From Thermoanaerobacterium aotearoense (GTDB taxonomy: Bacteria; Bacillota; Thermoanaerobacteria; Thermoanaerobacterales; Thermoanaerobacteraceae): a DNA stretch of 64,000 bases. This document shows, one piece after another, positions 1 through 64,000 of this stretch (positions within the stretch are counted from its first letter, which is position 1; each line of letters opens with the position of its first letter). The notes beneath the pieces were generated by a model that was not told the origin of the DNA, did not search any database, and saw only the letters and a program-made list of their open reading frames with translations. The position numbers and the translations under genes are program-made. The DNA is taken from positions 372,001-436,000 of the forward strand of contig NZ_CP047602.1 in NCBI RefSeq assembly GCF_009905255.1. The letters run 5' to 3'.

Positions 1-1
1 C

Positions 2-385
2 GGCGTAGCTATTGACCTTATTACAAGCAACTTCATATTTTTTAATTTTTCCATTGGAGCTTTTTTTGCAATATGTGCAGATCTATTAGGAGCTAATACA
101 CTGATTCAGATTTTTGCATTTCTCGCAGTAGGAATTGTTTCGCTTATTTTTTCGTTTAAATACTTGAGAAAGAAATTTAAAAACATACCAAAGACATATC
201 CCTATGAAAGCCAGTATATAGGCAGGACCATAGAGATAAAAAACGATATTGGCAAGACTGGTCAAGTGTTTTTTGAAGGTGTGTATTGGACTGTCAAGTC
301 TGATGTGCCGCTAAAAAGCGGTGACAACGCGGTTATAACAGGTATATCTGGAAATAAATTAATTGTAAAGAGATTGGAGGAATAA
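2..385 (+). CDS. NfeD-like membrane protein (5' truncated by window edge)
   Basis: An open frame enters from the left edge and ends at a TAA at 383-385, so only the C-terminal 127 residues are present; the TTG at 164 is an internal codon, not a start. The visible part has hydrophobic segments (about codons 8-28 and 37-52) followed by a basic linker and a small OB-fold-like beta domain ending VITGISGNKLIVKRLEE, typical of the soluble NfeD C-terminal domain. The next gene is an SPFH protein starting 3 bases downstream; NfeD and SPFH/stomatin proteins are known operon partners in membrane microdomain assembly. The family call is by motif and context only. Confidence 0.75.
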   Translation, partial: GVAIDLITSNFIFFNFSIGAFFAICADLLGANTLIQIFAFLAVGIVSLIFSFKYLRKKFKNIPKTYPYESQYIGRTIEIKNDIGKTGQVFFEGVYWTVKSDVPLKSGDNAVITGISGNKLIVKRLEE

Positions 386-387
386 AA

Positions 388-1320
388 GTGTTTATTTTGC
401 TTATAATATTGCTTCTTCTCATATTTATTGCTGCCGTAGCATCTATAAAAGTCGTTCAAACAGGTTATGTTTACGTCATTGAGAGACTAGGACAGTTTTA
501 CAAGGTATTGGAACCGGGATGGCATTTTGTAATACCGTTTGTTGATTATGTGCGGGCGAAAGTATCTACAAAGCAGCAGATATTAGACATTGAACCGCAG
601 AACGTCATTACGAAAGACAATGTGAAAATATCCGTTGACAACGTCATATTTTATAAGGTAATGAGCGCAAAAGACGCCATATACAACATAGAGAACTACA
701 GATCAGGCATAGTCTATTCTACGATAACAAACATGAGAAACATCATTGGCGATATGACACTTGACGAAGTTTTGTCAGGCAGGGACAAGATAAACGCGGA
801 GCTTCTCAAAGTGATTGATCAGCTTACAGACGCATACGGCATAAAGATACTGTCTGTAGAGATAAAGGACATTACTCCACCGGATGAGATACGACAAGCG
901 ATGGAGAAACAGATGAAGGCTGAAAGAGATAAGCGGGCTACGATACTTCAGGCAGAAGGAGAAAAGCAAAGCGCCATAGCTGTTGCCGAAGGACAAAAGC
1001 AGGCAAAGATATTGCAAGCAGAGGCTGAGAAGGAAGCCAATATCAGAAAGGCGGAAGGTTTAAGGCAGTCACAGATATTAGAGGCGGAAGGAAAAGCGAA
1101 GGCCATTGAAGCGATTGCTGAAGCGCAGGCAAAGGCCATTGAATTGGTCAACAAAGCCATATTAGAGTCAGGTACAAATGAGACTGTCATAGCATTAAAG
1201 CAAATAGAGGCGCTTCAGGAGATGGCTAAAAATCCTGCCAATAAGCTTATTATTCCTGATAAATTGGTTGGAACATTAGGAAGCATAACGGCAGTTGCAG
1301 ATCTCATCAAGAATCAATAG
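388..1320 (+). CDS. SPFH/band 7 (stomatin-like, paraslipin type) membrane protein
   Basis: 310 residues starting at GTG 388, with GGAGG at 376-380. There is one N-terminal membrane segment (residues 1-21), then a band 7/SPFH domain (about 25-180; VIERLGQFYKVLEPGWHF and the ITKDNVKISVDNVIFYKV strand), then a long Ala/Glu/Lys/Gln coiled coil (about 180-265) in which the EAEGxxxA pattern repeats. This is the architecture of HflC/QmcA/stomatin-like proteins that oligomerise at the membrane and modulate proteases. It follows the NfeD-like gene directly, the usual pairing. Length is normal for the family. The repeated coding pattern near 950-1130 is coiled coil, not a DNA repeat array. Confidence 0.9.
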   Translation: MFILLIILLLLIFIAAVASIKVVQTGYVYVIERLGQFYKVLEPGWHFVIPFVDYVRAKVSTKQQILDIEPQNVITKDNVKISVDNVIFYKVMSAKDAIYNIENYRSGIVYSTITNMRNIIGDMTLDEVLSGRDKINAELLKVIDQLTDAYGIKILSVEIKDITPPDEIRQAMEKQMKAERDKRATILQAEGEKQSAIAVAEGQKQAKILQAEAEKEANIRKAEGLRQSQILEAEGKAKAIEAIAEAQAKAIELVNKAILESGTNETVIALKQIEALQEMAKNPANKLIIPDKLVGTLGSITAVADLIKNQ

Positions 1321-1329
1321 CTTTTTATA

Positions 1330-1354
1330 CCTCGAGTTTTCTCGGGGTTTTTTT
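1330..1354 (+). terminator. Rho-independent terminator after the SPFH gene
   Basis: A 7-bp stem CCTCGAG / CTCGGGG (one G-T pair) with a TTTT loop is followed by a run of T, ten bases after the SPFH stop codon. Confidence 0.75.
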
Positions 1355-1423
1355 ATTGGATTTGGTTTTTTCAAGCTTACGCTATAAAATGTATAATGTA
1401 AAAAATATTGCGGAGGGATCGAT

Positions 1424-1927
1424 ATGACTATTAAAGAAGTACCTTACGATATGTATTTAAAAGAGGTGAATCAAAAGCTTACATCAAGAGGCATATTTTT
1501 GACTACTAAAGAGAATAAATTAAACACCATGATAATCGGCTGGGGAGGAATAACGTATTTTTGGGGCAAGCCTGTATTCTTAGTTGCAGTGAGGAAATCC
1601 CGCTTTACGTACAATCAAATCGAAAAATCAGGTGAATTTACGATTAGCGTGCCTCTAAATGAGGACTTAAGTAAGGCCATTGCATTTTGCGGTACAAAAT
1701 CAGGTAGAGATTTTGATAAATTTAAGGAGTGCAATCTTACACCTATTCCATCCCAAAAGATTGACACGCCTATAATAGGCGAGTGTTCACTCCACTATGA
1801 ATGCAAAGTCATATACAAACAGGAAATGATAAAGGAAAATCTGGATGCTGATATTGATAAAAGATGGTATCCAGATTACCATACGTTTTACTTTGGCGAA
1901 ATTGTTGCATCATACATAAAAGAATAG
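1424..1927 (+). CDS. Flavin reductase-like FMN-binding protein
   Basis: 167 residues, ATG 1424 preceded by GGAGGG (1412-1417). The sequence has the flavin reductase/flavoredoxin split-barrel signature: MIIGWGG near residue 38, then a PVFLVAVRKSRFTYNQIEKSGEFTISVP-like strand pair that binds FMN, and a C-terminal YHTFYFGEIVASYI strand. Proteins of this family bind FMN and transfer electrons from NAD(P)H or ferredoxin; the partner cannot be told from context. Its stop codon abuts that of the convergent exchanger gene with no intervening base. Monocistronic as far as can be seen. Confidence 0.8.
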   Translation: MTIKEVPYDMYLKEVNQKLTSRGIFLTTKENKLNTMIIGWGGITYFWGKPVFLVAVRKSRFTYNQIEKSGEFTISVPLNEDLSKAIAFCGTKSGRDFDKFKECNLTPIPSQKIDTPIIGECSLHYECKVIYKQEMIKENLDADIDKRWYPDYHTFYFGEIVASYIKE

Positions 1928-2920
1928 TCAAAGCAATGCCATTAAAAAGATTGCATAGAAAATGATGCCTGACATCAAAACAAATGGGTTTAAACTTTTT
2001 TTGCTGGATGAATATAAAAGGCATATATATGACGATATAAGCGATAACATGGTTGTAAGCATAGTAAGCCCAGTCAAATGCCATTCTGTAAACATCATGC
2101 CTATGGCGACAGGCACAGATGATTGAAATACCATTGCCCCTGTTATGTTTAAAAGGGCAAGGGTATCTTTTTTTTGTCCCACCCATAAGACGGAGTTAAG
2201 CTTTTCTGGAAGCTCGGTTGCTATAGGCGTTATGATTAATGACAGTATGGCTGGGGGAATCCCTGCCATCGCAGATACTTGCTCTGTGTACTTTATAAAT
2301 ATGTGGGCGCCATAGGATATTCCCAAAAGTGAAAATATAAGCTGCAAAAGGATGAGATGTACAGTAGGCTTTGAATTAAAATGGGACGAGAAGTACAAAT
2401 TTTTTACATCATTTATGCTTTCATCATTAGATGAAAATGTGCGAATGACGTAAACGAAGTATGAAATAAGTATAGCAATTGATACAATGTTTTTGATATC
2501 TATGTAGTTATTCACTATGGAAGTGATGACGGCTAAAGAGTACATGATTATAAAATACGACATGTCCCTTTGAAATCCAGTCAGCGAAGGGGTTATTTTT
2601 AGAGATCTCTTGCGGAATAAAGCGTATATTACTGCAGAGGCGCCTGTGACAAAGAAGCCAAGTGTCGACAGCATGAAGGGAGCACCGACTATTGCACCAA
2701 CACCTATTTCTTCTGATGATTGGCCATTGTGAAAAATGATTGCAATTACAGGTATAATCGTCTCTGGCATCGCTGTTCCTACAGCAGCAAAAATGCTTCC
2801 AATTACTCCTTGATTTAAGTTGAACTTTTTGCCTAACCATTCTACGGCATTTGTAAAATAAGCACACGAAACCAATATAAAGGCCAGACTCATTAAAAGT
2901 ATGATTGTAAACAAAGCCAA
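1928..2920 (-). CDS. Sodium/calcium exchanger-family (CaCA) membrane protein
   Basis: 330 residues from a TTG start (2918-2920), with AAGGAG about 11 bases upstream on the minus strand. About ten hydrophobic segments are arranged in two halves, each with a CaCA alpha-repeat motif: GTAMPE at about 48-53 and ATELPE in the second half, where the Glu residues normally coordinate the cation. This supports a K+- or Na+-coupled Ca2+ (or other cation) antiporter in the cytoplasmic membrane. The hydrophilic loop between halves (residues about 150-175) is short. Convergent with the flavin reductase gene and divergent from the RNA/galT region. Ion specificity cannot be assigned. Confidence 0.85.
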   Translation of the reverse strand: MALFTIILLMSLAFILVSCAYFTNAVEWLGKKFNLNQGVIGSIFAAVGTAMPETIIPVIAIIFHNGQSSEEIGVGAIVGAPFMLSTLGFFVTGASAVIYALFRKRSLKITPSLTGFQRDMSYFIIMYSLAVITSIVNNYIDIKNIVSIAILISYFVYVIRTFSSNDESINDVKNLYFSSHFNSKPTVHLILLQLIFSLLGISYGAHIFIKYTEQVSAMAGIPPAILSLIITPIATELPEKLNSVLWVGQKKDTLALLNITGAMVFQSSVPVAIGMMFTEWHLTGLTMLTTMLSLISSYICLLYSSSKKSLNPFVLMSGIIFYAIFLMALL

Positions 2921-3036
2921 TATAAACAGCTCCTTTTATTTATGAATAAGCGTAAGACTACACTAAATTATAATTTGGAATGAGAGATTATATTCATGGA
3001 ATATCAGTTTAATAGTAGATTTAAGCAGCTAAATTT

Positions 3037-3067
3037 TTGTTTATTTTTTGAAAAATTATGCTATAAT
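3037..3067 (+). promoter_or_regulatory. Promoter of the candidate structured RNA
   Basis: An extended -10 element, TGCTATAAT, sits at 3059-3067 with a weak TTGTTT -35 at 3037-3042 (19-base spacing). The start would fall near 3074, just before the first stem of the RNA described next. Confidence 0.6.
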
Positions 3068-3073
3068 ATAAAT

Positions 3074-3196
3074 AGAGAGGCAGCCGTCCGCAAAATGCGG
3101 TTGCCCGGGAAACAGTTTAAAAGTTTTTAAACCGCTCTGGGGTTAGCAGGGAAGGTTATAAATGTATTAGGCACTCATTAGCTTGAGTGCTTTTTT
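3074..3196 (+). ncRNA. Candidate structured RNA or riboswitch, class not recognised
   Basis: About 120 bases lie between an extended -10 promoter and a strong intrinsic terminator (GCACTCA 3171-3177 / TGAGTGC 3184-3190, then T6). The interior is far more GC-rich than the surrounding intergenic DNA and can fold: GGCA/TGCC enclosing CCGC/GCGG (3079-3105), GTTTAAA/TTTAAAC (3115-3132), CCC/GGG around the latter, and a purine-rich single-stranded segment, GCAGGGAAGG, before the terminator. I do not recognise a T-box, SAM, TPP, FMN, cobalamin, lysine, glycine, c-di-GMP, fluoride, guanidine, Mn or 6S/SRP consensus. Because the terminator precedes a separate strong galT promoter, it may be a stand-alone sRNA or an attenuator that once governed galT. 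Confidence 0.5.
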
Positions 3197-3245
3197 GTTT
3201 GCTTCATTGAAATCATATATATTGCGATAGATTGTAAAAATTAGA

Positions 3246-3274
3246 TTGACATTTTGTATAAAAAAGTATATTAT
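3246..3274 (+). promoter_or_regulatory. galT operon promoter
   Basis: TTGACA (3246-3251), 17-base spacer, TATTAT (3269-3274): near-consensus vegetative promoter. The 5' leader begins around 3281 and carries a small hairpin GTGCA/TGCAC (about 3287-3302). Confidence 0.75.
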
Positions 3275-3379
3275 ATACTTAAGAAGTGCACTCGGTTGCA
3301 CATACTTATACTTAGTTAACATCTGATGTGTTGATTGGTTTTTTAATTGTGTTTTTTATTTTTTGATAAGGGTGATGGT

Positions 3380-4351
3380 ATGTCAGAGATTAGATATGAT
3401 ATTGTTACAGGCAAGATAGCAGTCATTTCCACTGAAAGAGGCAAAAGGCCTCACGATTTTAAGAAGGCAGATGTCATAAAGAATAGCGGAGTATGTCCAT
3501 TTTGTCCTGGAAATGAACCCATGACACCACCTACGCTTGTGGAGTTTCGTGGAGAAGACGGCATGTGGACATTGAGAGGTTTTAATAACAAGTTTGCAGC
3601 GTTTAAAAAAGATGCGGATGCGGCTAAGCATGGAAGTGAATTGTACAGGGCAGATGATGGGTACGGCGTAGCAGAGATTATCGTTGAAAGCCAGTATCAT
3701 GATATGACTTTGGGACAGATGGATTCAGAAGGCATTGAGAACATCATGAAGGCACTCATCTTAAGATACAGGGATATTGTGAAAGATGAGAAGATTAAGT
3801 ACGTTCAGATGTTTAAAAACTTTGGTGCAAACGGTGGTGCTTCCTTAGAGCATGGACATTGGCAAATTATGGGCGTATCATTTGTACCTGAGGTTTTGGA
3901 GAGAGAACTAAAAGGCGTTGAAAGGCATGAGGCAGAAACCGGGAGATGCCCTTACTGCCACATCATCGATGAAGAAATGAAAGAAAATGCAAGAATCGTT
4001 GCCGAAAATGACAGGTTTATAGTTATATGCCCTTATGCATCGCAATTTGCGTATGAATCGTGGATACTTCCTAAAAAACATGCCAAGGCTTTTAACGAGA
4101 TGGACGACGATGACATAAGAAGTCTTTCATCGCTACTTAAATCGCTTGTAAAGAAGTATGAAGACCTTTTTGACAATCCGCCGTACAATATAGTCATTCA
4201 TACAGTGCCACATCATGATAGACGCGATTTTCATTGGCATGTAGAAATATTGCCAAGGCTTACCACATTTGCAGGGTTTGAACTTGCAACAGGAGCGTAT
4301 ATAAATCCTACACCGCCAGAAGAAGCAGCATCAATCTTAAGGTTAGATTAA
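3380..4351 (+). CDS. galT: Galactose-1-phosphate uridylyltransferase
   Basis: 323 residues from ATG 3380; the frame is open back to a GTG at 3347, but AAGGGTG lies about 8 bases before 3380 and the protein aligns as GalT from MSEIRYD. It belongs to the short, HIT-superfamily GalT type of thermophiles: zinc CPFC near residue 39, GASLEHGHWQ with the HxH around residues 158-160 (the uridylylated histidine region), a second CPYC, and HWHVEILPR near the C-terminus. The enzyme exchanges UMP between UDP-glucose and galactose-1-phosphate in the Leloir pathway. It heads an operon with a maltokinase-like and a GT4 gene (spacing 18 bases, then overlap), an unusual set of neighbours for galT. Confidence 0.9.
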   Translation: MSEIRYDIVTGKIAVISTERGKRPHDFKKADVIKNSGVCPFCPGNEPMTPPTLVEFRGEDGMWTLRGFNNKFAAFKKDADAAKHGSELYRADDGYGVAEIIVESQYHDMTLGQMDSEGIENIMKALILRYRDIVKDEKIKYVQMFKNFGANGGASLEHGHWQIMGVSFVPEVLERELKGVERHEAETGRCPYCHIIDEEMKENARIVAENDRFIVICPYASQFAYESWILPKKHAKAFNEMDDDDIRSLSSLLKSLVKKYEDLFDNPPYNIVIHTVPHHDRRDFHWHVEILPRLTTFAGFELATGAYINPTPPEEAASILRLD

Positions 4352-4369
4352 TTGAAAGGAATGGTTTAT

Positions 4370-5938
4370 GTGCACATTGAAGAAGGAGATTTTGATGGCT
4401 TCTTGTCGAAGATAGATTATATTGTAAAAACAATCAAAGATGACAAGATTCGAGAATTTAGATGGTTTCAGGAGAAAGCCTCTTATATAAAAGACAAGAC
4501 GCTTTTTGACTATGCTATATTAAGTATTGATAGATCATTTATTATTATTGCAGCACTTATAGATTTTATTTTTGAAACGATAAGCGGTGAAGAAAAAAAA
4601 TCTCGGTATTATTTTCCTATTATTGTGAGAAAGAATGTTTTAAGTGATAGCTGTCTTGCCGCATACAATGATGGTAATTGTGTGTACAGCTTATACGATG
4701 CGGTTGACGATGTGGAGTACATCAGATGCTTAGATGATATATTAAGAGGTGGAAAAGAAATTGAGTTTAAATCAGGCAGCCGACTTAAGCCTTACATGAT
4801 TTTAAATCATGACATATACAGTTCAAAAAGGTTAAACAACAAGTCCAGCAATAGCCTTACGCTGCTTAGCAAAAACGAGATAGTGAAGACATTTAGGAGA
4901 ATGGCTAATGGCATGAACCCAGATCTTGAAATGACTTACATGCTTAGAAAGTACGGTTTTCATGATGTGCAAGATATTAGAGGGTATTTTTTGTACGACG
5001 ATGGGAAAGGCACAATATACACTCTTTCAATGTTTTCGCAGTACATTGAAAATGTAGCTGACATGTGGCAGTATACTCAGGAGTACTTGAAGGATTTTGT
5101 GAAGAAGTACGATGGCAGCGACTTTGTAAGCTTTGTATACAAAAATTGCGGCGATTATATGGGTGAAGTAAAAAGGATATCAGAGCTTATCGCCAACATG
5201 CACATTAAGCTGTCGCTCATTAATGAAGGGAATTTTGGCGTTTTAGAACCCAATGAATCTCACATAGATGAGATTACAAATCAGATAATATCCAATTTTA
5301 ATTTGCTTTTGGATTACATGAAAAATCAGGATTACAGTGACGATGTTGAAAGCCTTATAAAAGAGATAATCGATGACAAAAATTTGTTACTGGAAAGCAT
5401 CGAAAATATTAAATCTTTAGCGCCATACTTTGGCAAATATTTAAGATGTCATGGAGATTTGCACTTAGAGCAGCTTTTAAAGAAAGAAGACGGCTATATA
5501 CTTATAGATTTTGAAGGAGAGCCTACAAAATCTATTTCTGAGAGAAGCAGGCACATGTCGCCTTTAAAAGATGTGGCTGGCATGATAAGGTCATTTAACT
5601 ATGCCGCTTACTCACAGTTTTTTGAGTACAAGGAAAATGGTAAAGGTGGCGTTGATTTAGAAAAAGTAGAAAATCTTTTGTCAACATGGGCAACCGTTAT
5701 AACAAGCGTGTTTGTTGAAAACTATGTAAATCTAATCAATGAACACGATGCAGATTTAATACCTGATGAAAGATACATTACTGCCATTTTAGCCTTGTTT
5801 AAGCTGGATAAAGCTGTGTTTGAAGCAATTTACGAGGTCAATAACAGGCCATCTTGGTTTAAGATACCGCTAAAAGGCATTATTGAGTGCATAGATGAAT
5901 TAAAAAATATTTCAAGTTTGGAGGTATACAATGGATAA
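4370..5938 (+). CDS. Maltokinase-like (aminoglycoside phosphotransferase fold) kinase
   Basis: 522 residues if translation starts at GTG 4370, chosen because GAAAGGA (4354-4360) sits 9 bases before it; TTG 4352 and ATG 4361 are in the same frame. The C-terminal half has the kinase motifs HGDLHLEQ (about 361-368) and IDFEGEP (about 378-384), followed by SPLKDVAGMIRSFNYAA. That combination is characteristic of maltokinase (Mak/Pep2) and the kinase part of TreS-Pep2 fusions, which make maltose-1-phosphate from maltose and ATP. The N-terminal half is divergent. The gene overlaps the following GlgM-like glycosyltransferase by 8 bases, suggesting translational coupling and a joint role in maltose-1-phosphate/alpha-glucan metabolism. 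No GlgE is in the window. Confidence 0.75.
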   Translation: MHIEEGDFDGFLSKIDYIVKTIKDDKIREFRWFQEKASYIKDKTLFDYAILSIDRSFIIIAALIDFIFETISGEEKKSRYYFPIIVRKNVLSDSCLAAYNDGNCVYSLYDAVDDVEYIRCLDDILRGGKEIEFKSGSRLKPYMILNHDIYSSKRLNNKSSNSLTLLSKNEIVKTFRRMANGMNPDLEMTYMLRKYGFHDVQDIRGYFLYDDGKGTIYTLSMFSQYIENVADMWQYTQEYLKDFVKKYDGSDFVSFVYKNCGDYMGEVKRISELIANMHIKLSLINEGNFGVLEPNESHIDEITNQIISNFNLLLDYMKNQDYSDDVESLIKEIIDDKNLLLESIENIKSLAPYFGKYLRCHGDLHLEQLLKKEDGYILIDFEGEPTKSISERSRHMSPLKDVAGMIRSFNYAAYSQFFEYKENGKGGVDLEKVENLLSTWATVITSVFVENYVNLINEHDADLIPDERYITAILALFKLDKAVFEAIYEVNNRPSWFKIPLKGIIECIDELKNISSLEVYNG

Positions 5939-7097
5939 TTTGAGAGTCACGTTATTTACAAATGAATTTCCGCCTAATATTTACGGTGGCGCGGGTGTCC
6001 ATGTGGATTATTTGACGAGGGAATTATCAAAGCTTATGAATGTTGATGTCAGGTGCTTTGGAGATCAGGACAATCATTTTGAAAACATGGAAGTAAAAGG
6101 CTATAGAGAATGGGAGATGTTGAAAAAAGCTTCTGACGATAAATTTAAAAAAGTGTTAGGACCATTGACTACCGACATTGCCATGGTCAGTGATGCGGTT
6201 TCGTCACATATTGTCCACTGCCACACATGGTACACGTTTATGGCAGGCTTTCTAGCGAAGATGCTTTACGATATACCGCTTATTGTCACCATTCATAGCT
6301 TAGAGCCTCTGAGGCCTTGGAAGGAAGAGCAGCTTGGAAATGGGTATCACTTAAGCACATGGATGGAGAGAACAGGTGTTGAGGCGGCTGACAAGATAAT
6401 AGCTGTGTCCAATGATTCCAAGAAAGATATCATGAAGTGCTACAATGTGCCGGAAGACAAGATCGAGGTTATCTACAATGGGATAGACTTAAATCAATAC
6501 AAGAAGGCGGATTCAAACATGGCAAGGGAAAAATACGGAATAGATGGAAGGTACATCTTATTTGTAGGAAGGATATCAAGACAAAAGGGAATAATCCACC
6601 TTATAGATGCTGTAAAATATTTGCCACAGGATGTAAAAGTCGTATTGTGCGCTTCATCACCTGATACACAGGAAATCAAGGAAGAGATGGAGGAAAAAGT
6701 CAAGCTTTATGAAAACATCATCTGGATTGACAAGATGGTTTCAAAGGAAGAAGTCATAGAGCTTTACAGCAATGCCGATGTTTTTGTATGTCCATCCATA
6801 TACGAGCCTTTTGGCATTATAAATCTTGAGGCAATGGCATGCAGCACGCCAGTTGTTGCCAGCGCCACAGGTGGAATAAAAGAAGTAGTCGTAGATGGAG
6901 AAACTGGATTCTTAGTGGAGCCCGGCAATTCTTATGAATTAGCTGAAAAGATCAATATTCTACTTAATGACAGGGATTTGGCTGCTTTATTCGGCGCAAA
7001 CGGCAGAAGGAGAGTAGAAGACATGTTTAGTTGGGAATCAATTGCAAAAAAGACTTATGACCTTTACAAAAATGTCATCGAAAATTACAAAAAATAA
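5931..7097 (+). CDS. GT4 glycosyltransferase, glycogen synthase/GlgM-like
   Basis: 388 residues, ATG 5931, with GGAGG about 8 bases upstream inside the preceding gene. The N-terminus has the starch-synthase-like NEFPPNIYGGAGVHVDYL motif; the GT-B second domain has GRISRQKGI, and near the C-terminal third EPFGIINLEAMACSTPVVA with the E(x7)E donor-binding pattern of retaining GT4 enzymes. The opening resembles actinobacterial GlgA/GlgM proteins, which use ADP-glucose to elongate glycogen or to make maltose-1-phosphate. Coupling to the maltokinase-like gene favours a GlgM-type role, but sequence alone does not separate the two activities. A terminator follows directly. Confidence 0.8.
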   Translation: MDNLRVTLFTNEFPPNIYGGAGVHVDYLTRELSKLMNVDVRCFGDQDNHFENMEVKGYREWEMLKKASDDKFKKVLGPLTTDIAMVSDAVSSHIVHCHTWYTFMAGFLAKMLYDIPLIVTIHSLEPLRPWKEEQLGNGYHLSTWMERTGVEAADKIIAVSNDSKKDIMKCYNVPEDKIEVIYNGIDLNQYKKADSNMAREKYGIDGRYILFVGRISRQKGIIHLIDAVKYLPQDVKVVLCASSPDTQEIKEEMEEKVKLYENIIWIDKMVSKEEVIELYSNADVFVCPSIYEPFGIINLEAMACSTPVVASATGGIKEVVVDGETGFLVEPGNSYELAEKINILLNDRDLAALFGANGRRRVEDMFSWESIAKKTYDLYKNVIENYKK

Positions 7098-7109
7098 ATT
7101 GATTTTTTG

Positions 7110-7132
7110 AGAGCCTAAAGGCTCTTTTTTTA
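7110..7132 (+). terminator. Terminator of the galT operon
   Basis: AGAGCC (7110-7115), loop TAAA, GGCTCT (7120-7125), followed by seven T. Confidence 0.9.
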
Positions 7133-7206
7133 TTGTGCCACTTGCTTTTAAATTTCGCGATAAAGTTGTATACTATTATATAGAAATTTTTGATTGGAAG
7201 GTAATT

Positions 7207-7827
7207 ATGGAGAACACTAATATCTTATACAGTTTAATAATAGATTACGGTTATTTGGCATTGTTTCTGTCATTGCTGGTTGAAGGCACCGGAATGCCAG
7301 GGCCTGTTGAGATACTCTTTCTTGCGGCAGGCTACCTTATATCAAGAGGACAGATGAGCTTTTTGGCTGTGGTTTTGATTGCAGCATTAGGAAATGTCTC
7401 AGGAAATGTATTAGCGTACATAATAGGTGCCAAATCAGGCAGGACTTTTGTAGAGAAGTATGGACATTTTTTTAAGATAACTGTTAAAGATTTAGAAGGC
7501 ATGGATCGGTGGTTTTCAAAGTATGGTGGTGTTACTAATCTTTTAGGGCGCCTCATAGGGCTGCCAAGGACACCCGCTATCTGGGCTTCAGGCATAACAA
7601 GGATGGACTTCAAGTCGTTTTTTGTGTTTTCTGCCATCGGCGATCTTTTGTGGTCACTTTTTTGGACGTCTGTTTCGTATTTAGTGTCGATGCAGATTTT
7701 GAAGATAGACTTAATAGGCAGGACGTACCCATGGTGGAGTTATTTATTAATGCTTGTAGGCTTTATCCTATTTATGTACGTCGTTTGGAGGATATTTTTA
7801 TGGATGAAAGAAAGATACTTGACATAG
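7207..7827 (+). CDS. DedA/VTT-domain membrane protein
   Basis: 206 residues from ATG 7207, preceded by GGAAGG (7196-7201); an upstream in-frame start at 7135 lies in the terminator region and is rejected. Typical DedA features: SLLVEGTGMPGPVEILFLAAGYL, then a membrane segment with GNVSGNVLAYIIGAKSGR, a KYGG segment and the GRLIGLPRTPAIWASGITRM motif, then two C-terminal membrane helices. DedA/VTT proteins are thought to be phospholipid scramblases, including undecaprenyl-phosphate flippases. The 3' end overlaps the next gene by 28 bases, so the two are probably co-translated. Confidence 0.85.
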   Translation: MENTNILYSLIIDYGYLALFLSLLVEGTGMPGPVEILFLAAGYLISRGQMSFLAVVLIAALGNVSGNVLAYIIGAKSGRTFVEKYGHFFKITVKDLEGMDRWFSKYGGVTNLLGRLIGLPRTPAIWASGITRMDFKSFFVFSAIGDLLWSLFWTSVSYLVSMQILKIDLIGRTYPWWSYLLMLVGFILFMYVVWRIFLWMKERYLT

Positions 7828-8912
7828 AGATAAAGATAGTGAGGGATGTAAAGACTCTTTTAAGCATCAAGGATATATGGCATCAGCTTGAGGAGAATTC
7901 TAAAGTGTACCCTTTCAACACTTTTGAATGGGTCGTAAATTGGTGGAAGTATTTTGGCGGCGGTAAAAGGCTGTGGATTCTTTTGGTGGTTGGTGACCAA
8001 GGCCCTATTGGAATAGCGCCCTTTATGATTACATTTGGTGAGATGGGACTTCCTGTAAAGAGGATAAAATTCATAGGATCTAATAACAGCGATTACCTCG
8101 ACTTCATAGTGAGATACGGATATGAAGATGTGTTTTATCGTACACTTGTAAAGTATCTGGAGTCAACGATAGACAGGTTTACAGTGTTAGACTTGGAGCA
8201 CCTTCCAGAAAGCAGCGGCATATACCCGTATATAATGGATAGCTGGCTTTACTACGATTACGATATTCAAGATGTATGTCCATATATAAAGCTGCCTGCA
8301 ACATGGGATGAATATTTAAGCACTCTTGATGGCAAATTTAGAAGAAATATAAAGTACGAGATCAAGAGATTTTTCACAAAGTGCGATGGAAGTTTCATGT
8401 GCGTCGCAGATGAAAATGAGATAGATGATTCAATGGATAGACTAATAGAGCTGCATCAGGCAAGGTGGAGAAAACGACGTATGCCGGGTGCATTTTATTC
8501 TAAGAGGATTAGGGATTTTCACAAGGCTTTGGCATTTGATTTTTTCAATAGAGGCATTTTAAGCTTGTTTGAATTAAAAGACAATGATAAAATCGTTGCA
8601 AGCTTATTAAGCTACCATGTAGGTAGAAAAAGGTATTACTACATAAGCGGATATGATTTGGATTACAGCAGATTAAGCGTTGGAGCTGTAACATTAGGTT
8701 TATCGATAAAGCGCTCAATAGAAGTCGGAGATGAAGTCTACGATTTTTTAAGAGGGGATGAAAAGTACAAAGAAGATTGGACTAAGGATAAAAAGAGGAA
8801 CATGAGGCTTGTCGCTTCATATCCTTCTATTGCAGGCAGGTTTTGCCTTTACTATATAATTGCTGAAAATAAAATAATAAACAAAATAAAAGATAGGTTC
8901 AGCCATGACTGA
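7800..8912 (+). CDS. GNAT/FemAB-like acyltransferase (CelD/BioF2-like)
   Basis: 370 residues from ATG 7800, which has GGAGG at 7786-7790; an earlier start at 7650 would overlap DedA by 178 bases and is unlikely. The protein resembles the CelD/'BioF2-like acetyltransferase' group: an N-terminal FNTFEWVVNWWKYFG segment, a central GKFRRNIKYEIKRF basic helix, ELHQARWRKRR, and the C-terminal DFLRGDEKYKEDW motif that closes this two-GNAT-domain fold. Members act in cell-surface polysaccharide or envelope modification. Coupling to DedA fits an envelope role. Substrate unknown. Confidence 0.7.
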   Translation: MDERKILDIEIKIVRDVKTLLSIKDIWHQLEENSKVYPFNTFEWVVNWWKYFGGGKRLWILLVVGDQGPIGIAPFMITFGEMGLPVKRIKFIGSNNSDYLDFIVRYGYEDVFYRTLVKYLESTIDRFTVLDLEHLPESSGIYPYIMDSWLYYDYDIQDVCPYIKLPATWDEYLSTLDGKFRRNIKYEIKRFFTKCDGSFMCVADENEIDDSMDRLIELHQARWRKRRMPGAFYSKRIRDFHKALAFDFFNRGILSLFELKDNDKIVASLLSYHVGRKRYYYISGYDLDYSRLSVGAVTLGLSIKRSIEVGDEVYDFLRGDEKYKEDWTKDKKRNMRLVASYPSIAGRFCLYYIIAENKIINKIKDRFSHD

Positions 8913-8925
8913 ACCTATCTTAATA
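8892..8925. terminator. Bidirectional terminator between convergent genes
   Basis: An 11-bp perfect stem GATAGGTTCAG (8892-8902) / CTGAACCTATC (8909-8919) overlaps the plus-strand stop codon. T-rich sequence follows on both strands, better on the minus strand. Confidence 0.8.
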
Positions 8926-8950
8926 AAATGTATTAAGGTAAGAGGCAAGT

Positions 8951-9685
8951 TTAATTTGTAGCTTTAGCGTATTTTAAGTTTATTGGATCTGTGTAGGCAG
9001 GGACTACGATGCTTTTAGATGTCTGTATGTCCACTTTTATCCCATAATATTTAAGAGTATCTACAATGCCGCCTTTGAGATTTAATGAAGCTTCTAATGT
9101 GTCAGGGTTTCCAATCGCCTTTATGACGTATGGAGGAGCATATCTTGTAGAATTTATGTTGATGGTAGGACCTACACACCTTATTTCAGATGTAGCTATA
9201 AGCCTTTGGTCATTTATAGATATGGCTTCAGCTCCACCTGCTTTTAGCTCATTTACTACTTTTATCAGGTCTTCATCGTGTACCAAAAACATATTTGGGT
9301 CTTCTCCATCTTTTGGCTGAAGGTCGCTGTCGTTTAAAGTGACTATGACTCCTGGACCAGTCATGGCAGTAAAACCTGCAAGCTCTTTGTATTTTTCTAC
9401 ATCTTGCGACAGAGCATTTAAAGTCGCCTCATATTTTGATGATGAGCTGTTTAATTCATCAAGCTTTTTATTGAGATCTGCTACTTGCTGTTTTAAGGCA
9501 TTTCTTTCATCAGTCATGTTCTGCAGTTCGCTGCTTAGCTCATCAACATTTACGCTGCTTCCGCGAGATGTATCTGCTGCAGTCTTTACACTGCCTTGTA
9601 TAGTCTTAAATTCCATTGATATCATAAAGCCCATTATTAGAAATACCATCACAAAAGAAACAACTTGAAAAACCTTACCCTTCAT
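8951..9685 (-). CDS. DUF881 family protein
   Basis: 244 residues. ATG at 9685-9683 is preferred over an in-frame ATG at 9718 because GGGGAGG is correctly spaced before it. The N-terminus is MKGKVFQ followed by one membrane helix (residues about 7-22), a coiled coil (about 45-90), and the DUF881 globular domain with TGPGVIVTLNDS, VVNELKAGGAEAISIN and NPDTLEASLNLKGGI. DUF881 proteins are membrane-anchored, often near division or sporulation genes; molecular function is not established. Its upstream region is only about 100 bases from the left end of the integrated element, so promoter context may have been altered by the insertion. Confidence 0.85.
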   Translation of the reverse strand: MKGKVFQVVSFVMVFLIMGFMISMEFKTIQGSVKTAADTSRGSSVNVDELSSELQNMTDERNALKQQVADLNKKLDELNSSSSKYEATLNALSQDVEKYKELAGFTAMTGPGVIVTLNDSDLQPKDGEDPNMFLVHDEDLIKVVNELKAGGAEAISINDQRLIATSEIRCVGPTININSTRYAPPYVIKAIGNPDTLEASLNLKGGIVDTLKYYGIKVDIQTSKSIVVPAYTDPINLKYAKATN

Positions 9686-9783
9686 TTTTTCATCCTCCCC
9701 ATGGGCTAATATATCCATTTATGAAAACTTCATTTTCATTCTATATATAATAATATCACGTATAAAGATAAAATTTATTAAAA

Positions 9784-9804
9784 AAATATTAATATTGTGT
9801 TACA
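9784..9804. repeat. attL-like direct repeat
   Basis: 21-bp copy identical to 13321-13341; contains the 12-bp palindrome AATATTAATATT (9785-9796), a plausible recombinase core site. Confidence 0.75.
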
Positions 9805-9858
9805 TTATATTAACATTTCATAAACTACTTTCTGAAGTCCGCTATTTAAGCCCTTTCT

Positions 9859-9923
9859 GGGCTTATTTTACTATTGCAGTAATGGCATGTACTGTTATTT
9901 TACTGCAATAATAAAATAAGCCC
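9859..9923. repeat. 24-bp inverted repeat beside the integrase
   Basis: Arms 9859-9882 and 9900-9923 match at 23 of 24 positions around a 17-base loop, and a third partial copy (GGCTTATTTTA) lies at 9928-9938, overlapping the integrase stop codon. Inner arms contain TTGCAGTAA. A related sequence occurs at the other end of the element (13181-13208). Possible integrase arm-type sites or a terminator. Confidence 0.65.
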
Positions 9924-9935
9924 TTTAGGCTTATT

Positions 9936-11052
9936 TTACCCATTTTGCAAAAAATTTTTCATTTTATGTTTTGTGTCCTCCATAAGCGTGTTTGTGACAT
10001 CTGTGTAAATATCCATTGTTGTTTGAAATCTTGCATGACCCAGAAGTCTTTGTGCAGCTTTTGGGTGTACACCACGTTCTGCTAACTTTGTTGCATAAGT
10101 GTGGCGTAGCACATGCGGACTTGCGGAGGGCACACCTGCTTCTTCACGAATTTTCTTAAACATCACTGCAATTGTTACAGGGTTCAGTGGTGTTCCTTTA
10201 GAAGTAATAAACACAAAATCTGTATTTACATTTATAGCTTTTAGCCAGAGGTCATAAAGCTTTTTGTAATTTTCCATTACTGGCAAAGCATCATCTGGAA
10301 GCGGCACAGTCCTATAAGCATTGACTGTTTTTGTATCTGTTTCCATAAAGCTATAATGACCATCTGGTTGACGTGTGTATTGTATTTGACGGTTTACTGT
10401 GATTGTTTTGTTTTCAAAGTCAATGTCAGACCATTTCAACCCAAGCAGTTCACCCCGGCGTAAACCAGTGGTCATTGCCAAAACAATGTACGGATAGATA
10501 AAATACTTTTTAGCGGTTTCTAAAAATCTGTCCCGTTCCTCTGGTGTAAGGGACTTCCGCTTTTTCAGTTTTGGCATAGGGTGGTTAGTGCCTTCATCTG
10601 GGTTTTCTTTTATTATGCGTTGTTTTACAGCTAATTTTAGGGCAGCCTTCACAATTATATAGATATTGTATAGTACCCCTGGTTTATCAATTAAAGAATT
10701 ATAGAGCATTTGCAATTGTGTTGGTTGTAACTGTTGTACTAAAATACTACCGATAGAGGGGTCGATGTACTTTTGTATTTTCTGGAGATAATTATTATAA
10801 GTTGTTTGGCTGATGTTATATTTTTTATACACATCAAGCCATGTATGAACTAATTGTGATACAGTTATTGTGTTTGGGTCAACATATTCCCCAGACAAAG
10901 CTTGAAGTTGTAGTTCTCTTATTTTAGTAACAACGTCCTGTTTTCGGCGTCCATACACAGTTTTGCGTTTACCATTGATAGTGTTGTCCAGCCCATGTTC
11001 CGTTAGGACGCTGATATATAGTTCCTTCTCCGTTAGCACGACGTTTAGGCAT
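9936..11052 (-). pseudogene. Tyrosine integrase with an N-terminal frameshift
   Basis: The catalytic part is intact: an N-terminal core-binding domain, then TTGLRRGELLGLKW (first Arg), HVLRHTYATKLAERG (His-x-x-Arg) and LLGHARFQTTMDIYTD (His and the Tyr nucleophile). The expected start is ATG at 11052-11050, which overlaps the repressor stop and begins MPKRRANGEGTIYQRPNGTW, the usual opening of this integrase family. That frame stops after 27 codons, and the rest (from about DNTINGKRKTVYGRR) is in another frame, consistent with a small deletion near 10980-10995. Translation from the GTG at 11039 would give a 367-residue protein with a wrong N-terminus. Probably inactive or impaired. Confidence 0.8.
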
Positions 11053-11866
11053 TTAGCTCACCTGCCACTTTGTATGGTCTGGGTTCTTTTAATACAGCTA
11101 CTACCTTTCCCACAATACGGAATTTATCTGTGAATGGTATCGGTTTATAATCTGGGTTGGCAGGCATGAGAAAATACTGATTGCCTTTCTGCACAAAATA
11201 CTTGATAGTAACTTCACCTTCCTCAGTGGCTGCTATAACCATATCACCATGTTCTGCCGTTGCGCTGGAGGTAACAAAAACAGTATCTCCGTCATCAATG
11301 CCTGCATATATCATGCTATCACCCTTTATGGTGACTGCAAAGTCAACTTCGTAATCTGACGGTGTTACTACCCAATCTGCGATGTTGTCAGTTCCAACAC
11401 TATTAGGATACCCAGCAGGTATTCTGTTGTCATATAAAGGTACATAGTTTATGGGCTTGCTCTCAAGCAGGATTTTCTTTAAGGTTTCTTTCGCAGTTTC
11501 GACTGTTTTTGAAGCTTCATTTAATCTATTGACAAAATTCGGTATTTCATTAAAAGAAGCCTTTGCGATTTCACCTTTAATTTTTTCAAAGCTTTTTACA
11601 GCGTTGTTGTAGCTCTCCAATATTGTACTAATGTTTTCATCAGGTGTGCTATTCATTAGCTCACTTTCAGGTATGTTAAAGTAACTTGACAATTTTTGTA
11701 TTACTTCTCTGCTTGGGTTTCTTTTGCCAGACAAGTATTTGATTATGGTTACTTCTGCCACATCTGCAATTGAAGCTAACTGTTTATTTGTTAGATTGTG
11801 CATTTCTTTTAAGCGTCTTAGAGTAATGCTAAAGTTGTTGTTGTTATTGTTATTGTTATTGTTCAT
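11045..11866 (-). CDS. XRE/S24 (CI/LexA-like) repressor of the element
   Basis: 273 residues from the second of two consecutive ATGs (11866), with GGAGG 6 bases upstream. Residues about 12-68 form an XRE helix-turn-helix (NKQLASIADVAEVTIIKYLSGKRNPS); about 75-135 is a helical linker; the C-terminal half is an S24 peptidase with an Ala-Gly cleavage site (IPAGYPNS), the Ser in GDSMIYAGI and the Lys in EVTIKYF. Such repressors self-cleave when RecA filaments form and so release a mobile element under SOS. The N-terminus is a run of about ten Asn encoded by AAC/AAT repeats. It overlaps the original integrase start by 8 bases, so the two were coupled. Confidence 0.85.
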   Translation of the reverse strand: MNNNNNNNNNNFSITLRRLKEMHNLTNKQLASIADVAEVTIIKYLSGKRNPSREVIQKLSSYFNIPESELMNSTPDENISTILESYNNAVKSFEKIKGEIAKASFNEIPNFVNRLNEASKTVETAKETLKKILLESKPINYVPLYDNRIPAGYPNSVGTDNIADWVVTPSDYEVDFAVTIKGDSMIYAGIDDGDTVFVTSSATAEHGDMVIAATEEGEVTIKYFVQKGNQYFLMPANPDYKPIPFTDKFRIVGKVVAVLKEPRPYKVAGELNA

Positions 11867-11925
11867 CATAAGCCTCCTTTCATAAAATTAAAATTTGTAT
11901 TTTATGTACTTGGCATACTGTATAA

Positions 11926-12059
11926 TATAGTGTATACTATACATATACAACAGCAATAACAATTATTTGTTTACAGTTTATATTATGTTTTGCGTTCATT
12001 GTGTATTATATGCCTCATAATATTTTTTGTCAATAAAATTTATACAACTAATAGTTGTA
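11926..12059. promoter_or_regulatory. Divergent control region with two palindromes
   Basis: Between the repressor and the small HTH gene lie TATAGT-GTAT-ACTATA (11926-11941) and a 17-bp perfect palindrome TACAACTAATAGTTGTA (12043-12059). The latter is 14 bases before the Shine-Dalgarno of the rightward gene. They are good candidate operators for the two regulators that flank them. Confidence 0.55.
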
Positions 12060-12091
12060 CATAACTAAAGATAAAGGAGGTGCTTATTTAC

Positions 12092-12322
12092 TTGTACAGC
12101 TTTGGCAATACACTACGTCATGTACGCACACAGAAAGATATACCACAAAAATTGTTGGCGTACCGTATCGGTGTAGTACAACAAATGATAAGCCTTTTGG
12201 AAATAAACAAAAGGCGTTGCCCACCAGACATTGCCGTAGCAGTAGCCAAGGAACTAAATGCACCAGAGCTTTTAATTAGCTATTGCAATGACTGCCCACT
12301 ACACTGTGTAAAGGAGGGTTGA
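12092..12322 (+). CDS. Small Cro-like helix-turn-helix protein
   Basis: 76 residues from TTG 12092, 11 bases after GGAGG (12076-12080); a GTG at 12080 overlaps that ribosome binding site and is rejected. The protein is almost entirely one XRE domain (FGNTLRHVRTQKDIPQKLLAYRIGVVQQMISLLEINKRR), followed by a Cys-containing tail (SYCNDCPLHC). It is divergent from the S24 repressor, like the Cro position in temperate elements, and is followed 4 bases later by the SNF2 fragment. Role as an antirepressor or Cro is inferred from position. Confidence 0.7.
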   Translation: MYSFGNTLRHVRTQKDIPQKLLAYRIGVVQQMISLLEINKRRCPPDIAVAVAKELNAPELLISYCNDCPLHCVKEG

Positions 12323-12326
12323 ATTA

Positions 12327-13180
12327 ATGAGGCTTTCACTGAAAGTCCAATCGGATGGCAAAGTTGCAGGTTACTTTGCTGACCAGTTAACAGTTAGAGA
12401 AAAGACTAACCTGCAAAGTATTGGTGGCAGATACAATAAGCAATTGCACAAATGGTTTCTGCCACTGGATATTGACATCAATGGTTTGTACGGAATAGCA
12501 GATAGTATACAGTTTGACGAAAGTGTTGAAAAGTACCTTCAAGAAAAATCCAGTCAAAGAATTACACTTGCAAAAATCATTTCAGGAGAAACTCCACGAT
12601 TGAAATATGGCAGTATGTTAGACGACTATCAAAAGGCAGGTGTGGGTTTCCTAATAAATGCTAAACATGCAATACTGGCAGACGATGCTGGGCTTGGAAA
12701 AACATTGCAAACAATTGCAGCTTTTCTGGAGATTAATGCCCAAAAGGTATTGGTTGTGACTAAAAAGTCACTCATATACAACTGGGTCTATGAAATGAAA
12801 AATGGTTCAATTTAGAAGCACAAGTGTTTACAACCACGTCTAAAACTTTACCAGACAGTAGAGTTATCGTCACAAATTACGAAAGCGTGATGATTAAGCT
12901 GGACTGGTTTAAAGATGTTGATTGGGAGGTTGTTGTGTGCGACGAAGATGCTTATATAAAGAATAGAAAAGCAGCCAGAAGTAAGGCAATAGCGACAATA
13001 ACTAAAGATGTGCCTCATGTATGGTTGTTGACAGCAACACCAATGATAACAATACATCTGAAATATGGCTTTTGCTTCATGTACTTTATCCAGAAAAGTT
13101 TACCTCATTCTGGAAGTTCTGTGAGCAGTATTGCTATATGTAAAATGGATATTTTGGTGACTAAGGCACAGAACGAATAA
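12327..13180 (+). pseudogene. SNF2-family helicase, frameshifted and truncated
   Basis: ATG 12327 follows AGGAGG. The first frame gives a substrate-recognition-like N-terminus, then DDYQKAGVGFLINAKHAILADDAGLGKTLQTIA, a Walker A-containing SNF2 motif. It stops at 12813; one base is missing from the A-run at 12798-12802, because the next frame reads on as KWFNLEAQVFTTTSKTLP and then motif II (VVCDEDAYIKN, normally DEAH) and LLTATPM. A second frameshift near 13040 follows (the continuing frame reads SEIWLLLHVLYPEKFTSFWKFCEQYC), and the whole C-terminal helicase lobe is absent. Clearly a remnant. Confidence 0.8.
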
Positions 13181-13208
13181 TTGCAGTGTACTGCAATTTT
13201 ACTGCAAC
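13178..13208. repeat. TTGCAGT-type inverted and repeated motif near the right end
   Basis: TTGCAG-TGTA-CTGCAA (13181-13196) followed by TTTTACTGCAA (13197-13207). The order TGTACTG-NN-ATTTTACTGCAA is shared with 9889-9908 near the left end, so both ends of the element carry the same motif pair. Confidence 0.5.
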
Positions 13209-13320
13209 CAGAGAATAAACTATATAAACTGTATGAACACAAAAGACAAAAGTTTGGAAGGGAAACCTTGATTTATCAAGGTTTTGAAGGAGGTGATAGT
13301 GTAAGACTTTGCCCAAAAAT

Positions 13321-13341
13321 AAATATTAATATTGTGTTACA
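13321..13341. repeat. attR-like direct repeat
   Basis: 21-bp copy identical to 9784-9804, marking the right end of the integrated element; 28 bases before the stop codon of the next host gene. Confidence 0.75.
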
Positions 13342-13368
13342 GATCAGTAATAAATTCATTTTTTTGAA

Positions 13369-13896
13369 TCATTGTTCTTCCTTGTTTACTTTATTTTCTT
13401 CAGTCCCATTTTTTAAAGCCAATATTTCTTCCAAATCTTTGTTGTACTTGTCAATTTTAAGCATGGTGCTTTTGTATGCCAATATGTCTTCTTCATTTTT
13501 CTGTATGCATTTTATCAAAGATTTTTTCACGCTGTCAAAGAGAGTGTCGTAGCTCATGTAGTCGTGTATGTCTAAATCCTCTATTTTTTCTGTTGCCAAT
13601 TGGTCATTTTCCACTTTATAAAGGTAAAAGCTTCCGTCTGATTTTAAAATTATTTTTTCGTCTATGCCTTTGTCGTAGATTATGATTCCTTCTCCTGTGG
13701 CAAATGTTTTGCCGCTGTAGCTTCTTAATGTTACATTATCATTGGCTATGTATTTTTTTAGTGTCAGCAGTATTTCTTTTACCTCTTTTATGGATTTGCC
13801 CAATACTTCCTGCATCTTTTTGCTGGCTTCTTCTTTGTCTTTTTCGCTTTCTGTAAGTCTTTCCATCAATTTTTTTATCTCATCTATATCGCTCAT
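13369..13896 (-). CDS. Hypothetical helical protein
   Basis: 175 residues, ATG at 13896 with AAAGGAT upstream. I do not recognise the family. The N-terminus (about 1-45) and C-terminus (about 125-170) are charged, Lys/Glu-rich helices likely to form coiled coil; the middle (about 50-105) has a beta pattern with SGKTFATGEGIIIYDKGIDEKIILKSDGSFYLYKV. No signal peptide or membrane segment. It sits between the integrated element and the toxin/IS region and is transcribed away from the latter. It could be accessory DNA rather than core genome. Confidence 0.6.
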   Translation of the reverse strand: MSDIDEIKKLMERLTESEKDKEEASKKMQEVLGKSIKEVKEILLTLKKYIANDNVTLRSYSGKTFATGEGIIIYDKGIDEKIILKSDGSFYLYKVENDQLATEKIEDLDIHDYMSYDTLFDSVKKSLIKCIQKNEEDILAYKSTMLKIDKYNKDLEEILALKNGTEENKVNKEEQ

Positions 13897-13992
13897 TTAA
13901 ACTCAATCCTTTCGCAAGACATTCATATACTTACTTCTAATATTCCACTTGTAGTAATTTTTAAACCAACAATCTACGATTTGATACCAAAA

Positions 13993-14083
13993 AAAAAAAA
14001 TACAAACCATGCGTCAATAGAAATTGACGGCAGTATATTAAAGCAGTATAATGAATATATGGAAAAACAAAAGGGCAATATAA
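13993..14083. repeat. Left copy of the ~90-bp target duplication
   Basis: Identical to 16060-16150 over about 91 bases; the IS lies between the copies. Its left boundary falls in an A-run (12 A here, 8 A in the right copy), so the exact length is uncertain by a few bases. The copy contains the first codons of the toxin-like gene, giving a dead-end fragment that runs into the IS. Confidence 0.85.
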
Positions 14084-16059
14084 CCTGACTTTTGCAGCAA
14101 AAAAGGATAAAAAAAGCCCCTAAGCCCTTTAAAATGAAGGCTTTCGGGCTTTCTGTTTTTGTCAAAAAGTTGTAGTGGAAATGTCATTTTTTTACTTCTC
14201 CTAAAATTTTTTTAATCTCTCCTAATGTCATAATCTTTTTCCCAAAATCAATGCCTAATTCTTTACCTATATCTTCAAGAACATCATTATTAAAATCAAA
14301 CAGATAATAATTTTCTTGTATGTAACTGCAGGATGCTTTTGCTAGACTCTCAAGTATAGCTGAAACAGAATATTTTCCTTTTAATCTATATTCAAGTATT
14401 CTCACAATTACAAGTGATATAAAGCATATCAGAAAATGAGCATCAATATGTTCCCTCAGTGATAAATAAACTGGTCTGCTTTCGATATCACTTTTAGTTA
14501 TCTTAAAAGATTCTTCTATCTTCCAAAGTCCACGGTACATTTCAATAATTTTATCATCAGATTCTTTGTATTCACTAGTAACTATTGCATAATATCCATC
14601 AAATTTTTCTTCTTCTTTTAGCCTTTCCTCATCAAATGTTAAATGCTGATGAGCACTTTCTAATATTTCGCCGGTTTCTTCATCAAAAATGAGATTCTTT
14701 ACATATTTGGAAGCACCGTATGATGTAGCTCTATTGTATTTTGCTGGATTTTTAATTAGGTCTTTTGCTTTCTCTATGGTAGCAGCTCGTTCATATTTTG
14801 CTTTTAAAGCATATTCTTCACTATAGAAAATAACCTGTTTTTCATCAACTACCTTTTTCATTTTTTTGCCTTTAGTGGTGGTTACTAATATTTCTCTTGG
14901 ATAAAGTCTGGATTTTATCTTGAAGCTATCTCCTCTGTGTGTATATCCGTTTTCGTCAAGGACATATTTCTTAAATTCCTTATCTGCACAACGAACAGAA
15001 TAGCTGAATACATAACCATTACCAGCAGATAAAGTATACCAAATGTTATCGCCAGTGATGATACCTTTATCAGCAACTACAATAATTCTTCCCAAAGAAT
15101 AATCATGTTGTATTTTCCTTAACATAGGCATAAATGTAGTTTTATCTAGAGCATTGCCAGGAAAAAGTTTATATGTAATAGGTATACCATTGGTGTCCAT
15201 AAATAATCCCATCTGCACAATTGGATCTGGCCTGTGTTCTTTAGAAACGCCTTTTTTACGCAATTCGTCTTGTTCATCAATTTCAAAATAATAGTTGGTA
15301 ACATCGTAATAAACCAGATTAGTATTTCGTTCATATAAAGACTTAATATGCTCATGAACCCAAAGTTGCAAAGCATTACTATGTTTGTTAAAAAAAGATA
15401 GACATCTGTAGACATCATCCAAAGAAAAATCAAACCTCTCAAAGAATATATCTCTATTCTCATAAGTCTTTTTCTTTGAAGCAGGATACAATAAACGTGA
15501 AAATACGAGAAGTTTCATAATAGCATTAGAATCATACTCTTCTTTTGAATGACGCTGCCTGTTTTTCAAAAATTTGTCCAATTCAAGTTCATGATAAATC
15601 TTACTAAATGCAGCGTAGCCAAAGTTTTTACGATCATTCGTATTAATCAAAAGTCTTTCATTAGGAGAAAAACTAAGAGTAATTGGAGTCTTTTTCATGG
15701 CTTTTTGTTCATTCAATTCTTTAACCTTTTGTTCAAAAAAAGCGATTGGATCATCGTATTGTTTTTGAAGCTCATCGAGGTATCCAAGCGATTCAATAGT
15801 AACAGTCCTTGTATGCCCTCTTTCTTTATCACGATATCCATCTGCAATAGATAGGTATATTCTTCCGGAACTGCGTCTACTTTTCTTTAAATACACATTA
15901 AACTCCCCCAATAAAATTCAATATAACTATATTATACCACAATCCATAATAATCCGCAACCAAAATATGACAAAAATTTAAAAAAATTTTACCCAAAATC
16001 GTTAGTAAAATTGCTGGTTCCGGGTTACGCTACATAAAATTTTGCTGCAAAACTAGGGT
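14084..16059 (-). mobile_element. IS1634-like insertion sequence
   Basis: A 1.98-kb element with a single transposase gene. Its ends are imperfect inverted repeats: left CCTGACTTTTGCAGCAAAA (from 14084) against CCCTAGTTTTGCAGCAAAA read inward from the right end (16059). The flanking ~90-bp direct repeat is its target duplication. Long, variable target duplications are a known peculiarity of the IS1634 group. A rho-independent-like structure after the transposase (about 14106-14155, AAGCCC/GGGCTT then T-run on the minus strand) lies inside the element. The element looks intact and therefore recent. Confidence 0.85.
14184..15896 (-). CDS. IS1634-family transposase
   Basis: 570 residues if started at GTG 15896, which follows TTGGGGGAG at a normal distance; the longer TTG start at 15911 lacks a ribosome binding site. 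The protein opens MYLKKSRRSSGRIYLSIADG as in this family, and has the DDE catalytic pattern: Asp in YYDVTNYYFE, Asp in IVVADKGI, and Glu in YRGLWKIEESFKITKSDI (the YREK-like signature of IS4-superfamily enzymes). No frameshift or stop is seen, so it is potentially active. Transcribed opposite to the toxin-like gene it displaced. Confidence 0.9.
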   Translation of the reverse strand: MYLKKSRRSSGRIYLSIADGYRDKERGHTRTVTIESLGYLDELQKQYDDPIAFFEQKVKELNEQKAMKKTPITLSFSPNERLLINTNDRKNFGYAAFSKIYHELELDKFLKNRQRHSKEEYDSNAIMKLLVFSRLLYPASKKKTYENRDIFFERFDFSLDDVYRCLSFFNKHSNALQLWVHEHIKSLYERNTNLVYYDVTNYYFEIDEQDELRKKGVSKEHRPDPIVQMGLFMDTNGIPITYKLFPGNALDKTTFMPMLRKIQHDYSLGRIIVVADKGIITGDNIWYTLSAGNGYVFSYSVRCADKEFKKYVLDENGYTHRGDSFKIKSRLYPREILVTTTKGKKMKKVVDEKQVIFYSEEYALKAKYERAATIEKAKDLIKNPAKYNRATSYGASKYVKNLIFDEETGEILESAHQHLTFDEERLKEEEKFDGYYAIVTSEYKESDDKIIEMYRGLWKIEESFKITKSDIESRPVYLSLREHIDAHFLICFISLVIVRILEYRLKGKYSVSAILESLAKASCSYIQENYYLFDFNNDVLEDIGKELGIDFGKKIMTLGEIKKILGEVKK

Positions 16060-16150
16060 AAAAAAAATACAAACCATGCGTCAATAGAAATTGACGGCAG
16101 TATATTAAAGCAGTATAATGAATATATGGAAAAACAAAAGGGCAATATAA
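16060..16150. repeat. Right copy of the ~90-bp target duplication
   Basis: Second copy of 13993-14083, directly right of the IS end. It runs into the toxin-like coding sequence without interruption. Confidence 0.85.
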
Positions 16151-16467
16151 TATTAAAAGGGAAATATAAACCTGAATATAAGGAAAAGTTGCTTAATTTA
16201 GCCAAATTTTTTACTGATAATGGCTTTGTTCCTACTGAACATGCATTGAATGAAATACTTGGGAAAACAGCTTCTGGAAGATTGCCAGATGACAAACAGA
16301 TGTTATTGGATGTATTACAAAATGGTGAAAATTATATTGAACCTAATGGCAATATAGTCAGGTATAAAAATGGCATATCAATACATATCGATAAAGAACA
16401 TGGCTGGATAATTACTATAACTCCAAGGAAACGAATAGTAAAGGAATGGAGGCGAATTAATGAGTAA
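16126..16467 (+). CDS. Toxin-like C-terminal module, probably 5' disrupted
   Basis: 113 residues from ATG 16126, but no Shine-Dalgarno precedes it and the same frame is open upstream through the repeat (reading NHASIEIDGSILKQYNEY), so the true start is unclear. The sequence (TEHALNEILGKTASGRLP, then NGENYIEPNGNIVRYKNGISIHIDKEHGWIITITPR) has the small alpha/beta look of polymorphic-toxin tips, with a basic end. It overlaps the immunity-like gene by 8 bases. Before the IS arrived, the frame may have extended left through 13912-14083. Toxin assignment is an inference from the partner gene and the shape of the protein; no catalytic residues are claimed. Confidence 0.5.
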   Translation: MEKQKGNIILKGKYKPEYKEKLLNLAKFFTDNGFVPTEHALNEILGKTASGRLPDDKQMLLDVLQNGENYIEPNGNIVRYKNGISIHIDKEHGWIITITPRKRIVKEWRRINE

Positions 16468-16732
16468 TGTCGCAATGCAATTAATAGAAATTTGTCGGAA
16501 ATATGTAAATAATAATTTAAACATAAATGAATTTATCGAAGACTTTCAAGTGCTTTATGAACAAAAGCAAGATTTATTGACAGATGAAGAAATGAGCTTG
16601 TTTGATGATATTTATATGGCTTGTGAATACTATGAACAGGATGAAAATATAAGAAATGAATATCACTTGTATATTGGAGAAAATGAATTAAGACAAAAAG
16701 TGCAAAAACTTGTAAAAAAGTTAGCAGCATAA
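16460..16732 (+). CDS. Colicin-immunity-like small acidic protein
   Basis: 90 residues, ATG 16460, preceded by GGAGGCG. An all-helical, acidic protein with IEICRKYVNNNLNINEFIEDFQVLYEQKQDLLTDEEMSLFDDIYMACEYYE and a C-terminal ENELRQKVQKLVKK helix. This pattern (short helix, 'I-x-EF...F..LY', 'LS/TDEE...D.i...c..Y', terminal E-LR-K) resembles the colicin D-immunity-like family that protects against tRNase-type toxins. It overlaps the toxin-like gene by 8 bases. A terminator follows at once, so the pair forms a two-gene unit. Confidence 0.55.
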   Translation: MSNVAMQLIEICRKYVNNNLNINEFIEDFQVLYEQKQDLLTDEEMSLFDDIYMACEYYEQDENIRNEYHLYIGENELRQKVQKLVKKLAA

Positions 16733-16735
16733 TAA

Positions 16736-16770
16736 ACCGCTAAGGCATGATAGCTAAAGCGGTATTTTTA
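16736..16770 (+). terminator. Terminator after the toxin/immunity-like pair
   Basis: ACCGCT (16736-16741) pairs with AGCGGT (16758-16763), followed by ATTTTTA. Confidence 0.65.
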
Positions 16771-16878
16771 TGCAATTAAAAGGATGAAATGATATCTGAT
16801 AAACTGCGAAAAAGTATTTTAGAAAATAACTATAAAGATAATATTTCAAATCAATAAGGACAAAATAAGATTAAAATT

Positions 16879-16908
16879 TAGACAATTTCATCAAAACTAT
16901 GTTATAAT
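16879..16908 (+). promoter_or_regulatory. ldh promoter
   Basis: TAGACA (16879-16884), 18-base spacer, TATAAT (16903-16908) with the extended TG one base upstream. Confidence 0.7.
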
Positions 16909-16948
16909 ATTATTAAAGGAAAATACATATTATTTAGGAGGCGATGTA

Positions 16949-17884
16949 ATGAGCAAGGTAGCAATAATAGGATCTGGTTTTGTAGGTGCAACATCGGCAT
17001 TTACGCTGGCATTAAGTGGGACTGTGACAGATATCGTGCTGGTGGATTTAAACAAGGACAAGGCTATAGGCGATGCACTGGACATAAGCCATGGCATACC
17101 GCTAATACAGCCTGTAAATGTGTATGCAGGTGACTACAAAGATGTGAAAGGCGCAGATGTAATAGTTGTGACAGCAGGTGCTGCTCAAAAGCCGGGAGAG
17201 ACACGGCTTGACCTTGTAAAGAAAAATACAGCCATATTTAAGTCCATGATACCTGAGCTTTTAAAGTACAATGACAAGGCCATATATTTGATTGTGACAA
17301 ATCCCGTAGATATACTGACGTACGTTACATACAAGATTTCTGGACTTCCATGGGGCAGAGTTTTTGGTTCTGGCACCGTTCTTGACAGCTCAAGGTTTAG
17401 ATACCTTTTAAGCAAGCACTGCAATATAGATCCGAGAAATGTCCACGGAAGGATAATCGGCGAGCATGGTGACACAGAGTTTGCAGCATGGAGCATAACA
17501 AACATATCGGGTATATCATTTAATGAGTACTGCAGCATATGCGGACGCGTCTGCAACACAAATTTCAGAAAGGAAGTAGAAGAAGAAGTCGTAAATGCTG
17601 CTTACAAGATAATAGACAAAAAAGGTGCTACATACTATGCTGTGGCAGTTGCAGTAAGAAGGATTGTGGAGTGCATCTTAAGAGATGAAAATTCCATCCT
17701 CACAGTATCATCTCCATTAAATGGACAGTACGGCGTGAAAGATGTTTCATTAAGCTTGCCATCTATCGTAGGCAGGAATGGCGTTGCCAGGATTTTGGAC
17801 TTGCCTTTATCTGACGAAGAAGTGGAGAAGTTTAGGCATTCAGCAAGTGTCATGGCAGATGTCATAAAACAATTAGATATATAA
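16949..17884 (+). CDS. ldh: L-lactate dehydrogenase
   Basis: 311 residues, ATG 16949 with AGGAGG 7-8 bases before it. NAD-binding GSGFVGATSAF at the N-terminus, Asp in VDLNKDKA binding the NAD ribose, substrate-specificity loop GAAQKPGETRLDLV with Gln at the lactate/malate selectivity position and the catalytic-loop Arg, VTNPVDI, and the catalytic GEHGD. The enzyme reduces pyruvate to L-lactate with NADH and is normally activated by fructose-1,6-bisphosphate in this lineage. Own promoter and terminator, so monocistronic. Confidence 0.95.
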   Translation: MSKVAIIGSGFVGATSAFTLALSGTVTDIVLVDLNKDKAIGDALDISHGIPLIQPVNVYAGDYKDVKGADVIVVTAGAAQKPGETRLDLVKKNTAIFKSMIPELLKYNDKAIYLIVTNPVDILTYVTYKISGLPWGRVFGSGTVLDSSRFRYLLSKHCNIDPRNVHGRIIGEHGDTEFAAWSITNISGISFNEYCSICGRVCNTNFRKEVEEEVVNAAYKIIDKKGATYYAVAVAVRRIVECILRDENSILTVSSPLNGQYGVKDVSLSLPSIVGRNGVARILDLPLSDEEVEKFRHSASVMADVIKQLDI

Positions 17885-17897
17885 TCAAATTATGTTG

Positions 17898-17936
17898 GGA
17901 GGCTTCACATATGTGTGGTGAGGCCTCTTTTTATGT
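17898..17936 (+). terminator. ldh terminator
   Basis: GAGGC...TCACA / TGTG...GCCTC hairpin followed by TTTTT, 17 bases after the ldh stop. Confidence 0.75.
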
Positions 17937-17980
17937 ATATAAGGGATGCAATGTGGAAAATCTAATAACGGTGATGCAAA

Positions 17981-18442
17981 ATGCAGAATATGAGCCCGCA
18001 AGAGATTATATCGAGTGCCTTTAAGAAGGCTAAAAATTACGAAGATGTGATACACAAAAAGGCAAAAGATTACGGCAAAAACATACCGGATAGTCAAGTT
18101 AAAGGAGTATTGAAACAGATAGAGATTACTGCCTTAAACCATGTAGACAAGATTGTCGCTGCTGAAAAGACGATGCAGATAGATTCCCTCGTGAAGAAAA
18201 ATATGTCTTATGATATGATGGATGCATTGCAGGATATAGAGAAGGATTTGATAAATCAGCAGATGTTCTACAACGAAAATCTAATAAACATAACCAATCC
18301 GTATGTGAGGCAGATATTCACTCAGATGAGGGATGATGAGATGCGATTTATCACTATCATACAGCAGAACATAGAATCGTTAAAGTCAAAGCCGACTGAG
18401 CCCAACAGCATAGTATATACGACGCCGAGGGAAAATAAATGA
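17981..18442 (+). CDS. Helical protein of unknown function
   Basis: 153 residues, ATG 17981. All-helical, with no membrane segment: residues about 5-30 and 40-65 are amphipathic, then QDIEKDLINQQMFYNENLINITNPYVRQIFTQMRDDEMRFITIIQQNIESL, a pattern (E...H/E spaced in long helices) reminiscent of ferritin-like or spore-coat CotF-like bundles, but I cannot assign the family. Its stop overlaps the ATG of the following FAD oxidoreductase by 4 bases (ATGA), so the two are translationally coupled. Confidence 0.65.
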   Translation: MQNMSPQEIISSAFKKAKNYEDVIHKKAKDYGKNIPDSQVKGVLKQIEITALNHVDKIVAAEKTMQIDSLVKKNMSYDMMDALQDIEKDLINQQMFYNENLINITNPYVRQIFTQMRDDEMRFITIIQQNIESLKSKPTEPNSIVYTTPRENK

Positions 18443-19515
18443 AAGTAGCTATTATAGGAGCAGGCTCGGCAGGCTTAACTGCAGCTATAAGGCTTGAATC
18501 TTATGGGATAAAGCCTGATATATTTGAGAGAAAATCGAAAGTCGGCGATGCTTTTAACCATGTAGGAGGACTTTTAAATGTCATAAATAGGCCAATAAAT
18601 GATCCTTTAGAGTATCTAAAAAATAACTTTGATGTAGCTATTGCACCGCTTAACAACATAGACAAGATTGTGATGCATGGGCCAACAGTCACTCGCACAA
18701 TTAAAGGCAGAAGGCTTGGATACTTTATGCTGAAAGGGCAAGGAGAATTGTCAGTAGAAAGCCAACTATACAAGAAATTAAAGACAAATGTCAATTTTGA
18801 TGTCCACGCAGACTACAAGAACCTAAAGGAAATTTATGATTATGTCATTGTAGCAACTGGAAATCATCAGATACCAAATGAGTTAGGATGTTGGCAGACG
18901 CTTGTTGATACGAGGCTTAAAATTGCTGAGGTAATCGGTAAATTCGACCCGAATGCGCTTATAATGTGGATGAATACAGTCTACTGCAAAAGCGGTTATG
19001 TATACCTCGCTCCTTTTGATGATAAAAGGGCCGTTTTAGCGCTTATAGTTCCTTACATCACAAAGGAGGAAATAGACAGGTATTGGGAGACGTTTTTAAA
19101 AATAGAGAAGATCGGCTATGACGTAGTAAGTGTGTACGACTATGAGCATATATCAGGCAATGCGTTTCCGCATACATACGAAAACATGTACTTTGTAGGC
19201 AATGCAGGAGGGGCCATAGAGCCATTCTTGGGTTTTGGTCAGTTTGCATCAATTTTAGGTGGCGCTTTGGCAGCAAAAAGCATCGCAACAGGTTGCAACT
19301 TTGAAAATGAAATGGCGTATCTTACAAATGCAAATTTAAAACTTTTAGAGTTCAGGAAAGCCATCGACACGGTAGATAACGATAAGATAGACAGGCTTAT
19401 AAAGTTTTTGACAACGCCACTCATAAAGCAGCTTATTTACGATACAAATTTTAACATAGTAAAGTATTCTTCATTCATAATACGGTACGCTGTCAATGAA
19501 TTATTTAAGTTTTAA
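18439..19515 (+). CDS. FAD-dependent oxidoreductase (geranylgeranyl reductase-like), copy 1
   Basis: 358 residues. The N-terminal Rossmann motif IIGAGSAGLTAAIRLE binds FAD; YVIVATGN is the ATG strand; MYFVGNAGGAIEPFLGFGQFASILGGALAAKSIATG is the second FAD-contacting motif and helix as in geranylgeranyl reductase/halogenase-like flavoproteins. Such enzymes reduce or hydroxylate isoprenoid or other small substrates; the substrate here is unknown. It is followed after 35 bases by a paralogue of almost the same length and layout. No membrane segments. Confidence 0.75.
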   Translation: MKVAIIGAGSAGLTAAIRLESYGIKPDIFERKSKVGDAFNHVGGLLNVINRPINDPLEYLKNNFDVAIAPLNNIDKIVMHGPTVTRTIKGRRLGYFMLKGQGELSVESQLYKKLKTNVNFDVHADYKNLKEIYDYVIVATGNHQIPNELGCWQTLVDTRLKIAEVIGKFDPNALIMWMNTVYCKSGYVYLAPFDDKRAVLALIVPYITKEEIDRYWETFLKIEKIGYDVVSVYDYEHISGNAFPHTYENMYFVGNAGGAIEPFLGFGQFASILGGALAAKSIATGCNFENEMAYLTNANLKLLEFRKAIDTVDNDKIDRLIKFLTTPLIKQLIYDTNFNIVKYSSFIIRYAVNELFKF

Positions 19516-19550
19516 TGTTGATAAAAACTACATGAAAGGAATTTTAGGCT

Positions 19551-20606
19551 ATGAAAGTTGCCATAATAGGAGCAGGGATATCAGGGCTCGCATGTGCTCA
19601 TGAGCTTGAAAGACTTGGAATAACGTGTGTGATTTTTGAGAGAAAAAATGCTATAGGGACGATTCAGCCTAACATCGGTTCATTTTTAAACATGGAAGAT
19701 AGGCCGATTAAAGATCCCGTTTACTACTTTAGGCGTACTTATGGCATATCATTGACGCCTGTTGAGAAGATGACTCAAATCATCATGCATTCTCCAAAGT
19801 ACACTTCATCAGTAAAAGGAAATCATGGGTATTTCGTCTTGAGAAGCAAAGATGCGGATTCACTTGACAATCAGTTGGCAAGAGGCGTAAAGTCAAAGGT
19901 AAACTTTAATGCAGACCCTGATTACAAAGAACTTTCAAGGGAATTTGACTTTGTAGTAGTGGCTACTGGAAATTCTGGGATACTGGAAAAGCTTACAGAG
20001 TGGAGAACCACCGTTACTACGTGGATAAAAGGTGCCACAATCTTAGGAAATTTTGAACCACATACGGCAGAGATGTGGTTTAACACTGATTACGCAAGAT
20101 CTGGGTACGGATACATCATGCCTTTTGATAAGACTAAAGCATCTTTAGGGCTTATAACGACATACTTACAGCACGGTGAATTAGACAGTCTATGGCAGCT
20201 TTTTTTAAAAACTGAGAGATTTAGCTATGAGATGGTGGAGACCTATGAATTGGAACTAAATACAGGTATTGCTAAACAGCACAAAATCGACAATGTATAT
20301 TTCGTTGGAAATGCCGCTGGATTTTTAGATCCACTTTTAGGGCTCGGAGCATTTCACGCTTTAGAAAGCGGTATTTACGCTGCAAGATCAATTGCAACAG
20401 GTGAAGACTATGAAAAAATGGTCAAAACTATAACTGATAAAGTACAAATGCTTTCAGATTACAGAGATAAACTGGATAAATTCAGTAACAGCGATTATGA
20501 CAGAATGGTTAAGATATTAGGCATGCCGCTTATTAGGCATATAGTGTATAATACAAACATAGACGTGATAAAGTACGGGCACACCATGCTGAAGTTTATA
20601 AAGTAA
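19551..20606 (+). CDS. FAD-dependent oxidoreductase (geranylgeranyl reductase-like), copy 2
   Basis: 351 residues, ATG 19551 after GAAAGGA. Paralogue of the preceding gene: IIGAGISGLACAHELERLGI, FDFVVVATGNSG, and VYFVGNAAGFLDPLLGLGAFHALESGIYAARSIATG occupy the same positions, and shared blocks such as IFERK, NRPI/DRPI-x-DP and the MP-LIRHI-YNTN end show a tandem duplication. The two have diverged considerably, so they may act on different substrates or as a heteromer. Confidence 0.75.
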   Translation: MKVAIIGAGISGLACAHELERLGITCVIFERKNAIGTIQPNIGSFLNMEDRPIKDPVYYFRRTYGISLTPVEKMTQIIMHSPKYTSSVKGNHGYFVLRSKDADSLDNQLARGVKSKVNFNADPDYKELSREFDFVVVATGNSGILEKLTEWRTTVTTWIKGATILGNFEPHTAEMWFNTDYARSGYGYIMPFDKTKASLGLITTYLQHGELDSLWQLFLKTERFSYEMVETYELELNTGIAKQHKIDNVYFVGNAAGFLDPLLGLGAFHALESGIYAARSIATGEDYEKMVKTITDKVQMLSDYRDKLDKFSNSDYDRMVKILGMPLIRHIVYNTNIDVIKYGHTMLKFIK

Positions 20607-20644
20607 AAGCTTAAAAGGCTAAAGTCACCTTTTAAGCTTTTTTT
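20607..20644. terminator. Bidirectional terminator
   Basis: A 13-bp perfect stem, AAAGCTTAAAAGG (from 20606) / CCTTTTAAGCTTT (to 20640), with T-run on the plus strand, between convergent genes. Confidence 0.85.
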
Positions 20645-21072
20645 CATAGGTTCCACAGAGATAGTCCTGTGTAGTCGTCATCGACCCTTTCTAAGTTGTT
20701 TTCGCCGTAATCTACGATGACAAATTCAGCAGCGAATATTTTTGTGCCTTCCATGAGATGACCGCCAAAGGCATTTCCGTTTTCATCAGCAAGAATTATA
20801 TGTACATGGGGAAATGGCTTGCCATCTTTTAAGGATATATTTCCTATGGCACTTAGTATTTCCATGTGTTCGTTTTTCTCGATAAATTTGTACTCTTTTG
20901 TAGATTGGTTAAAGTAGCCGAAACGAGCCTTTTTTACTGCACCTATAATCCTTATCTCACCAGATCTTATATTCTCATTTGTTATGAAATTTGTTATCTC
21001 CTGTAAAAGATCGTTATCGTACTTAAAGCGTCCCATAAACCTTCTTTTCACATCTATATTAATATGACCCAT
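20644..21072 (-). CDS. PPC-domain (DUF296) protein
   Basis: 142 residues, ATG at 21072 with AAGGAGG upstream. A single PPC domain: N-terminal FMGRFKYDNDLLQEITNFI, GEIRIIGAVKKARFGYF, and the signature PHVHIILADENGNAFGGHLMEGT with the HxH metal site. In plants the PPC domain accompanies AT-hooks; the bacterial stand-alone form is a trimer of uncertain function, often treated as DNA-binding. No operon partner. A cre-like sequence lies in its leader. Confidence 0.85.
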   Translation of the reverse strand: MGHINIDVKRRFMGRFKYDNDLLQEITNFITNENIRSGEIRIIGAVKKARFGYFNQSTKEYKFIEKNEHMEILSAIGNISLKDGKPFPHVHIILADENGNAFGGHLMEGTKIFAAEFVIVDYGENNLERVDDDYTGLSLWNL

Positions 21073-21097
21073 ACAAAAACCTCCTTAATTGAATTTA

Positions 21098-21111
21098 TGT
21101 GAGCGCTGTCA
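21098..21111 (-). promoter_or_regulatory. cre-like (CcpA) site, weak
   Basis: TGTGAGCGCTGTCA differs at one position from the usual TGWAANCGNTNWCA consensus and lies 26 bases before the PPC-domain start; an extended -10 (TGGTATAAT, minus strand) is further upstream. Confidence 0.35.
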
Positions 21112-21220
21112 CTGCATTAATTCTCATACATATTATACCACAGCATATTCTGAAAAAATATGTCAATGAGTCTTTTTGTGAATATAATAGTACAAAAATT
21201 GAATGAAAGGTTGTGTTACA

Positions 21221-21571
21221 ATGCCGTATTGCCCATCTGGAAGGTATTACACAGTAGAGCCCGGTGATACATTGTGGCTTATATCTCAGAAGATAAATAG
21301 ACCTGTAGATGACATTATAAGAGTGAATCCTGGCATAGATCCAAATAGATTGATGGTAGGACAAGTAATATGTTTGCCGTCCATAATACCTTATGGCAAA
21401 ACGACAGAATGCCCAACAGGAATATACTGGGAAGTAGCACCTGGAGATACCCTTTATAAAATCGCAAAAACTGTAGGCACTACTGTCGATAAAATTCTCG
21501 CCCTAAACCCATATATAGATCCAAATAACCTTGTAGTAGGGCAAGTGATATGCTTGCCTTCACCAGGATAA
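21221..21571 (+). CDS. Two-LysM-domain protein
   Basis: 116 residues from ATG 21221, preceded by GAAAGGTTG; an in-frame ATG at 21203 lacks a ribosome binding site. The protein is two LysM repeats: YYTVEPGDTLWLISQKINRPVDDIIRVNPGIDPNRLMVGQVICLP and YWEVAPGDTLYKIAKTVGTTVDKILALNPYIDPNNLVVGQVICLP, each with the ICLP ending. LysM binds GlcNAc-containing polymers such as peptidoglycan. There is no classical signal peptide, as in SafA-like spore or cytoplasmic LysM proteins, so a sporulation role is possible. Confidence 0.85.
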   Translation: MPYCPSGRYYTVEPGDTLWLISQKINRPVDDIIRVNPGIDPNRLMVGQVICLPSIIPYGKTTECPTGIYWEVAPGDTLYKIAKTVGTTVDKILALNPYIDPNNLVVGQVICLPSPG

Positions 21572-21672
21572 AATTAATATGGGCAAAGTAGCATATACAT
21601 GAGAAAAATTTATTTAAGCTGCAGAGTTAAATTTTAATCATTATATAAATTTTAAAATTAATCAATATATAA

Positions 21673-21701
21673 TTGTATAAATTAATTAATGATTGTATAA
21701 T
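21673..21701 (+). promoter_or_regulatory. Promoter and likely autoregulatory site of the Phd/PIN pair
   Basis: TTGTAT (21673-21678), 17 bases, TATAAT (21696-21701). The nonamer ATTGTATAA occurs twice at a 20-base interval (21672 and 21692), a plausible pair of antitoxin half-sites. Confidence 0.55.
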
Positions 21702-21723
21702 GTAATTAGAGGAGGTGCTTTAT

Positions 21724-21957
21724 ATGATAGTTAATGCCACAGAATTCAAAACAAGAGCAGGAAAATACTTGGATATTGTGGAAAAAGAGGAGATAATAAT
21801 AACGCGAAATGGTAAAGAAGTAGCAAAATTAGTGCCTATAAGAAAAGATGGCACTCCAAATGCTGATTTTTTATATGGTTTATTATCAAACTGTGAAAAT
21901 AAAGATGTAACAAAAGAACAAATTAGAGCTGAAAGGATAAATGAGAAATACAAATAA
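21724..21957 (+). CDS. Phd/YefM-family antitoxin
   Basis: 77 residues from ATG 21724, with AGGAGG 8 bases before it; the GTG at 21715 is too close to that site. The N-terminus MIVNATEFKTRAGKYLDIVEKEEIIITRNGKEVAKLVPI is a complete Phd fold, which binds DNA and represses its own operon; the C-terminal tail (KEQIRAERINEKYK) would bind and block the toxin. The downstream PIN gene is the likely toxin, although the 138-base gap is much longer than usual for such pairs. Confidence 0.85.
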   Translation: MIVNATEFKTRAGKYLDIVEKEEIIITRNGKEVAKLVPIRKDGTPNADFLYGLLSNCENKDVTKEQIRAERINEKYK

Positions 21958-22041
21958 TCTTACCTAAATGGCGAGCCGCTGTAAGTGAATTTGTGAAAAA
22001 TACAAGTTTTGCTGTATAGATAGACAAAGAGAGGGGGTAAA

Positions 22042-22089
22042 GCACATTCATCTCCATAGATAATATTGCATGATTGGAGATGAATGTGC
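22042..22089 (+). promoter_or_regulatory. Perfect 14-bp hairpin before the toxin gene
   Basis: GCACATTCATCTCC (22042-22055) and its exact complement (22076-22089) flank a 20-base loop. The right arm holds GGAGA, the only near Shine-Dalgarno, and the first possible ATG (22084). A second, exposed purine run GAGGGGGT is just left of the hairpin. The structure would hide the toxin's start in the mRNA. Confidence 0.65.
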
Positions 22090-22095
22090 AAATTG

Positions 22096-22521
22096 ATGAA
22101 AATATTGATTGATACGAATGTTATACTTGATGTATTGCTAAAAAGAGAGCCTTTTGCTAAGGATGCATATACTATATTTAAAATGGCAGATGAAAAGGTC
22201 GTAACAGCATATATATCTGCATTTGCAGTTACGGATATATATTATTTTATCAATAAAAATCTCAATCATGATACTTGTATAAAAGCCATTAAAGCATTAT
22301 TTAATATCATGAATGTGGTAAGTGTAGCAAAGCAAGATATAGAAAAAGCGATGGCCCTTTCAGAATTTAATGATTTAGAAGATGCCTTACAACTACAATC
22401 GTTAAAAAAGATTAAAGGCAATTTTATAGTAACGAGAGATGAAAAATTTCAAAAGTTGACTGATAAGGCAATTTCACCTGGAGATTTTGTACAAAGGGCA
22501 CTAAAAAGTTTTAAAGATTAA
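22096..22521 (+). CDS. PIN-domain toxin-like RNase (VapC family)
   Basis: 141 residues from ATG 22096 (MKILIDTNVILDVLL); ATG 22084 in the same frame would add four residues. The first acidic site is Asp in LIDTNVILD; the others are in the central Glu/Asp segment (SEFNDLEDALQ) and near the end, IVTRDEKF. PIN toxins are Mg2+-dependent RNases, often cutting tRNA or rRNA. Partner of the upstream Phd-type antitoxin. Removal of the 22042-22089 hairpin would leave GAGGGGGT about 12 bases from ATG 22096, so the hairpin looks inserted. Confidence 0.75.
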   Translation: MKILIDTNVILDVLLKREPFAKDAYTIFKMADEKVVTAYISAFAVTDIYYFINKNLNHDTCIKAIKALFNIMNVVSVAKQDIEKAMALSEFNDLEDALQLQSLKKIKGNFIVTRDEKFQKLTDKAISPGDFVQRALKSFKD

Positions 22522-22588
22522 AGTTGCCAAAATAAATTTTCAAATTTCAAAGATGATAAATTCAAGCAAAAAAATTTTTAACATTAAC

Positions 22589-22644
22589 TTGACAATCATC
22601 ATTGGCAGTTATATAATTAAATTAAACAAATGTTAACGTGAACA
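22589..22644 (+). promoter_or_regulatory. uxaC operon promoter with overlapping downstream operator
   Basis: Consensus TTGACA (22589-22594), 17 bases, TATAAT (22612-22617). The near-palindrome TGTTAACGTGAACA (22631-22644) lies just after the expected transcription start, an ideal repression site for the LacI-family regulator encoded two genes on. Confidence 0.75.
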
Positions 22645-22669
22645 AAAATTTCGTGGGAGAGCTGATTTT

Positions 22670-24070
22670 ATGAAGAATTTTATGGATGAAGATTTTCTAT
22701 TAGACAACGAAGTTGCTGTTAAACTATTTCATGATTATGCTTCAAAGATGCCTATATTTGATTTTCACTGTCATTTGAATCCTAAAGATATTTACGAAGA
22801 CAAAAAATTTAAAAACATCACGGAAGTTTGGCTATATGGCGATCACTATAAATGGAGACTTATGAGAAGCAATGGCGTCGATGAAAAGTATATTACAGGT
22901 GATGCTGATGATTACAGCAAATTTTTAGAGTTTGCAAAGACTATGCCTATGGCTATCGGCAATCCTGTTTTTCATTGGACACATTTAGAGCTTCAGCGGT
23001 ACTTTGGCGTCAATGAGCTTCTAAATGAGAAAACAGCTCCAATGATATGGGAAAAAGTTAACGCTGTATTAAATAGCAGCGATTTCAGTGTAAGAAACAT
23101 CATTAAGAATTCAAACGTAAAGATATTGTGTACAACAGATGATCCGACAGATAGCCTTGAGTATCACAAACTTTTGAGAGATGATGAAAGCTTTAGTGTA
23201 AAGGTTTTGCCTGCATTTAGACCTGACAAGGGTATAAACATTGACAAGGACGATTTTAAAGACTGGGTCAAAAAGCTTGAAGAAGCAAGTGGAATGGCCA
23301 TTGAAGATTACCAGGATTACTTAGATGCATTGAATTCACGACTGGAGTACTTTGACAGCTTAGGATGCAGGCTGTCAGATCACGCTCTCGACTTTGTAGC
23401 TTATGAAGAGTCTTCTGATGAAGAAGTCGATGGTATATTCAAAAAAGCCTTGAATGGAGAGAAACTTTCTCAAATCGAGATAGATAAGTTTAAGACGAAT
23501 ATACTTCAATTCTTAGGAAGAAAGTACAAAGAGCTTGGATGGGCCATGCAGCTTCACATTGCAGCATTGAGGAATACAAATACCAGGATGTTTGAAAACT
23601 TAGGACCTGACACAGGTTACGACTCCATAAATGATGTTAATATAGCTTATCCGTTATCTAAGCTTTTGGATTCATTAGAAGCTACAGGAGAACTTCCTAA
23701 GACCATATTGTACACATTAAACCCAAAGGACAACTACGTTTTGGCAACCCTCATGGGAAGCTTCCAAGGAGAAGGGATTCCAGGGAAAATGCAATTTGGC
23801 TCTGCATGGTGGTTTAATGACAACATCGATGGAATGAGGGAGCAGATGAGGACGCTGGCAAATGTAGGACTTTTAAGCAAATTCGTTGGAATGGTTACTG
23901 ATTCGAGAAGTTTTCTATCATACCCAAGACATGAATACTTTAGAAGGATACTGTGCAACTTGATTGGACAGTGGGTAGATAAAGGTGAGGTTCCTTACGA
24001 TATAGATTTATTAGGGAAGATAGTTGAAGACATTTCTTATAACAATGCGGTAAATTATTTTGGAGTATAG
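22670..24070 (+). CDS. uxaC: Uronate (glucuronate/galacturonate) isomerase
   Basis: 466 residues, ATG 22670, with GGGAGAG upstream. Metal-dependent amidohydrolase-fold signature IFDFHCHLNPKDIYEDKKF near the N-terminus and, towards the end, YVLATLMGSFQ, GKMQFGSAWWFNDN and FVGMVTDSRSFLSYPRHEYFRRILCNLIG, all diagnostic for UxaC. The enzyme converts D-galacturonate to D-tagaturonate and D-glucuronate to D-fructuronate, the first cytoplasmic step of hexuronate use. It is the first gene of a long pectin operon, behind a strong promoter and operator. Confidence 0.95.
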   Translation: MKNFMDEDFLLDNEVAVKLFHDYASKMPIFDFHCHLNPKDIYEDKKFKNITEVWLYGDHYKWRLMRSNGVDEKYITGDADDYSKFLEFAKTMPMAIGNPVFHWTHLELQRYFGVNELLNEKTAPMIWEKVNAVLNSSDFSVRNIIKNSNVKILCTTDDPTDSLEYHKLLRDDESFSVKVLPAFRPDKGINIDKDDFKDWVKKLEEASGMAIEDYQDYLDALNSRLEYFDSLGCRLSDHALDFVAYEESSDEEVDGIFKKALNGEKLSQIEIDKFKTNILQFLGRKYKELGWAMQLHIAALRNTNTRMFENLGPDTGYDSINDVNIAYPLSKLLDSLEATGELPKTILYTLNPKDNYVLATLMGSFQGEGIPGKMQFGSAWWFNDNIDGMREQMRTLANVGLLSKFVGMVTDSRSFLSYPRHEYFRRILCNLIGQWVDKGEVPYDIDLLGKIVEDISYNNAVNYFGV

Positions 24071-24101
24071 TCTTCTATAATGAATGTGGAAGGTGCTTAA
24101 G

Positions 24102-25103
24102 ATGAGCGTTACAATAAAGGATATAGCAAAACTTGCAAATGTATCACATACTACGGTTTCCAGAGCTTTAAATGATAGCCCGCAAATAAAAGAGGAGACG
24201 AAAGAGAAGATAAAAGAAATCGCCAAAAAGCTTAATTACGTGCCAAATTACAATGCTAAAAGCCTTGTTCTCAATAAATCATATAATATTGGCTTGTTCT
24301 TTTCTACAATCTTCAAAGGAACATCCCCAAGTTTCTTCTATGAAACTGTAAGGGGTGTAAACAGCGCAATCAAAAAAAATTACAATCTTATAATAAGAGG
24401 GATAGACGAGTACAAAGACTACTCGTCTATCGAGAAAAACCGTTTTGATGGGATCATACTTACAAGCCAAAGCGAAAGCGATAATGAATTCATGTACTAT
24501 GTCATGAGAAAAGGTATACCATTGGTTGTCCTAAATAGGGAAGTCAACGAAAAATCTGTAGTCAATATACTGAGTGAAGAGAAGACAGGAGCTTACAATG
24601 CAGTGAAGTACCTTATTGAAAATGGCCATAGGGATATTGCCATAATTGAAGGCAAGGAAGGTTTCAAATCGACTGTAGATAGAAAAGATGGCTTTTTGAA
24701 GGCACTTATTGAAAGCAAAATACTTATTAACAATGATTACATCGTAAGTGGAGAGTACGACATAGAAAGCGGCTACAGCGCCATGAACAAGCTTTTAAAG
24801 CTAAAGAAAAAACCGACAGCCGTTTTTTGCTCCAACGATGATATGGCAGTAGGTGCTATAAAGGCCATATATGAAAAAGGCCTTAAGGTTCCTGACGATA
24901 TTTCAGTGGTTGGTTTTGATGACAGTGAATTTTGTAGATATATAATACCTGCACTTACAACGGTGAGAAAGCCTATAAAAGATGTCAGCCAAAAAGGTGC
25001 AGAGATATTGATGTCCATGATTGAAAATGATGAAAACAGCGGAGAAAAGATATACGTGCCTACAAAGTTAAAGATAAGAGATTCTGTAATAGCCGTAAAA
25101 TAA
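24102..25103 (+). CDS. LacI-family regulator of the hexuronate/pectin operon
   Basis: 333 residues from ATG 24102, preceded by GGAAGG; ATG 24084 is less likely. N-terminal LacI helix-turn-helix and hinge (VTIKDIAKLANVSHTTVSRALNDSPQIKEETKEKIKEIAKKLNYVPNYNAKSL), then a periplasmic-binding-protein-like effector domain with DGIILTSQ, GHRDIAIIEG, PTAVFCSNDDMAVGAIKAI and VPDDISVVGFDDSEFCRYIIPALTTVRKP. Position between uxaC and GH105 and the operators before both suggest it senses a uronate or KDG-type inducer. The specific effector is not deducible. Confidence 0.85.
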   Translation: MSVTIKDIAKLANVSHTTVSRALNDSPQIKEETKEKIKEIAKKLNYVPNYNAKSLVLNKSYNIGLFFSTIFKGTSPSFFYETVRGVNSAIKKNYNLIIRGIDEYKDYSSIEKNRFDGIILTSQSESDNEFMYYVMRKGIPLVVLNREVNEKSVVNILSEEKTGAYNAVKYLIENGHRDIAIIEGKEGFKSTVDRKDGFLKALIESKILINNDYIVSGEYDIESGYSAMNKLLKLKKKPTAVFCSNDDMAVGAIKAIYEKGLKVPDDISVVGFDDSEFCRYIIPALTTVRKPIKDVSQKGAEILMSMIENDENSGEKIYVPTKLKIRDSVIAVK

Positions 25104-25118
25104 TTTTTGCATAAATCC

Positions 25119-25132
25119 AGTTAACGTGTGCA
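25119..25132 (+). promoter_or_regulatory. LacI-type operator before the GH105 gene
   Basis: AGTTAACGTGTGCA matches the uxaC operator TGTTAACGTGAACA at 11 of 14 positions and lies 76 bases before the GH105 start. No clear promoter was seen. Confidence 0.5.
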
Positions 25133-25207
25133 AAACAGTTTAAATGAAAAGCTTTAATCAGAAATTGCTGCTGGAAATTAAAAAAGTCATTTGGAGGATT
25201 GAAAGCT

Positions 25208-26293
25208 TTGAACAAAGTTGAAAAGTTTATAGATGACTACATTAAAGATTACAAAAGTTACAAGCCATCATGGAATTACGAAGATGGCTGTGTGCTAAAA
25301 GGCGCACTTGATCTTTACAATGCGACAGATGATGAAAAGTACAAAACATTTGTATTAAAATACCTTGATGAATTTATAGAAAAAGACGGCGAGATAAAAG
25401 GCTACAACATGGACAATCACCATTTAGACGATATAAATTCAGGCAAAGTGTTATTTGACGTGTACAAAATGACAGGAGATGAGAAGTACAAGAAAGCCAT
25501 AGAGACGATTTTTAATCAAGTTAAGACACAGCCAAGGACAAATGAAGGCAATTTTTGGCATAAAGATATATACCCTTATCAAGTTTGGCTTGATGGGCTT
25601 TACATGGTGATGCCTTTTTACATCAAATACATCAAAAATTTTGGTGACATTCATAGCTTATCTGATATTGTAAGCCAGTTTGGCAATGTGAGAAGGCTTA
25701 TGTATGACAATGAGAAAAAGCTTTACTATCATGGGTACGACGAGAGCAGAAAAGAAGCATGGGCAGATAAAAAAACAGGTGTTTCTCCGAACTTTTGGGG
25801 AAGAGCTGAAGGTTGGTTTGTCATGGCCCTTGTTGATGTGCTGGAAGAGATGGACAAAAGAATGGAGTCTGAAAAAGATCTTCTTCTTAAAATATTCAAC
25901 GAAGCAATAGATGGACTCATTATTTATCAAGATGAAGAAACAGGCATGTGGTATCAAGTCTTGGACAAAGGCGGTGAAAAAGGAAATTATCAAGAAACAT
26001 CCGCAACGCTGATGATTTCGTACAGCATACTGAAAGGTGTGAGATTAAACCTTTTGCCGAAAAACTATAAAGACAGTGGCGTAAAGGCATTTGAAGGCAC
26101 AGTCGATAAATACCTCGTAGAAAATGAAGGGAAATTGATGCTTGGAGGTATATGCTCTGTTGCTGGATTAGGCAACAATCCATACAGAGATGGAAGCTAT
26201 GACTACTATATATCAGAAAAAGTCGTCTATGATGATCCCAAAGGCGTAGGCGCATTGATGATGGCGTACAGTGAAATAATTAAAATAAATTAA
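25208..26293 (+). CDS. GH105 unsaturated rhamnogalacturonyl/galacturonyl hydrolase
   Basis: 361 residues from TTG 25208, 10 bases after GGAGG; TTG 25199 is too close to it. An (alpha/alpha)6-barrel YteR/YesR-type enzyme: KPSWNYEDGCVLKGALDLY, MDNHHLDDINSGKVLF, then YPYQVWLDGLYMVMPFY with the catalytic Asp, and FWGRAEGWFVMALVDVLEEM; the last part has GNYQETSATLM. It removes the unsaturated uronic acid left by pectate or rhamnogalacturonan lyases, by vinyl-ether hydration. There is no signal peptide, so it acts in the cytoplasm on imported oligosaccharides. The product would feed KduI/KduD. Confidence 0.85.
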   Translation: MNKVEKFIDDYIKDYKSYKPSWNYEDGCVLKGALDLYNATDDEKYKTFVLKYLDEFIEKDGEIKGYNMDNHHLDDINSGKVLFDVYKMTGDEKYKKAIETIFNQVKTQPRTNEGNFWHKDIYPYQVWLDGLYMVMPFYIKYIKNFGDIHSLSDIVSQFGNVRRLMYDNEKKLYYHGYDESRKEAWADKKTGVSPNFWGRAEGWFVMALVDVLEEMDKRMESEKDLLLKIFNEAIDGLIIYQDEETGMWYQVLDKGGEKGNYQETSATLMISYSILKGVRLNLLPKNYKDSGVKAFEGTVDKYLVENEGKLMLGGICSVAGLGNNPYRDGSYDYYISEKVVYDDPKGVGALMMAYSEIIKIN

Positions 26294-26382
26294 ATCTGCA
26301 TTTGAAAGGGGTGATAAAGGGAGGTCAAAAATCAACAGCTTTGTACATGCAAAATAAAAAAATTTTTTAAGGAGGATCATTT

Positions 26383-27726
26383 ATGAAAAAACTTGTAGCA
26401 TTAGCACTTGCGGCAGCTCTTGGTATTTCGACGTTGCTTACAGGATGTGGCTCATCAAATAATTCAACGAACCAGAAGAACACAAATAGCAGTACAAAGA
26501 CATCTGAAAGCCAGCCAGCAAAGCAAATAACTCTTAGGTTTTCATGGTGGGGCGATGACACAAGACATCAAGCGACTTTAAACGCCATAAAGCTTTTTGA
26601 GCAAAAATACCCGAATATAAAGATACAGGCAGAGTATGCTGGTTGGGATGGTTATCTTGACAAACAGACAACACAAATGGCAGGTGGCACTGCTGCAGAC
26701 ATAATGCAGATAAACTGGAACTGGTTGCCGCTGTTCTCTAAAGATGGAAATGGCTTCTACGATCTTAATAAGTTGTCAAGCGAGCTGGGATTAGACAATT
26801 ATTCTAAAGACATTTTAGCTACAGGAACTGTTAACGGTAAACTAAATGGCATACCAGTAGCTATGACTGGAAGAGTGCTGTACGTAAATAAGACGATGTA
26901 CGACAAATACGGTGCCACGATACCTAAAACATGGGATGACCTTATTAATGATGCTTCAAAGTTCCCGAAAGGCAGTTACCCAATTGTAACAGGCTCTTAT
27001 GATTCTTGGCTTTTGTCTATGACTTACGCAGAGCAAGAGACAGGAAAACCTTTCCTCACAACAGATGGCAAGCTTAACTTTACTCAAGACGATATAAAGA
27101 CAGCTTTATCATTCTACAAGACTTTGTTAGACAAAAAAGTCACTACCCCAATTCAATCAATAGCTGCAGAAGGCGGCAATGGACTTGCACCAATAGCACA
27201 GCTTCCAAGCTTCTTAAATGGTAAATTTGCAGGCTTGTTTGAATGGACAAGTGCAATATCAAAAGAAGCAACTCCAATAAAGCAGAACAACATGGAGCTT
27301 GTGACAGCAGGACTTCCTATGAATTCTGATGCCAAGACATCAGCGGCTATATTAAAGCCATCAATGCTTTTTGCCATCAATAAGGATTGCAAATATCCGA
27401 AAGAAGCAGCTACATTCTTGAATTTCATCTTGAATGACCCACAAGGTGTAGAAGCTATGGGCACAAATAGAGGCATACCTGTAAGCAAGGCTGCTTTGGA
27501 TACGCTTAAAAAAGACGGAAAAATATCAGGCTTAGAGTATGAAGGATTGCAGATATTGGAGTCAAAGCCAGGCTTGCCATTAAGCCCATATCTGGAGGAT
27601 CCAAAGCTTCAACAAGTATACGATCAGACTATAGACAAAATTTCTTACAACCAAGAAACAGTTGATCAAGCTGCAAAAGAGATGTACACAAATATTCAGA
27701 ATGTGCTAAGTCAAATAACAAAATAA
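26383..27726 (+). CDS. ABC importer sugar-binding lipoprotein (family 1), pectin locus
   Basis: 447 residues, ATG 26383, AAGGAGG upstream. Lipoprotein signal peptide MKKLVALALAAALGISTLLTGCGSS with the lipobox LTGC, an Asn/Ser/Thr/Lys linker, then an extracellular solute-binding family 1 domain (TLRFSWWGDDTRHQATLNAIKLFEQKYPNIKI; GGTAADIMQINWNW; PSMLFAINKDCKYPKEAATFLNFI). By context it binds oligogalacturonides or related pectin fragments. It is followed by a stable stem-loop and then two permeases; no ATPase gene is present, so a shared MsmX-type ATPase elsewhere is expected. Confidence 0.9.
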   Translation: MKKLVALALAAALGISTLLTGCGSSNNSTNQKNTNSSTKTSESQPAKQITLRFSWWGDDTRHQATLNAIKLFEQKYPNIKIQAEYAGWDGYLDKQTTQMAGGTAADIMQINWNWLPLFSKDGNGFYDLNKLSSELGLDNYSKDILATGTVNGKLNGIPVAMTGRVLYVNKTMYDKYGATIPKTWDDLINDASKFPKGSYPIVTGSYDSWLLSMTYAEQETGKPFLTTDGKLNFTQDDIKTALSFYKTLLDKKVTTPIQSIAAEGGNGLAPIAQLPSFLNGKFAGLFEWTSAISKEATPIKQNNMELVTAGLPMNSDAKTSAAILKPSMLFAINKDCKYPKEAATFLNFILNDPQGVEAMGTNRGIPVSKAALDTLKKDGKISGLEYEGLQILESKPGLPLSPYLEDPKLQQVYDQTIDKISYNQETVDQAAKEMYTNIQNVLSQITK

Positions 27727-27743
27727 AACACTGTGGTCAATTT

Positions 27744-27775
27744 GTGGAACTACAGAGGGAAAACTGTAGTTCCAC
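27744..27775 (+). repeat. 12-bp stem-loop between binding-protein and permease genes
   Basis: GTGGAACTACAG (27744-27755) and its exact complement (27764-27775) around an 8-base loop, no T-run. Likely an mRNA 3'-end stabiliser that raises the binding protein relative to permease. Confidence 0.75.
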
Positions 27776-27820
27776 GCATTTAATTAATTGCATCCACTTT
27801 GTATTGATAGGAGGGTTTTA

Positions 27821-28702
27821 ATGGAAAACAGGCGCATAGGGCTTTTATATATACTGCCGTGGCTTATCGGTCTTGTGATATTTACTATATATCCGTTTGT
27901 GACATCTTTAATATTAAGTTTCACAAATTACAATATTATTAATGCACCGCAATTTATTGGTATTCAAAATTACGTCAATATGTTTCATGACAGCACATTC
28001 TGGACGTCATTTACTGCAACATTGGAGTATGTTGCAATTACAGTACCGCTAAAGCTTATATTCTCGCTTTTTATAGCTTTTATCTTGAATTACAAGCTAA
28101 AAGGCATCAATTTTTATCGTACAGCGTATTATGTACCATCGATTCTCGGTGGAAATATTGCTATAGCTGTTTTGTGGAAATTTGTATTTGCAAATACAGG
28201 GCTTGTCAATCAGGTTTTGGGAGTATTTGGTATAAAGCCAGTAGGTTGGTTTTCTACAGGTTTAGGAGCAATATTTACCATAAGCGCTTTAAGGGTATGG
28301 GAATTTGGCTCTACCATGGTGATTTTCTTGGCAGGTTTAAAAGACATACCGCAAGAGCTTTATGAGGCAGCAGCGGTTGACGGTGCAGGCAAGATCAAAA
28401 CATTCTTTAAAGTTACCATACCGCTTTTGACACCCATAATATTTTTCAACTTGGTAATGCAGCTAATACAGGCTTTCCAGGAATTCAACGGACCTTACAT
28501 GATAACGCAAGGCGGTCCTCTGTATAAGACGTATCTTTTGCCAATGATGATTTACGACAACTCATTTAAGTTCTTCAATATGGGATATGGCAGCGCTATA
28601 TCATGGTTCCTCTTCATAATAATAATGATATTTACAATGTTCGTATTTTCATCGTCGAAGTACTGGGTGTTTTATTCAGATGAAGGAGGAGGCGAGTCAT
28701 AA
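27821..28702 (+). CDS. ABC sugar permease (MalF-like), pectin locus
   Basis: 293 residues from ATG 27821, after AGGAGGG; the frame is open to 27788 but without a ribosome binding site. Six membrane segments and the EAA loop LKDIPQELYEAAAVDGAGKIKTFFKVTIPLLTP, which docks with the ATPase. Forms a heterodimer with the next gene. The stop overlaps the next start region (28702), indicating coupled translation. Confidence 0.9.
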   Translation: MENRRIGLLYILPWLIGLVIFTIYPFVTSLILSFTNYNIINAPQFIGIQNYVNMFHDSTFWTSFTATLEYVAITVPLKLIFSLFIAFILNYKLKGINFYRTAYYVPSILGGNIAIAVLWKFVFANTGLVNQVLGVFGIKPVGWFSTGLGAIFTISALRVWEFGSTMVIFLAGLKDIPQELYEAAAVDGAGKIKTFFKVTIPLLTPIIFFNLVMQLIQAFQEFNGPYMITQGGPLYKTYLLPMMIYDNSFKFFNMGYGSAISWFLFIIIMIFTMFVFSSSKYWVFYSDEGGGES

Positions 28703-29607
28703 TGAACAATGAGACAGCATTCAATAATGTAAACCTTAGGATGGATAAGGGGTATAGGAAGAGAGAGTTTAGAAGAAAAGTCAACTTGGCAATTAGATAT
28801 GCGATACTGACAATTGGCGCAATTATAATGTTGTACCCAATTGTCTGGCTTGTAGGTGCATCATTTAAGACCAACAGCGAAATCTTTTCGTCAATAAGCT
28901 TCATACCAAAAAGGATAGATTTTACGCCTTATATAAAAGGATGGATAACAGGTACGCAATACACATTTGCAACGTACTACTTGAATACTTTTAAATACGT
29001 CATTCCTAAAGTTATTTTTACAGTTGTTTCATCTGTATTGACAGCATACGGCTTTTCAAGGTTTAATTTTCCGTTTAAAAAGCCTTTGTTTGCGATACTG
29101 ATTTCAACGATGTTTTTGCCGCAGATCGTTTTGAGGATACCGCTCTATCTTTTGTGGAAGCAATTGCATTTGCTGGACACGTTTGTTCCTCTGTATGCAA
29201 ATGACATATTTGCAGCAGAAGCATTCTTCGTGTTTATGATTATACAGTTTATGAGGGGAATACCAAAGGAGCTTGATGAAGCCGCCAAAATCGACGGATG
29301 CAATTCATTTACGATACTGACGAGGATATTGCTGCCGGTGATAACGCCAGCCATTGTGTCTGTAACCATATTTCAATTCATGTGGTCTATGAATGACTTC
29401 ATGGGACCTCTTATCTACATCTCGACTGTCAGCAAGTACCCTGTCTCAATAGCTTTGAAAATGGCAATGGATGCTACGTCAGGCAACTTCGAGTGGAATA
29501 AGATAATTGCAATGTCGGTTATAGCTCTTATACCTTCAATCGTAGTATTCTTCTCGGCTCAAAAGTATTTTGTCGAAGGTATATCTACAAGCGGATTAAA
29601 AGGATGA
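28702..29607 (+). CDS. ABC sugar permease (MalG-like), pectin locus
   Basis: 301 residues, ATG 28702, GGAGGAGG inside the end of the previous gene. Six membrane segments, EAA loop RGIPKELDEAAKIDGCNSFTILTRILLPVITP. Partner of the preceding MalF-like permease in importing pectin-derived oligosaccharides. An N-terminal cytoplasmic stretch of about 30 residues precedes the first helix, as is common in MalG types. Confidence 0.9.
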   Translation: MNNETAFNNVNLRMDKGYRKREFRRKVNLAIRYAILTIGAIIMLYPIVWLVGASFKTNSEIFSSISFIPKRIDFTPYIKGWITGTQYTFATYYLNTFKYVIPKVIFTVVSSVLTAYGFSRFNFPFKKPLFAILISTMFLPQIVLRIPLYLLWKQLHLLDTFVPLYANDIFAAEAFFVFMIIQFMRGIPKELDEAAKIDGCNSFTILTRILLPVITPAIVSVTIFQFMWSMNDFMGPLIYISTVSKYPVSIALKMAMDATSGNFEWNKIIAMSVIALIPSIVVFFSAQKYFVEGISTSGLKG

Positions 29608-29631
29608 TTCTTTAAAGAAAGAGTGATTCGA

Positions 29632-31188
29632 TTGAAAGAACTAAATGTCATATCAGTTACATCTACCACAATTTCCTTTGAATTGCAAGGATTAGAACCT
29701 TATTATTTAGAGAAAAAATATCAATTGTACGTTAATTCAAATTATATGGGCGAAGTCGATAGAAGTGTGTGGACGATAAAAAATTTAAAGCCTGATAGTC
29801 AATACGAAATTACATTGAAAAACGAAGATACAGGAGAAAAATCAACTGTATTTCAACGGACAAAACCTGAAACAGCATATATAAACGTGAAAGATTTTGG
29901 TGCTGTTGGCGATGGAAAGCGCATTGATACCTTTTCCATACAATCAGCCATAATGGCGTGTCCTGATGGGGGAAGGGTGTATTTTCCTGAAGGTGTTTAC
30001 TTGACATACCCGATTTTTTTAAAAAGCAATATTACGATAGAATTGGGGAAAGGCGCTGTGTTATTAGGGGCAAAAGAGAGGGAAATGTACCCTATCCTTC
30101 CAGGGGAGATAGATAGCCAAGAATTCTCAAATAGCTATTTGGGATCCTGGGAAGGTGAAGCAAACGATATGTTTGCAAGCCTTATAACTGGCATCTCTGT
30201 GGAAAATGTTAATATTATAGGCGATGGAGTTATAGATGGCAATTCCAGTTTCGATACATGGTGGTACGACGCAAAGGTTAAAAGAATCGCATGGAGACCA
30301 AGGACAGTTTATTTAAATAAGTGCAAAAATGTACTGATAGAAGGCATCACAATAAGGAATTCGCCGTCGTGGACGATACATCCGTTGATGTCGCAAAACC
30401 TTAAGTTTATAAACTTAAACATCGAAAATCCTAAGGATGCACCAAATACTGACGGCCTCGATCCTGAGTCGTGCAAAGATGTCCTCATTGCAGGCACCAG
30501 ATTTTCTGTTGGCGATGACTGCATTGCCATAAAATCAGGCAAGTTGTCTGTAAGCCAAAAGCTTCCTATGCCGTCGGAAAATCTTTATATAAGAAACTGC
30601 CTTATGGAATACGGTCATGGTGCTGTCGTAATAGGCAGCGAGATGTCAGGCGGAGTAAAAAACGTCCATGTAGAGAACTGCGTATTTAAAAAGACAGACC
30701 GTGGCATACGCATAAAGACCAGGAGAGGCAGAGGCAAGACTGGAATCATAGATGAGATACACGCTGCCAACATTAAAATGGAAGGTGTTTTGACGCCTTT
30801 TACAATAAATAGCTTTTATTTCTGCGATGCTGATGGCAAGACGGAATACGTGTGGAGCAAGGAAAAGCTTCCTGTAGATGATAGGACGCCGTATGTGGGC
30901 AATATTTATCTAAAAAATATAACATGCATTGATGCTCATGTTGCAGCAGGATACATGTATGGCCTTCCTGAGAGAAAAATTGAGAGAGTTGATATGGAGA
31001 ATATCTATGTAAGCTTTGATTTAAACGCTAAGCCTGATTATCCTGAGATGCTTAGTTTTGTAGAAGAAATGTGTAGAAATGGATTTTACCTTAACAACAT
31101 TAAAAACCTTAGGTTGAAAAATGTTGTAGTAGAAGGCGCTTTGACAGAACCATTTACAAAGTTAAATATTGACAATGAAATTCAATGA
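29632..31188 (+). CDS. GH28 polygalacturonase, intracellular
   Basis: 518 residues from TTG 29632; GTG 29623 is in frame, with weak ribosome binding (AAAGAAAGAG) favouring the later start. An N-terminal fibronectin-III-like domain (about 1-80) is joined to a right-handed beta-helix starting INVKDFGAVGDGKRIDTFSIQSAI. All GH28 catalytic motifs are present: NTDGLD (about 272-277), GDDCIAIKSG (Asp 295/296), GHG (about 328-330) and RIK (about 360-362). No signal peptide, so it is an exo-type enzyme cutting imported oligogalacturonides. This matches the ABC importer just upstream. Product galacturonate goes to UxaC. Confidence 0.9.
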   Translation: MKELNVISVTSTTISFELQGLEPYYLEKKYQLYVNSNYMGEVDRSVWTIKNLKPDSQYEITLKNEDTGEKSTVFQRTKPETAYINVKDFGAVGDGKRIDTFSIQSAIMACPDGGRVYFPEGVYLTYPIFLKSNITIELGKGAVLLGAKEREMYPILPGEIDSQEFSNSYLGSWEGEANDMFASLITGISVENVNIIGDGVIDGNSSFDTWWYDAKVKRIAWRPRTVYLNKCKNVLIEGITIRNSPSWTIHPLMSQNLKFINLNIENPKDAPNTDGLDPESCKDVLIAGTRFSVGDDCIAIKSGKLSVSQKLPMPSENLYIRNCLMEYGHGAVVIGSEMSGGVKNVHVENCVFKKTDRGIRIKTRRGRGKTGIIDEIHAANIKMEGVLTPFTINSFYFCDADGKTEYVWSKEKLPVDDRTPYVGNIYLKNITCIDAHVAAGYMYGLPERKIERVDMENIYVSFDLNAKPDYPEMLSFVEEMCRNGFYLNNIKNLRLKNVVVEGALTEPFTKLNIDNEIQ

Positions 31189-31209
31189 AATATTTTTTTT
31201 AAAATAAAA

Positions 31210-31223
31210 TGTTCACGTGTGCT
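31210..31223 (+). promoter_or_regulatory. LacI-type operator before uxaB
   Basis: TGTTCACGTGTGCT, related to the uxaC operator, lies 25 bases before the uxaB start; ACGT core conserved. A nearby promoter is not obvious. Confidence 0.5.
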
Positions 31224-31247
31224 AAAATCGAGCTAAGGAGGAAGAAA

Positions 31248-32702
31248 ATGATGAGGTTATCGTCGAAGATTTATAAGGATTATAAAAGATATCCAGAAAA
31301 GGTAGTACAGTTTGGAGAAGGGAATTTTCTAAGGGCATTTGCAGACTGGATGATTGATGAGATGGACCAAAAGGGTGTTTTTAATGGCAGCGTCGTCGTT
31401 GTACAGCCTTTAAGAGGTGGATTGGTGGATAAATTAAATGAGCAGGATGGACTTTACACCATTATACTTCAAGGAATAAAGGATGGAAAGGCTAAAAGGA
31501 CTTATAAGGTTGTAAATAGCATAAGTAGAGGTATTAATCCGTATGATGACTACGAGGCATTTCTAAAAGTGGCTGAATCAGAAACCATAAGATTTGTGAT
31601 TTCCAATACTACAGAGGCAGGCATTGCATTTGACGAGAGTGATACGTTTGATGCTACTCCCCACAGCAGCTTTCCTGCAAAGCTTACTGCTTTCATGTAC
31701 AGAAGGTATAAGCATTTTGATGGCAGAAGTGACAAAGGGCTTATAATTCTTCCCTGCGAGCTTATTGACAGAAACGGTGAAAAGCTAAAAGAGATGGTCC
31801 TTAAGTATGTAGATCATTGGAATCTTGAAAAAGGATTTGTTGATTGGATTTTGAAGTGCAACGTCTTTTGCACAACCCTTGTAGATAGAATCGTGACAGG
31901 ATATCCGAAAGATGATGCTGCAAAAATCGAAAAGGAATTGGGCTATGAAGATAGCTTGATAGATGTAGGAGAGTTATTTCACCTGTGGGTTATAGAAGGA
32001 CCTAAATGGATTGAAAAAGAATTTCCTGCAAGGGAGATAGGCTTAAATGTAAGATTTGTAGATGATGTAACGCCGTATCGCGACAGAAAAGTGAGAATCC
32101 TAAATGGGCTTCACACAGCTATGGTACCTGTGGCGTATCTTTATGGGATTGATACTGTTGGAGAAGCCATGGAAGATGATGCTGTAGGAAAATTCATTAA
32201 AGACGTGGCTTACGATGAGATCATGAAGACATTGGATTTGCCGGAAGATGAGGTTAAAGAGTTTATTGGGGAAGTGTTTGATAGGTTTAAAAATCCTTAC
32301 GTTAAGCACTACCTTATGAGCATTGCTTTAAATTCCATGTCAAAATACGAAACGAGGGTTTTGCCTTCACTTCTTCAGTACGTAAAAGCATACGGAGTAC
32401 TGCCTAAAAAACTGGTATTTTCCCTTTCCGCATATATAGAGTTTTACAAAGGGAAAAGAGGCGATGAAGTCATACCATTAAGCGACGATCCTGACATACT
32501 AAAGATGTATCAAGATCTATGGAAAGACTTCGATGGCAGTTATGAAGGAATAAAAAACATTGTAACAAATGTTTTATCGTACGATAAAGTGTGGAAGATG
32601 GATCTAAATGAAGTAGCTGGGTTAAATGATGCTGTCACTGAGTATCTGTATTCGATTGAGAAGAATGGAATAAAGGATTCTTTAAAAGAGGTGCTAAAGT
32701 AA
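31248..32702 (+). CDS. uxaB: Tagaturonate reductase (altronate oxidoreductase)
   Basis: 484 residues from ATG 31248 (ATG 31251 follows at once), with AGGAGG 6 bases upstream; the longer frame from 31209 has no site. Mannitol dehydrogenase superfamily: [19 protein letters not shown] at the N-terminus (NAD-binding with GxGxFxRxF), [15 protein letters not shown], and [20 protein letters not shown] with the catalytic Lys/Asn-His set (N-x-x-H). It reduces D-tagaturonate to D-altronate with NADH. It is followed 2 bases later by uxaA, and so belongs to the galacturonate branch. Confidence 0.9.
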
Positions 32703-32704
32703 CC

Positions 32705-34195
32705 ATGAAAGATTTCATAAAAATAAATCCTTCAGACAATGTGGCTGTCGCTTTGAAAAATTTGAAAAAAGGCGATGTTATTTCGTTAGGCGATAAGAGA
32801 TTAGTTATTGCTGATGATGTGCCTAAAGGCCATAAATTTGCTTTAAATGAGATTAAAGAAGGACATGATGTCGTAAAGTATGGTTATCCTATAGGACATG
32901 CACTTTCAGATATACCTGAAGGTGCATGGGTTCATACTCACAACATTAAGACAAACTTAGGGGATATTTTAAACTACGTTTATGATAAAAAAGAGGCCGT
33001 TGAGGCTACACAGCATGACTATGACATTACGTTTAAAGGGTACAAAAGGAAAACTGGCGCTGTTGGCATAAGAAACGAACTTTGGGTTGTGCCTACGGTA
33101 GGCTGTGTAAATGGCATAGGAGAGATGATAATAGAGAGATTTAAAAGAGAAGTCAAAATTGAAGGAATTGATGATATTCAGATATTTAAACACAGCTATG
33201 GATGCTCACAGTTGGGAGATGACCACATAAACACCAGAAAAATTTTATCAGACATAGTGAGGCATCCAAATGCCGGGGGTGTTTTAGTATTAGGTTTAGG
33301 CTGTGAAAACAACAACATACCTTCTTTTAAGGAAAATTTAGGTCAATACGATGAGGAAAGAGTTAAGTTTTTGATTGCCCAAGAAGTTGATGATGAGATC
33401 GAAGAAGGAGTGAAACTTTTAAAAGAGCTGTATCAGAAGATGAAAGACGATGTAAGAATCGATGTAGACATAAGCCAGTTGGTTGTAGGGCTTAAATGTG
33501 GCGGCTCTGACGGTTTCTCAGGCATCACTGCGAATCCATTGTTGGGGGCATTTACGGATTTTCTTATATCCCGTGGAGGCAGTGCGGTTTTGACGGAAGT
33601 GCCGGAGATGTTTGGAGCAGAGCAGATCCTAATGGAAAGATGTCAAGATGAAGATGTCTTCAGCAGAACTGTCGACATGATAAATGGCTATAAACAGTAT
33701 TTTTTAGAACATCATCAACCTATATATGAAAATCCATCGCCTGGAAATAAAGCTGGCGGTATTACCACATTGGAAGAGAAGTCTTTAGGCTGTGTCCAAA
33801 AGGGTGGAAAATCAATCGTAGTAGACGTCTTAAATTATGGAGATACAGTGAAAAGGAGAGGACTTAACCTTTTATACGGTCCTGGCAACGATCTTGTATC
33901 TTCTACAGCTTTGGCTGCATCAGGATGTCATTTGATACTTTTTACAACAGGAAGGGGAACGCCTTTTGGTACGTTTGTGCCTACTGTGAAGATTTCCACT
34001 AATTCAGAGCTTTATAGGAAGAAGAAAAATTGGATCGACTTTAATGCAGGAACGCTCATAGAAGATGAAGGGATAGATGTGGCATTAGATAGGTTAGTAA
34101 ACTACGTCTTAAAAGTAGCCAGCGGCCATAAAGTCAACAATGAGAAAAATAATTTTAAAGAAATCGCCATTTTTAAATCAGGTGTGACATTGTAA
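32705..34195 (+). CDS. uxaA: Altronate dehydratase
   Basis: 496 residues, ATG 32705. A small N-terminal SAF domain (about 1-90, ending GAWVHTHNIKTNL) followed by the UxaA dehydratase domain with GVGIRNELWVVPTVGCVN-type motif (here GAVGIRNELWVVPTVGCVNG), FKHSYGCSQLGDDH, VLGLGCENNNI and GLKCGGSDGFSGITANP, the Fe-binding Cys-rich signature. It dehydrates D-altronate to 2-keto-3-deoxygluconate. Close spacing to uxaB implies one transcript. KDG kinase and KDPG aldolase are not in the window. Confidence 0.95.
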   Translation: MKDFIKINPSDNVAVALKNLKKGDVISLGDKRLVIADDVPKGHKFALNEIKEGHDVVKYGYPIGHALSDIPEGAWVHTHNIKTNLGDILNYVYDKKEAVEATQHDYDITFKGYKRKTGAVGIRNELWVVPTVGCVNGIGEMIIERFKREVKIEGIDDIQIFKHSYGCSQLGDDHINTRKILSDIVRHPNAGGVLVLGLGCENNNIPSFKENLGQYDEERVKFLIAQEVDDEIEEGVKLLKELYQKMKDDVRIDVDISQLVVGLKCGGSDGFSGITANPLLGAFTDFLISRGGSAVLTEVPEMFGAEQILMERCQDEDVFSRTVDMINGYKQYFLEHHQPIYENPSPGNKAGGITTLEEKSLGCVQKGGKSIVVDVLNYGDTVKRRGLNLLYGPGNDLVSSTALAASGCHLILFTTGRGTPFGTFVPTVKISTNSELYRKKKNWIDFNAGTLIEDEGIDVALDRLVNYVLKVASGHKVNNEKNNFKEIAIFKSGVTL

Positions 34196-34218
34196 ATTGA
34201 AAAGCGAAGGTGAATGAT

Positions 34219-35181
34219 GTGAGAATATTTTACTACATTTTGACATCCGATATTCTTCCTATATTCTTGATAATATTCATAGGATATGTCCTTGGCAGCA
34301 AGTTTAAGTTAGACGTAAATTCTTTTAGCAAGATAAATTTTTACGTCTTTGTCCCGGGATTCATATTTGTAAATATTTATACGACTAAGATTCCATTAAA
34401 CATGATGAAAGTGTTGGTATTTGCCATATCTATGCTTCTGGCAAATGTGGCAATCGGCAGCATCATAGCTAAATTAAGAAACTATGACAAAGGTTACAAA
34501 AATGCCTTTAGGAATTCCATCATGTTTTACAACTCTGGCAATATAGGTCTATCGCTTATAACGCTTGTATTTACTACAGGACCGTATTTGATACATGGAA
34601 AGACTCCTTACGCCAACATGGCGATTACCGCACAGATAATGGTGCTTCTGATACAAAACATATCTACAAACAGCATAGGATTTTTTCTGGCCAGCAGTGC
34701 ATCTATGGACTTTAAAGACAGCATGAAGAAGATATTTTCCATGCCTACCATTTATGCAATACCGTTGGCTTTGCTTTTAAAACTGTTGCCTGTCGATCTG
34801 ACCAAAATACCAATATGGCCTGCTGCTGAGTACATCAAAAACGCTTTTGTGCCTTTTGCGCTTATATCTTTAGGCGCTCAACTGTCATACACGAATATAA
34901 GCTTTAAAAACAAAGAAGTCTATCTATCAGCAGCCACAAGGCTATTGGGAGGCCCTGTCATCGCATTTCTTTTAATAAAGATATTCGGCTTTTCTGGTGT
35001 TGTGGCACAGGCATTGATGATATCATCTTCTACGCCTTCCGCAGTAAACACTGCTTTAATTGCCGTAGAATTTGACAATTGCAGGGACTATGCGTCACAG
35101 TTGGTCATGATTTCTACATTGCTTAGCACTATTACTTTGACTTTGGTCATTTATATGGCGAGGGTTATATTTCCAGTTTGA
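34219..35181 (+). CDS. Auxin efflux carrier (AEC) family transporter
   Basis: 320 residues from GTG 34219, 8 bases after CGAAGG; GTG 34210 overlaps that site. About ten membrane segments; N-terminal LPIFLIIFIGYVLGSKFKLD and RNSIMFYNSGNIGLSLITLVF, C-terminal QALMISSSTPSAVNTALIAVEFD are typical of AEC/YwkB-like carriers, which move organic anions in bacteria. Within a hexuronate locus it may export or import a uronate or keto-acid; the direction is not shown by the sequence. Confidence 0.75.
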   Translation: MRIFYYILTSDILPIFLIIFIGYVLGSKFKLDVNSFSKINFYVFVPGFIFVNIYTTKIPLNMMKVLVFAISMLLANVAIGSIIAKLRNYDKGYKNAFRNSIMFYNSGNIGLSLITLVFTTGPYLIHGKTPYANMAITAQIMVLLIQNISTNSIGFFLASSASMDFKDSMKKIFSMPTIYAIPLALLLKLLPVDLTKIPIWPAAEYIKNAFVPFALISLGAQLSYTNISFKNKEVYLSAATRLLGGPVIAFLLIKIFGFSGVVAQALMISSSTPSAVNTALIAVEFDNCRDYASQLVMISTLLSTITLTLVIYMARVIFPV

Positions 35182-35205
35182 ATTTAGCTAAAAGGATGTT
35201 AATAG

Positions 35206-36543
35206 ATGATTATCAAAAAAGATATACTCAAACTTATAGGACCTATAATAACAGAGCAGACGTTTATAAGCTCTATGGGTATAATAAATACAATATTGGC
35301 CAGCAGACTTGGAAAAGAGGCGATTTCATCCATCGGCATGGCAGATTCTATCAACAATATTTTAATAGGGTTCTTTTCAGCCCTTGCAGTTGGTGGAACT
35401 GTCGTTGTAGCCCAGTATGTGGGGCAGAAAAATCAAAAGGCGGCAAATGAAGCCAGCAAGCAGATAATGTATTCAGGTGAGCTTATTACGACATTTATTA
35501 CGATTCTCATATGGATTTTAAGGCATCCTATAGTGCTTTTGCTTTTTGGTAAAGCAGAAAAAATCGTATTTGACAATGCCATACTTTATTTAAGCATAAG
35601 CCTTGTGACATACCCATTTATAACAGCTCAGTTGGTGGCGTTTGGGGTATTAAGAGGTGCTGGCGACACAAAAACACCTATGTATATAAATGTGTTTATA
35701 AATGTCCTAAACGTCATATTAAGTTACGCATTCATATATGGAATAAAGATGATTAATTTCAAAGGATTAGGGGTGGAAGGTGCTGCAATAGGCATAGGAT
35801 TGTCCAGACTTATTGGCGCTATAATAGCATTGTACATTTTGATTAAAGGCACAAGCGTTGTGAAGCTTTACGATTTGCGCCATTACAAACCTGACATTAA
35901 AATGCTTAGATCTATCTTTAACATAGGACTTCCCGCTGGACTTGAATCGCTTTTATTCAGCGGCGGCAAATTGATAACACAAGTATTTGTGGTGCTTTTT
36001 GGCACTGCATCGATTGCAGCAAATTCCATAGGTTTTTCTGTACAGCAGATATTCAATATTCCTGGCAACGCTTTAAGCATAGCTTCTACTATAGTCGTAG
36101 GACAGGATATGGGCAGCGGCGATCCTGTAGCTGCAAAAAAATCCCTTTACTACATGACTTGGCTTGCCAGTATATGTATGGGCATACTTGGCGCAGTATC
36201 ATTCCCTTTCGCAAGGTTTTTGGTATCTATATACACTACAAATCAGGATGTCATAGATATTGCTGTGAAAGTCGTGAGGCTTAATTTAGCTTGTATGGTT
36301 TTATGGTCACTGTCGTTTGTGCTGCCTGCAGGCTTAAAAGGTGCAGGAGATGCCAAGTACACATTGATGACATCTATAATAGGCATGTGGGCTTTTAGAA
36401 TAGTTTTAGGATATGTACTTGGAGTAGTGATGAAATTTGGCCTTGTAGGAGTATGGATAGGCATGTTTACAGATTGGGCAGTAAGAGGGACTCTTTACCT
36501 TATAAGGTTAAGAGGTACTAAGTGGCAAAAAGCAATTGTGTAG
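35206..36543 (+). CDS. MATE family efflux transporter
   Basis: 445 residues, ATG 35206, AAAGGATG upstream. Twelve membrane segments in two MatE halves: IISSMGIINTILASRLGKEAISSIGMA-type opening, GVLRGAGDTKTPMYINVFINVLNVILSYAFIYG, and GLPAGLESLLFSGGKLITQVFVVLFG in the second half, which mirrors LPAGLKGAGDAKYTLMTSIIGMW. MATE proteins are Na+- or H+-driven exporters of cationic or other small compounds. Placed between the AEC carrier and a TIM-barrel gene, it could export a pathway-related compound, but no substrate is inferred. Confidence 0.85.
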   Translation: MIIKKDILKLIGPIITEQTFISSMGIINTILASRLGKEAISSIGMADSINNILIGFFSALAVGGTVVVAQYVGQKNQKAANEASKQIMYSGELITTFITILIWILRHPIVLLLFGKAEKIVFDNAILYLSISLVTYPFITAQLVAFGVLRGAGDTKTPMYINVFINVLNVILSYAFIYGIKMINFKGLGVEGAAIGIGLSRLIGAIIALYILIKGTSVVKLYDLRHYKPDIKMLRSIFNIGLPAGLESLLFSGGKLITQVFVVLFGTASIAANSIGFSVQQIFNIPGNALSIASTIVVGQDMGSGDPVAAKKSLYYMTWLASICMGILGAVSFPFARFLVSIYTTNQDVIDIAVKVVRLNLACMVLWSLSFVLPAGLKGAGDAKYTLMTSIIGMWAFRIVLGYVLGVVMKFGLVGVWIGMFTDWAVRGTLYLIRLRGTKWQKAIV

Positions 36544-36554
36544 AGGTGCATTTT

Positions 36555-37397
36555 ATGAATTTAGGAATAAGAGCACATGATCTAATGGGATTATCTTTGG
36601 AAAGACTGCCTGAAGAGGTTTCGAAATTGGGACTTTCTTCAGTCCAATTGGCTTTAAATAAATCATTTCCAGAGCTTCACATCAAAAATGGAAGTTTGAC
36701 ACCGGGTTTGGCTAATTATATAGGCAGTCATTTCAGAAATCATAACGTCCAAATCGCAGTGTTGGGCTGTTATGTAAACATTATTCATCCAGATTTAAGC
36801 GAAAGGAGGTCGTTATTAGAACTTTTTAAAGAGCATTTAAGGTATGCAAGAGATTTTGGCTGCAGCATTGTTGCTACAGAGACAGGCAACGTTCATGAGA
36901 AGATGGGATACACGACTGATAATTTCACAGAAGATGCTTACAATGAAGTGGTGAAAAGCGTATCTGAATTAGTTGAGGAAGCTGAAAAATTTGGAGTCAT
37001 AGTAGGCATAGAGCCAGGTGTCAACCATCCTATTTACTCTCCAAAAGTCATGAGGAGGCTTATAGATGATGTAAAGTCCAACAATTTGCAAGTCATATTT
37101 GATCCGGCTAACCTTTTGACTGAGGAAAATTACAAAAGTCAAAAGATTGTCTTTGAAGAAGCCTTTAGGTTGTTTGGAGATAGGATTGCAGCAGTACATG
37201 CGAAAGACTTTTCGATAAATGAAGGGAAACTTGAATTTGTGCCTGTAGGTGAGGGACTGTTGGATTACGAAACGGTATTCAAGTATTTAAAGTACACAAA
37301 ACCGTATATAAACATCTTGATGGAAAACACAAAAGGCGCATTTATAGAAAGTGGCATTTCGTATCTTAAGGGCAAATTCGAAGCTGTAATAGAATAA
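36555..37397 (+). CDS. Sugar phosphate isomerase/epimerase-like TIM-barrel protein
   Basis: 280 residues from ATG 36555, with AGAGGTG before it; the frame extends 33 bases into the MATE gene but lacks a site there. Xylose-isomerase-like (AP endonuclease 2) fold: LSSVQLALNKSF, VLGCYVNIIHPDLSERRSLLELFKEHLRYARDFGCSIVATETGN, GVIVGIEPG, LQVIFDPANLLTEEN and AVHAKDF with the usual E/D/H metal ligands. Such enzymes isomerise or epimerise ketoses. Last gene of the left half of the hexuronate cluster, before a new DeoR-headed unit. Confidence 0.75.
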   Translation: MNLGIRAHDLMGLSLERLPEEVSKLGLSSVQLALNKSFPELHIKNGSLTPGLANYIGSHFRNHNVQIAVLGCYVNIIHPDLSERRSLLELFKEHLRYARDFGCSIVATETGNVHEKMGYTTDNFTEDAYNEVVKSVSELVEEAEKFGVIVGIEPGVNHPIYSPKVMRRLIDDVKSNNLQVIFDPANLLTEENYKSQKIVFEEAFRLFGDRIAAVHAKDFSINEGKLEFVPVGEGLLDYETVFKYLKYTKPYINILMENTKGAFIESGISYLKGKFEAVIE

Positions 37398-37553
37398 ACC
37401 CACAAAAACCACATAAAATTTTTGGATTTTGAGGAGGAATTATTGGTTTTACGTCGAATATGTGTTAATATAGAATTAGAAAAAATCATTCGGCTTTCTT
37501 GATGATAAATGATGAGTTTGATATAGATGATAATTTGTATAGGATGGTGTCGT

Positions 37554-38315
37554 ATGCTGGCTTCTACAAGAAGAAATAAGATAAAAGAAATACTCATGAA
37601 GAAAAAGTCTGTAAAAGTATCCGAGCTATGTGAGATGTTTCAAGTGTCAGATGAGACCATAAGACGGGATTTAGATGAGCTTGAAAAGGAAGGGCTTATA
37701 GAGAGAAACTACGGTGGTGGCGTGTTAAAGAAAAACATCGTTGTACCTCCACTCTTATTCAGGATGGAAGAAAATATTGAAGAAAAAGAGAAGATAGCCA
37801 ATAAAGCAATAGATGAGATTAAAGAAGGAATGAGTATTTTTCTTGATGCAGGGTCTACTACTTATCAGTTAGCACGGTATATTAACTACAAAGGTTTAAG
37901 AAACATCACAGTTATAACAAATGGACTTAACATAGCTGCTGAGCTTGCAAGAAACACGAATATAAATTTGCACGTGACAGGTGGGAACCTTAAAAACGTC
38001 AATTATTCTTTGATAGGTCCAGATGCTGTAGAGTATGTAAAGAAGTACAATGCTGACATTGCTTTTCTTGCGGCAGCAGGAGTGTCATTGGAAAAGGGAT
38101 TTACCACGTCTGACATCTTTGAGGCAGAAGTCAAAAGGTCCATGATTGGATCTTCAAGAATATCAATCGTGGTGGTGGACAGCAGCAAATTCGGCAAAGA
38201 TGCTATGGTTTCATTTTGCAATATAGGAGATGTAGATAGAGTTATAACGTCAGGAGAGCAAAACATTGATGTGATAGATGATTTGAGAAATCACGTTGCC
38301 ATAGATTTGGCTTGA
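37554..38315 (+). CDS. DeoR-family transcriptional regulator
   Basis: 253 residues from ATG 37554, GGATGGTG upstream. DeoR winged helix at 1-57 (RRNKIKEILMKKKSVKVSELCEMFQVSDETIRRDLDELEKEGLIERNYGGGVL) and a C-terminal DeoRC sensor with VFLDAGSTTYQLARYI and ITNGLNIAAELARN, which bind phosphosugars. It heads uxaE-HADH-FGGY-gnd-uxuB and is likely their local regulator, responding to a sugar phosphate such as 6-phosphogluconate or KDPG (inferred). Confidence 0.85.
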   Translation: MLASTRRNKIKEILMKKKSVKVSELCEMFQVSDETIRRDLDELEKEGLIERNYGGGVLKKNIVVPPLLFRMEENIEEKEKIANKAIDEIKEGMSIFLDAGSTTYQLARYINYKGLRNITVITNGLNIAAELARNTNINLHVTGGNLKNVNYSLIGPDAVEYVKKYNADIAFLAAAGVSLEKGFTTSDIFEAEVKRSMIGSSRISIVVVDSSKFGKDAMVSFCNIGDVDRVITSGEQNIDVIDDLRNHVAIDLA

Positions 38316-38356
38316 TTATGACGGGATGTTCTTTGATTTGAAAGGAGAGAAGAGAA

Positions 38357-39805
38357 ATGGTTGGAAATGTATCGGCTGTGCTTAAAGAAAACGGGTTTAA
38401 GATATATCCAGATTCTTTAAGGAAGCTTGGTGAAAGCACGTATATATTTGTAGTAAAAAAGCAAAAGGAAAAAATGATCGGCATACTGTCCAATGATGAA
38501 TTGAATCTTAAAGAACCATACTTTTCTGAAAACAAGAAAATAAGCGATAACCTTCAATTTAATGTGTACCCTTTTACTTTTGATAACTACGTTACGCTAA
38601 ACGGCAGGTTTCACATAGGACCTACAGTATGCAGAGAAAATGCCTCATTTGGCACAGGTGACAGGCTTGGGATGGCCACAGCAGCACAGCTTGGTGCTTT
38701 AAAAAAATTCGATGTGTTTCCTGTTTTGGCGCAGCAATCCCCAAGAGAGCTTGTAAAGACAAACAGGGACTTTAAAGATGTGCTTTTAAAAGTGGTGTTA
38801 GGTGTCTTGGAGACGGGTTATATAGGCCATTATGGAGCTGATGCAGATCACATAAAAGACGAAAAGTACCTTTTAGAAGGCATAGATGCTGGCTACACCA
38901 TGTACACGCTGGACTTAAGTGAACAGCTTTTTGATATAAGCGGTGCTACGCCATCAGCGATTAAAGAAAAGGCAGAGGCATTGTCAGATGTAAGCAAAAA
39001 GATTGTGGAAGATTTTTCAGGACAATCTTTAAATGTAGGTCTTGAAGGCCATTTAGTCTCAGAAGACGAGCTTTTAAAGTCTGCTATTGCATACGAAGGT
39101 GCAATGAAGTTTGTGGAGAAAGTAAATGACATCTTAAAAGAAAAACTTAACGATTTTGACCTCGAAATCTCCATCGATGAAGGTGGAAAAGTGACGACTT
39201 TGGAGGATCACCTTTTTGTAGCAGAGTATCTCCATCGGAATGGCATTGACTTTTTCAGCATAGCTCCTAAATTTCCTGGGGAATTTGAAAAGGCTATAGA
39301 TTATGTAGGGGATGTAGATGAGTTTAAAAAAGCGCTTAAAAAGCACTACGATCTTACGAAGTTAATAGGCGGTTATAAGCTTAGCTTACATTCAGGCAGC
39401 GACAAGTTTAGCATTTACAAAATTTTTAGCCAGACAACTGAGAGGAATTTTCACATAAAGACGTCTGGCACAAGTTGGCTGCAAGCTGTAAATCTGATTT
39501 ACAAATCTGACAGAGAGTTCTACAGAGAGCTTTATAAGATAGCTTTATCAAATCTGGAAGAAAGCAAAAAATCATATAAGGTTTTGATTAAAAAGGATGA
39601 CTTTAAAGATGAACCTGAGCTTGATAATCCAGAATTTATTGTCAGACCAGAGATAAAGCAGTTGTTCCACATATCCTTTGGTGTTTTACTTGACTTAAAG
39701 GGAAAAGAGATCAAGGACATGCTTTACGAACATGAAGAAGAGCATTATAAAATGGTTTCTAACAACATAGAAAACCATTTGAAAGAAATATACTATGAAA
39801 AATAA
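38357..39805 (+). CDS. uxaE: Tagaturonate/fructuronate epimerase
   Basis: 482 residues, ATG 38357, AAAGGAGAG upstream. The sequence matches the UxaE family described for Thermotoga: FHIGPTVCRENASFGTGDRLGMATAAQLGAL, LGVLETGYIGHYGADADHIKDEKYL, EISIDEGGKVTTLEDHLF and HLRNFHIKTSGTSWLQA-like end (ERNFHIKTSGTSWLQAV), a metal-dependent TIM-barrel enzyme. It interconverts D-tagaturonate and D-fructuronate, so linking the galacturonate (uxaBA) and glucuronate (uxuB) branches present in this window. The identification is by recalled family motifs, not by search. Confidence 0.85.
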   Translation: MVGNVSAVLKENGFKIYPDSLRKLGESTYIFVVKKQKEKMIGILSNDELNLKEPYFSENKKISDNLQFNVYPFTFDNYVTLNGRFHIGPTVCRENASFGTGDRLGMATAAQLGALKKFDVFPVLAQQSPRELVKTNRDFKDVLLKVVLGVLETGYIGHYGADADHIKDEKYLLEGIDAGYTMYTLDLSEQLFDISGATPSAIKEKAEALSDVSKKIVEDFSGQSLNVGLEGHLVSEDELLKSAIAYEGAMKFVEKVNDILKEKLNDFDLEISIDEGGKVTTLEDHLFVAEYLHRNGIDFFSIAPKFPGEFEKAIDYVGDVDEFKKALKKHYDLTKLIGGYKLSLHSGSDKFSIYKIFSQTTERNFHIKTSGTSWLQAVNLIYKSDREFYRELYKIALSNLEESKKSYKVLIKKDDFKDEPELDNPEFIVRPEIKQLFHISFGVLLDLKGKEIKDMLYEHEEEHYKMVSNNIENHLKEIYYEK

Positions 39806-39823
39806 ATCTTAGGAGGAGAAAAA

Positions 39824-40804
39824 ATGGGTGTAAAGATAGCGATTGTTAATTCCAGCAGTTTTGGCAAAAATTTTCCCGAGCATTTGGAGAAACTAAAAAA
39901 GTTTGGGGAAGTTGACAGATTTCAATTTCCTTACGACATGCACGGCAAAGAACTGGCAGAGAAGCTTATGGGATATTCTATCATTGTAGCAAGCGTCAAG
40001 CCGTACTACGATAAAGAGTTTTTTGAGCACAAGGATAAGACGCTGCTTATTACAAGGCATGGCATTGGGTATGATAATATCGACATAAAAAGTGCGCAAG
40101 AGAAAGGCACATACGTCACAAAAGTTGACGGATATGTTGAGAGAGAGGCTGTAGCTGAGTCGGCTGTGACGCTTTTATTGGATGTGGTCAGGAAAGTAAG
40201 AGGAGCATCTCTTAAAGTGAAAGATGGCAAGTGGAGCGAAAGAGCCAGCTTCATGGGCGCAGAGTTAAGAGATAAAGTCATAGGCATAATAGGCATTGGC
40301 AATATAGGCAGCAGAGTTTGCGAAATACTCAGATATGGGTTTAATGCAAAAGTTATAGCTTACGATCCATACGTGCCAGCCGGTTTGATACGTGAAAGAG
40401 GTGCTGAGCCTGTAGAGACATTAGAAGAACTTTTAAAAGCGGCAGACATGATATCCCTAAACGCATCGCTTAATAAGGACAATTACCACATGTTATCATT
40501 TAAGCAATTTTCTATGATGAAAGACGGTGTCTACATTGTAGATACAGCCAGAGGTGAGCTTATAGACAACGAGGCTTTGATGAAAGCACTTGACGATGGA
40601 AAGGTGGCAGGTGTGGGATTAGACGTTGTAGAAAACGAGCCTATAGACCAGAATCATCCATTGCTTAAATATGAAAATGTGGTGATAACACCTCATATAT
40701 CTGCATACACGAAGGAATGTTTAAAAGGCATGGGTGACAAAGTTGTATCAGACATAGAGAAAGTTTTGAATGGTCAGGAGCCTGACGGAGTGATAAAATT
40801 ATAG
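39824..40804 (+). CDS. D-2-hydroxyacid dehydrogenase
   Basis: 326 residues, ATG 39824, AGGAGG upstream. Typical D-isomer-specific NAD-dependent dehydrogenase: LLITRHGIGYDNIDIKSAQEKGTYV, GIIGIGNIGSRVCEILR (dinucleotide fold), VDTARGELIDNEAL (Arg), DVVENEPI (Glu) and VVITPHISAYT (His) supply the catalytic triad. Acts on a 2-keto acid or hydroxy acid. Inside a uronate/gluconate operon it may be a keto-gluconate or tagaturonate-linked reductase; specificity is not deducible. Confidence 0.8.
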   Translation: MGVKIAIVNSSSFGKNFPEHLEKLKKFGEVDRFQFPYDMHGKELAEKLMGYSIIVASVKPYYDKEFFEHKDKTLLITRHGIGYDNIDIKSAQEKGTYVTKVDGYVEREAVAESAVTLLLDVVRKVRGASLKVKDGKWSERASFMGAELRDKVIGIIGIGNIGSRVCEILRYGFNAKVIAYDPYVPAGLIRERGAEPVETLEELLKAADMISLNASLNKDNYHMLSFKQFSMMKDGVYIVDTARGELIDNEALMKALDDGKVAGVGLDVVENEPIDQNHPLLKYENVVITPHISAYTKECLKGMGDKVVSDIEKVLNGQEPDGVIKL

Positions 40805-40819
40805 TTGTGGAGGATTAAT

Positions 40820-42304
40820 ATGGATAGGGGATTAGCTCTTTGTATAGATATAGGCACAACAAATCTTAAAGCAGGTGTTGTAGACAAGGAAGGAAATGTG
40901 TTAAGCCTTTATAGGTGTGAGATACCGCTTTTTAAAGGCGATGATGGAAAAGCGGAGCACGATCCTGAAGTATTGTTTTCTACATTTGTAAAGGCAGCTA
41001 AAGAAGGGGCAAAAGGCTATGAGGATGCGATTTCGCTTGTCATACCATCTACGTATATGTTTGGCCTTGTACCTGTCGATGAGAATTTAGAGCCATTGAT
41101 GGGCATAATGACGCTTCTTGATACAAGGTCAAAGGAAACCTACGAAGAATTTCTAAACGATATTGACGTAAATGAGATGTACAAAAGGACGGGATTTGCT
41201 CCTACGTTCCATGCTCCACTTTTTAAGATATATTGGCTTAAAAGAAAGAGAAAAGATATTTTTGAAAAGGCAAAATACTTTTTAAGCTCAAAAGACTACA
41301 TCATATCAAAGCTTTTAAATAAGCCGTATACAGAGCCCAGCATATCATCTGCTACAGGCATAATGAATATAAATACGCTTAAATGGGATAGCTACTCCCT
41401 TAGCGCCTTAGGCATAGATGAGGATAGGCTTCCAGAGATTGTGCCTTCAGATGTGATTTTAGCCGATCTTCCTGACAAATCAAAAAAGCTTTTAGGGCTA
41501 AATGGCGATGTAAAGCTGCTGCCTGGAGTGTACGACGGTGGTGCTGTAGGAATAGGCATTGGAGCATTTGACGATGGAGTTGGTGCAATAAACGTAGGCA
41601 CAACAGGAATGTTTAGAGTTGCGTATCCAGATGCTGTTTTGGACAAAGAGGATTTAATGAGGCTTCAAACTTACTATCTTTCATCAGGAAGATGGTTTGT
41701 AGGAGCAGCTATAAACAACGCAGGCATAATTTTAAGATGGCTTAGAGACAATATTTTTAACATGAGTTATGACGAATTGACGAAGGAAGCATTAAGTGCT
41801 GATACGTCCAATCTGTTTTTCCTGCCTTACATTACAGGAGAGAGGGACAAAGAGATTGGCAACATAGCTTCTGGTGTCTATTTTGGATTAAAAAACAATC
41901 ACACAAAAGGGCATTTGATAAAGGCAGGCTTAGAAGGCGTCGCATATTCATTGAGGATGCTTTTTGAGGCAGTAAAGGACAATAATATAAATATAAAAGA
42001 GATAAGAGCTGGAGGTGGTGGCACAAACTCTGAGCTTTGGATGGAAATTTTCTCGTCTGTGTTGGGACTGCCTATAAAGGTGTCAAATGTGGAAGAACCT
42101 GAACTTTTAGGTTCAGCTTTGTTGGGTTTTTGCGCATTAGGAGTCTATAAAGATGTATTAGAGGCAACTTATAAGATGGTGAAGATTAAGAAAGTTTTCA
42201 TGCCTCAAGAGGAAAAGGTACGGCAGTATGAAAAGGGATTTCAATTCTTTAAACTTATGACAAAGGATCTCAAAAATTTGTTTGAGGTTCACAATAAACT
42301 ATAA
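40820..42304 (+). CDS. FGGY-family sugar kinase, gluconokinase-like
   Basis: 494 residues from ATG 40820, GGAGG upstream. FGGY fold: LALCIDIGTTNLKAGVVDKEGNVL (phosphate 1), GIMTLLDTRSKE, INVGTTGMFRVAYPDAV and AGGGTNSELWMEIFSSVLGLPIKVSNVEEPELLGSALLG (adenosine motif). Located directly before 6-phosphogluconate dehydrogenase, so gluconate is the likely substrate, making 6-phosphogluconate; a xylulokinase-like or ketogluconate role cannot be excluded. Confidence 0.8.
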   Translation: MDRGLALCIDIGTTNLKAGVVDKEGNVLSLYRCEIPLFKGDDGKAEHDPEVLFSTFVKAAKEGAKGYEDAISLVIPSTYMFGLVPVDENLEPLMGIMTLLDTRSKETYEEFLNDIDVNEMYKRTGFAPTFHAPLFKIYWLKRKRKDIFEKAKYFLSSKDYIISKLLNKPYTEPSISSATGIMNINTLKWDSYSLSALGIDEDRLPEIVPSDVILADLPDKSKKLLGLNGDVKLLPGVYDGGAVGIGIGAFDDGVGAINVGTTGMFRVAYPDAVLDKEDLMRLQTYYLSSGRWFVGAAINNAGIILRWLRDNIFNMSYDELTKEALSADTSNLFFLPYITGERDKEIGNIASGVYFGLKNNHTKGHLIKAGLEGVAYSLRMLFEAVKDNNINIKEIRAGGGGTNSELWMEIFSSVLGLPIKVSNVEEPELLGSALLGFCALGVYKDVLEATYKMVKIKKVFMPQEEKVRQYEKGFQFFKLMTKDLKNLFEVHNKL

Positions 42305-42321
42305 AATTGGAGGTAAGAGAA

Positions 42322-43722
42322 ATGAACAATATTGGATTGATAGGTCTTGCGGTGATGGGACAGAATTTAGCTTTAAACATAGCCAGAAAAGGATATAGCC
42401 TTTCTGGGTACAACAGGTCACATGAGACGACTGAAAAATTCATTAAAGAGAAAGTAAAAGATGAGAAGATCTATCCTTACTACGACATAAAGTCTTTTGT
42501 GGAGTCTTTGGAAAAACCGAGGAAGATAATACTCATGGTGAAGGCAGGAAAGCCAGTAGATGACGTGATTCACGAGCTTTTGCCATACCTTGATGAAGGT
42601 GACCTCATAATAGATGGAGGCAATTCATACTTTAAAGACACTGACAGAAGGATAAAAGTGCTAAAGGACAAAGGAATACATTACTTAGGCATGGGTGTAT
42701 CTGGCGGAGAATTTGGCGCATTAAATGGACCGTCACTGATGCCTGGTGGAACAAAAGAGGCTTATGAAATGGTAAGAGAGCTGCTTCTTAAAATAGCAGC
42801 AAAGACTGACTCTGGAGAATGCTGCACATATGTTGGCAATGATTCTGCAGGGCACTTTGTAAAGATGGTGCACAATGGGATTGAATACGCTATAATGCAG
42901 TCAATATCAGAAGTGTACGACGTGATGAGAAAAGTCTTGAAGCTTACAAGTGAAGAAATTGGGGATATTTTTGAGAAATGGAACAATGGAGAGCTTAACT
43001 CATTTTTAATGGAAATATCTTATAAAATAATGAAGCACAAAGATGACAAGACAGGTAAACCTTTGGTAGAACTCATACTTGATGAAGCAGAACAAAAGGG
43101 TACAGGCAAGTGGACTGCAGAGACGTCCCTTGATTTAGGCATTCCTACGCCATCTCTAAATCTTGCTGTTGTCGGCAGGACCCTTTCGTTCTTTAAAGAT
43201 GACAGGGTAAGGCTTTCTAAAATGGTAAATAGAAACTATCCTGAAAATGCCTTAAATAAAGATGATGTCGTAGAAGATTTGAAAAATGCGCTGCTATTCT
43301 CAGTATTTTCATCATTTTCGCAAGGAATGTGGCTTATATCAGAGGCATCAAAAGTATACGGCTACGGCATAGATTTAAAAGAAGTCTTGAGAATATGGAA
43401 AGGCGGCTGCATCATAAGGGCAAGGCTTCTGGACTTTTTGATGGAGATAATCTCAGAAGACAATGCCAACTTGCTTCTTGACGCGAAATCTGTGAAATTC
43501 TTGGAAGAAAAAATAGATGCAGTTAAGAAAGTGACAAAGCTTGCTAAGGACAATTACATCCCGATGCTTACAGTAAATGCTTCTCTTGACTATTTCTACA
43601 GCATGTCGGAGGAAAACCTTCCTGCTAATTTGATACAAGGACAGAGGGATTACTTTGGTGCACACACTTACAAGAGGATTGACATGGATGGAATATTCCA
43701 CACCGAATGGCAGCAGGATTAA
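42322..43722 (+). CDS. gnd: 6-phosphogluconate dehydrogenase, decarboxylating
   Basis: 466 residues from ATG 42322, with TTGGAGG before it. NADP-binding IGLAVMGQNLALNIARKGYSLSGYNRS, then IIDGGNSYFKDTDRR, GMGVSGGEFGALNGPSLMPGG and the catalytic GHFVKMVHNGIEYAIMQ (Lys). C-terminal DYFGAHTYKRID motif and HTEW end as in Gnd. It converts 6-phosphogluconate to ribulose-5-phosphate and CO2. The pairing with a FGGY kinase beside uxaE and uxuB resembles hexuronate loci of Thermotoga. Confidence 0.95.
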   Translation: MNNIGLIGLAVMGQNLALNIARKGYSLSGYNRSHETTEKFIKEKVKDEKIYPYYDIKSFVESLEKPRKIILMVKAGKPVDDVIHELLPYLDEGDLIIDGGNSYFKDTDRRIKVLKDKGIHYLGMGVSGGEFGALNGPSLMPGGTKEAYEMVRELLLKIAAKTDSGECCTYVGNDSAGHFVKMVHNGIEYAIMQSISEVYDVMRKVLKLTSEEIGDIFEKWNNGELNSFLMEISYKIMKHKDDKTGKPLVELILDEAEQKGTGKWTAETSLDLGIPTPSLNLAVVGRTLSFFKDDRVRLSKMVNRNYPENALNKDDVVEDLKNALLFSVFSSFSQGMWLISEASKVYGYGIDLKEVLRIWKGGCIIRARLLDFLMEIISEDNANLLLDAKSVKFLEEKIDAVKKVTKLAKDNYIPMLTVNASLDYFYSMSEENLPANLIQGQRDYFGAHTYKRIDMDGIFHTEWQQD

Positions 43723-43741
43723 ATATGAGGGGGAGTAATTT

Positions 43742-45358
43742 ATGAAATTGAGAAGGGCTGAGCTAAAGGACACAAAAAAATGGGAAGATGCAGGCATAAA
43801 GCTTCCAGAGTTTGACGTGGAAAAAATGATCGATGCTACATCGAAAAGGCCTACATGGATTCACTTTGGTGCAGGCAACATATTCAGAGGATTTATAGCA
43901 ATGCTTAAGCAGACCCTTTTAAATAAAGGCTTGACAGACACTGGAATAATTGCAGTAGAATCTTACGACTTTGAAGTTTACGAGAAAATATATAAGCCTT
44001 ACGACAATTTGGGATTGAGGGTCATCATGAATGCTGATGGTACATTGGAAAGAGAAGTGGTAGGAAGCATTGCCGATATTGTCATAGCAGATCCATCAAA
44101 TGAGGCTCAATGGGCTAAATTAAACGACATTTTCAAAAATCCGTCATTGCAAATAGTAAGCATGACAATAACAGAGAAAGGATATAACCTTAAAGATTTC
44201 TCAGGCAATTTTATAAAAGAAGTCACGGAAGACATTGAGTTAGGTCCTGAAAGGCCGAAAAACGTAGTGTCAAAGCTTACATCTTTGGTTTACTCACGGT
44301 ACAAAGCAGGTGAACATCCATTGGCACTTGTAAGCCTCGATAACTTCTCTGGAAATGGCGAGAGACTTAAAAATGCAGTGATGACCATAGCAGAGGAATG
44401 GAATAAAAAAGGCTATGTGGAAGAAGGCTTTATAAAGTATTTAGATGATCCATCGAAAGTATCTTTCCCTCTTACCATGATCGACAAAATCGTTCCAAGG
44501 CCACATGAGATAGTCAAGAAATCACTTGAAAACAGTGGTTTAGAGGATATGGACATAATAACGACTTCGAAAAATACTGTAATTGCGCCATTTGTAAATG
44601 CAGAAAGAGCTCAATACCTTGTCATAGAAGACAAATTTCCAAATGGGCGCATGAAATTAGAAGAAGCTGGGGTTATTTTAACTGACAAAGAAACGGTTGA
44701 AAAAGTCGAAAGGATGAAAGTCACCACATGCTTAAATCCGCTTCATACGGCTTTAGCAATATACGGATGCCTTTTGAATTACAAGACGATTGCTGATGAG
44801 ATGAAAGATGGTTGCTTAAAAAAGCTTGTCGAAAAAGTAGGATATGTGGAAGGCATGCCTGTTGTCATAAATCCTAAAGTGCTTGATCCAGAAGAATTCA
44901 TAAAAGAAGTAATCGAAGTAAGGCTGCCAAATCCGTACATGCCTGATACACCACAGAGAATTGCCACAGATACATCGCAAAAGATGGGCATAAGGTTTGG
45001 AGAGACGATAAAGTCATACATGCAAAGAAGCGATCTTGATGTAAAAAGCTTAAAGTATATACCGTTAGTCATAGCAGGGTGGTGCAGGTATTTGATGGGT
45101 ATTGACGATAATGGCAATGAGATGGCATTAAGTCCAGATCCACTTTTAAATGATTTGAAATCACATGTGTCAAATATAAAACTTGGCGATGTAGAATCAA
45201 TCAAGGATAACTTAAAGCCGATTTTGTCAAATAAGCAAATATTTGGGCTTGATCTATACGAGGCAGGATTAGGCGAGATGGTAGAAAACTACTTTAAAGA
45301 GCTTATCTCCGGTGCTGGTGCAGTGAGAAATACTCTTAAAAAATACCTTAAATGCTAA
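43742..45358 (+). CDS. uxuB: Fructuronate reductase (mannonate oxidoreductase)
   Basis: 538 residues, ATG 43742, GAGGGGGAG upstream. Mannitol dehydrogenase family: RPTWIHFGAGNIFRGFIAMLKQTLL (NAD site), SMTITEKGYNL, ALVSLDNFSGNGERLKNAV, SFPLTMIDKIVPRPHEIV and TTCLNPLHTALAIYGCLL (catalytic Lys/Asn/His region replaced as KVTTCLNPLHT). Reduces D-fructuronate to D-mannonate. The dehydratase that would follow (UxuA) is not in the window. A terminator follows, ending the hexuronate cluster. Confidence 0.9.
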   Translation: MKLRRAELKDTKKWEDAGIKLPEFDVEKMIDATSKRPTWIHFGAGNIFRGFIAMLKQTLLNKGLTDTGIIAVESYDFEVYEKIYKPYDNLGLRVIMNADGTLEREVVGSIADIVIADPSNEAQWAKLNDIFKNPSLQIVSMTITEKGYNLKDFSGNFIKEVTEDIELGPERPKNVVSKLTSLVYSRYKAGEHPLALVSLDNFSGNGERLKNAVMTIAEEWNKKGYVEEGFIKYLDDPSKVSFPLTMIDKIVPRPHEIVKKSLENSGLEDMDIITTSKNTVIAPFVNAERAQYLVIEDKFPNGRMKLEEAGVILTDKETVEKVERMKVTTCLNPLHTALAIYGCLLNYKTIADEMKDGCLKKLVEKVGYVEGMPVVINPKVLDPEEFIKEVIEVRLPNPYMPDTPQRIATDTSQKMGIRFGETIKSYMQRSDLDVKSLKYIPLVIAGWCRYLMGIDDNGNEMALSPDPLLNDLKSHVSNIKLGDVESIKDNLKPILSNKQIFGLDLYEAGLGEMVENYFKELISGAGAVRNTLKKYLKC

Positions 45359-45369
45359 ATAAGATGGTT

Positions 45370-45404
45370 AGTGCGGAGGATGATTTCTTCTGCACTTTTT
45401 ATTT
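45370..45404 (+). terminator. Terminator after uxuB
   Basis: AGTGC (45370-45374) with GGA...TCt inner pairs and GCACT (45392-45396), followed by TTTTATTT. Confidence 0.75.
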
Positions 45405-45459
45405 GCACAAAAATAAATTATAATAAAAGAAAATAATAATAATAACGGTGGTGTTAAAA

Positions 45460-45687
45460 ATGGATAATACTTTGAAGAAGAAGGTACTGGACATTATGGA
45501 AGAGTTGCCTGAAGATAAGATCGCAGAAGTAATTGATTTTATAGAATTTTTAAAATCAAAAGATGAAGCAGAAGACGATGAAATACTTAATGATAAAGAA
45601 TTGATGGAATCTATAGAAAGAGGATTAAAAGATATAGAGAACGGCAATGTATATGACTTTGAGGAATACGGAAATATAGATCAATAA
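45460..45687 (+). CDS. VapB/DUF2281-like small protein, orphan antitoxin candidate
   Basis: 75 residues from ATG 45460 after GGTGGTG. MDNTLKKKVLDIMEELPEDKIAEVIDFIEFLKSK is the 'bundle' pattern of DUF2281/VapB-type antitoxins (a short amphipathic helix set that ends IEFLK), and the acidic tail with ERGLKDIENGN is typical of toxin-binding ends. No toxin gene follows: the next 597 bases contain only short broken frames. So it is either an orphan antitoxin or its toxin has been lost. Confidence 0.6.
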   Translation: MDNTLKKKVLDIMEELPEDKIAEVIDFIEFLKSKDEAEDDEILNDKELMESIERGLKDIENGNVYDFEEYGNIDQ

Positions 45688-46284
45688 TTATTATATTTCA
45701 TTTTCAAAATAATTATAGATACTCGATTTTAATTGCTCATTATGTTATAATAATAAATATTGAAAGTATTAGAGTAAAAAGTTAATAAAAAATTTTAATA
45801 AATTAATAGTAAAAAAGAAGGATTTTTTTAATTGATGTCGAATATAAAATATATAAAGAATATGAGAAAGTATTTATTGATATTTATAAAAGTAGAAATT
45901 TAAAAAAGATAAATAGTAAATGATGGGTGGTGATAAAGGCTCGGGGAAGGTGTATTTTAATAAGTTAATAAAATATTTTAATTAACTATCAAATTTAGCG
46001 TGATAATATATAAATTTAGGACAATTATTAAAATTACATATGGACTTTTTCTGTTTTATTTCTAATTGTCAAATTATGTAGGTTTTCTTTTTTTACAATA
46101 ATAATATTTATATTGCTGGATAAATAAAAAGTCGAAAACTTACATTATTGAATTATACTTTTAAATTTGAAATTGTTTATTACCAATTGAAAGGGGTGAT
46201 AGTTTAAATAATTTATCTATATTTAGCTGTTGATTCATTTGTAAACCTTATTTTATAATTAAAAAATTTAACGAGGTGAGTTAA
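45688..46284 (+). other. 597-base AT-rich gap before the galactan island
   Basis: No substantial gene. Between 45809 and 45920 a frame lacking a start codon encodes about 32 residues (IDVEYKIYKEYEKVFIDIYK), which could be a remnant of a toxin or other gene. A locally GC-rich patch (45922-45950) contains GGTGGTGATAAAGGCTCGGGGAAGG. GACAATTA (46020-46027) and TAATTGTC (46061-46068) form a spaced inverted repeat that might bind a regulator of the ABC operon. No consensus promoter stands out. Confidence 0.5.
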
Positions 46285-47610
46285 ATGAAAAAATTTTTGT
46301 TAGTTGTAGTGTCGACAATTTTTATTCTTTCCATGTTTTTGAGTGGTTGTAGTACGGCTGGTAATTCTTCTAATAACAAATCGTCATCAAATACAACTTC
46401 ATCTAAAAATGATGGCAATTTAAGCGGAACAATAACAGTTTGGAGTTGGAATGTTGCAGCTAAAACATTACAAGAAGCAGCAAATAAGTTTGAGAAATTG
46501 TATCCTAATGTAAAAATTAATATTAAAGATATGGGTCAGTCTGATGTCTATGATAAATTGACTGTTGGATTAGCGGCAGGTTCTGGATTACCAGATGTTG
46601 TCACTGTTCAGGATGATCATATTTCTGGATTTGCAAAGAAATTTCCAAATGGTTTCTATGATTTTACAAATGATTTGACACCTATAAAAGATAAGTTCGT
46701 ATCATCAAAAATTGCTGTTGATACAGTAGATGGTAAAATTGTTGCTATACCATGGGATGTAGGGCCTGCGGCAGTTTTTTATAGAACCGATATTTTTAAA
46801 AATGCTGGAGTTGATCCTAATAATATAAAAACGTGGGATGACTATATAGAAGCAGGTAAAAAAATAGTTGAAAACACTAATGGAAAAGTAAAAATGTTAA
46901 ACATTGATGAGAAATCGGATGATGGTGTGTATAAGGTTATGCTTAATGAGCAAAATTCGTGGTATTTTGACAAAGATGGTAAACCTATATTAAATTCACC
47001 AGAATCAATTAATGCAATGACAGAAATCAAGAAGATGGTAGATGCAGGAATAGTTTATAACAATAGTGGATGGGATGCTGGAGTTACAGCAATTAAAAAT
47101 GGATATGTGGCAACAACTGTAGCTGGGGTTTGGATGATTGGTACTTTAGAGGATCAAGCGCCTGAATTAAGTGGAAAATGGGCTGTTATGCCATTACCAG
47201 CTTTTAAAGAAGGAGATAATACTGCTGCAGTATATGGTGGTTCATCATTAATGGTTCCAAATGCTTCTCAAAATAAGAAAGTTGCTGTTGAATTTGCGAA
47301 ATTTGCTATGACTGATAAAGACATTGCTAAGATTGGATTTACTAAATATGGTTTATTCCCGTCACTTGTAGAGCTATACAATGATCCAGTATTTGAAGAA
47401 GGTGTTGAATATACGGGAGGACAGAAAATTTGGGCATTATTTGCTGATATTGCAAAGAAAATACCTGGTAGCACAAATTTTACTGAAAATTTTGCAGAAA
47501 CAGAGACAAGTGTAGTTAATGCACAAGGATCTATCTTGCTACTGCACAAAGATGTTAAGCAAACTTTAGATAATTTGCAAAAGGATGTTGAAAATAAAAT
47601 AGGTAAATAA
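46285..47610 (+). CDS. ABC importer sugar-binding lipoprotein, galactan island
   Basis: 441 residues, ATG 46285, CGAGGTGAG upstream. Lipoprotein signal MKKFLLVVVSTIFILSMFLSGCSTA, Ser/Asn linker, solute-binding family 1 domain with ITVWSWNVAAKTLQEAANKFEKLYPNVKINI, AAGSGLPDVVTVQDDHISGF and PWDVGPAAVFYRTDIF; PNASQNKKVAVEFAKFAM near the end. By position it delivers galactan-derived oligosaccharides. Base composition is notably more AT-rich than the pectin-locus binding protein at 26 kb, so the two ABC systems have different histories. No ATPase is nearby. Confidence 0.9.
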   Translation: MKKFLLVVVSTIFILSMFLSGCSTAGNSSNNKSSSNTTSSKNDGNLSGTITVWSWNVAAKTLQEAANKFEKLYPNVKINIKDMGQSDVYDKLTVGLAAGSGLPDVVTVQDDHISGFAKKFPNGFYDFTNDLTPIKDKFVSSKIAVDTVDGKIVAIPWDVGPAAVFYRTDIFKNAGVDPNNIKTWDDYIEAGKKIVENTNGKVKMLNIDEKSDDGVYKVMLNEQNSWYFDKDGKPILNSPESINAMTEIKKMVDAGIVYNNSGWDAGVTAIKNGYVATTVAGVWMIGTLEDQAPELSGKWAVMPLPAFKEGDNTAAVYGGSSLMVPNASQNKKVAVEFAKFAMTDKDIAKIGFTKYGLFPSLVELYNDPVFEEGVEYTGGQKIWALFADIAKKIPGSTNFTENFAETETSVVNAQGSILLLHKDVKQTLDNLQKDVENKIGK

Positions 47611-47620
47611 TTATAAAAAT

Positions 47621-47654
47621 CATATGTACAGCTGCAATTGCAGCTGTACATATG
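47621..47654 (+). repeat. 34-bp perfect palindrome between binding-protein and permease genes
   Basis: Starts CATATGTACAGCTGCAA and continues as its exact complement, with no spacer. In RNA it gives a 15-16 bp stem with a minimal loop. No T-run follows, and the permease ribosome binding site is only 7 bases on. Confidence 0.85.
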
Positions 47655-47672
47655 TAAAAATGGAGGTATATG

Positions 47673-48557
47673 ATGATTCCTATTATTAATAAAAGTAAAT
47701 TCAAAATTGATTCGAATAATGCACCTTATTTTTTCATTATGCCTATAATAATATTATTTTTGGTTTTTATGGTATATCCAATAATATATTCACTAATTCT
47801 TAGTTTTCAAAAATTTGATAATGGTAAATATATTTTTGCTGGCTTAGAAAATTATAGAATGCTTTTTAAAGATGATGTTTTTATTCAAGGGTTAGAAAAT
47901 ACATTTATTTATTTAATTATACAAGTACCTATTATGATATTATTAGCGTTGATTTTAGCTACATTATTAAATAACAAATTTATAAAGTTTAAACAATTTT
48001 TCAGAATTTCATTTTTTCTTCCTGCTTTGATAGGATTAGTAGCATATTCTATAGTTTTTAAATTATTTTTAAATACTGATTTTGGGTTTATTAATTATTT
48101 ATTAAAATTGTTTCATTTGCCAATTGTTGATTGGTTGAATGGTCAATACTCTTCAAAAGCATCAGTGATTATTGCCATTACTTGGAGATGGACAGGATAT
48201 AATATGGTTATTTTATTGGCTGCATTACAAGGTATTCCTGATGATATATATGAAGCATGTGACATAGATGGTGCTAATGCTATACAAAAATTTTTATTTG
48301 TGACGGTTCCTCTTGTTAAGCCTGTAATTCTATTTTGTACTATAACATCTACAATAGGTACATTACAGCTATTTGACGAACCTTATATATTAACGGGCGG
48401 TGGGCCAAGTAATGCGACAATAACTGTTGCGCAATATTTATACAACACAGGTTTTAGATATTTTAACTTTGGCTATGCTGCTGCTATAAGTTATGTGATA
48501 GCTATAATTATAGCTATATTATCTTACATTCAATTTAAGGTTGTTGGGAGTGAGTAA
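47673..48557 (+). CDS. ABC sugar permease (MalF-like), galactan island
   Basis: 294 residues from ATG 47673, 6 bases after GGAGG (ATG 47670 is adjacent). Six membrane segments; EAA loop LQGIPDDIYEACDIDGANAIQKFLFVTVPLVKP. The last residues run up against the next gene with 1 base between stop and start. Codons are strongly A/T-ending. Heterodimer partner of the following permease. Confidence 0.9.
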   Translation: MIPIINKSKFKIDSNNAPYFFIMPIIILFLVFMVYPIIYSLILSFQKFDNGKYIFAGLENYRMLFKDDVFIQGLENTFIYLIIQVPIMILLALILATLLNNKFIKFKQFFRISFFLPALIGLVAYSIVFKLFLNTDFGFINYLLKLFHLPIVDWLNGQYSSKASVIIAITWRWTGYNMVILLAALQGIPDDIYEACDIDGANAIQKFLFVTVPLVKPVILFCTITSTIGTLQLFDEPYILTGGGPSNATITVAQYLYNTGFRYFNFGYAAAISYVIAIIIAILSYIQFKVVGSE

Positions 48558-48558
48558 A

Positions 48559-49389
48559 ATGTCGAAAAGTAAACCCAATGAGGCTAATATTTTAGTTAAA
48601 TCATTGATTTATGTAGTATTAATTATAGGAGTTATTATTTCTATTTTTCCATTTTATATGATGTTTGTATCAGCTACGCATACGTCGGGTGAAATATTAA
48701 AAGTTCCTCCTATGTTGACGGTTGGAAGTAATTTAATAAAAAATTATGAAACGTTGCAAGCAGATATAAATTTTTGGAAAGTGTTTTTTAATTCAATATT
48801 TATTGCAAGTGTATATACATTTCTAACAGTGTTTTTATCTTCTATGGCCGGTTATGCATTTGCTAAATATAACTTTAAAGGTAAAAATTTATTTTTTTCA
48901 TTGATATTATTATTGATGATGATTCCGTATCAAGTTCTATTAGTACCACAATTTATACTGATGACAAAATTAGGTTGGGTTGGTACATACCAGGCAATTA
49001 TTTTACCAGGCCTTGCTAACATATTTGGAATATTTTTAATGCGTCAGAATATGCTTTCTTTTCCGAATGCTTTAATTGATGCTGCGAGAATTGATGGACT
49101 GGGTGAATTTGGTATTTTCTTCAAGGTAGTATTGCCAAATGTAAAAGCATCTTTAGGTGCTTTAGCAATATATATGTTTATGAGTCAATGGAATAGTTTT
49201 ATGTGGCCATTGATAAATAATATGTATACATTTCCTGTTGCGTTAGCACAATTAAATGGCACAACAAGAATTGATTATGGTGAAATTATGTTTGGGGCAT
49301 CGATGTCTGCAATTCCGATAATTATTGTGTTCTTGATATTCCAGAGGCAATTTATTTCTGGTATTTTAGGTGGTGCAATTAAAGAGTAA
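48559..49389 (+). CDS. ABC sugar permease (MalG-like), galactan island
   Basis: 276 residues from ATG 48559, with GGGAGTGAG at the end of the previous gene. Six membrane segments; EAA loop MLSFPNALIDAARIDGLGEFGIFFKVVLPNVKA. Starts immediately after the MalF-like gene, so co-translated. Followed by the GH2 enzyme, tying the transporter to galactoside use. Confidence 0.9.
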   Translation: MSKSKPNEANILVKSLIYVVLIIGVIISIFPFYMMFVSATHTSGEILKVPPMLTVGSNLIKNYETLQADINFWKVFFNSIFIASVYTFLTVFLSSMAGYAFAKYNFKGKNLFFSLILLLMMIPYQVLLVPQFILMTKLGWVGTYQAIILPGLANIFGIFLMRQNMLSFPNALIDAARIDGLGEFGIFFKVVLPNVKASLGALAIYMFMSQWNSFMWPLINNMYTFPVALAQLNGTTRIDYGEIMFGASMSAIPIIIVFLIFQRQFISGILGGAIKE

Positions 49390-49461
49390 TTAATGCATGT
49401 TTATGTGAATCAATTATTTAAATTGATTAAGACTGTTAAAGAAGGAGGAAAAGTAAAAGCT

Positions 49462-51702
49462 ATGGAAAGAGAGATAAGAAATTTCAATATTGATTGGTTG
49501 TACATTCCAGAGAATATAATAGATGGTGATAAAATTTCATGTGACGAAAGCAACTTTGCCAAAATAAGTTTACCACATTCCAATAAAATTTTACCACATC
49601 ATTATTTTAGTGAAGATGATTATAGATTTGTTTCATGGTATAGAAAGCATTTTCGTATAGATGAAAAGTACAAAGGGAAAAAAATATATATACATTTTGA
49701 AGGAGTTATGACAATTGCAAAAGTTTATATAAATAATATTTTTGTTGGCGAGCATAAAGGTGGATATACTCCTTTTGAATTTGATATTACTGATTATATA
49801 AAATTTGGCGATTTTGATAATTTGATTGCAGTTCAAGTTGATTCAACAGAACATCCCGAGATACCACCAGAAGGATTTATTGTCGATTATATGCTTTTTG
49901 GAGGTATATATAGAAATGTTTATATTAAAATTGTCAATGAATTTCATATTGAAGGTGTATATTTTGTAGTTGAAAAGTTAGATAGACATTCGGCAGAAGT
50001 TTCAATTTTAACTACATTAAATGGAGATATGGTAAATGATTCTAAATTATTGACAGAGATTATAGACAAAGATGGGAACATTTGTACATCTTCGATGATT
50101 GATGTTATAAATGTAGGTAAAGAAGTTACTCAAAAAATAAAAATAGATAATCCTCAGACATGGCATCCAGATCATCCATATCTTTATAATGTAGTAGTAA
50201 AACTAATTGTTGATAATACTATCTTGGATGATTATACATTTAAGACTGGATTAAGAACTGTTTACTTTGGAGATGATGGTAAGTTTTACATTAATGATGA
50301 ACCATTAAAATTAAGAGGATTAAATAGACACCAGACATTTCCGTATGTTGGAGGTGCAATGCCAGATAGATTACAAAGAAAAGATGCAGATATATTAAAA
50401 TATGAGTTAGGCCTAAATTACGTTAGAACATCACACTATCCACAAGCTGTTTCTTTTTTAGAAAGGTGCGATGAAATAGGATTATTGGTTTTTGAGGAGA
50501 TACCTGGATGGCAGCACATTGGTGATGAAAGTTGGAAACAGATAACAAAAGAAAACATTAGAGAAATGATATTAAGAGATAGAAACCATCCATGTATATT
50601 CATGTGGGGGGTAAGAATAAATGAATCTCAAGATGATCATGAATTTTATGAAGAAACAAACAAAATAGCGCATGATTTGGATAGAAGCAGGCCAACGGGA
50701 GGCGTTAGATATTTACGAAATAGTGAAAAGTTAGAAGATGTTTTTACTTATAATGATTTTATATATAATTTAGAAGGTAAAGTACAGCTACCTAATCATG
50801 AAAAATATTTAATTTCAGAATATATGGGACATATGTATCCGACTAAATCCTATGACAATTTGCAAAGACTTATTACGCATGCGAGGCTACATGCAGCCAT
50901 ACAGGATAAGCAATATGGAGTACCAAATATAGCGGGAGCATCCGGATGGTGTGCCTTTGATTATAATACAACAAAGCCTTTTGGTTCTGGTGATAATATT
51001 TGCTATCATGGTGTATGTGATATTTTTAGACTTCCAAAGTTTGCGGCATATTTTTACAGGAGTCAAGCTGATCCAAAGCTTTATGGAGCGTTTGTATTTA
51101 TAGCCTCATATTTAATACCTTCTTTTGAAGAAGAAAATGGAGATAAATTATTGATTTTTAGTAATTGTGATCTTATAAAATTGTACATTAATGATAAATT
51201 TTTAAAATTAGTACAACCAAATAGAATAGATTTTCCAAGCTTGCCACATCCTCCATTCGAAGTTTCTTTAAAAGAAGTTGGTATAAATTATATGGATATA
51301 AGAGTCGATGATGCTGAAATTACCGCAGTTGGAATTATAGATGGAATTGAAGCCGCAAAACATACACTGAAACCTTATGGTAAGCCATATAAATTATTGT
51401 TAAAAGTTGATGATGGTGAGATTTATGCCGATGGCAGTGATTGCACGCGTGTAGTTGTATCTGTTGTTGATAAAAATGATTCTATTTTGCCGTATGCTAA
51501 TATACCTGTAGAATTTGAAATAAATGAAAATGGTATGTTGATTGGTGAAAATCCTTTAGTGCTTGAAGCTGGAAGAGGAGCTGTATATATCAAAGCGAAC
51601 AAAAAAGTTGGTAAAATTGTTTTAAAAGTGAAATCATTATATGTCTCTGATAATGCAGAAATTGAGATAAATTCAAAAGATGTAGATTATATGTATATAT
51701 AG
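49462..51702 (+). CDS. GH2 beta-galactosidase-type glycosidase
   Basis: 746 residues from ATG 49462, with GAAGGAGG 13 bases before it; the ATG at 49393 would add 23 poorly conserved residues. Domain order: sugar-binding beta domain (HFEGVMTIAKVYINNIFVGEHKGGYTPFEFDIT), immunoglobulin-like domain, then the TIM barrel with LRGLNRHQTFPYVGGAMP, NYVRTSHYPQAVSFLERCDEIGLLVFEE, the acid/base Glu in WGVRINES (about residue 388), and the nucleophile Glu in LISEYMGH (about 453). A C-terminal beta domain resembles the extra domain of GH2 enzymes (GRGAVYIKANKKVGKIVLKV). No signal peptide: cytoplasmic cleavage of imported galactooligosaccharides is likely, though beta-glucuronidase activity cannot be excluded. 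Confidence 0.85.
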   Translation: MEREIRNFNIDWLYIPENIIDGDKISCDESNFAKISLPHSNKILPHHYFSEDDYRFVSWYRKHFRIDEKYKGKKIYIHFEGVMTIAKVYINNIFVGEHKGGYTPFEFDITDYIKFGDFDNLIAVQVDSTEHPEIPPEGFIVDYMLFGGIYRNVYIKIVNEFHIEGVYFVVEKLDRHSAEVSILTTLNGDMVNDSKLLTEIIDKDGNICTSSMIDVINVGKEVTQKIKIDNPQTWHPDHPYLYNVVVKLIVDNTILDDYTFKTGLRTVYFGDDGKFYINDEPLKLRGLNRHQTFPYVGGAMPDRLQRKDADILKYELGLNYVRTSHYPQAVSFLERCDEIGLLVFEEIPGWQHIGDESWKQITKENIREMILRDRNHPCIFMWGVRINESQDDHEFYEETNKIAHDLDRSRPTGGVRYLRNSEKLEDVFTYNDFIYNLEGKVQLPNHEKYLISEYMGHMYPTKSYDNLQRLITHARLHAAIQDKQYGVPNIAGASGWCAFDYNTTKPFGSGDNICYHGVCDIFRLPKFAAYFYRSQADPKLYGAFVFIASYLIPSFEEENGDKLLIFSNCDLIKLYINDKFLKLVQPNRIDFPSLPHPPFEVSLKEVGINYMDIRVDDAEITAVGIIDGIEAAKHTLKPYGKPYKLLLKVDDGEIYADGSDCTRVVVSVVDKNDSILPYANIPVEFEINENGMLIGENPLVLEAGRGAVYIKANKKVGKIVLKVKSLYVSDNAEIEINSKDVDYMYI

Positions 51703-51801
51703 GCAAATTTAAGAACAAAGAAATATAATCAAATTTTTATAGAATAAAATTTGTATAATGCTATAAATGAGAAATTTTATTGTGAAATAAATAAAAATTA
51801 G

Positions 51802-51845
51802 TGTTATGAATATTGTTATAATTTAGCAGTATTCATAACATAATT
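51802..51845 (+). terminator. Probable terminator of the ABC-GH2 operon
   Basis: An 11-bp perfect stem TGTTATGAATA (51802-51812) / TATTCATAACA (51830-51840), T-rich afterwards. It lies about 100 bases after the GH2 stop; the loop is 17 bases, so the call is moderate. Confidence 0.55.
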
Positions 51846-51983
51846 TCGCTTTTTATTATGACAATTTTATTTAACTTACATTATATCGCAATTTATTCAA
51901 ATCAGATTATTTTTAGCAAAATCATAAAAATTTTTTGATATAAATAATATCTATACTACTAAATTCAATAATTTATTTTGCTA

Positions 51984-52083
51984 ATAATCATTATAAAATC
52001 CTTTTAAGTTAAATTAGAATTAAAAAATAATCATTATTATTCTATTATAAATAACTATCTTAACAAAAAACAATGATTATTTT
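51984..52083 (+). promoter_or_regulatory. Repeated ATAATCATTAT sites before the galactanase gene
   Basis: ATAATCATTAT occurs at 51984-51994 and 52027-52037, and its near-complement AATGATTATT at 52072-52081. The second and third copies form a 12-bp inverted pair (52024-52035 / 52072-52083). Odd-centred palindromes repeated in a promoter region suggest operator sites. The rest of the 454-base gap (51703-52156) is AT-rich with no other clear feature except the stem-loop at 51802. Confidence 0.5.
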
Positions 52084-52156
52084 TATCGCATTTTAAATAG
52101 TTTTCTCATTTATAGCTGATAATTTAAATTTATCAAAAATACGAGGAGGAAGAATA

Positions 52157-55100
52157 ATGAATAACAAAAAAGGTATTGTTGCATTTATTATTATCCTAAC
52201 TATGATTTTTTCAAATTTGACATTTGTAGATGCAAACATATCACAAATTGGTTCATTACAAACCACTACAAATTTTTATGTTAACCCAATACCAGGACTT
52301 AGATCGGATTTTATAAAAGGCGCAGATGTTTCTATGTTATCTCAAATAGAGCAATGTGGAGGCAAATTTTATGATAATGGCGTGGAAAAAGATCTTTTGC
52401 AAATTCTCAAAGATCATGGTGTTAACTGGATTCGTCTTAGAATTTGGAATAATCCGGTAGATTCTAATGGGAATCCATTGGGAGGAGGCAATAACGATGA
52501 GAAAAGAACAATAGAAATGGCAAAAAGAGCTAAGATACTTGGATTAAAGCTGCTGCTAGATTTTCATTATAGCGATTTTTGGGCCGATCCTGGGAAACAA
52601 AACAAGCCAGCAGCTTGGGCTAATGATCATGGTGTGAAACTTCAAGAAGATGTATATGATTTTACAGCTAAAGTTATAAATGATATGAAAAATAATGGCG
52701 TATTACCAGATATGGTTCAAATAGGAAATGAAATAGATAATGGTATTTTATGGCCTGATGGTGAGATTTCAGGAGAGGGAGCAGGTGGATATTCCGGACT
52801 TGCAGCTCTATTACAGCAAGGTATTAAAGCCGTAAGAGATAATGATCCAAACAATAATGATCCAGAAAAAAGAATAAAAATCATGATACATTTGTCAAAT
52901 GGAGGCAATAATACGCTTTATCGCTCGTTCTTTGATAATTTAATTTACAATCAGGGAGTTACAGATTTTGATGTTATAGGGCTTTCATATTATCCATATT
53001 GGAGTGGAACACTTGATGAATTGAAAAATAATATTAATGATATAAGTCAAAGGTATAATAAAGATATTGTTATTGCTGAAACTGCATATGCTTATACATT
53101 GAGTAATGCTGATAATACTGAAAATAACTTTGGAAGCAAGGAAGAAGCAATTGGAGGATATAAAGCATCTATTGAAGGACAAGCTACTGCAATTAGAGAT
53201 GTGATGGCAGCTGTGTCACAGGTTCCAAATAATAAAGGGTTAGGTATTTTTTACTGGGAACCAGATTGGATTCCAGTTGTTGGAGCGGGATGGAAAACAG
53301 GTGAAGGTGATGGGTGGGAAAATCAAGCGTTGTTTGACTTTAATGGTAATGCATTGCCATCAATTGATGTTTTTAACCTTGTGTCAGGCACCCAAGGAAC
53401 TATAATTCCACAAGCATTATCTATAGAACCCGTAAACGTATCAACAACAGTTAACCAGGCACCTGTATTGCCAACAACTGTAAATATAGTCTATGATGAT
53501 GGATCTGTTAAACCGGCATCGGTTACTTGGGAAAATATTGATTCAAGTAAATATGCTCAGCCGGGAAATTTTACTATAACAGGTACGGTTTTTGGCATAA
53601 GATATAAAGCGATAGCTACTGTTGCGGTAACAAGTTTAATAAATTATGTGCAAAATCCAGGATTTGAAGATGGATCATTAGCAAATTGGAATGTATCAGG
53701 AGATACATCAGCAGTAAAAATTGATAAAAATGCTGCTAATGCGCATTCAGGTAAATATTCGTTGAATTATTGGAGTGATAGGGCATTTACAGTTACAATA
53801 TCGCAAACAATAACTGGGCTAAAAAATGGATATTATCAATTGAGTGCGTACGTAGATGGTGGTGGAGGTGAAAATAGTTTACAGTTATTTGCAAGTGATT
53901 ATGGTGGTTCCAAGTTAGCTGCAGATGTGCATAATTCAGGATGGCTTGTATGGCAACATCCTACTATTCCATTAATTAAAGTGACTAATGGTCAAGTTAC
54001 AGTTGGGTTAACTATCAATGGAAATAGTGGCAATTGGGGTAATTTTGATGATATACAACTTATTCAAGTCGATGATTCTGGTAATCCGATTGGTGGACCA
54101 GCGTCAACAGTTTTGACAACACCTTCTTATATAAATAGTGGTGATGTATTTGAGATCGATTATGGATTAAAAGATGTATCACAAATAATTTACGCACAGG
54201 AAATCATAATAAACTATGATCCGCAAATTTTTGATTTTGCAAAAGCTACTGCAACAGATGATAATACTATAATTTCAAAGGTATATAATGAAATACCAGG
54301 AACTATTGTAATTGATGTTGTAAATAGCAAAGGGTTAACATCAGATACAAATTTAATTAGTCTAACATTTAGAGCAAAAGTGATTGATCAATTAACGTAT
54401 AGTAATATTTCAGTTTCAGAAGCTAAATTGCAAACTACTAATGACGGAAGTAATTATATTGATGCCGCACTGTCAAGTACTACAATTGCTGTAGAAGGAA
54501 TAGCGACAATGACATTATCGTCACCAAATTCGGTGCTTGCAGGGGAAGATTTTACTGCAGAGATAGATATATCTGATGTTTCTCAAGCAGTATATAGCCA
54601 TGATATTATATTAAATTATGATCCTAGGGTATTTGAAGTTTTAAGTTTAGATAACGTTGGAAATTCGATGATTATAGATAGTAATTATGATAATTCACAA
54701 GGAATTGCTAAGATTTTAGGAGTTGATATTGGTGGATTAAATGGTGCAAATGCTGACATAATAAAGCTTACTATACATGCTAAAAAAATCTCACAATCTA
54801 CCAGTGGTTATATTATGATTAGAAGTGCGCAATTAGGGACAGCGCCAGAAGGCAACATTATATTTCCTAAATTGACAAGTACAAGCATAAAAATTATTAG
54901 TGCAAATGTCGGGAATGATGAAAATTGGACAGGAACAACAAATACCAATAGTGGAAATACAAATAATTTGGTTTATGATGGTGAAATATCAGTAAAGCCA
55001 TCTGTTGATTATCTTAACGGCATTTCTACAGTATCTTTAAATGTTGACGATTTAAACAGAGCTATGAAAAGTGCTAAAACCAGTGAAGATGGGACAAAAA

Positions 55101-56152
55101 ATGTTGTAATAAGTATACCTAAAGTTGATGGTTTGAAACAGTACGATATTAAATTCCCAGCGTCGTTTTTAGCATCAAATGATGAAAAGCAGGAAGTTCA
55201 ACTTACAATGGGGATTGCTACAGTTATAATTCCGACTAATATATTTAATGAAAATGAAATAAAACAATCAAAAGAAATAACTTTTAGCTTCAAAAACATT
55301 GATAAGTCAGAATTAAGTAATGAATTAAAACAGTTTGATATTATTGGAACAGGCATAGACTTTGGTATAAAGATAGATGGTACTAGTATTTCTTGGAATA
55401 ATCCTGATTCACATGTAGTGATAAAAATTCCTTATACACCTACTGCTGGGGAATTGAAAGATTTGGATCATATTGTTGTGTTGTATATTGATGACAATGG
55501 TTCAGTTTCATCAATACCAAACTCTATGTATGATACTAAATCAGGTGAATTGATATTTAGAACAATACATTCAGGAAAATATGTAGAAGCATTTATTCAT
55601 AAAACATTTAGTGATATAAGAGGCAATTGGGCTCAAAATGCAATAGAAGTTCTTGCATCTAAAGGTGTTACTAACGGTACATCAAAGAACTTGTTTAGTC
55701 CGAATCTTAAGATAACTAGGGCAGATTATATAACTATGCTTTTGACAGCCCTTGGGTTGACTGCGAAAGTTGATCAGAATTTTAGTGACATTCAGGCATC
55801 AAATTACTATTATAATTCTGTTGGAATAGCTAAAAAACTTGGAATTGTTTCAGGAGTTGGTGATAACAAATTTGATCCTAATGATTCTATTAAAAGAGAA
55901 GATATGTTCGTAATGACTGCTAATGCTCTTAAGTTGCTTGGCATATTAAACTCAACGGGAACAAGTTATGATTTAAATAAATTCACAGATATAAATGATA
56001 TATCATCGTATGCAGTTGAAAGTATTGCCACACTTGTTAAATCAGGTATAGTAAATGGTAAAGATAATAATAAGATTGACCCTAGAAATTATGCAACTAG
56101 AGCAGAAGCTGCAGCAGTTATTTATAATGTAATAAAAGACTTAGAAAAGTGA
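52157..56152 (+). CDS. Surface-anchored GH53 endo-beta-1,4-galactanase with two cohesin-like modules and SLH repeats
   Basis: 1331 residues, ATG 52157 after AGGAGG. Signal peptide about 1-27. GH53 domain about 45-410: GADVSMLSQIEQCGGKFYDNG, HGVNWIRLRIWNNP, acid/base Glu192 in MVQIGNEIDNG, nucleophile Glu308 in IVIAETAYAYT. Then a Big_4-type Ig-like domain (about 415-493), a CBM61-like galactan-binding domain (about 495-640; NPGFEDGSLANWNVSGD, LQLFASDYGG), two cohesin-like modules (about 650-783 and 785-913), a spacer domain (about 935-1150), and three SLH repeats (about 1152-1331; FSDIRGNWAQNAIEVLASKGVTNG first). SLH anchors the protein to cell-wall polymer. The cohesin-like modules could bind the dockerin encoded by the next gene. 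Much more AT-rich than the uronate genes. Confidence 0.85.
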   Translation: MNNKKGIVAFIIILTMIFSNLTFVDANISQIGSLQTTTNFYVNPIPGLRSDFIKGADVSMLSQIEQCGGKFYDNGVEKDLLQILKDHGVNWIRLRIWNNPVDSNGNPLGGGNNDEKRTIEMAKRAKILGLKLLLDFHYSDFWADPGKQNKPAAWANDHGVKLQEDVYDFTAKVINDMKNNGVLPDMVQIGNEIDNGILWPDGEISGEGAGGYSGLAALLQQGIKAVRDNDPNNNDPEKRIKIMIHLSNGGNNTLYRSFFDNLIYNQGVTDFDVIGLSYYPYWSGTLDELKNNINDISQRYNKDIVIAETAYAYTLSNADNTENNFGSKEEAIGGYKASIEGQATAIRDVMAAVSQVPNNKGLGIFYWEPDWIPVVGAGWKTGEGDGWENQALFDFNGNALPSIDVFNLVSGTQGTIIPQALSIEPVNVSTTVNQAPVLPTTVNIVYDDGSVKPASVTWENIDSSKYAQPGNFTITGTVFGIRYKAIATVAVTSLINYVQNPGFEDGSLANWNVSGDTSAVKIDKNAANAHSGKYSLNYWSDRAFTVTISQTITGLKNGYYQLSAYVDGGGGENSLQLFASDYGGSKLAADVHNSGWLVWQHPTIPLIKVTNGQVTVGLTINGNSGNWGNFDDIQLIQVDDSGNPIGGPASTVLTTPSYINSGDVFEIDYGLKDVSQIIYAQEIIINYDPQIFDFAKATATDDNTIISKVYNEIPGTIVIDVVNSKGLTSDTNLISLTFRAKVIDQLTYSNISVSEAKLQTTNDGSNYIDAALSSTTIAVEGIATMTLSSPNSVLAGEDFTAEIDISDVSQAVYSHDIILNYDPRVFEVLSLDNVGNSMIIDSNYDNSQGIAKILGVDIGGLNGANADIIKLTIHAKKISQSTSGYIMIRSAQLGTAPEGNIIFPKLTSTSIKIISANVGNDENWTGTTNTNSGNTNNLVYDGEISVKPSVDYLNGISTVSLNVDDLNRAMKSAKTSEDGTKNVVISIPKVDGLKQYDIKFPASFLASNDEKQEVQLTMGIATVIIPTNIFNENEIKQSKEITFSFKNIDKSELSNELKQFDIIGTGIDFGIKIDGTSISWNNPDSHVVIKIPYTPTAGELKDLDHIVVLYIDDNGSVSSIPNSMYDTKSGELIFRTIHSGKYVEAFIHKTFSDIRGNWAQNAIEVLASKGVTNGTSKNLFSPNLKITRADYITMLLTALGLTAKVDQNFSDIQASNYYYNSVGIAKKLGIVSGVGDNKFDPNDSIKREDMFVMTANALKLLGILNSTGTSYDLNKFTDINDISSYAVESIATLVKSGIVNGKDNNKIDPRNYATRAEAAAVIYNVIKDLEK

Positions 56153-56163
56153 TTAATATAATT

Positions 56164-56198
56164 TGTAGTGCATAATATTTTAATTATTATGCACTACA
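56164..56198 (+). repeat. 14-bp stem-loop between galactanase and dockerin genes
   Basis: TGTAGTGCATAATA (56164-56177) and its exact complement (56185-56198) around a 7-base loop; no T-run follows, so it is probably an mRNA processing or stability element or a partial terminator. Confidence 0.7.
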
Positions 56199-56271
56199 TG
56201 ATTGAAATATTTGTAAGAATTTATAAAATAGATTCTGATTAAATAAAATGAATTGATTAGGAGGAATATTC

Positions 56272-57231
56272 ATGAATAAGATTCTAAAAATATTTTCCGT
56301 TTTTTTAGGTGCTTTTTTGATTTTTGTTAACATGTCAATAAATGAAGCAAAAGCTGATCCTGTTAATCTTGTGCAAAATTCTAGTTTTGAATCTGGCTTA
56401 GATAATTGGACTATTGTACAAAGTCAAAGTAATATAGCTTCTATTGATTCTTCTGGCAAGCCTGAAGAAATAAAATCGGGTAATAATTCTCTTGCAATTT
56501 ATTATAATTCAAGTTATACATTCAAAATCTCACAAACTATTTCAAATATACCAAATGGTATATATTCTTTAACAGTCTATGCAGAAGGTGACCCATCTGA
56601 AGGCAATGCAAATATACAATTGTTTGCAAGCGATTATGGTGGAGCACAAATAACTACTAATATAATTAATACGGGGTGGGGGAAATGGGTACAATATTCA
56701 ATTAATAATATTGATGTTACTACAGGGACATGTACAATAGGAATTCAGGTAGAAACGAATGGGTCTTATTGGGGCACGTTTGATGATTTTTCATTTACTA
56801 TGACAAGTGAATCAAATATACCACCCACAATTACTTCTATAAAACCCATAAATGTAAATACAATAATTAATAATCCACCTCAACTTCCTACTACTGTAAC
56901 AGCTGTATACAGTGACGGCTCTATCAGACAAGTGAATGTAACTTGGGATGCGGTTGATCCAATAGATTATCAGCATATTCAATCATTTAATGTTTATGGG
57001 ACAGTCGATGATTCGGTATATAAGGCTCAGGCAATTGTTACAGTTAACTATAAATCTATGGATTTAAATAATAATGGCATTGTTGATATTGGAGATTTAG
57101 CTATTGCAACATATTACTATCAGATAGAATCAAATGATTCTAATTGGAAAAGTGCTAGTTTAGCTGATATTAATAATGATGGAATAGTTAATTTGCAAGA
57201 TTTAAAAATAATAGCGCAGCAAATATTTTGA
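56272..57231 (+). CDS. Secreted CBM61-like protein with C-terminal type I dockerin
   Basis: 319 residues, ATG 56272 after AGGAGG. Signal peptide about 1-28 (ends NEAKA). CBM61-like domain about 32-185 (NSSFESGLDNWTIVQ, LQLFASDYGG-like block NIQLFASDYGGAQI), Big_4-type domain about 190-262 (PPQLPTTVTAVYSDGSIRQVNVTWDAVDP), both parallel to those in the preceding galactanase. Residues 264-319 are a type I dockerin: DLNNNGIVDIGD and DINNDGIVNLQD, each with Ca2+ ligands at positions 1, 3, 5 and 12. No catalytic domain. It follows the cohesin-bearing gene by 119 bases with a stem-loop in between, so a protein-protein pair is the natural reading. Confidence 0.85.
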   Translation: MNKILKIFSVFLGAFLIFVNMSINEAKADPVNLVQNSSFESGLDNWTIVQSQSNIASIDSSGKPEEIKSGNNSLAIYYNSSYTFKISQTISNIPNGIYSLTVYAEGDPSEGNANIQLFASDYGGAQITTNIINTGWGKWVQYSINNIDVTTGTCTIGIQVETNGSYWGTFDDFSFTMTSESNIPPTITSIKPINVNTIINNPPQLPTTVTAVYSDGSIRQVNVTWDAVDPIDYQHIQSFNVYGTVDDSVYKAQAIVTVNYKSMDLNNNGIVDIGDLAIATYYYQIESNDSNWKSASLADINNDGIVNLQDLKIIAQQIF

Positions 57232-57268
57232 AATTTGACTATGAATTATCTATAGATGGTTTGAAAAT

Positions 57269-57300
57269 GGGAAGGTATATATAATAACCTTCCTTTATTT
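57269..57300 (+). terminator. Terminator after the dockerin gene
   Basis: GGAAGGT (57270-57276) / ACCTTCC (57287-57293) followed by TTTATTTGTT. Confidence 0.7.
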
Positions 57301-57493
57301 GTTAATAATAATATTTGCTGTTACATAATTACTTGTAGGATATTAACAATATGTAGAAAAACAATTATAATTTATTATAGTAATAGTTATATCTAGTCAT
57401 GTATGTTTTATTTTTCATTATTATATGAGCTATAATGCAAATGTTTGAAAATATATTAAAGATATTAATAAAATCAAAAAAGGGTGGGTTGAT

Positions 57494-58483
57494 TTGGTTA
57501 ATATAAGAGATGTTGCGAAGTATTGTGGAGTCTCAGCTATGACTGTATCCAGAGCATTGAATAACAGCGGCCAAATATCAAAAGAGACAAAAGAAAGGAT
57601 ATTGAAAGCTTGTGAAGAATTAGGATACAGGCCCAATTTTGCTGCCAGAAGCCTTGTCACGAAAAAAACCAATATGATTGGACTCATTATACCCGATATA
57701 ACAAATCAATATTATTCACAAGTAAGCAAAGGTGTCAGTTCATATCTAAGCCTTCATGGTTATGGGCTATTGCTCTGCAATAGCGACAGAAAAAAGGAAG
57801 AAGAAAGAAGGTATCTTAACTTTTTGGCAGAAGGCAGAGTTGACGGAATAATTATCTTGCCTGTAAAACCAAAGAAAGAAGATTATGAAGGGATTCTAAA
57901 AGAAATACCGCTTGTTGTAGCGGATAATTACGTTGATGGGCTTGATGCAAACTTTGTCGGCAACGACAACTACCATGGAGCATCAGAGATCGTACGGCAC
58001 ATGGTAAAACAGGGATTTAAAAAGATTGGAGCTATACTTGGACCATCAAGTTCCAGCGCTTCAAACGAAAGATTAAGAGCATATAAAGATATATTGGCAG
58101 AAAATAACATAGAATATCAGAGTGATATTGTTTTAGAAAGCGATGCCACATTTGATGATGGATTTAACTTGGCAAAAACCTTAATCGAAAAAGGTGTTGA
58201 CAGCATTTTTGCAATAAATGATACTGTCGCATTAGGAGTCATAAAATACTGCTATTTGAACAATATTAAAATACCAGATGATGTAGGTATAGCGGGGTAC
58301 GACAATATTCAGCAATCGTCTATGTTGCCTGTTCCATTGACGACGGTGGATCAAAATGGAAGTCAATTGGGAAAAGTGGCTGCAGAAACGATGATAAGTT
58401 TGTTGACAGGTAATGAGATGATTCCGAAGAAAATCATCCTTAAGCCACAATTGATAGTTAGAAAATCTTTAAGGGAAAGCTAA
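57494..58483 (+). CDS. LacI-family regulator before kduI-kduD
   Basis: 329 residues from TTG 57494, AAGGGTGGG upstream. HTH VNIRDVAKYCGVSAMTVSRALNNSGQISKETKERILKACEELGYRPNFAARSLVTKK; effector domain with IGLIIPDITNQYYSQVSKGVSSYL, VDGIIILP, and IPDDVGIAGYDNIQQSSMLPVPLTTVDQ. Directly upstream of kduI, whose promoter carries a candidate operator. Hence it is a likely KdgR-like repressor of DKI/KDG metabolism. Confidence 0.85.
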   Translation: MVNIRDVAKYCGVSAMTVSRALNNSGQISKETKERILKACEELGYRPNFAARSLVTKKTNMIGLIIPDITNQYYSQVSKGVSSYLSLHGYGLLLCNSDRKKEEERRYLNFLAEGRVDGIIILPVKPKKEDYEGILKEIPLVVADNYVDGLDANFVGNDNYHGASEIVRHMVKQGFKKIGAILGPSSSSASNERLRAYKDILAENNIEYQSDIVLESDATFDDGFNLAKTLIEKGVDSIFAINDTVALGVIKYCYLNNIKIPDDVGIAGYDNIQQSSMLPVPLTTVDQNGSQLGKVAAETMISLLTGNEMIPKKIILKPQLIVRKSLRES

Positions 58484-58491
58484 TAGTGTTA

Positions 58492-58547
58492 TTGACTATT
58501 TTTTAAATAAAGAGTATACTTTATTTAGACGTTACGTTAACGGTAAC
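58492..58547 (+). promoter_or_regulatory. kduI promoter and operator
   Basis: TTGACT (58492-58497), 17 bases, TATACT (58515-58520). Just downstream, GTTACGTTAACGGTAAC (58531-58547) is a near-palindrome centred on CGTTAACG, a typical LacI-family site, and lies 5 bases before the AAAGGAGG of kduI. Confidence 0.7.
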
Positions 58548-58567
58548 ATATAAAGGAGGTATTTTTT

Positions 58568-59398
58568 GTGGAGATAAGATATGCCAGTCATTATGAGGAC
58601 GTTAAGCACTATGACACATCTGAATTGAGAAGACATTTTTTAATCGAAAATCTATTCGAGGCAGATAAGATTAATATGGTCTACAGCCATGTAGACAGGA
58701 TAATCGTGGCAGGCGTTGTACCGATAAATGAGGTGCTTCGACTGGAGACAAGCAAAGAATTGGGAACAGATTATTTTTTGGAAAGAAGAGAGATGGGCAT
58801 AATTAATATAGGCGGAACGGGTATCGTAAATCTGGATGGCGAAAAATATGAGCTGAAAAATAGCGATGGCTTGTATGTTGGCATGGGGGTAAAGGAAGTA
58901 AGCTTTGAAAGTGTAGATGCCCTAAAGTCTGCAAAGTTTTACATCAATAGCGCTACAGCCCATAAGAGCTATCCTACAGTTAAAATAGGTTTAGACGATG
59001 CAAACAAAGTAAAAGCAGGCACTGATGAAGAGTGCAATAAGAGAACGATAAATCAGTACATCCATCCTGCAGTATGTCAAAGCTGCCAATTGGTGATGGG
59101 CATGACTATATTAGAACCTGGTAGCATATGGAATACGATGCCGTGCCATACCCATGATAGGAGGATGGAAGTTTATCTTTATTTCAATATGGATGAAGAT
59201 AATGTGGTGTTTCACTTTATGGGCAAGCCAAATGAGACCAGACATATTGTCGTAAAAAATGAGCAAGCGGTTATATCTCCAAGCTGGTCGATTCACTCTG
59301 GCGTAGGTACAAAGAATTACACGTTTATATGGGGAATGGTAGGCGAGAATCAGACATTTACCGATATGGACACTATACCTACAAAAGATCTAAGATGA
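58568..59398 (+). CDS. kduI: 5-dehydro-4-deoxy-D-glucuronate isomerase
   Basis: 276 residues from GTG 58568, 7 bases after AAAGGAGG. Cupin-fold isomerase with the KduI signatures MEIRYASHYEDVKHYDTSELRRHFL, RREMGIINIGGTGIVNLDG, MPCHTHDRRMEVYLYFNM (His, His, Glu metal ligands) and PSWSIHSGVGT (fourth His ligand). It converts 5-keto-4-deoxyuronate to 2,5-diketo-3-deoxygluconate. The substrate arises from unsaturated galacturonide cleaved by the GH105 enzyme of the 25-kb operon. Followed 13 bases later by kduD. Confidence 0.95.
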   Translation: MEIRYASHYEDVKHYDTSELRRHFLIENLFEADKINMVYSHVDRIIVAGVVPINEVLRLETSKELGTDYFLERREMGIINIGGTGIVNLDGEKYELKNSDGLYVGMGVKEVSFESVDALKSAKFYINSATAHKSYPTVKIGLDDANKVKAGTDEECNKRTINQYIHPAVCQSCQLVMGMTILEPGSIWNTMPCHTHDRRMEVYLYFNMDEDNVVFHFMGKPNETRHIVVKNEQAVISPSWSIHSGVGTKNYTFIWGMVGENQTFTDMDTIPTKDLR

Positions 59399-59411
59399 GG
59401 AGGGGTTAATC

Positions 59412-60191
59412 ATGCACAGCATTAATGATTTTTCAATGGACTTTTTCAGATTAGACGGAAAAGTGGCAATTGTGACAGGTGGGAATACAGGATTAGGACA
59501 AGGGTATGCGGTGGCTTTAGCGAAAGCCGGAGCTGATTTATTTATAGTTACCCATAATAATCGCTTTGATGAAACAAGAGAGCTTATCGAAAAAGAAGGC
59601 GGCAAGGTGGAATTCTTCCAGACAGATTTATCGAGGAGAGAAAATATAAATGCAGTTGTAGACAGATGTCTTGAGGTTTATGGCAAGATTGATGTGCTTG
59701 TAAACAATGCAGGTACAATAAAAAGGTCTCCTTTGCTTGAATACAAAGATGAAGATTGGAAGACTGTTTTAGACATCAATCTGAATGCGGTGTATTATTT
59801 AAGCCATGAAGTGGCGAAGGTAATGGTCAAACAAGGTGGAGGAAAAATCATAAACATAGCTTCAATGCTTTCGTTTCAAGGCGGAAAATTTGTACCGGCA
59901 TATACGGCATCAAAACACGGGGTTGTAGGAATTACAAGGGCTTTTGCAAATGAATTGGCAGACAAAAACATACAGGTAAATGCAATAGCTCCAGGATATA
60001 TTGAAACCAACAATACAGCGCCAATAAGAGCTGATGAAAGCAGAAATGCCGAGATACTTTCGAGAATACCTGCAGGAAGATGGGGTCACCCGTTTGACGT
60101 GATGGGAGCTTTAGTATTTTTGGCAAGCAAAGCTTCAGACTATGTAAACGGACACGTATTAGCTGTCGATGGCGGCTGGCTTGTAAGGTGA
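59412..60191 (+). CDS. kduD: 2-dehydro-3-deoxy-D-gluconate 5-dehydrogenase
   Basis: 259 residues, ATG 59412, AGGAGGGG upstream. Classical SDR: VAIVTGGNTGLGQGYAVALAKAGADLF (TGxxxGxG), VNNAGTIKRSPLLEY, KIINIASMLSFQGG (catalytic Ser) and YTASKHGVVGITRAFANELA (YxxxK). It reduces 2,5-diketo-3-deoxygluconate to KDG with NADH, completing the unsaturated-uronate branch begun by kduI. Distinct operon from uxaC, about 37 kb away, but connected by function. Confidence 0.9.
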   Translation: MHSINDFSMDFFRLDGKVAIVTGGNTGLGQGYAVALAKAGADLFIVTHNNRFDETRELIEKEGGKVEFFQTDLSRRENINAVVDRCLEVYGKIDVLVNNAGTIKRSPLLEYKDEDWKTVLDINLNAVYYLSHEVAKVMVKQGGGKIINIASMLSFQGGKFVPAYTASKHGVVGITRAFANELADKNIQVNAIAPGYIETNNTAPIRADESRNAEILSRIPAGRWGHPFDVMGALVFLASKASDYVNGHVLAVDGGWLVR

Positions 60192-60283
60192 TTAAAATTC
60201 ATAAAATTTTTTATTTTACAATGTCCTTTCCAGTCATATTTTTTCTTTTTTTACAAACAATATTGATTGGGGAGGCGCATATT

Positions 60284-60448
60284 ATGAATGGAAGAACTAC
60301 GAGTTGGGTTGTTACTGGTGTTGGAGCGGCTGTGACGGCTGCGGGACTTATGACAGGCGGAATGTTGGGTGCTGGAATTACTGGCTTTGGATTGGCGCAC
60401 GTCGTGTTAGGAGTTTTAGACATGTTTAGGCCGACAGTGCAAAGATAG
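60284..60448 (+). CDS. Small glycine-rich membrane protein
   Basis: 54 residues from ATG 60284, with GGGGAGG before it; the longer frame from 60188 would overlap kduD and has no site. Nearly all of it is one or two glycine/alanine-rich hydrophobic segments (SWVVTGVGAAVTAAGLMTGG, then MLGAGITGFGLAHVVLGVLDMF). I do not recognise the family. Similar tiny glycine-zipper proteins occur in spore-formers. Its own terminator follows, so it is a separate unit. Confidence 0.6.
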   Translation: MNGRTTSWVVTGVGAAVTAAGLMTGGMLGAGITGFGLAHVVLGVLDMFRPTVQR

Positions 60449-60450
60449 CA

Positions 60451-60489
60451 CAATATCTCCTCAGTTTTTGCTGGGGAGATTGTTTTTAT
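60451..60489 (+). terminator. Terminator of the small membrane-protein gene
   Basis: CAATATCTCC (60451-60460) / GGGGAGATTG (60473-60482), with CAG/CTG inner pairs and a following TTTTTATT. Confidence 0.75.
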
Positions 60490-60537
60490 TGCAATAAGAT
60501 CTCAAATGCGAATATTGTCCAAAAATTTTAAAAATGA

Positions 60538-60566
60538 TTGACAAATCCATTTTATTGCTGTATAAT
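60538..60566 (+). promoter_or_regulatory. trpP promoter
   Basis: TTGACA (60538-60543), 17 bases, TATAAT (60561-60566), with TG directly upstream of the -10: full consensus. Confidence 0.85.
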
Positions 60567-60572
60567 GATAAA

Positions 60573-60835
60573 AAATAAAAGATTTTTCGATGATCAGGAA
60601 TAGTAGCTTAAGCGATTAATACAAGCGAGTCAGGGATGGTGTGAGCCTGATTATTATAGCTTTAGCGAATGGGCCTGTGAGATGCGAGGTGAAGTGTAGT
60701 AGCCGAGCCGGTAAACACCGTTATATGTGATGCACATGTTAGTGTGCTTAGAGATAAGACATATTGTCTTAAGAAGGGTGGCACCGTGGAAGCATAGCCT
60801 TTCGCCCCTACATTAGGGGTGGAAGGCTTTTTAAT
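60573..60835 (+). promoter_or_regulatory. Tryptophan T-box leader
   Basis: A long structured leader with AGGGTGGCACCG (60775-60786), the T-box bulge that pairs with uncharged tRNA acceptor ends. In stem I, the specifier loop reads GCGAA-TGG-GCC, with TGG (Trp) at 60670-60672. The terminator AGCCTTTCGCCCCTA / TAGGGGTGGAAGGCT (60796-60829) is followed by TTTTTAAT; the T-box element can pair with its left arm as antiterminator. It controls the trpP gene that begins 31 bases downstream, so uncharged tRNA-Trp should switch transport on. Confidence 0.9.
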
Positions 60836-60865
60836 TTACATTTTTTAAGGAGGGAGGTGAAGAAA

Positions 60866-61393
60866 GTGGATACAAGAAAGACATTGAGAGAGTTTATACT
60901 TTGCGCATTGCTTATGGCTATTGGCGTAGTGTTACATTTTATCACTCCAGCTTTCATGTTAAATATGAGGCCAGATTTTATGCTTTCCATGCTTTTCATA
61001 TCATTGATGATCGTCGACGATCTGAAAATCAATTATGTAACAGCAATCATCGCAGGAATATTGACGGCATTGACAGGATCTATGCCTGGAGGACAGATTG
61101 CAAATCCAATCGATAAACTTGTCACATCTACAATCATAATTTTGATGCTTAAGGTTTTGAGAAACAGAGTAAATGAAGGAATCATCGCTGGAGTAGTTGG
61201 CATCATAGGGACAATCATTTCAGGTTCAGTTTTTTTAGGCGTTGTGTCGCTTGTAGCAGGACTTCCGGGACCATTTTATCTCTTGATGCTGACAGTTGTC
61301 ATACCTACAGCAGTGGTAAATACTGTAGTCACTGTAATTGGTTATTACATCATAAAGAAAGTTTCCAAGTCTACACTTGTTATAAATAAGTAG
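60866..61393 (+). CDS. trpP: Tryptophan transporter
   Basis: 175 residues from GTG 60866, 8 bases after GGGAGG; GTG 60857 lies within the ribosome binding site. Five or six membrane segments; LREFILCALLMAIGVVLHFITPAFMLNMRPDFMLSMLFISLMI, GILTALTGSMPGGQIANPIDKLVTS and VVIPTAVVNTVVTVIGYYIIKK fit the TrpP/YhaG tryptophan transporter family. The Trp-specific T-box leader confirms the substrate by regulation. Single-gene unit with its own terminator. Confidence 0.9.
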   Translation: MDTRKTLREFILCALLMAIGVVLHFITPAFMLNMRPDFMLSMLFISLMIVDDLKINYVTAIIAGILTALTGSMPGGQIANPIDKLVTSTIIILMLKVLRNRVNEGIIAGVVGIIGTIISGSVFLGVVSLVAGLPGPFYLLMLTVVIPTAVVNTVVTVIGYYIIKKVSKSTLVINK

Positions 61394-61409
61394 CACTTTG
61401 ACATATATT

Positions 61410-61436
61410 AATCCTCGAAAGAGGATTTTTGTTTTT
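61410..61436 (+). terminator. trpP terminator
   Basis: AATCCTC-GAAA-GAGGATT (61410-61427) followed by TTTGTTTTTTG. Confidence 0.85.
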
Positions 61437-61534
61437 TGTAGAATAAAATATTGTGTGACATTGACTTAATATGTGACTATTGAAAAATTTCAATCCCTGT
61501 TGTAATATTTATGGGTAGGGGGCAAGAAATAATT

Positions 61535-62542
61535 ATGAAAACGTTGCATAGCATCTTTAATTTCTTTAAGAAAAATATAATATTGATATTGATAACGCTA
61601 ATTGCAGTATTAAGCATTTTTTTATATAAATTTCAGCAGATCGAGGAACCTGTTTTAGCAGGTAAACCATTATATCACTTTTATTTAGTAGCACAAAATT
61701 CGGTGGATCCGTTTTGGAAGGAAGTGCAAAAAGGTGCGGAAGATGCTGCAAAATACTATAACGTCGCTGTCGAATTTAATGCTCCAAAGTTTAATAATAT
61801 TAATGAAGAATTGGAGTTTCTCGATATAGCAGTTTTATCAAAAGTAGATGGTATTATAACACATGTTTCATATGATGGGGACTTCAATACGCTGATAGAT
61901 GAAGCTTATGCAAACAATATACCTGTTGTTACAATTGAAAATGATTTAAAAGACAGCAAAAGGAAGTCTTTTGTAGGTGCCAACAGCTTTATTTTGGGAG
62001 AAGAAGCTGGAAAGCTTATGAGACAGTCTACAGGAGGCAAAGCTAATATAGCTGTTATCATGAGCAATGATGTAGGAAATGACACAACAAGCCAGAACTT
62101 AAAACTGAATGGATTCTTAAGCATTATAAACAGTGTACCAGGTATGAAAGTTTCAAAAGTATATACGTCACAGTTAGGTGCTTTAAGTGCAGAAGAAATA
62201 ACTCAGTCCATCATAAACAGCAACGATGGTATAAATGCTTTGTACATTACAGATTCTGTGGATACAATTGGTGCCTCACAAGTGGTGGTGGATTTCAGCA
62301 AGGTAGGTGAAATATCTATAGTTGGATATGGAGATACGCCTGATATATTAAGGTACGTTGACAAAGGCATAATTTATGGTACAGTGGTGAGCGATCCATA
62401 TAAGATGGGTTATGAAAGCATTAAAGCCTTGATTGAGATCAAAAAAAATAACGATGTTTCTACTTTTATAGACACAGGCGTAAATATAATAACTAAAAGC
62501 AATGTAAAAGAGTATGAGGATAAGACAAAACAAAAAGATTAG
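61535..62542 (+). CDS. Membrane-anchored sugar-binding sensor protein (RbsB-like)
   Basis: 335 residues from ATG 61535, GGGGGC upstream. One N-terminal membrane segment (about 13-32) without a lipobox, then a type I periplasmic-binding domain: YHFYLVAQNSVDPFWKEVQKGAEDAAKYYNV, DGIITHVSYDGDFNTLIDEAYANNIPVVTIEND, SFVGANSFILGEEAGKLM and GTVVSDPYKMGYESIKALI. The following gene is a sensor kinase with 8 bases between, so this is probably the extracellular sugar-sensing subunit of a three-component system, not an importer subunit. Confidence 0.8.
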   Translation: MKTLHSIFNFFKKNIILILITLIAVLSIFLYKFQQIEEPVLAGKPLYHFYLVAQNSVDPFWKEVQKGAEDAAKYYNVAVEFNAPKFNNINEELEFLDIAVLSKVDGIITHVSYDGDFNTLIDEAYANNIPVVTIENDLKDSKRKSFVGANSFILGEEAGKLMRQSTGGKANIAVIMSNDVGNDTTSQNLKLNGFLSIINSVPGMKVSKVYTSQLGALSAEEITQSIINSNDGINALYITDSVDTIGASQVVVDFSKVGEISIVGYGDTPDILRYVDKGIIYGTVVSDPYKMGYESIKALIEIKKNNDVSTFIDTGVNIITKSNVKEYEDKTKQKD

Positions 62543-62550
62543 TAGGTGTT

Positions 62551-64000
62551 ATGGTGAATAAGAGTTTATTTCAGTTTAAAGGAATAAGAAGAAAAATATT
62601 TGCACATCTTTTGATAACTACACTTATTATGGGGATTACAAGCATATACTCTTATTATAATGCGAAAATTGTAATAGACAGGTTAAAGTCTATTTTTACT
62701 GATTATGTCTACTTAAATAGCCTTAACAACGACATAAATTCTCTGGAGACAGAAGTTGAAAAATATCTTTCTACAAAATCTTCCGATTCGCTTCTAAATT
62801 ATTACACCATTAGCAACAAGCTAAACAATAGTGCTGAAGACATGATAAGCATAACAACGTATGATAATGACAGCCTCATGCAAAAGGACATTGGCAATAT
62901 GATAATAAGCCTTCTATCTGAGACAGATAAAGCTGTAAATGCCAAGAGGGGCAGAATAAGCAGCGAATATATAGAGTATTTCACAAGAGCAAATAAAATA
63001 AATGATTATATAAAATTATACATCAATAATTTAATGTACAATAAACTTCAAGAAGGTACAATAAAGTACAACAAGATATCTAAGAATATGGTTTTTATAA
63101 GCTTTTTAAATATTTTTCTGATAGTTATATCTGTGGTTTTAAATATCGTGTTAGCGATTATATACACATATAGGATAACAAAGCCAATTTCAGAGTTATC
63201 TGACACAGCAATGAGGATTTCAAAAGGAGATTTTGACATAGATCCAATTAAAATTAAGACAGACGATGAAGTTAATATCTTGGCTGATGCTTTTAACAAT
63301 ATGGTTACTAATATTAAAAATTATATAGATGAGATAAAAATGCAGGCTAAAGTAGAAAAGCGTCTTAAAGAGCAAGAGATGCAGAACCTTAAGATGAAAA
63401 ATATCTTGAGAGAATCGGAGTTGAAGGCACTCCAGTCCCAGATAAATCCACATTTTTTATTTAATACTTTAAATGCCGCATCACAAATCGCTATGATGGA
63501 AGGCGCAGAAAAATCATCTGAATTTATAGAAAAGGTGGCGGATCTTTTCAGGTACAATCTTAGAAAACTTGATAAACCAGTTACGCTGAAAGAAGAAATA
63601 GACAATGTGTTTAATTACATGTACATTCTAAAGACAAGATTTGGCGATAAAGTGGAGTTCCAGGCGAACATAGATGAGAAACTTTTAGATGTAAAGGTGC
63701 CTTGTACAATTGTTCAGCCTGTTGTTGAAAATGCATTCATTCATGGTATAGAAGACATGGATAGAGATGGTCATATAAAGATAGAGATTAAAAGAGTAGG
63801 AGAAAGTATTCATATTGATGTCATAGATGACGGTATGGGAATGACTAAGGAAAGTATTGAGAAGATTCTGGCTGCGGATGATCCTGACAACGATGAGAAT
63901 AAGCATGTCACAGGCATTGGAATGCACAATGTGATAAACCGTTTAAGGCTATACTACAACAAGCCCAATATAAGTGATGTCATAGAGATAGAAAGCCGCA
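62551..64000 (+). CDS. YesM-type sensor histidine kinase (3' end outside window)
   Basis: 483 codons present from ATG 62551 (or GTG 62554), open to the window edge. Membrane segments at about 15-33 and 173-197 flank an extracellular, mostly helical sensor (about 35-170). HAMP follows (about 198-250; YRITKPISELSDTAMRISKGDFD), then a coiled coil and the His_kinase domain with SQINPHFLFNTLN (His301), N box QPVVENAFIHG and G boxes DDGMGM and TGIGMHNV. YesM-type kinases usually pair with an AraC-type response regulator such as YesN; that gene would lie beyond 64000. With the preceding binding protein it would sense a sugar outside the cell. Confidence 0.85.
   Translation, partial: MVNKSLFQFKGIRRKIFAHLLITTLIMGITSIYSYYNAKIVIDRLKSIFTDYVYLNSLNNDINSLETEVEKYLSTKSSDSLLNYYTISNKLNNSAEDMISITTYDNDSLMQKDIGNMIISLLSETDKAVNAKRGRISSEYIEYFTRANKINDYIKLYINNLMYNKLQEGTIKYNKISKNMVFISFLNIFLIVISVVLNIVLAIIYTYRITKPISELSDTAMRISKGDFDIDPIKIKTDDEVNILADAFNNMVTNIKNYIDEIKMQAKVEKRLKEQEMQNLKMKNILRESELKALQSQINPHFLFNTLNAASQIAMMEGAEKSSEFIEKVADLFRYNLRKLDKPVTLKEEIDNVFNYMYILKTRFGDKVEFQANIDEKLLDVKVPCTIVQPVVENAFIHGIEDMDRDGHIKIEIKRVGESIHIDVIDDGMGMTKESIEKILAADDPDNDENKHVTGIGMHNVINRLRLYYNKPNISDVIEIESR

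Follow-up and report, generated by a model that had tools for sequence, protein, structure and literature searches.

The structured RNA encoded upstream of galT in Thermoanaerobacterium aotearoense is very probably what remains of a chromosomal type I toxin-antitoxin module with a toxin of the BsrG/TxpA (Hol_Tox) kind. It corresponds to the antitoxin's 5' part; the toxin gene, which close relatives retain, has been deleted. The RNA lies at 3074-3196 of the window, the whole stretch of 64,000 nucleotides that was analysed. Comparison with relatives establishes the homology, the deletion and an empty site in one relative. The segment is most likely a promoter-bearing relic that is probably transcribed and has no target of its own. 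Its features and those of its surroundings are:

2990..3235, no strand: insertion between the exchanger gene and galT, approximate extent, absent in the relative G004 (alignment with the intergenic region of G004)
3040..3067, + strand: putative antitoxin promoter, -35-like TTTATT at 3040-3045 and extended -10 TGC-TATAAT at 3059-3067 (from the sequence)
3074..3157, + strand: presumed remainder of the antitoxin RNA, its 5' part, with a start near 3074 deduced from the -10
3079..3105, + strand: 5' hairpin GGCAGCCGU / GCGGUUGCC, the best conserved part (fold; conservation against orthologues)
3108..3128, + strand: variable A/T-rich middle stem (fold; differs among copies)
3130..3157, + strand: damaged hairpin, counterpart of the one that intact copies carry in the 3' part of either RNA (folds of 19 copies)
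3156..3157, no strand: deletion junction, 157 nt missing against G001 and G002 (pairwise alignments)
3169..3196, + strand: intrinsic terminator at which the shortened RNA would now end; intact relatives have it on the far side of the toxin promoter (terminator scan)
3246..3274, + strand: galT promoter TTGACA-17-TATTAT, separate from the RNA and retained in G004 (promoter scan and comparison with G004)

The preliminary description of this DNA saw a structured RNA with its own promoter and terminator, followed by a separate promoter for galT and divergent from a cation exchanger. This layout was confirmed. The extended -10, paired GC-rich sequence and a terminator are all present at 3074-3196, the galT promoter lies behind the RNA, and Pfam places the divergent protein in the sodium/calcium-exchanger family (PF01699) and supports galT (PF01087 and PF02744). 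When the sequence is read by eye, the weak -35-like hexamer stands upstream of the extended -10 with a spacing of 16 nt. The automatic promoter scan did not report the promoter at 3059-3067, presumably because of its poor -35. The terminator consists of a stem of 9 pairs (3169-3192) with a T run behind it and was the sole one on both strands of 2500-3800, where shuffles lead one to expect 0.6. Directly behind the galT promoter, at 3287-3302, we also observed the palindrome GTGCACTCGGTTGCAC, which is probably a repressor operator for galT; G004 keeps all of it but the first base.

The GC content of 60-nt intervals over 3060-3139 was 0.47-0.50, compared with 0.17-0.37 in the flanking intergenic DNA. 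The predicted fold of the segment had an energy of -38.2 kcal/mol (z -2.0), and 8 of 200 shuffles folded equally well, which is a modest gain over chance. The case that the island is real is thus carried by its homologues.

The RNA had been described as fitting no recognised class, and indeed no Rfam family was assigned to it when the window was scanned at gathering scores. A permissive scan of 2950-3400 up to E = 10 gave four weak matches, the best with an E of 1.8 and all far under their gathering scores; aspC (E 9.8) and SpF51 (E 1.8) were discarded as resting mostly on the terminator. Rfam includes a RatA family, and neither this nor BsrG matched the window RNA up to E = 10. Elsewhere in the window, a T-box leader was found at 60581-60812 (+ strand) above its gathering score (104.1 bits).

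A DNA search of 61 genomes detected relatives of the segment in seven of the eight other genomes of the genus Thermoanaerobacterium, which contributes nine genomes to the compared set including that of the window, as well as in three from the same order (G022 as a short match only). The match stops at about window position 3157 and restarts some 75-155 nt further on. The additional DNA of intact copies carries on the opposite strand a tiny frame, e.g. MMNTYQTLFLMIMFGMLIIAVLDFKRK, preceded by a good Shine-Dalgarno site and a separate promoter. At the same locus this toxin has 27 residues in three intact genomes and belongs to Pfam Hol_Tox (PF16935, the TxpA/BsrG kind); the readable toxins of the genus have 27-41 residues. 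All six antisense ORFs of relatives tested against PF16935 scored above the curated cut-off (E 6e-9 to 7e-13).

The toxin strand matched the Rfam BsrG model (RF01412) in all seven loci scanned, with E values up to 0.069 and none reaching the gathering score of 55 bits. The top match was found in copy C of the window's genome (L101) and covered the whole model with 49.4 bits (E 7e-9), and the other six loci scored 23.9-43.7 bits (E 3e-7 to 0.069). The Listeria rli28 model out-scored BsrG in bits at three of the seven loci, with worse E values (0.065-0.34) and below its own gathering score. RatA gave no match in seven related loci up to E = 1. Since the antisense frames hit Hol_Tox and the toxin strands match BsrG, the + strand RNA is most simply read as a type I antitoxin belonging to a BsrG/TxpA-like module. 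The sequence of the intact copies fits a convergent layout in which an antisense RNA with its own promoter would overlap the 3' end of the toxin mRNA.

The same sequence was often present near the starts of both the toxin mRNA and the antitoxin, inverted in the DNA (L142 and 28 other Hol_Tox loci). In 18 of the 29 loci no more than 5 of 200 shuffles reached its best local match; in one of these 18, the fabZ copy, the match lies elsewhere, and a thirtieth locus was sought and not found. We do not regard the shared start as a novelty, as pairs from different loci often scored equally and the 5'-3' helix of the BsrG model would explain it.

In pairwise alignments against G001 and against G002, exactly 157 nt are absent from the window at 3156|3157, leaving a clean gap. 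This deletion removed the toxin frame, the Shine-Dalgarno site, the toxin promoter and the antisense region over them. Since the toxin gene is lacking, the window copy is, judged by its sequence, an antitoxin relic and not a working module. The preliminary description had proposed collecting homologues upstream of galT, and these proved to be common: eight of the nine genomes of the genus, the window's included, carry the RNA, and in all eight the insert is flanked by the exchanger gene and galT. The module is intact in G001, G002 and G005. In G007 there is a 14-nt deletion within the toxin. G003, G006 and G008 are without the Shine-Dalgarno site and promoter of the toxin, and in G003 and G006 the start codon is gone too. 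The window, without frame, Shine-Dalgarno site and promoter, stands at the end of this decay series. In G004 there is no insert, and the gap between the exchanger gene and galT measures 260 nt vs 459 nt in the window. Because G004 nevertheless keeps the galT promoter and the palindrome, the comparison assigns the RNA to the insert and not to a fixed part of galT control.

The 3074..3157 part together with the -10 is 83-88% identical to the seven same-locus orthologues. The first 46 aligned positions, which hold the -10 and the 5' hairpin, are identical at 43-46 of 46, and the remainder of the RNA at 36-41 of 50-52 positions (36-40 of 50-52 for the 3' half against the intact copies). Over the -10 and the antitoxin part, identity among the three intact copies is 94-96%, and that of the window to them is 83-87%. 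Compared with G002, the window is identical at 119/120 positions of the exchanger-side flank, 93% of the galT-side flank and 80% of the RNA; the corresponding values for G001 are 45/47, 83% and 85%. The flanks are therefore more alike between the window and G002 (99% and 93%) than the 3' half of the RNA is between the window and the intact copies, and plain neutral decay fits this poorly. In the comparisons with G001 and G003, the identity of the RNA is close to that of one of the flanks. Because the window resembles G002 much more closely in the exchanger flank than in the RNA, and its middle stem matches that of G003, alleles have probably recombined here instead of simply drifting apart.

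In intact copies the hairpin corresponding to 3130..3157 has the form AACCGC..GCGGTT, and its 3' arm is altered in the window. Three consensus pairs of this recognition stem (72-96, 74-94 and 75-93 of alignment A1) are broken in the window, against at most one in any other copy, and the hairpin is the most damaged of the 19 aligned copies. The damage probably weakens any action of the window RNA, since in bsrG/SR4, as described in PMC6562991, the first contact is made by the terminator loop of the antitoxin. Compensatory base changes among homologues, whose absence the preliminary description had named as a refutation, are present but slight: two-sided change was seen at one of 15 consensus pairs, and as the five copies that show it are related, this may be a single event. 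For this reason the case rests on the homology and the deletion.

Predicted pairing with toxin mRNAs was evaluated by the gain in cofolding energy, and RNAduplex energies were rejected as a test as shuffles scored as well as the real RNA. The 84-nt part of the window RNA gained -12.9 kcal/mol with the toxin mRNA of copy C (mean of 100 shuffles -3.8, minimum -9.3). The cognate pair of copy C gained -25.5, about twice as much. With the same-locus toxin mRNA of G002 the window part gained -8.9, within the shuffles (minimum -9.1 of 100), compared with -22.8 for the antitoxin of G002 with the same mRNA. Real RNA was thus separated from shuffles for the copy C toxin mRNA only, not for that of G002.

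The genome of the window contains three copies: the one described here, a second with the first half of the toxin gone, and the intact copy C (2368899). The second was found by the window-based DNA search and the third by a later search using an intact element. About 400 bases from copy C there is a c-di-AMP riboswitch (L101 2370-2493, - strand, 103.2 bits). A covariance model, R1, was trained on 19 copies, which it then recovered, and gave 33 matches in the 61 genomes; to the 3074..3157 part it matched with an E of 8.5e-17 in its own genome, the training set having included the window copy. We classified 31 of the 33 matches and left out two weak ones without a locus (G007:C7:84725 and G001:C1:1943112). 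The search was run with the stricter filters of Infernal, by which weaker relics may be missed; the L104 relic, seen in passing, is not among the matches.

Of the 31 classified matches, 28 belong to the nine genomes of the genus. The extended -10 and the 5' hairpin are kept in 21 of these and lacking in seven, and all 21 copies with the hairpin have TG, 1-2 bases and TATAAT. A readable toxin with a start and a Shine-Dalgarno site was present in 12 of the 21 (in two with a longer, altered C-terminus) and absent from nine, i.e. the window copy and eight others have kept promoter and RNA and lost the toxin frame. Conversely, 17 of the 18 Hol_Tox matches in the nine genomes are located at loci of this kind; the exception (G004, 180016) shows ATA in place of a start codon, and its hairpin looks decayed by eye. 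This pattern is one-way decay, as expected if losing the antitoxin first is costly. The same argument is in print for orz (PMC11264685).

The seven further copies have neither promoter nor hairpin, and some are reduced to little but the terminator hairpin, so modules can apparently decay to bare terminators. Behind a GGDEF-like gene, G002 (L108 1255-1291) and G003 (L109 1222-1259) retain mainly the shared terminator hairpin, and at this locus G008 (L036) has the whole module. At another locus of G004 (L098 1207-1280; G004:C1:2979406-2979479) a relic of the toxin promoter and 5' leader, followed by a similar terminator, directly precedes an epimerase-family frame (PF04321, PF01370), and this gene may have taken over the expression signals of the toxin. 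An orphan antitoxin of a different subtype was seen in G008 (L192; G008:C568:4298-4390), where the toxin frame is gone and part of the 5' leader is left.

These observations can be joined into one model. In intact relatives two convergent promoters would face each other, one giving the toxin mRNA and the other, on the opposite strand, an RNA antisense to the 3' part of that mRNA. In the window, the 157-nt deletion has taken the toxin gene, its Shine-Dalgarno site, its promoter and the overlying antisense sequence. What is left is the putative antitoxin promoter, the 5' hairpin and the damaged recognition hairpin, fused to the downstream terminator. The promoter presumably still fires and would give an RNA of about 120 nt without a cognate target. 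Such a relic could persist since losing the toxin first would be harmless and losing the antitoxin first would not.

The preliminary description had read the RNA as riboswitch-like, i.e. as a ligand-sensing leader for galT or the divergent exchanger, and several stems ahead of a terminator upstream of galT do give this appearance. However, the galT promoter is separate and lies downstream of the terminator, the same RNA occurs at unrelated loci (by eye, next to ABC transporter, GGDEF and FabZ genes), and in intact relatives it is antisense to the Hol_Tox toxin gene. G004 is without the insert, yet its galT promoter and palindrome persist, and the proposed tie to galT or the exchanger falls with this. 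The purine-rich unpaired segment noted before the terminator sits at the junction of the 157-nt deletion. Rfam, proposed as a check, left the window RNA without a family, while the intact homologues match BsrG weakly, below the gathering score and on the opposite strand. We consider a riboswitch extremely improbable. A false riboswitch candidate is hereby removed, and the case illustrates that the leftovers of a deletion (promoter, stems and terminator) can mimic a riboswitch in raw sequence. It is also very improbable that the RNA or its terminator was exapted for a new role such as insulating galT from upstream transcription. Relics elsewhere, namely those next to the GGDEF-like gene in G002 and G003, have been reduced almost to the terminator hairpin, and in G004 toxin-promoter and leader sequence with a terminator stands before the epimerase-family frame at its different locus, but directly upstream of the window RNA there is only the divergent exchanger and hence nothing obvious to insulate except the promoter of the RNA itself.

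The orphan antitoxin might instead be retained by selection as an anti-addiction RNA, acting in trans on the toxin mRNA of copy C or on incoming relatives. The copy C toxin is intact in the same genome, the predicted gain with its mRNA lies beyond all 100 shuffles, and the promoter and 5' hairpin are almost constant while the 3' half changes. Moreover, an orphan type I antitoxin can be expressed, as PMC11264685 describes for OrzP. Cross-repression of the intact copy by the window RNA is therefore possible. Nevertheless, copy C has its own intact antitoxin, and in S. aureus the SprF antitoxins neutralise their cognate SprG toxins with some heterologous cross-regulation (PMC6563280). Since the recognition hairpin is damaged, the pairing is half of the cognate one and the pairing with the G002 mRNA falls within shuffles, we rate a relic that is probably transcribed and without target above such a selected antitoxin, which seems unlikely. 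Extended to the genus, the nine orphans among 21 promoter-bearing copies could form a selected pool of guard RNAs that shed the toxin, kept promoter and 5' hairpin and diversified the 3' recognition part by recombination between copies, as a repertoire against related resident or incoming toxins; we regard this as rather improbable.

A search of a full-text literature collection for type I toxin-antitoxin systems in Thermoanaerobacterium and its relatives, judged by titles and the beginnings of abstracts, returned nothing on the subject. Toxin-less type I antitoxins are already known; what is new is a Thermoanaerobacterium member in this orphaned state. At one locus of a thermophilic genus, a BsrG/TxpA-type module offers a natural decay series from intact through partly deleted to antitoxin-only. 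The OrzP-type system has a toxin family and a phylum different from those of the Thermoanaerobacterium module.

The module resembles BsrG/SR4 (B. subtilis prophage SPbeta; RF01412) and TxpA/RatA in its small hydrophobic peptide of the Hol_Tox family and in a layout that would give an antisense RNA converging on the 3' end of the toxin mRNA, and the BsrG model matches the intact copy C along its full length. Unlike in these systems, the window copy is toxin-less with only the 5' part of the antitoxin, the module scores below the gathering score and RatA gives no match. With Fst/RNA II of plasmid pAD1, as presented in PMC7472228, it shares convergent promoters, a 3' hairpin on both strands and repeats in both RNAs, but the toxin family is different. 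The repeats of pAD1 are direct in the DNA and thus complementary between the RNAs (PMC7472228), whereas those of Thermoanaerobacterium are inverted, so that both RNAs begin alike. As in the OrzP-only loci of E. coli, the antitoxin gene remains after loss of the toxin frame; according to PMC11264685, orz is present alone in about 30% of E. coli genomes. There the RNA was detected by northern blot, whereas the window RNA is predicted from the sequence. Provided that the orphan RNAs of Thermoanaerobacterium are made and work in trans, they would represent the Gram-positive equivalent of OrzP.

Follow-up and report, generated by a model that had tools for sequence, protein, structure and literature searches.

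Do two adjacent genes of Thermoanaerobacterium aotearoense, one for a galactanase with cohesin-like modules and the other for a dockerin protein, encode a dedicated surface complex, and does such a complex belong with the cellulosomes or with a simpler kind of assembly? The pair lies in the window, the 64,000-nucleotide stretch of DNA analyzed here, which also encodes a GH28, a GH88-type protein, a uronate isomerase, a mannitol-dehydrogenase-family oxidoreductase, KduI, a short-chain dehydrogenase, a sugar ABC importer, a GH2, and a LacI-type regulator, a gene content consistent with the use of pectin and galactan. Elsewhere in the window, an integrase-like gene (9936-11039) adjoins a repressor-like gene (11045-11869, minus strand) whose product starts with ten asparagines, a possible slippage-prone tract.

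Module organization of the galactanase and its partner

The original prediction described a GH53 enzyme with cohesin-like modules and SLH repeats, followed by a dockerin protein, and the open reading frames and domain orders that it gave were recovered by ORF analysis, Pfam, and PDB relatives (Table 1).

Table 1. Features of the galactanase (scaffold) gene, the partner gene, and the sequence between them, in window positions.
Feature	Positions	Strand	Evidence
Scaffold/enzyme gene, 1331 aa: SP-GH53-Big_4-CBM61-Coh1-Coh2-X-SLHx3	52157..56152	+	ORF, Pfam, PDB relatives
GH53 endo-beta-1,4-galactanase domain, residues 53-406	52313..53374	+	PF07745, E 1.9e-136, 455 bits
Scaffold Big_4 Ig-like domain, residues 423-480	53423..53596	+	PF07532, 60.7 bits
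Scaffold CBM61 module (putative beta-1,4-galactan binding), ~residues 490-645	53624..54091	+	PDB relatives 2xom, 9fli
Cohesin 1, residues 648-780	54098..54496	+	PF00963, 40.1 bits
Cohesin 2, residues 781-917	54497..54907	+	PF00963, 46.8 bits; AF2 model; PDB fold match
Unnamed module X, ~residues 941-1149, before SLH repeats	54977..55603	+	Matches in SLH proteins of the genus
Three SLH repeats, ~residues 1150-1331	55604..56149	+	PF00395, 3 stretches, 118.6 bits
Intergenic hairpin between scaffold and partner genes	56160..56203	+	dG -19.3 kcal/mol, z -5.85
Partner gene, 319 aa: SP-CBM61-Big_4-Dockerin	56272..57231	+	ORF, Pfam, PDB relatives
Partner CBM61 module	56359..56823	+	PDB 9fli E 1.5e-24, 2xom E 1.4e-15
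Partner Big_4 domain, residues 190-247	56839..57012	+	PF07532, 59.6 bits
Type I dockerin, residues 263-319, two Ca2+-loop repeats	57058..57228	+	PF00404, 33.6 bits

The enzyme domain combines the GH53 family profile with the conserved catalytic segments, and its nearest solved structure is 7osk (E 4.6e-123), with which the QIGNE and AETAY segments align. Both chains carry a CBM61 module related in sequence to the characterized 2xom/2xon (for the scaffold module, 2xom at E 1e-33 and 9fli at E 1.1e-34), and the two modules would be expected, by analogy with their family, to bind beta-1,4-galactan. The C-terminal region of the scaffold that includes module X (approximately residues 910-1327) has 28-33% matches in many SLH proteins of the genus. 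A structure model of the partner, computed from a single sequence, was poor (pLDDT 49) and was left out of the evidence.

The genome, a single 2.67-Mb contig with a completeness rating of 100%, contains no cohesins beyond the galactanase's two (PF00963, E up to 1) and no dockerin beyond the partner's (PF00404); a purpose-built dockerin profile found no second dockerin there even at E<=10. The sole cohesin protein is thus a GH53 enzyme instead of a non-catalytic multi-cohesin scaffoldin, and the sole dockerin sits on a non-catalytic protein, with no set of docked enzymes in the genome. Two traits that define a cellulosome are therefore lacking, which agrees with the earlier view that the unit is unlike one.

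Cohesins, dockerin, and the binding face

Residues 650-913 of the scaffold had been proposed to hold the two cohesins. Scanned as isolated modules, both score well above the PF00963 cut-off of 24.1 bits (Table 1), and the genome-wide scan finds the same two at 39.3 and 46 bits. The Pfam scan of the entire scaffold protein did not list PF00963, and the modules were rescanned separately; this is probably a filter effect, since the orthologue in one related genome, G034, scores for both cohesins in a whole-protein scan. A profile built from seven modules of the four pair-bearing genomes described below finds, as its best PDB match, the C. perfringens NagJ cohesin (E 1.4e-7), followed by the sialidase cohesin 2VO8 (2.2e-5) and then C. 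thermocellum OlpA (0.02). An AF2 model of Cohesin 2 (pLDDT 86) agrees: cohesins fill the first 14 places among its PDB fold matches, with 2VO8 at TM 0.86 and E 3.5e-10, and these 14 include the Archaeoglobus cohesin as well as OlpA and C. acetobutylicum cohesins that were solved with dockerin bound, while other beta-sandwich folds rank well behind. The predicted fold of Cohesin 2 is that of the cohesin beta-sandwich, and the outcome that would have spoken against the prediction, matches to generic Ig domains only, did not occur, as cohesins lead both the profile and the fold matches. A by-hand comparison of Cohesin 1 with Cohesin 2 gave approximately 37% identity in strands 3, 5, 6, and 8, which we take to be the ones facing the dockerin, versus approximately 26% in the others, a difference that does not discriminate.

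The C-terminus of the partner is likewise a dockerin by profile, scoring above the PF00404 cut-off of 22.9 bits in the isolated-module scan (Table 1). Its two repeats, DLNNNGIVDIGD and DINNDGIVNLQD, form the duplicated Ca2+-binding loop-helix arrangement, and both Ca2+ loops are present as anticipated, with D-x-N-x-N-G in repeat 1, where position 5 is N, not D. Positions 10 and 11 are also as first read, I-G in repeat 1 and L-Q in repeat 2, and the two-fold symmetry of binding positions that typifies dockerins borne by cellulosomal enzymes is absent, as far as sequence can tell. Across four orthologues, these positions read I-G, I-G, V-G, and I-G in repeat 1, and L-Q, L-K, L-I, and T-N in repeat 2. 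The conserved first repeat and the variable second one suggest binding in a single mode, which has been reported for several dockerins outside cellulosomes, the one of C. perfringens among them (PMC5429695). The private specificity that had been read from positions 10 and 11 is not supported: other dockerins of the genus have F-G, V-G, I-G, and I-A in repeat 1, and with such residues recurring there, I-G is no sign of a private code.

Distribution, conservation, and constraint

Within a class sample of 37 genomes, cohesins above the Pfam cut-off occur in the window genome (G000), its sister genome (G014), G015, G017, and G034, and dockerins above the cut-off occur in these same genomes and in G032; 31 of the 37 have neither. 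The co-occurrence gives a Fisher p of 1.4e-5, to be read with the caution that the genomes are related and so not independent. We take the pairing of cohesins and dockerin not to be due to chance, since the dockerin is the only one in its genome and the two domains match in occurrence across the 37 genomes. The adjacent gene pair itself is found in 4/37 genomes belonging to three families (G000, G014, G034, and G032), each with a single dockerin. In G032, the galactanase has one divergent cohesin-like module that falls below PF00963 detection and is identified by position and alignment only.

Conservation differs between the parts. Relative to the window, the GH53 domain of the scaffold is 97, 84, and 70% identical in G014, G034, and G032, respectively, and the partner 94, 71, and 41%, while Cohesin 2 is at 91, 51, and 30%, lower than GH53 throughout. 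The genes are separated by 119 bases in the window and in G014, by 16 in G032, and in G034 by approximately 20 to 40, according to which start codon is used. The gene neighborhoods of G034 and G032 are unlike that of the window, most of whose neighbors are found in the sister genome. The hairpin between the two genes is perfect in the G014 orthologue, and no second inverted pair of this kind occurs in the genome, which rules it out as a repeat element; it could act as an mRNA processing or stability element that sets how much partner is made relative to scaffold. In G034, the short gap shows no significant fold. Directly upstream of the SLH galactanase, G034 has a second GH53 of 353 aa, apparently lacking a signal peptide (L070:7905-8966), which suggests an enzyme that cuts imported galacto-oligosaccharides inside the cell.

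The partner carries a signal peptide and lacks both an anchor and a catalytic domain (the Pfam scan found no catalytic domain), features that would also suit a protein acting mainly as a free scout, with genuine cohesins and dockerin, that captures galactan at a distance from the cell and docks later, or docks on the scaffoldins of other community members; the scavenging of foreign dockerin proteins has been raised for Paenibacillus guangzhouensis scaffoldins (PMC11557425). We consider this unlikely, as the partner gene, wherever it occurs (four genomes), lies beside the gene for the galactanase with the cohesins, and a cognate partner is at hand in the galactanase, whose cohesins are the only ones in the genome.

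Some further genomes of the class, probably of Caldicellulosiruptor, encode GH53-Big4-CBM61-Big4-CBM61 as one chain with neither cohesin nor dockerin. These relatives hold the CBM61-Big_4 unit in cis, and the docked partner would therefore be its equivalent in trans. In a CBM61 tree, the window, G014, and G034 contribute their partner modules to one group and their scaffold modules to another (support 98/100 and 98/99), from which it follows that both kinds predate the split of these three genomes; the tree does not resolve the modules of G032. Outside the class, no CBM61-Big4-dockerin protein was found in a 399-genome phylum sample or in a species-level pattern scan. Full-length partner matches in the phylum sample come solely from G000 and G014, and the pattern scan, which took one genome from each of 84,980 species, returned three relatives, all with CBM61 on GH53 proteins that have no dockerin; that scan used narrow patterns and may not have covered close relatives of the window genome. 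A plasmid location for the pair is unsupported, plasmid matches being only distant and partial.

Further cohesins and dockerins were seen elsewhere in the sample. G017, of the same genus, has a separate surface cluster (L016:14433-16985 and L017:1881-10405) with an SLH-anchored cohesin protein (554 aa), a double 5'-nucleotidase with cohesin and dockerin (1480 aa), a metallophosphoesterase with a dockerin, and a 683-aa cohesin-dockerin protein that reads like a PHP-type phosphoesterase and has no Pfam match outside these two domains. This cluster looks aimed at phosphate esters or nucleotides, and its enzymes with both cohesin and dockerin could chain on the SLH anchor. In G015, also of the genus, a DUF4855/Big_2/cohesin-dockerin protein adjoins an SLH protein with a cohesin-like module (L019:41-3856); the locus is cut by a contig end, and the genome scan picked up both cohesins, which whole-protein Pfam missed. 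G036, a genome of the same order that has no dockerin, contains a sub-cut-off cohesin-like match of 21.2 bits in a 513-aa frame (G036:C50:17418-17738).

Selection was gauged by pairwise dN/dS between the window genome and G014, values that for short modules rest on few changes. GH53 is at approximately 0.075, the two CBM61 modules at 0.17 and 0.07, and the dockerin at approximately 0.13, which for the dockerin indicates purifying selection, while Cohesin 1 reaches approximately 0.78, Cohesin 2 approximately 0.59, and module X 0.60. The cohesins, above all Cohesin 1, are less constrained, the chief argument against the two being used equally; one of them may be degenerate or in part a spacer, given the relaxed constraint on Cohesin 1 between the sister genomes. 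Extended to both modules, whose 0.59-0.78 resembles the value of the adjacent X module, and joined with the high divergence of the cohesin-like module of G032, the same argument would have them act as structural spacers that keep GH53 and CBM61 off the wall, with a dockerin that does otherwise, e.g., self-associates, and no specific complex formed. We judge this quite improbable: cohesin and dockerin are matched in presence and absence across the 37 genomes, the fold matches put functional cohesins ahead of generic Ig-like domains, and the dockerin retains both Ca2+ loops under a low dN/dS.

Proposed assembly and its place among known systems

The pair is very likely a dedicated non-cellulosomal cohesin-dockerin unit, and we regard it as probable that both genes serve a single cell-wall-held, galactan-degrading assembly in which the partner is docked on the GH53 galactanase. 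We expect that the galactanase would be anchored through its SLH repeats with its two cohesins exposed, and that the secreted CBM61-Big_4-dockerin protein would plug into either or both, most likely by a single dockerin face centered on repeat 1. Docking would place up to two extra beta-1,4-galactan-binding modules beside the CBM61 of the enzyme, and the complex may thereby retain pectin's galactan side chains on the cell surface during their cleavage by GH53, with the products presumably going on to the neighboring ABC importer and GH2. The analysis establishes the identities of the domains, the cohesin fold of the second module (by prediction), the adjacency of the genes, the uniqueness of the cohesins and dockerin in the genome, the conservation of the pair, and the cis equivalents; we infer binding, its face, its stoichiometry, its Ca2+ dependence, and a higher galactan avidity of the pair. 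With a confidence only somewhat better than even, we further read the locus as a two-gene, self-anchored enzyme-scaffold whose dockerin protein recruits only extra CBMs, inherited as a private unit and standing in trans for the one-chain multi-CBM61 galactanases of relatives, with a conserved hairpin that may tune the ratio of partner to scaffold.

The domains confirm the module orders behind the original prediction of an enzyme acting as scaffold for a CBM-only partner; an enzyme as scaffold has precedents in A. cellulolyticus ScaA, R. bromii Amy4, and the C. perfringens glycoside hydrolases. Comparison with known systems places the pair as follows:

(i) C. perfringens glycoside hydrolases pair through cohesin and dockerin, as cited from Adams et al. 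in PMC12997984. There, the cohesin is borne on the enzyme, as in the window, and the pairing is pairwise instead of in arrays, as is also proposed for the window. The C. perfringens cohesins (2JH2, 2VO8) are the closest relatives of the window cohesins in sequence (E 1.4e-7) and fold (TM 0.86), and the C. perfringens dockerin, reported as single-mode (PMC5429695), parallels the asymmetry of the window dockerin at positions 10 and 11. C. perfringens joins glycoside hydrolases to one another on host glycans, whereas the window has a CBM61 and Ig-only dockerin partner directed at plant galactan, and its cohesin protein, unlike those pairs, is SLH-anchored and has two cohesins. Architecture and relatedness, known here from sequence and one cohesin model, fit a pairwise complex of this type.

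(ii) The amylosome of R. bromii also has an enzyme-borne cohesin (Amy4, GH13-CBM26-CBM26-Coh-Doc) and non-catalytic binding proteins with dockerins, such as Sas20 (PMC9112005), but it comprises five scaffoldins and 27 dockerin proteins and not a two-gene unit.

(iii) The ScaA scaffoldin of A. cellulolyticus bears its own catalytic module, a GH9 (PMC4217186), and resembles the window scaffold in this respect. ScaA belongs to a full cellulosome with many enzymes and reaches the surface via other SLH-bearing scaffoldins, whereas the window enzyme is self-anchored.

(iv) P. guangzhouensis has cohesin-bearing enzymes, including enzymes that carry both cohesin and dockerin, and SLH anchoring through cohesins (PMC11557425). 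It encodes 35 cohesin proteins with separate anchors, while the window unites anchor, enzyme, and cohesins in one chain. The same open survey of cellulosome bacteria makes no mention of Thermoanaerobacter, Thermoanaerobacterium, or Caldicellulosiruptor.

(v) Clocel_1455 of C. cellulovorans, with three CBM61 modules, shares with the window the combination of GH53 and CBM61 and the use of several CBM61 per enzyme (PMC4305082), and the GH53-CBM61 proteins of Paenibacillus and, likely, Caldicellulosiruptor have the same modules, with the additional CBM61 in the same chain. Neither cohesin nor dockerin occurs in the proteins compared from the class and from Paenibacillus, and Clocel_1455 is listed as non-cellulosomal (PMC4305082).

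Among open-licence papers, judged mostly by title and abstract, we found no description of an SLH-anchored enzyme with a CBM protein as its sole dockerin partner. Non-cellulosomal cohesin-dockerin units exist as discrete modules in the class, and the window pair, with one receptor and one ligand protein in the genome and the enzyme as anchor, may be roughly the smallest cohesin-dockerin system in nature. A related lineage appears to have built the same assembly by gene fusion, which opens a direct test of what docking gains over fusion, and the pair offers a probably thermophilic cohesin-dockerin tool for surface display. Enzyme-borne cohesins and non-catalytic dockerin proteins are each known separately; what is new is the self-anchored unit of one enzyme and one binder, best called a variant of the non-cellulosomal pairwise cohesin-dockerin complex.
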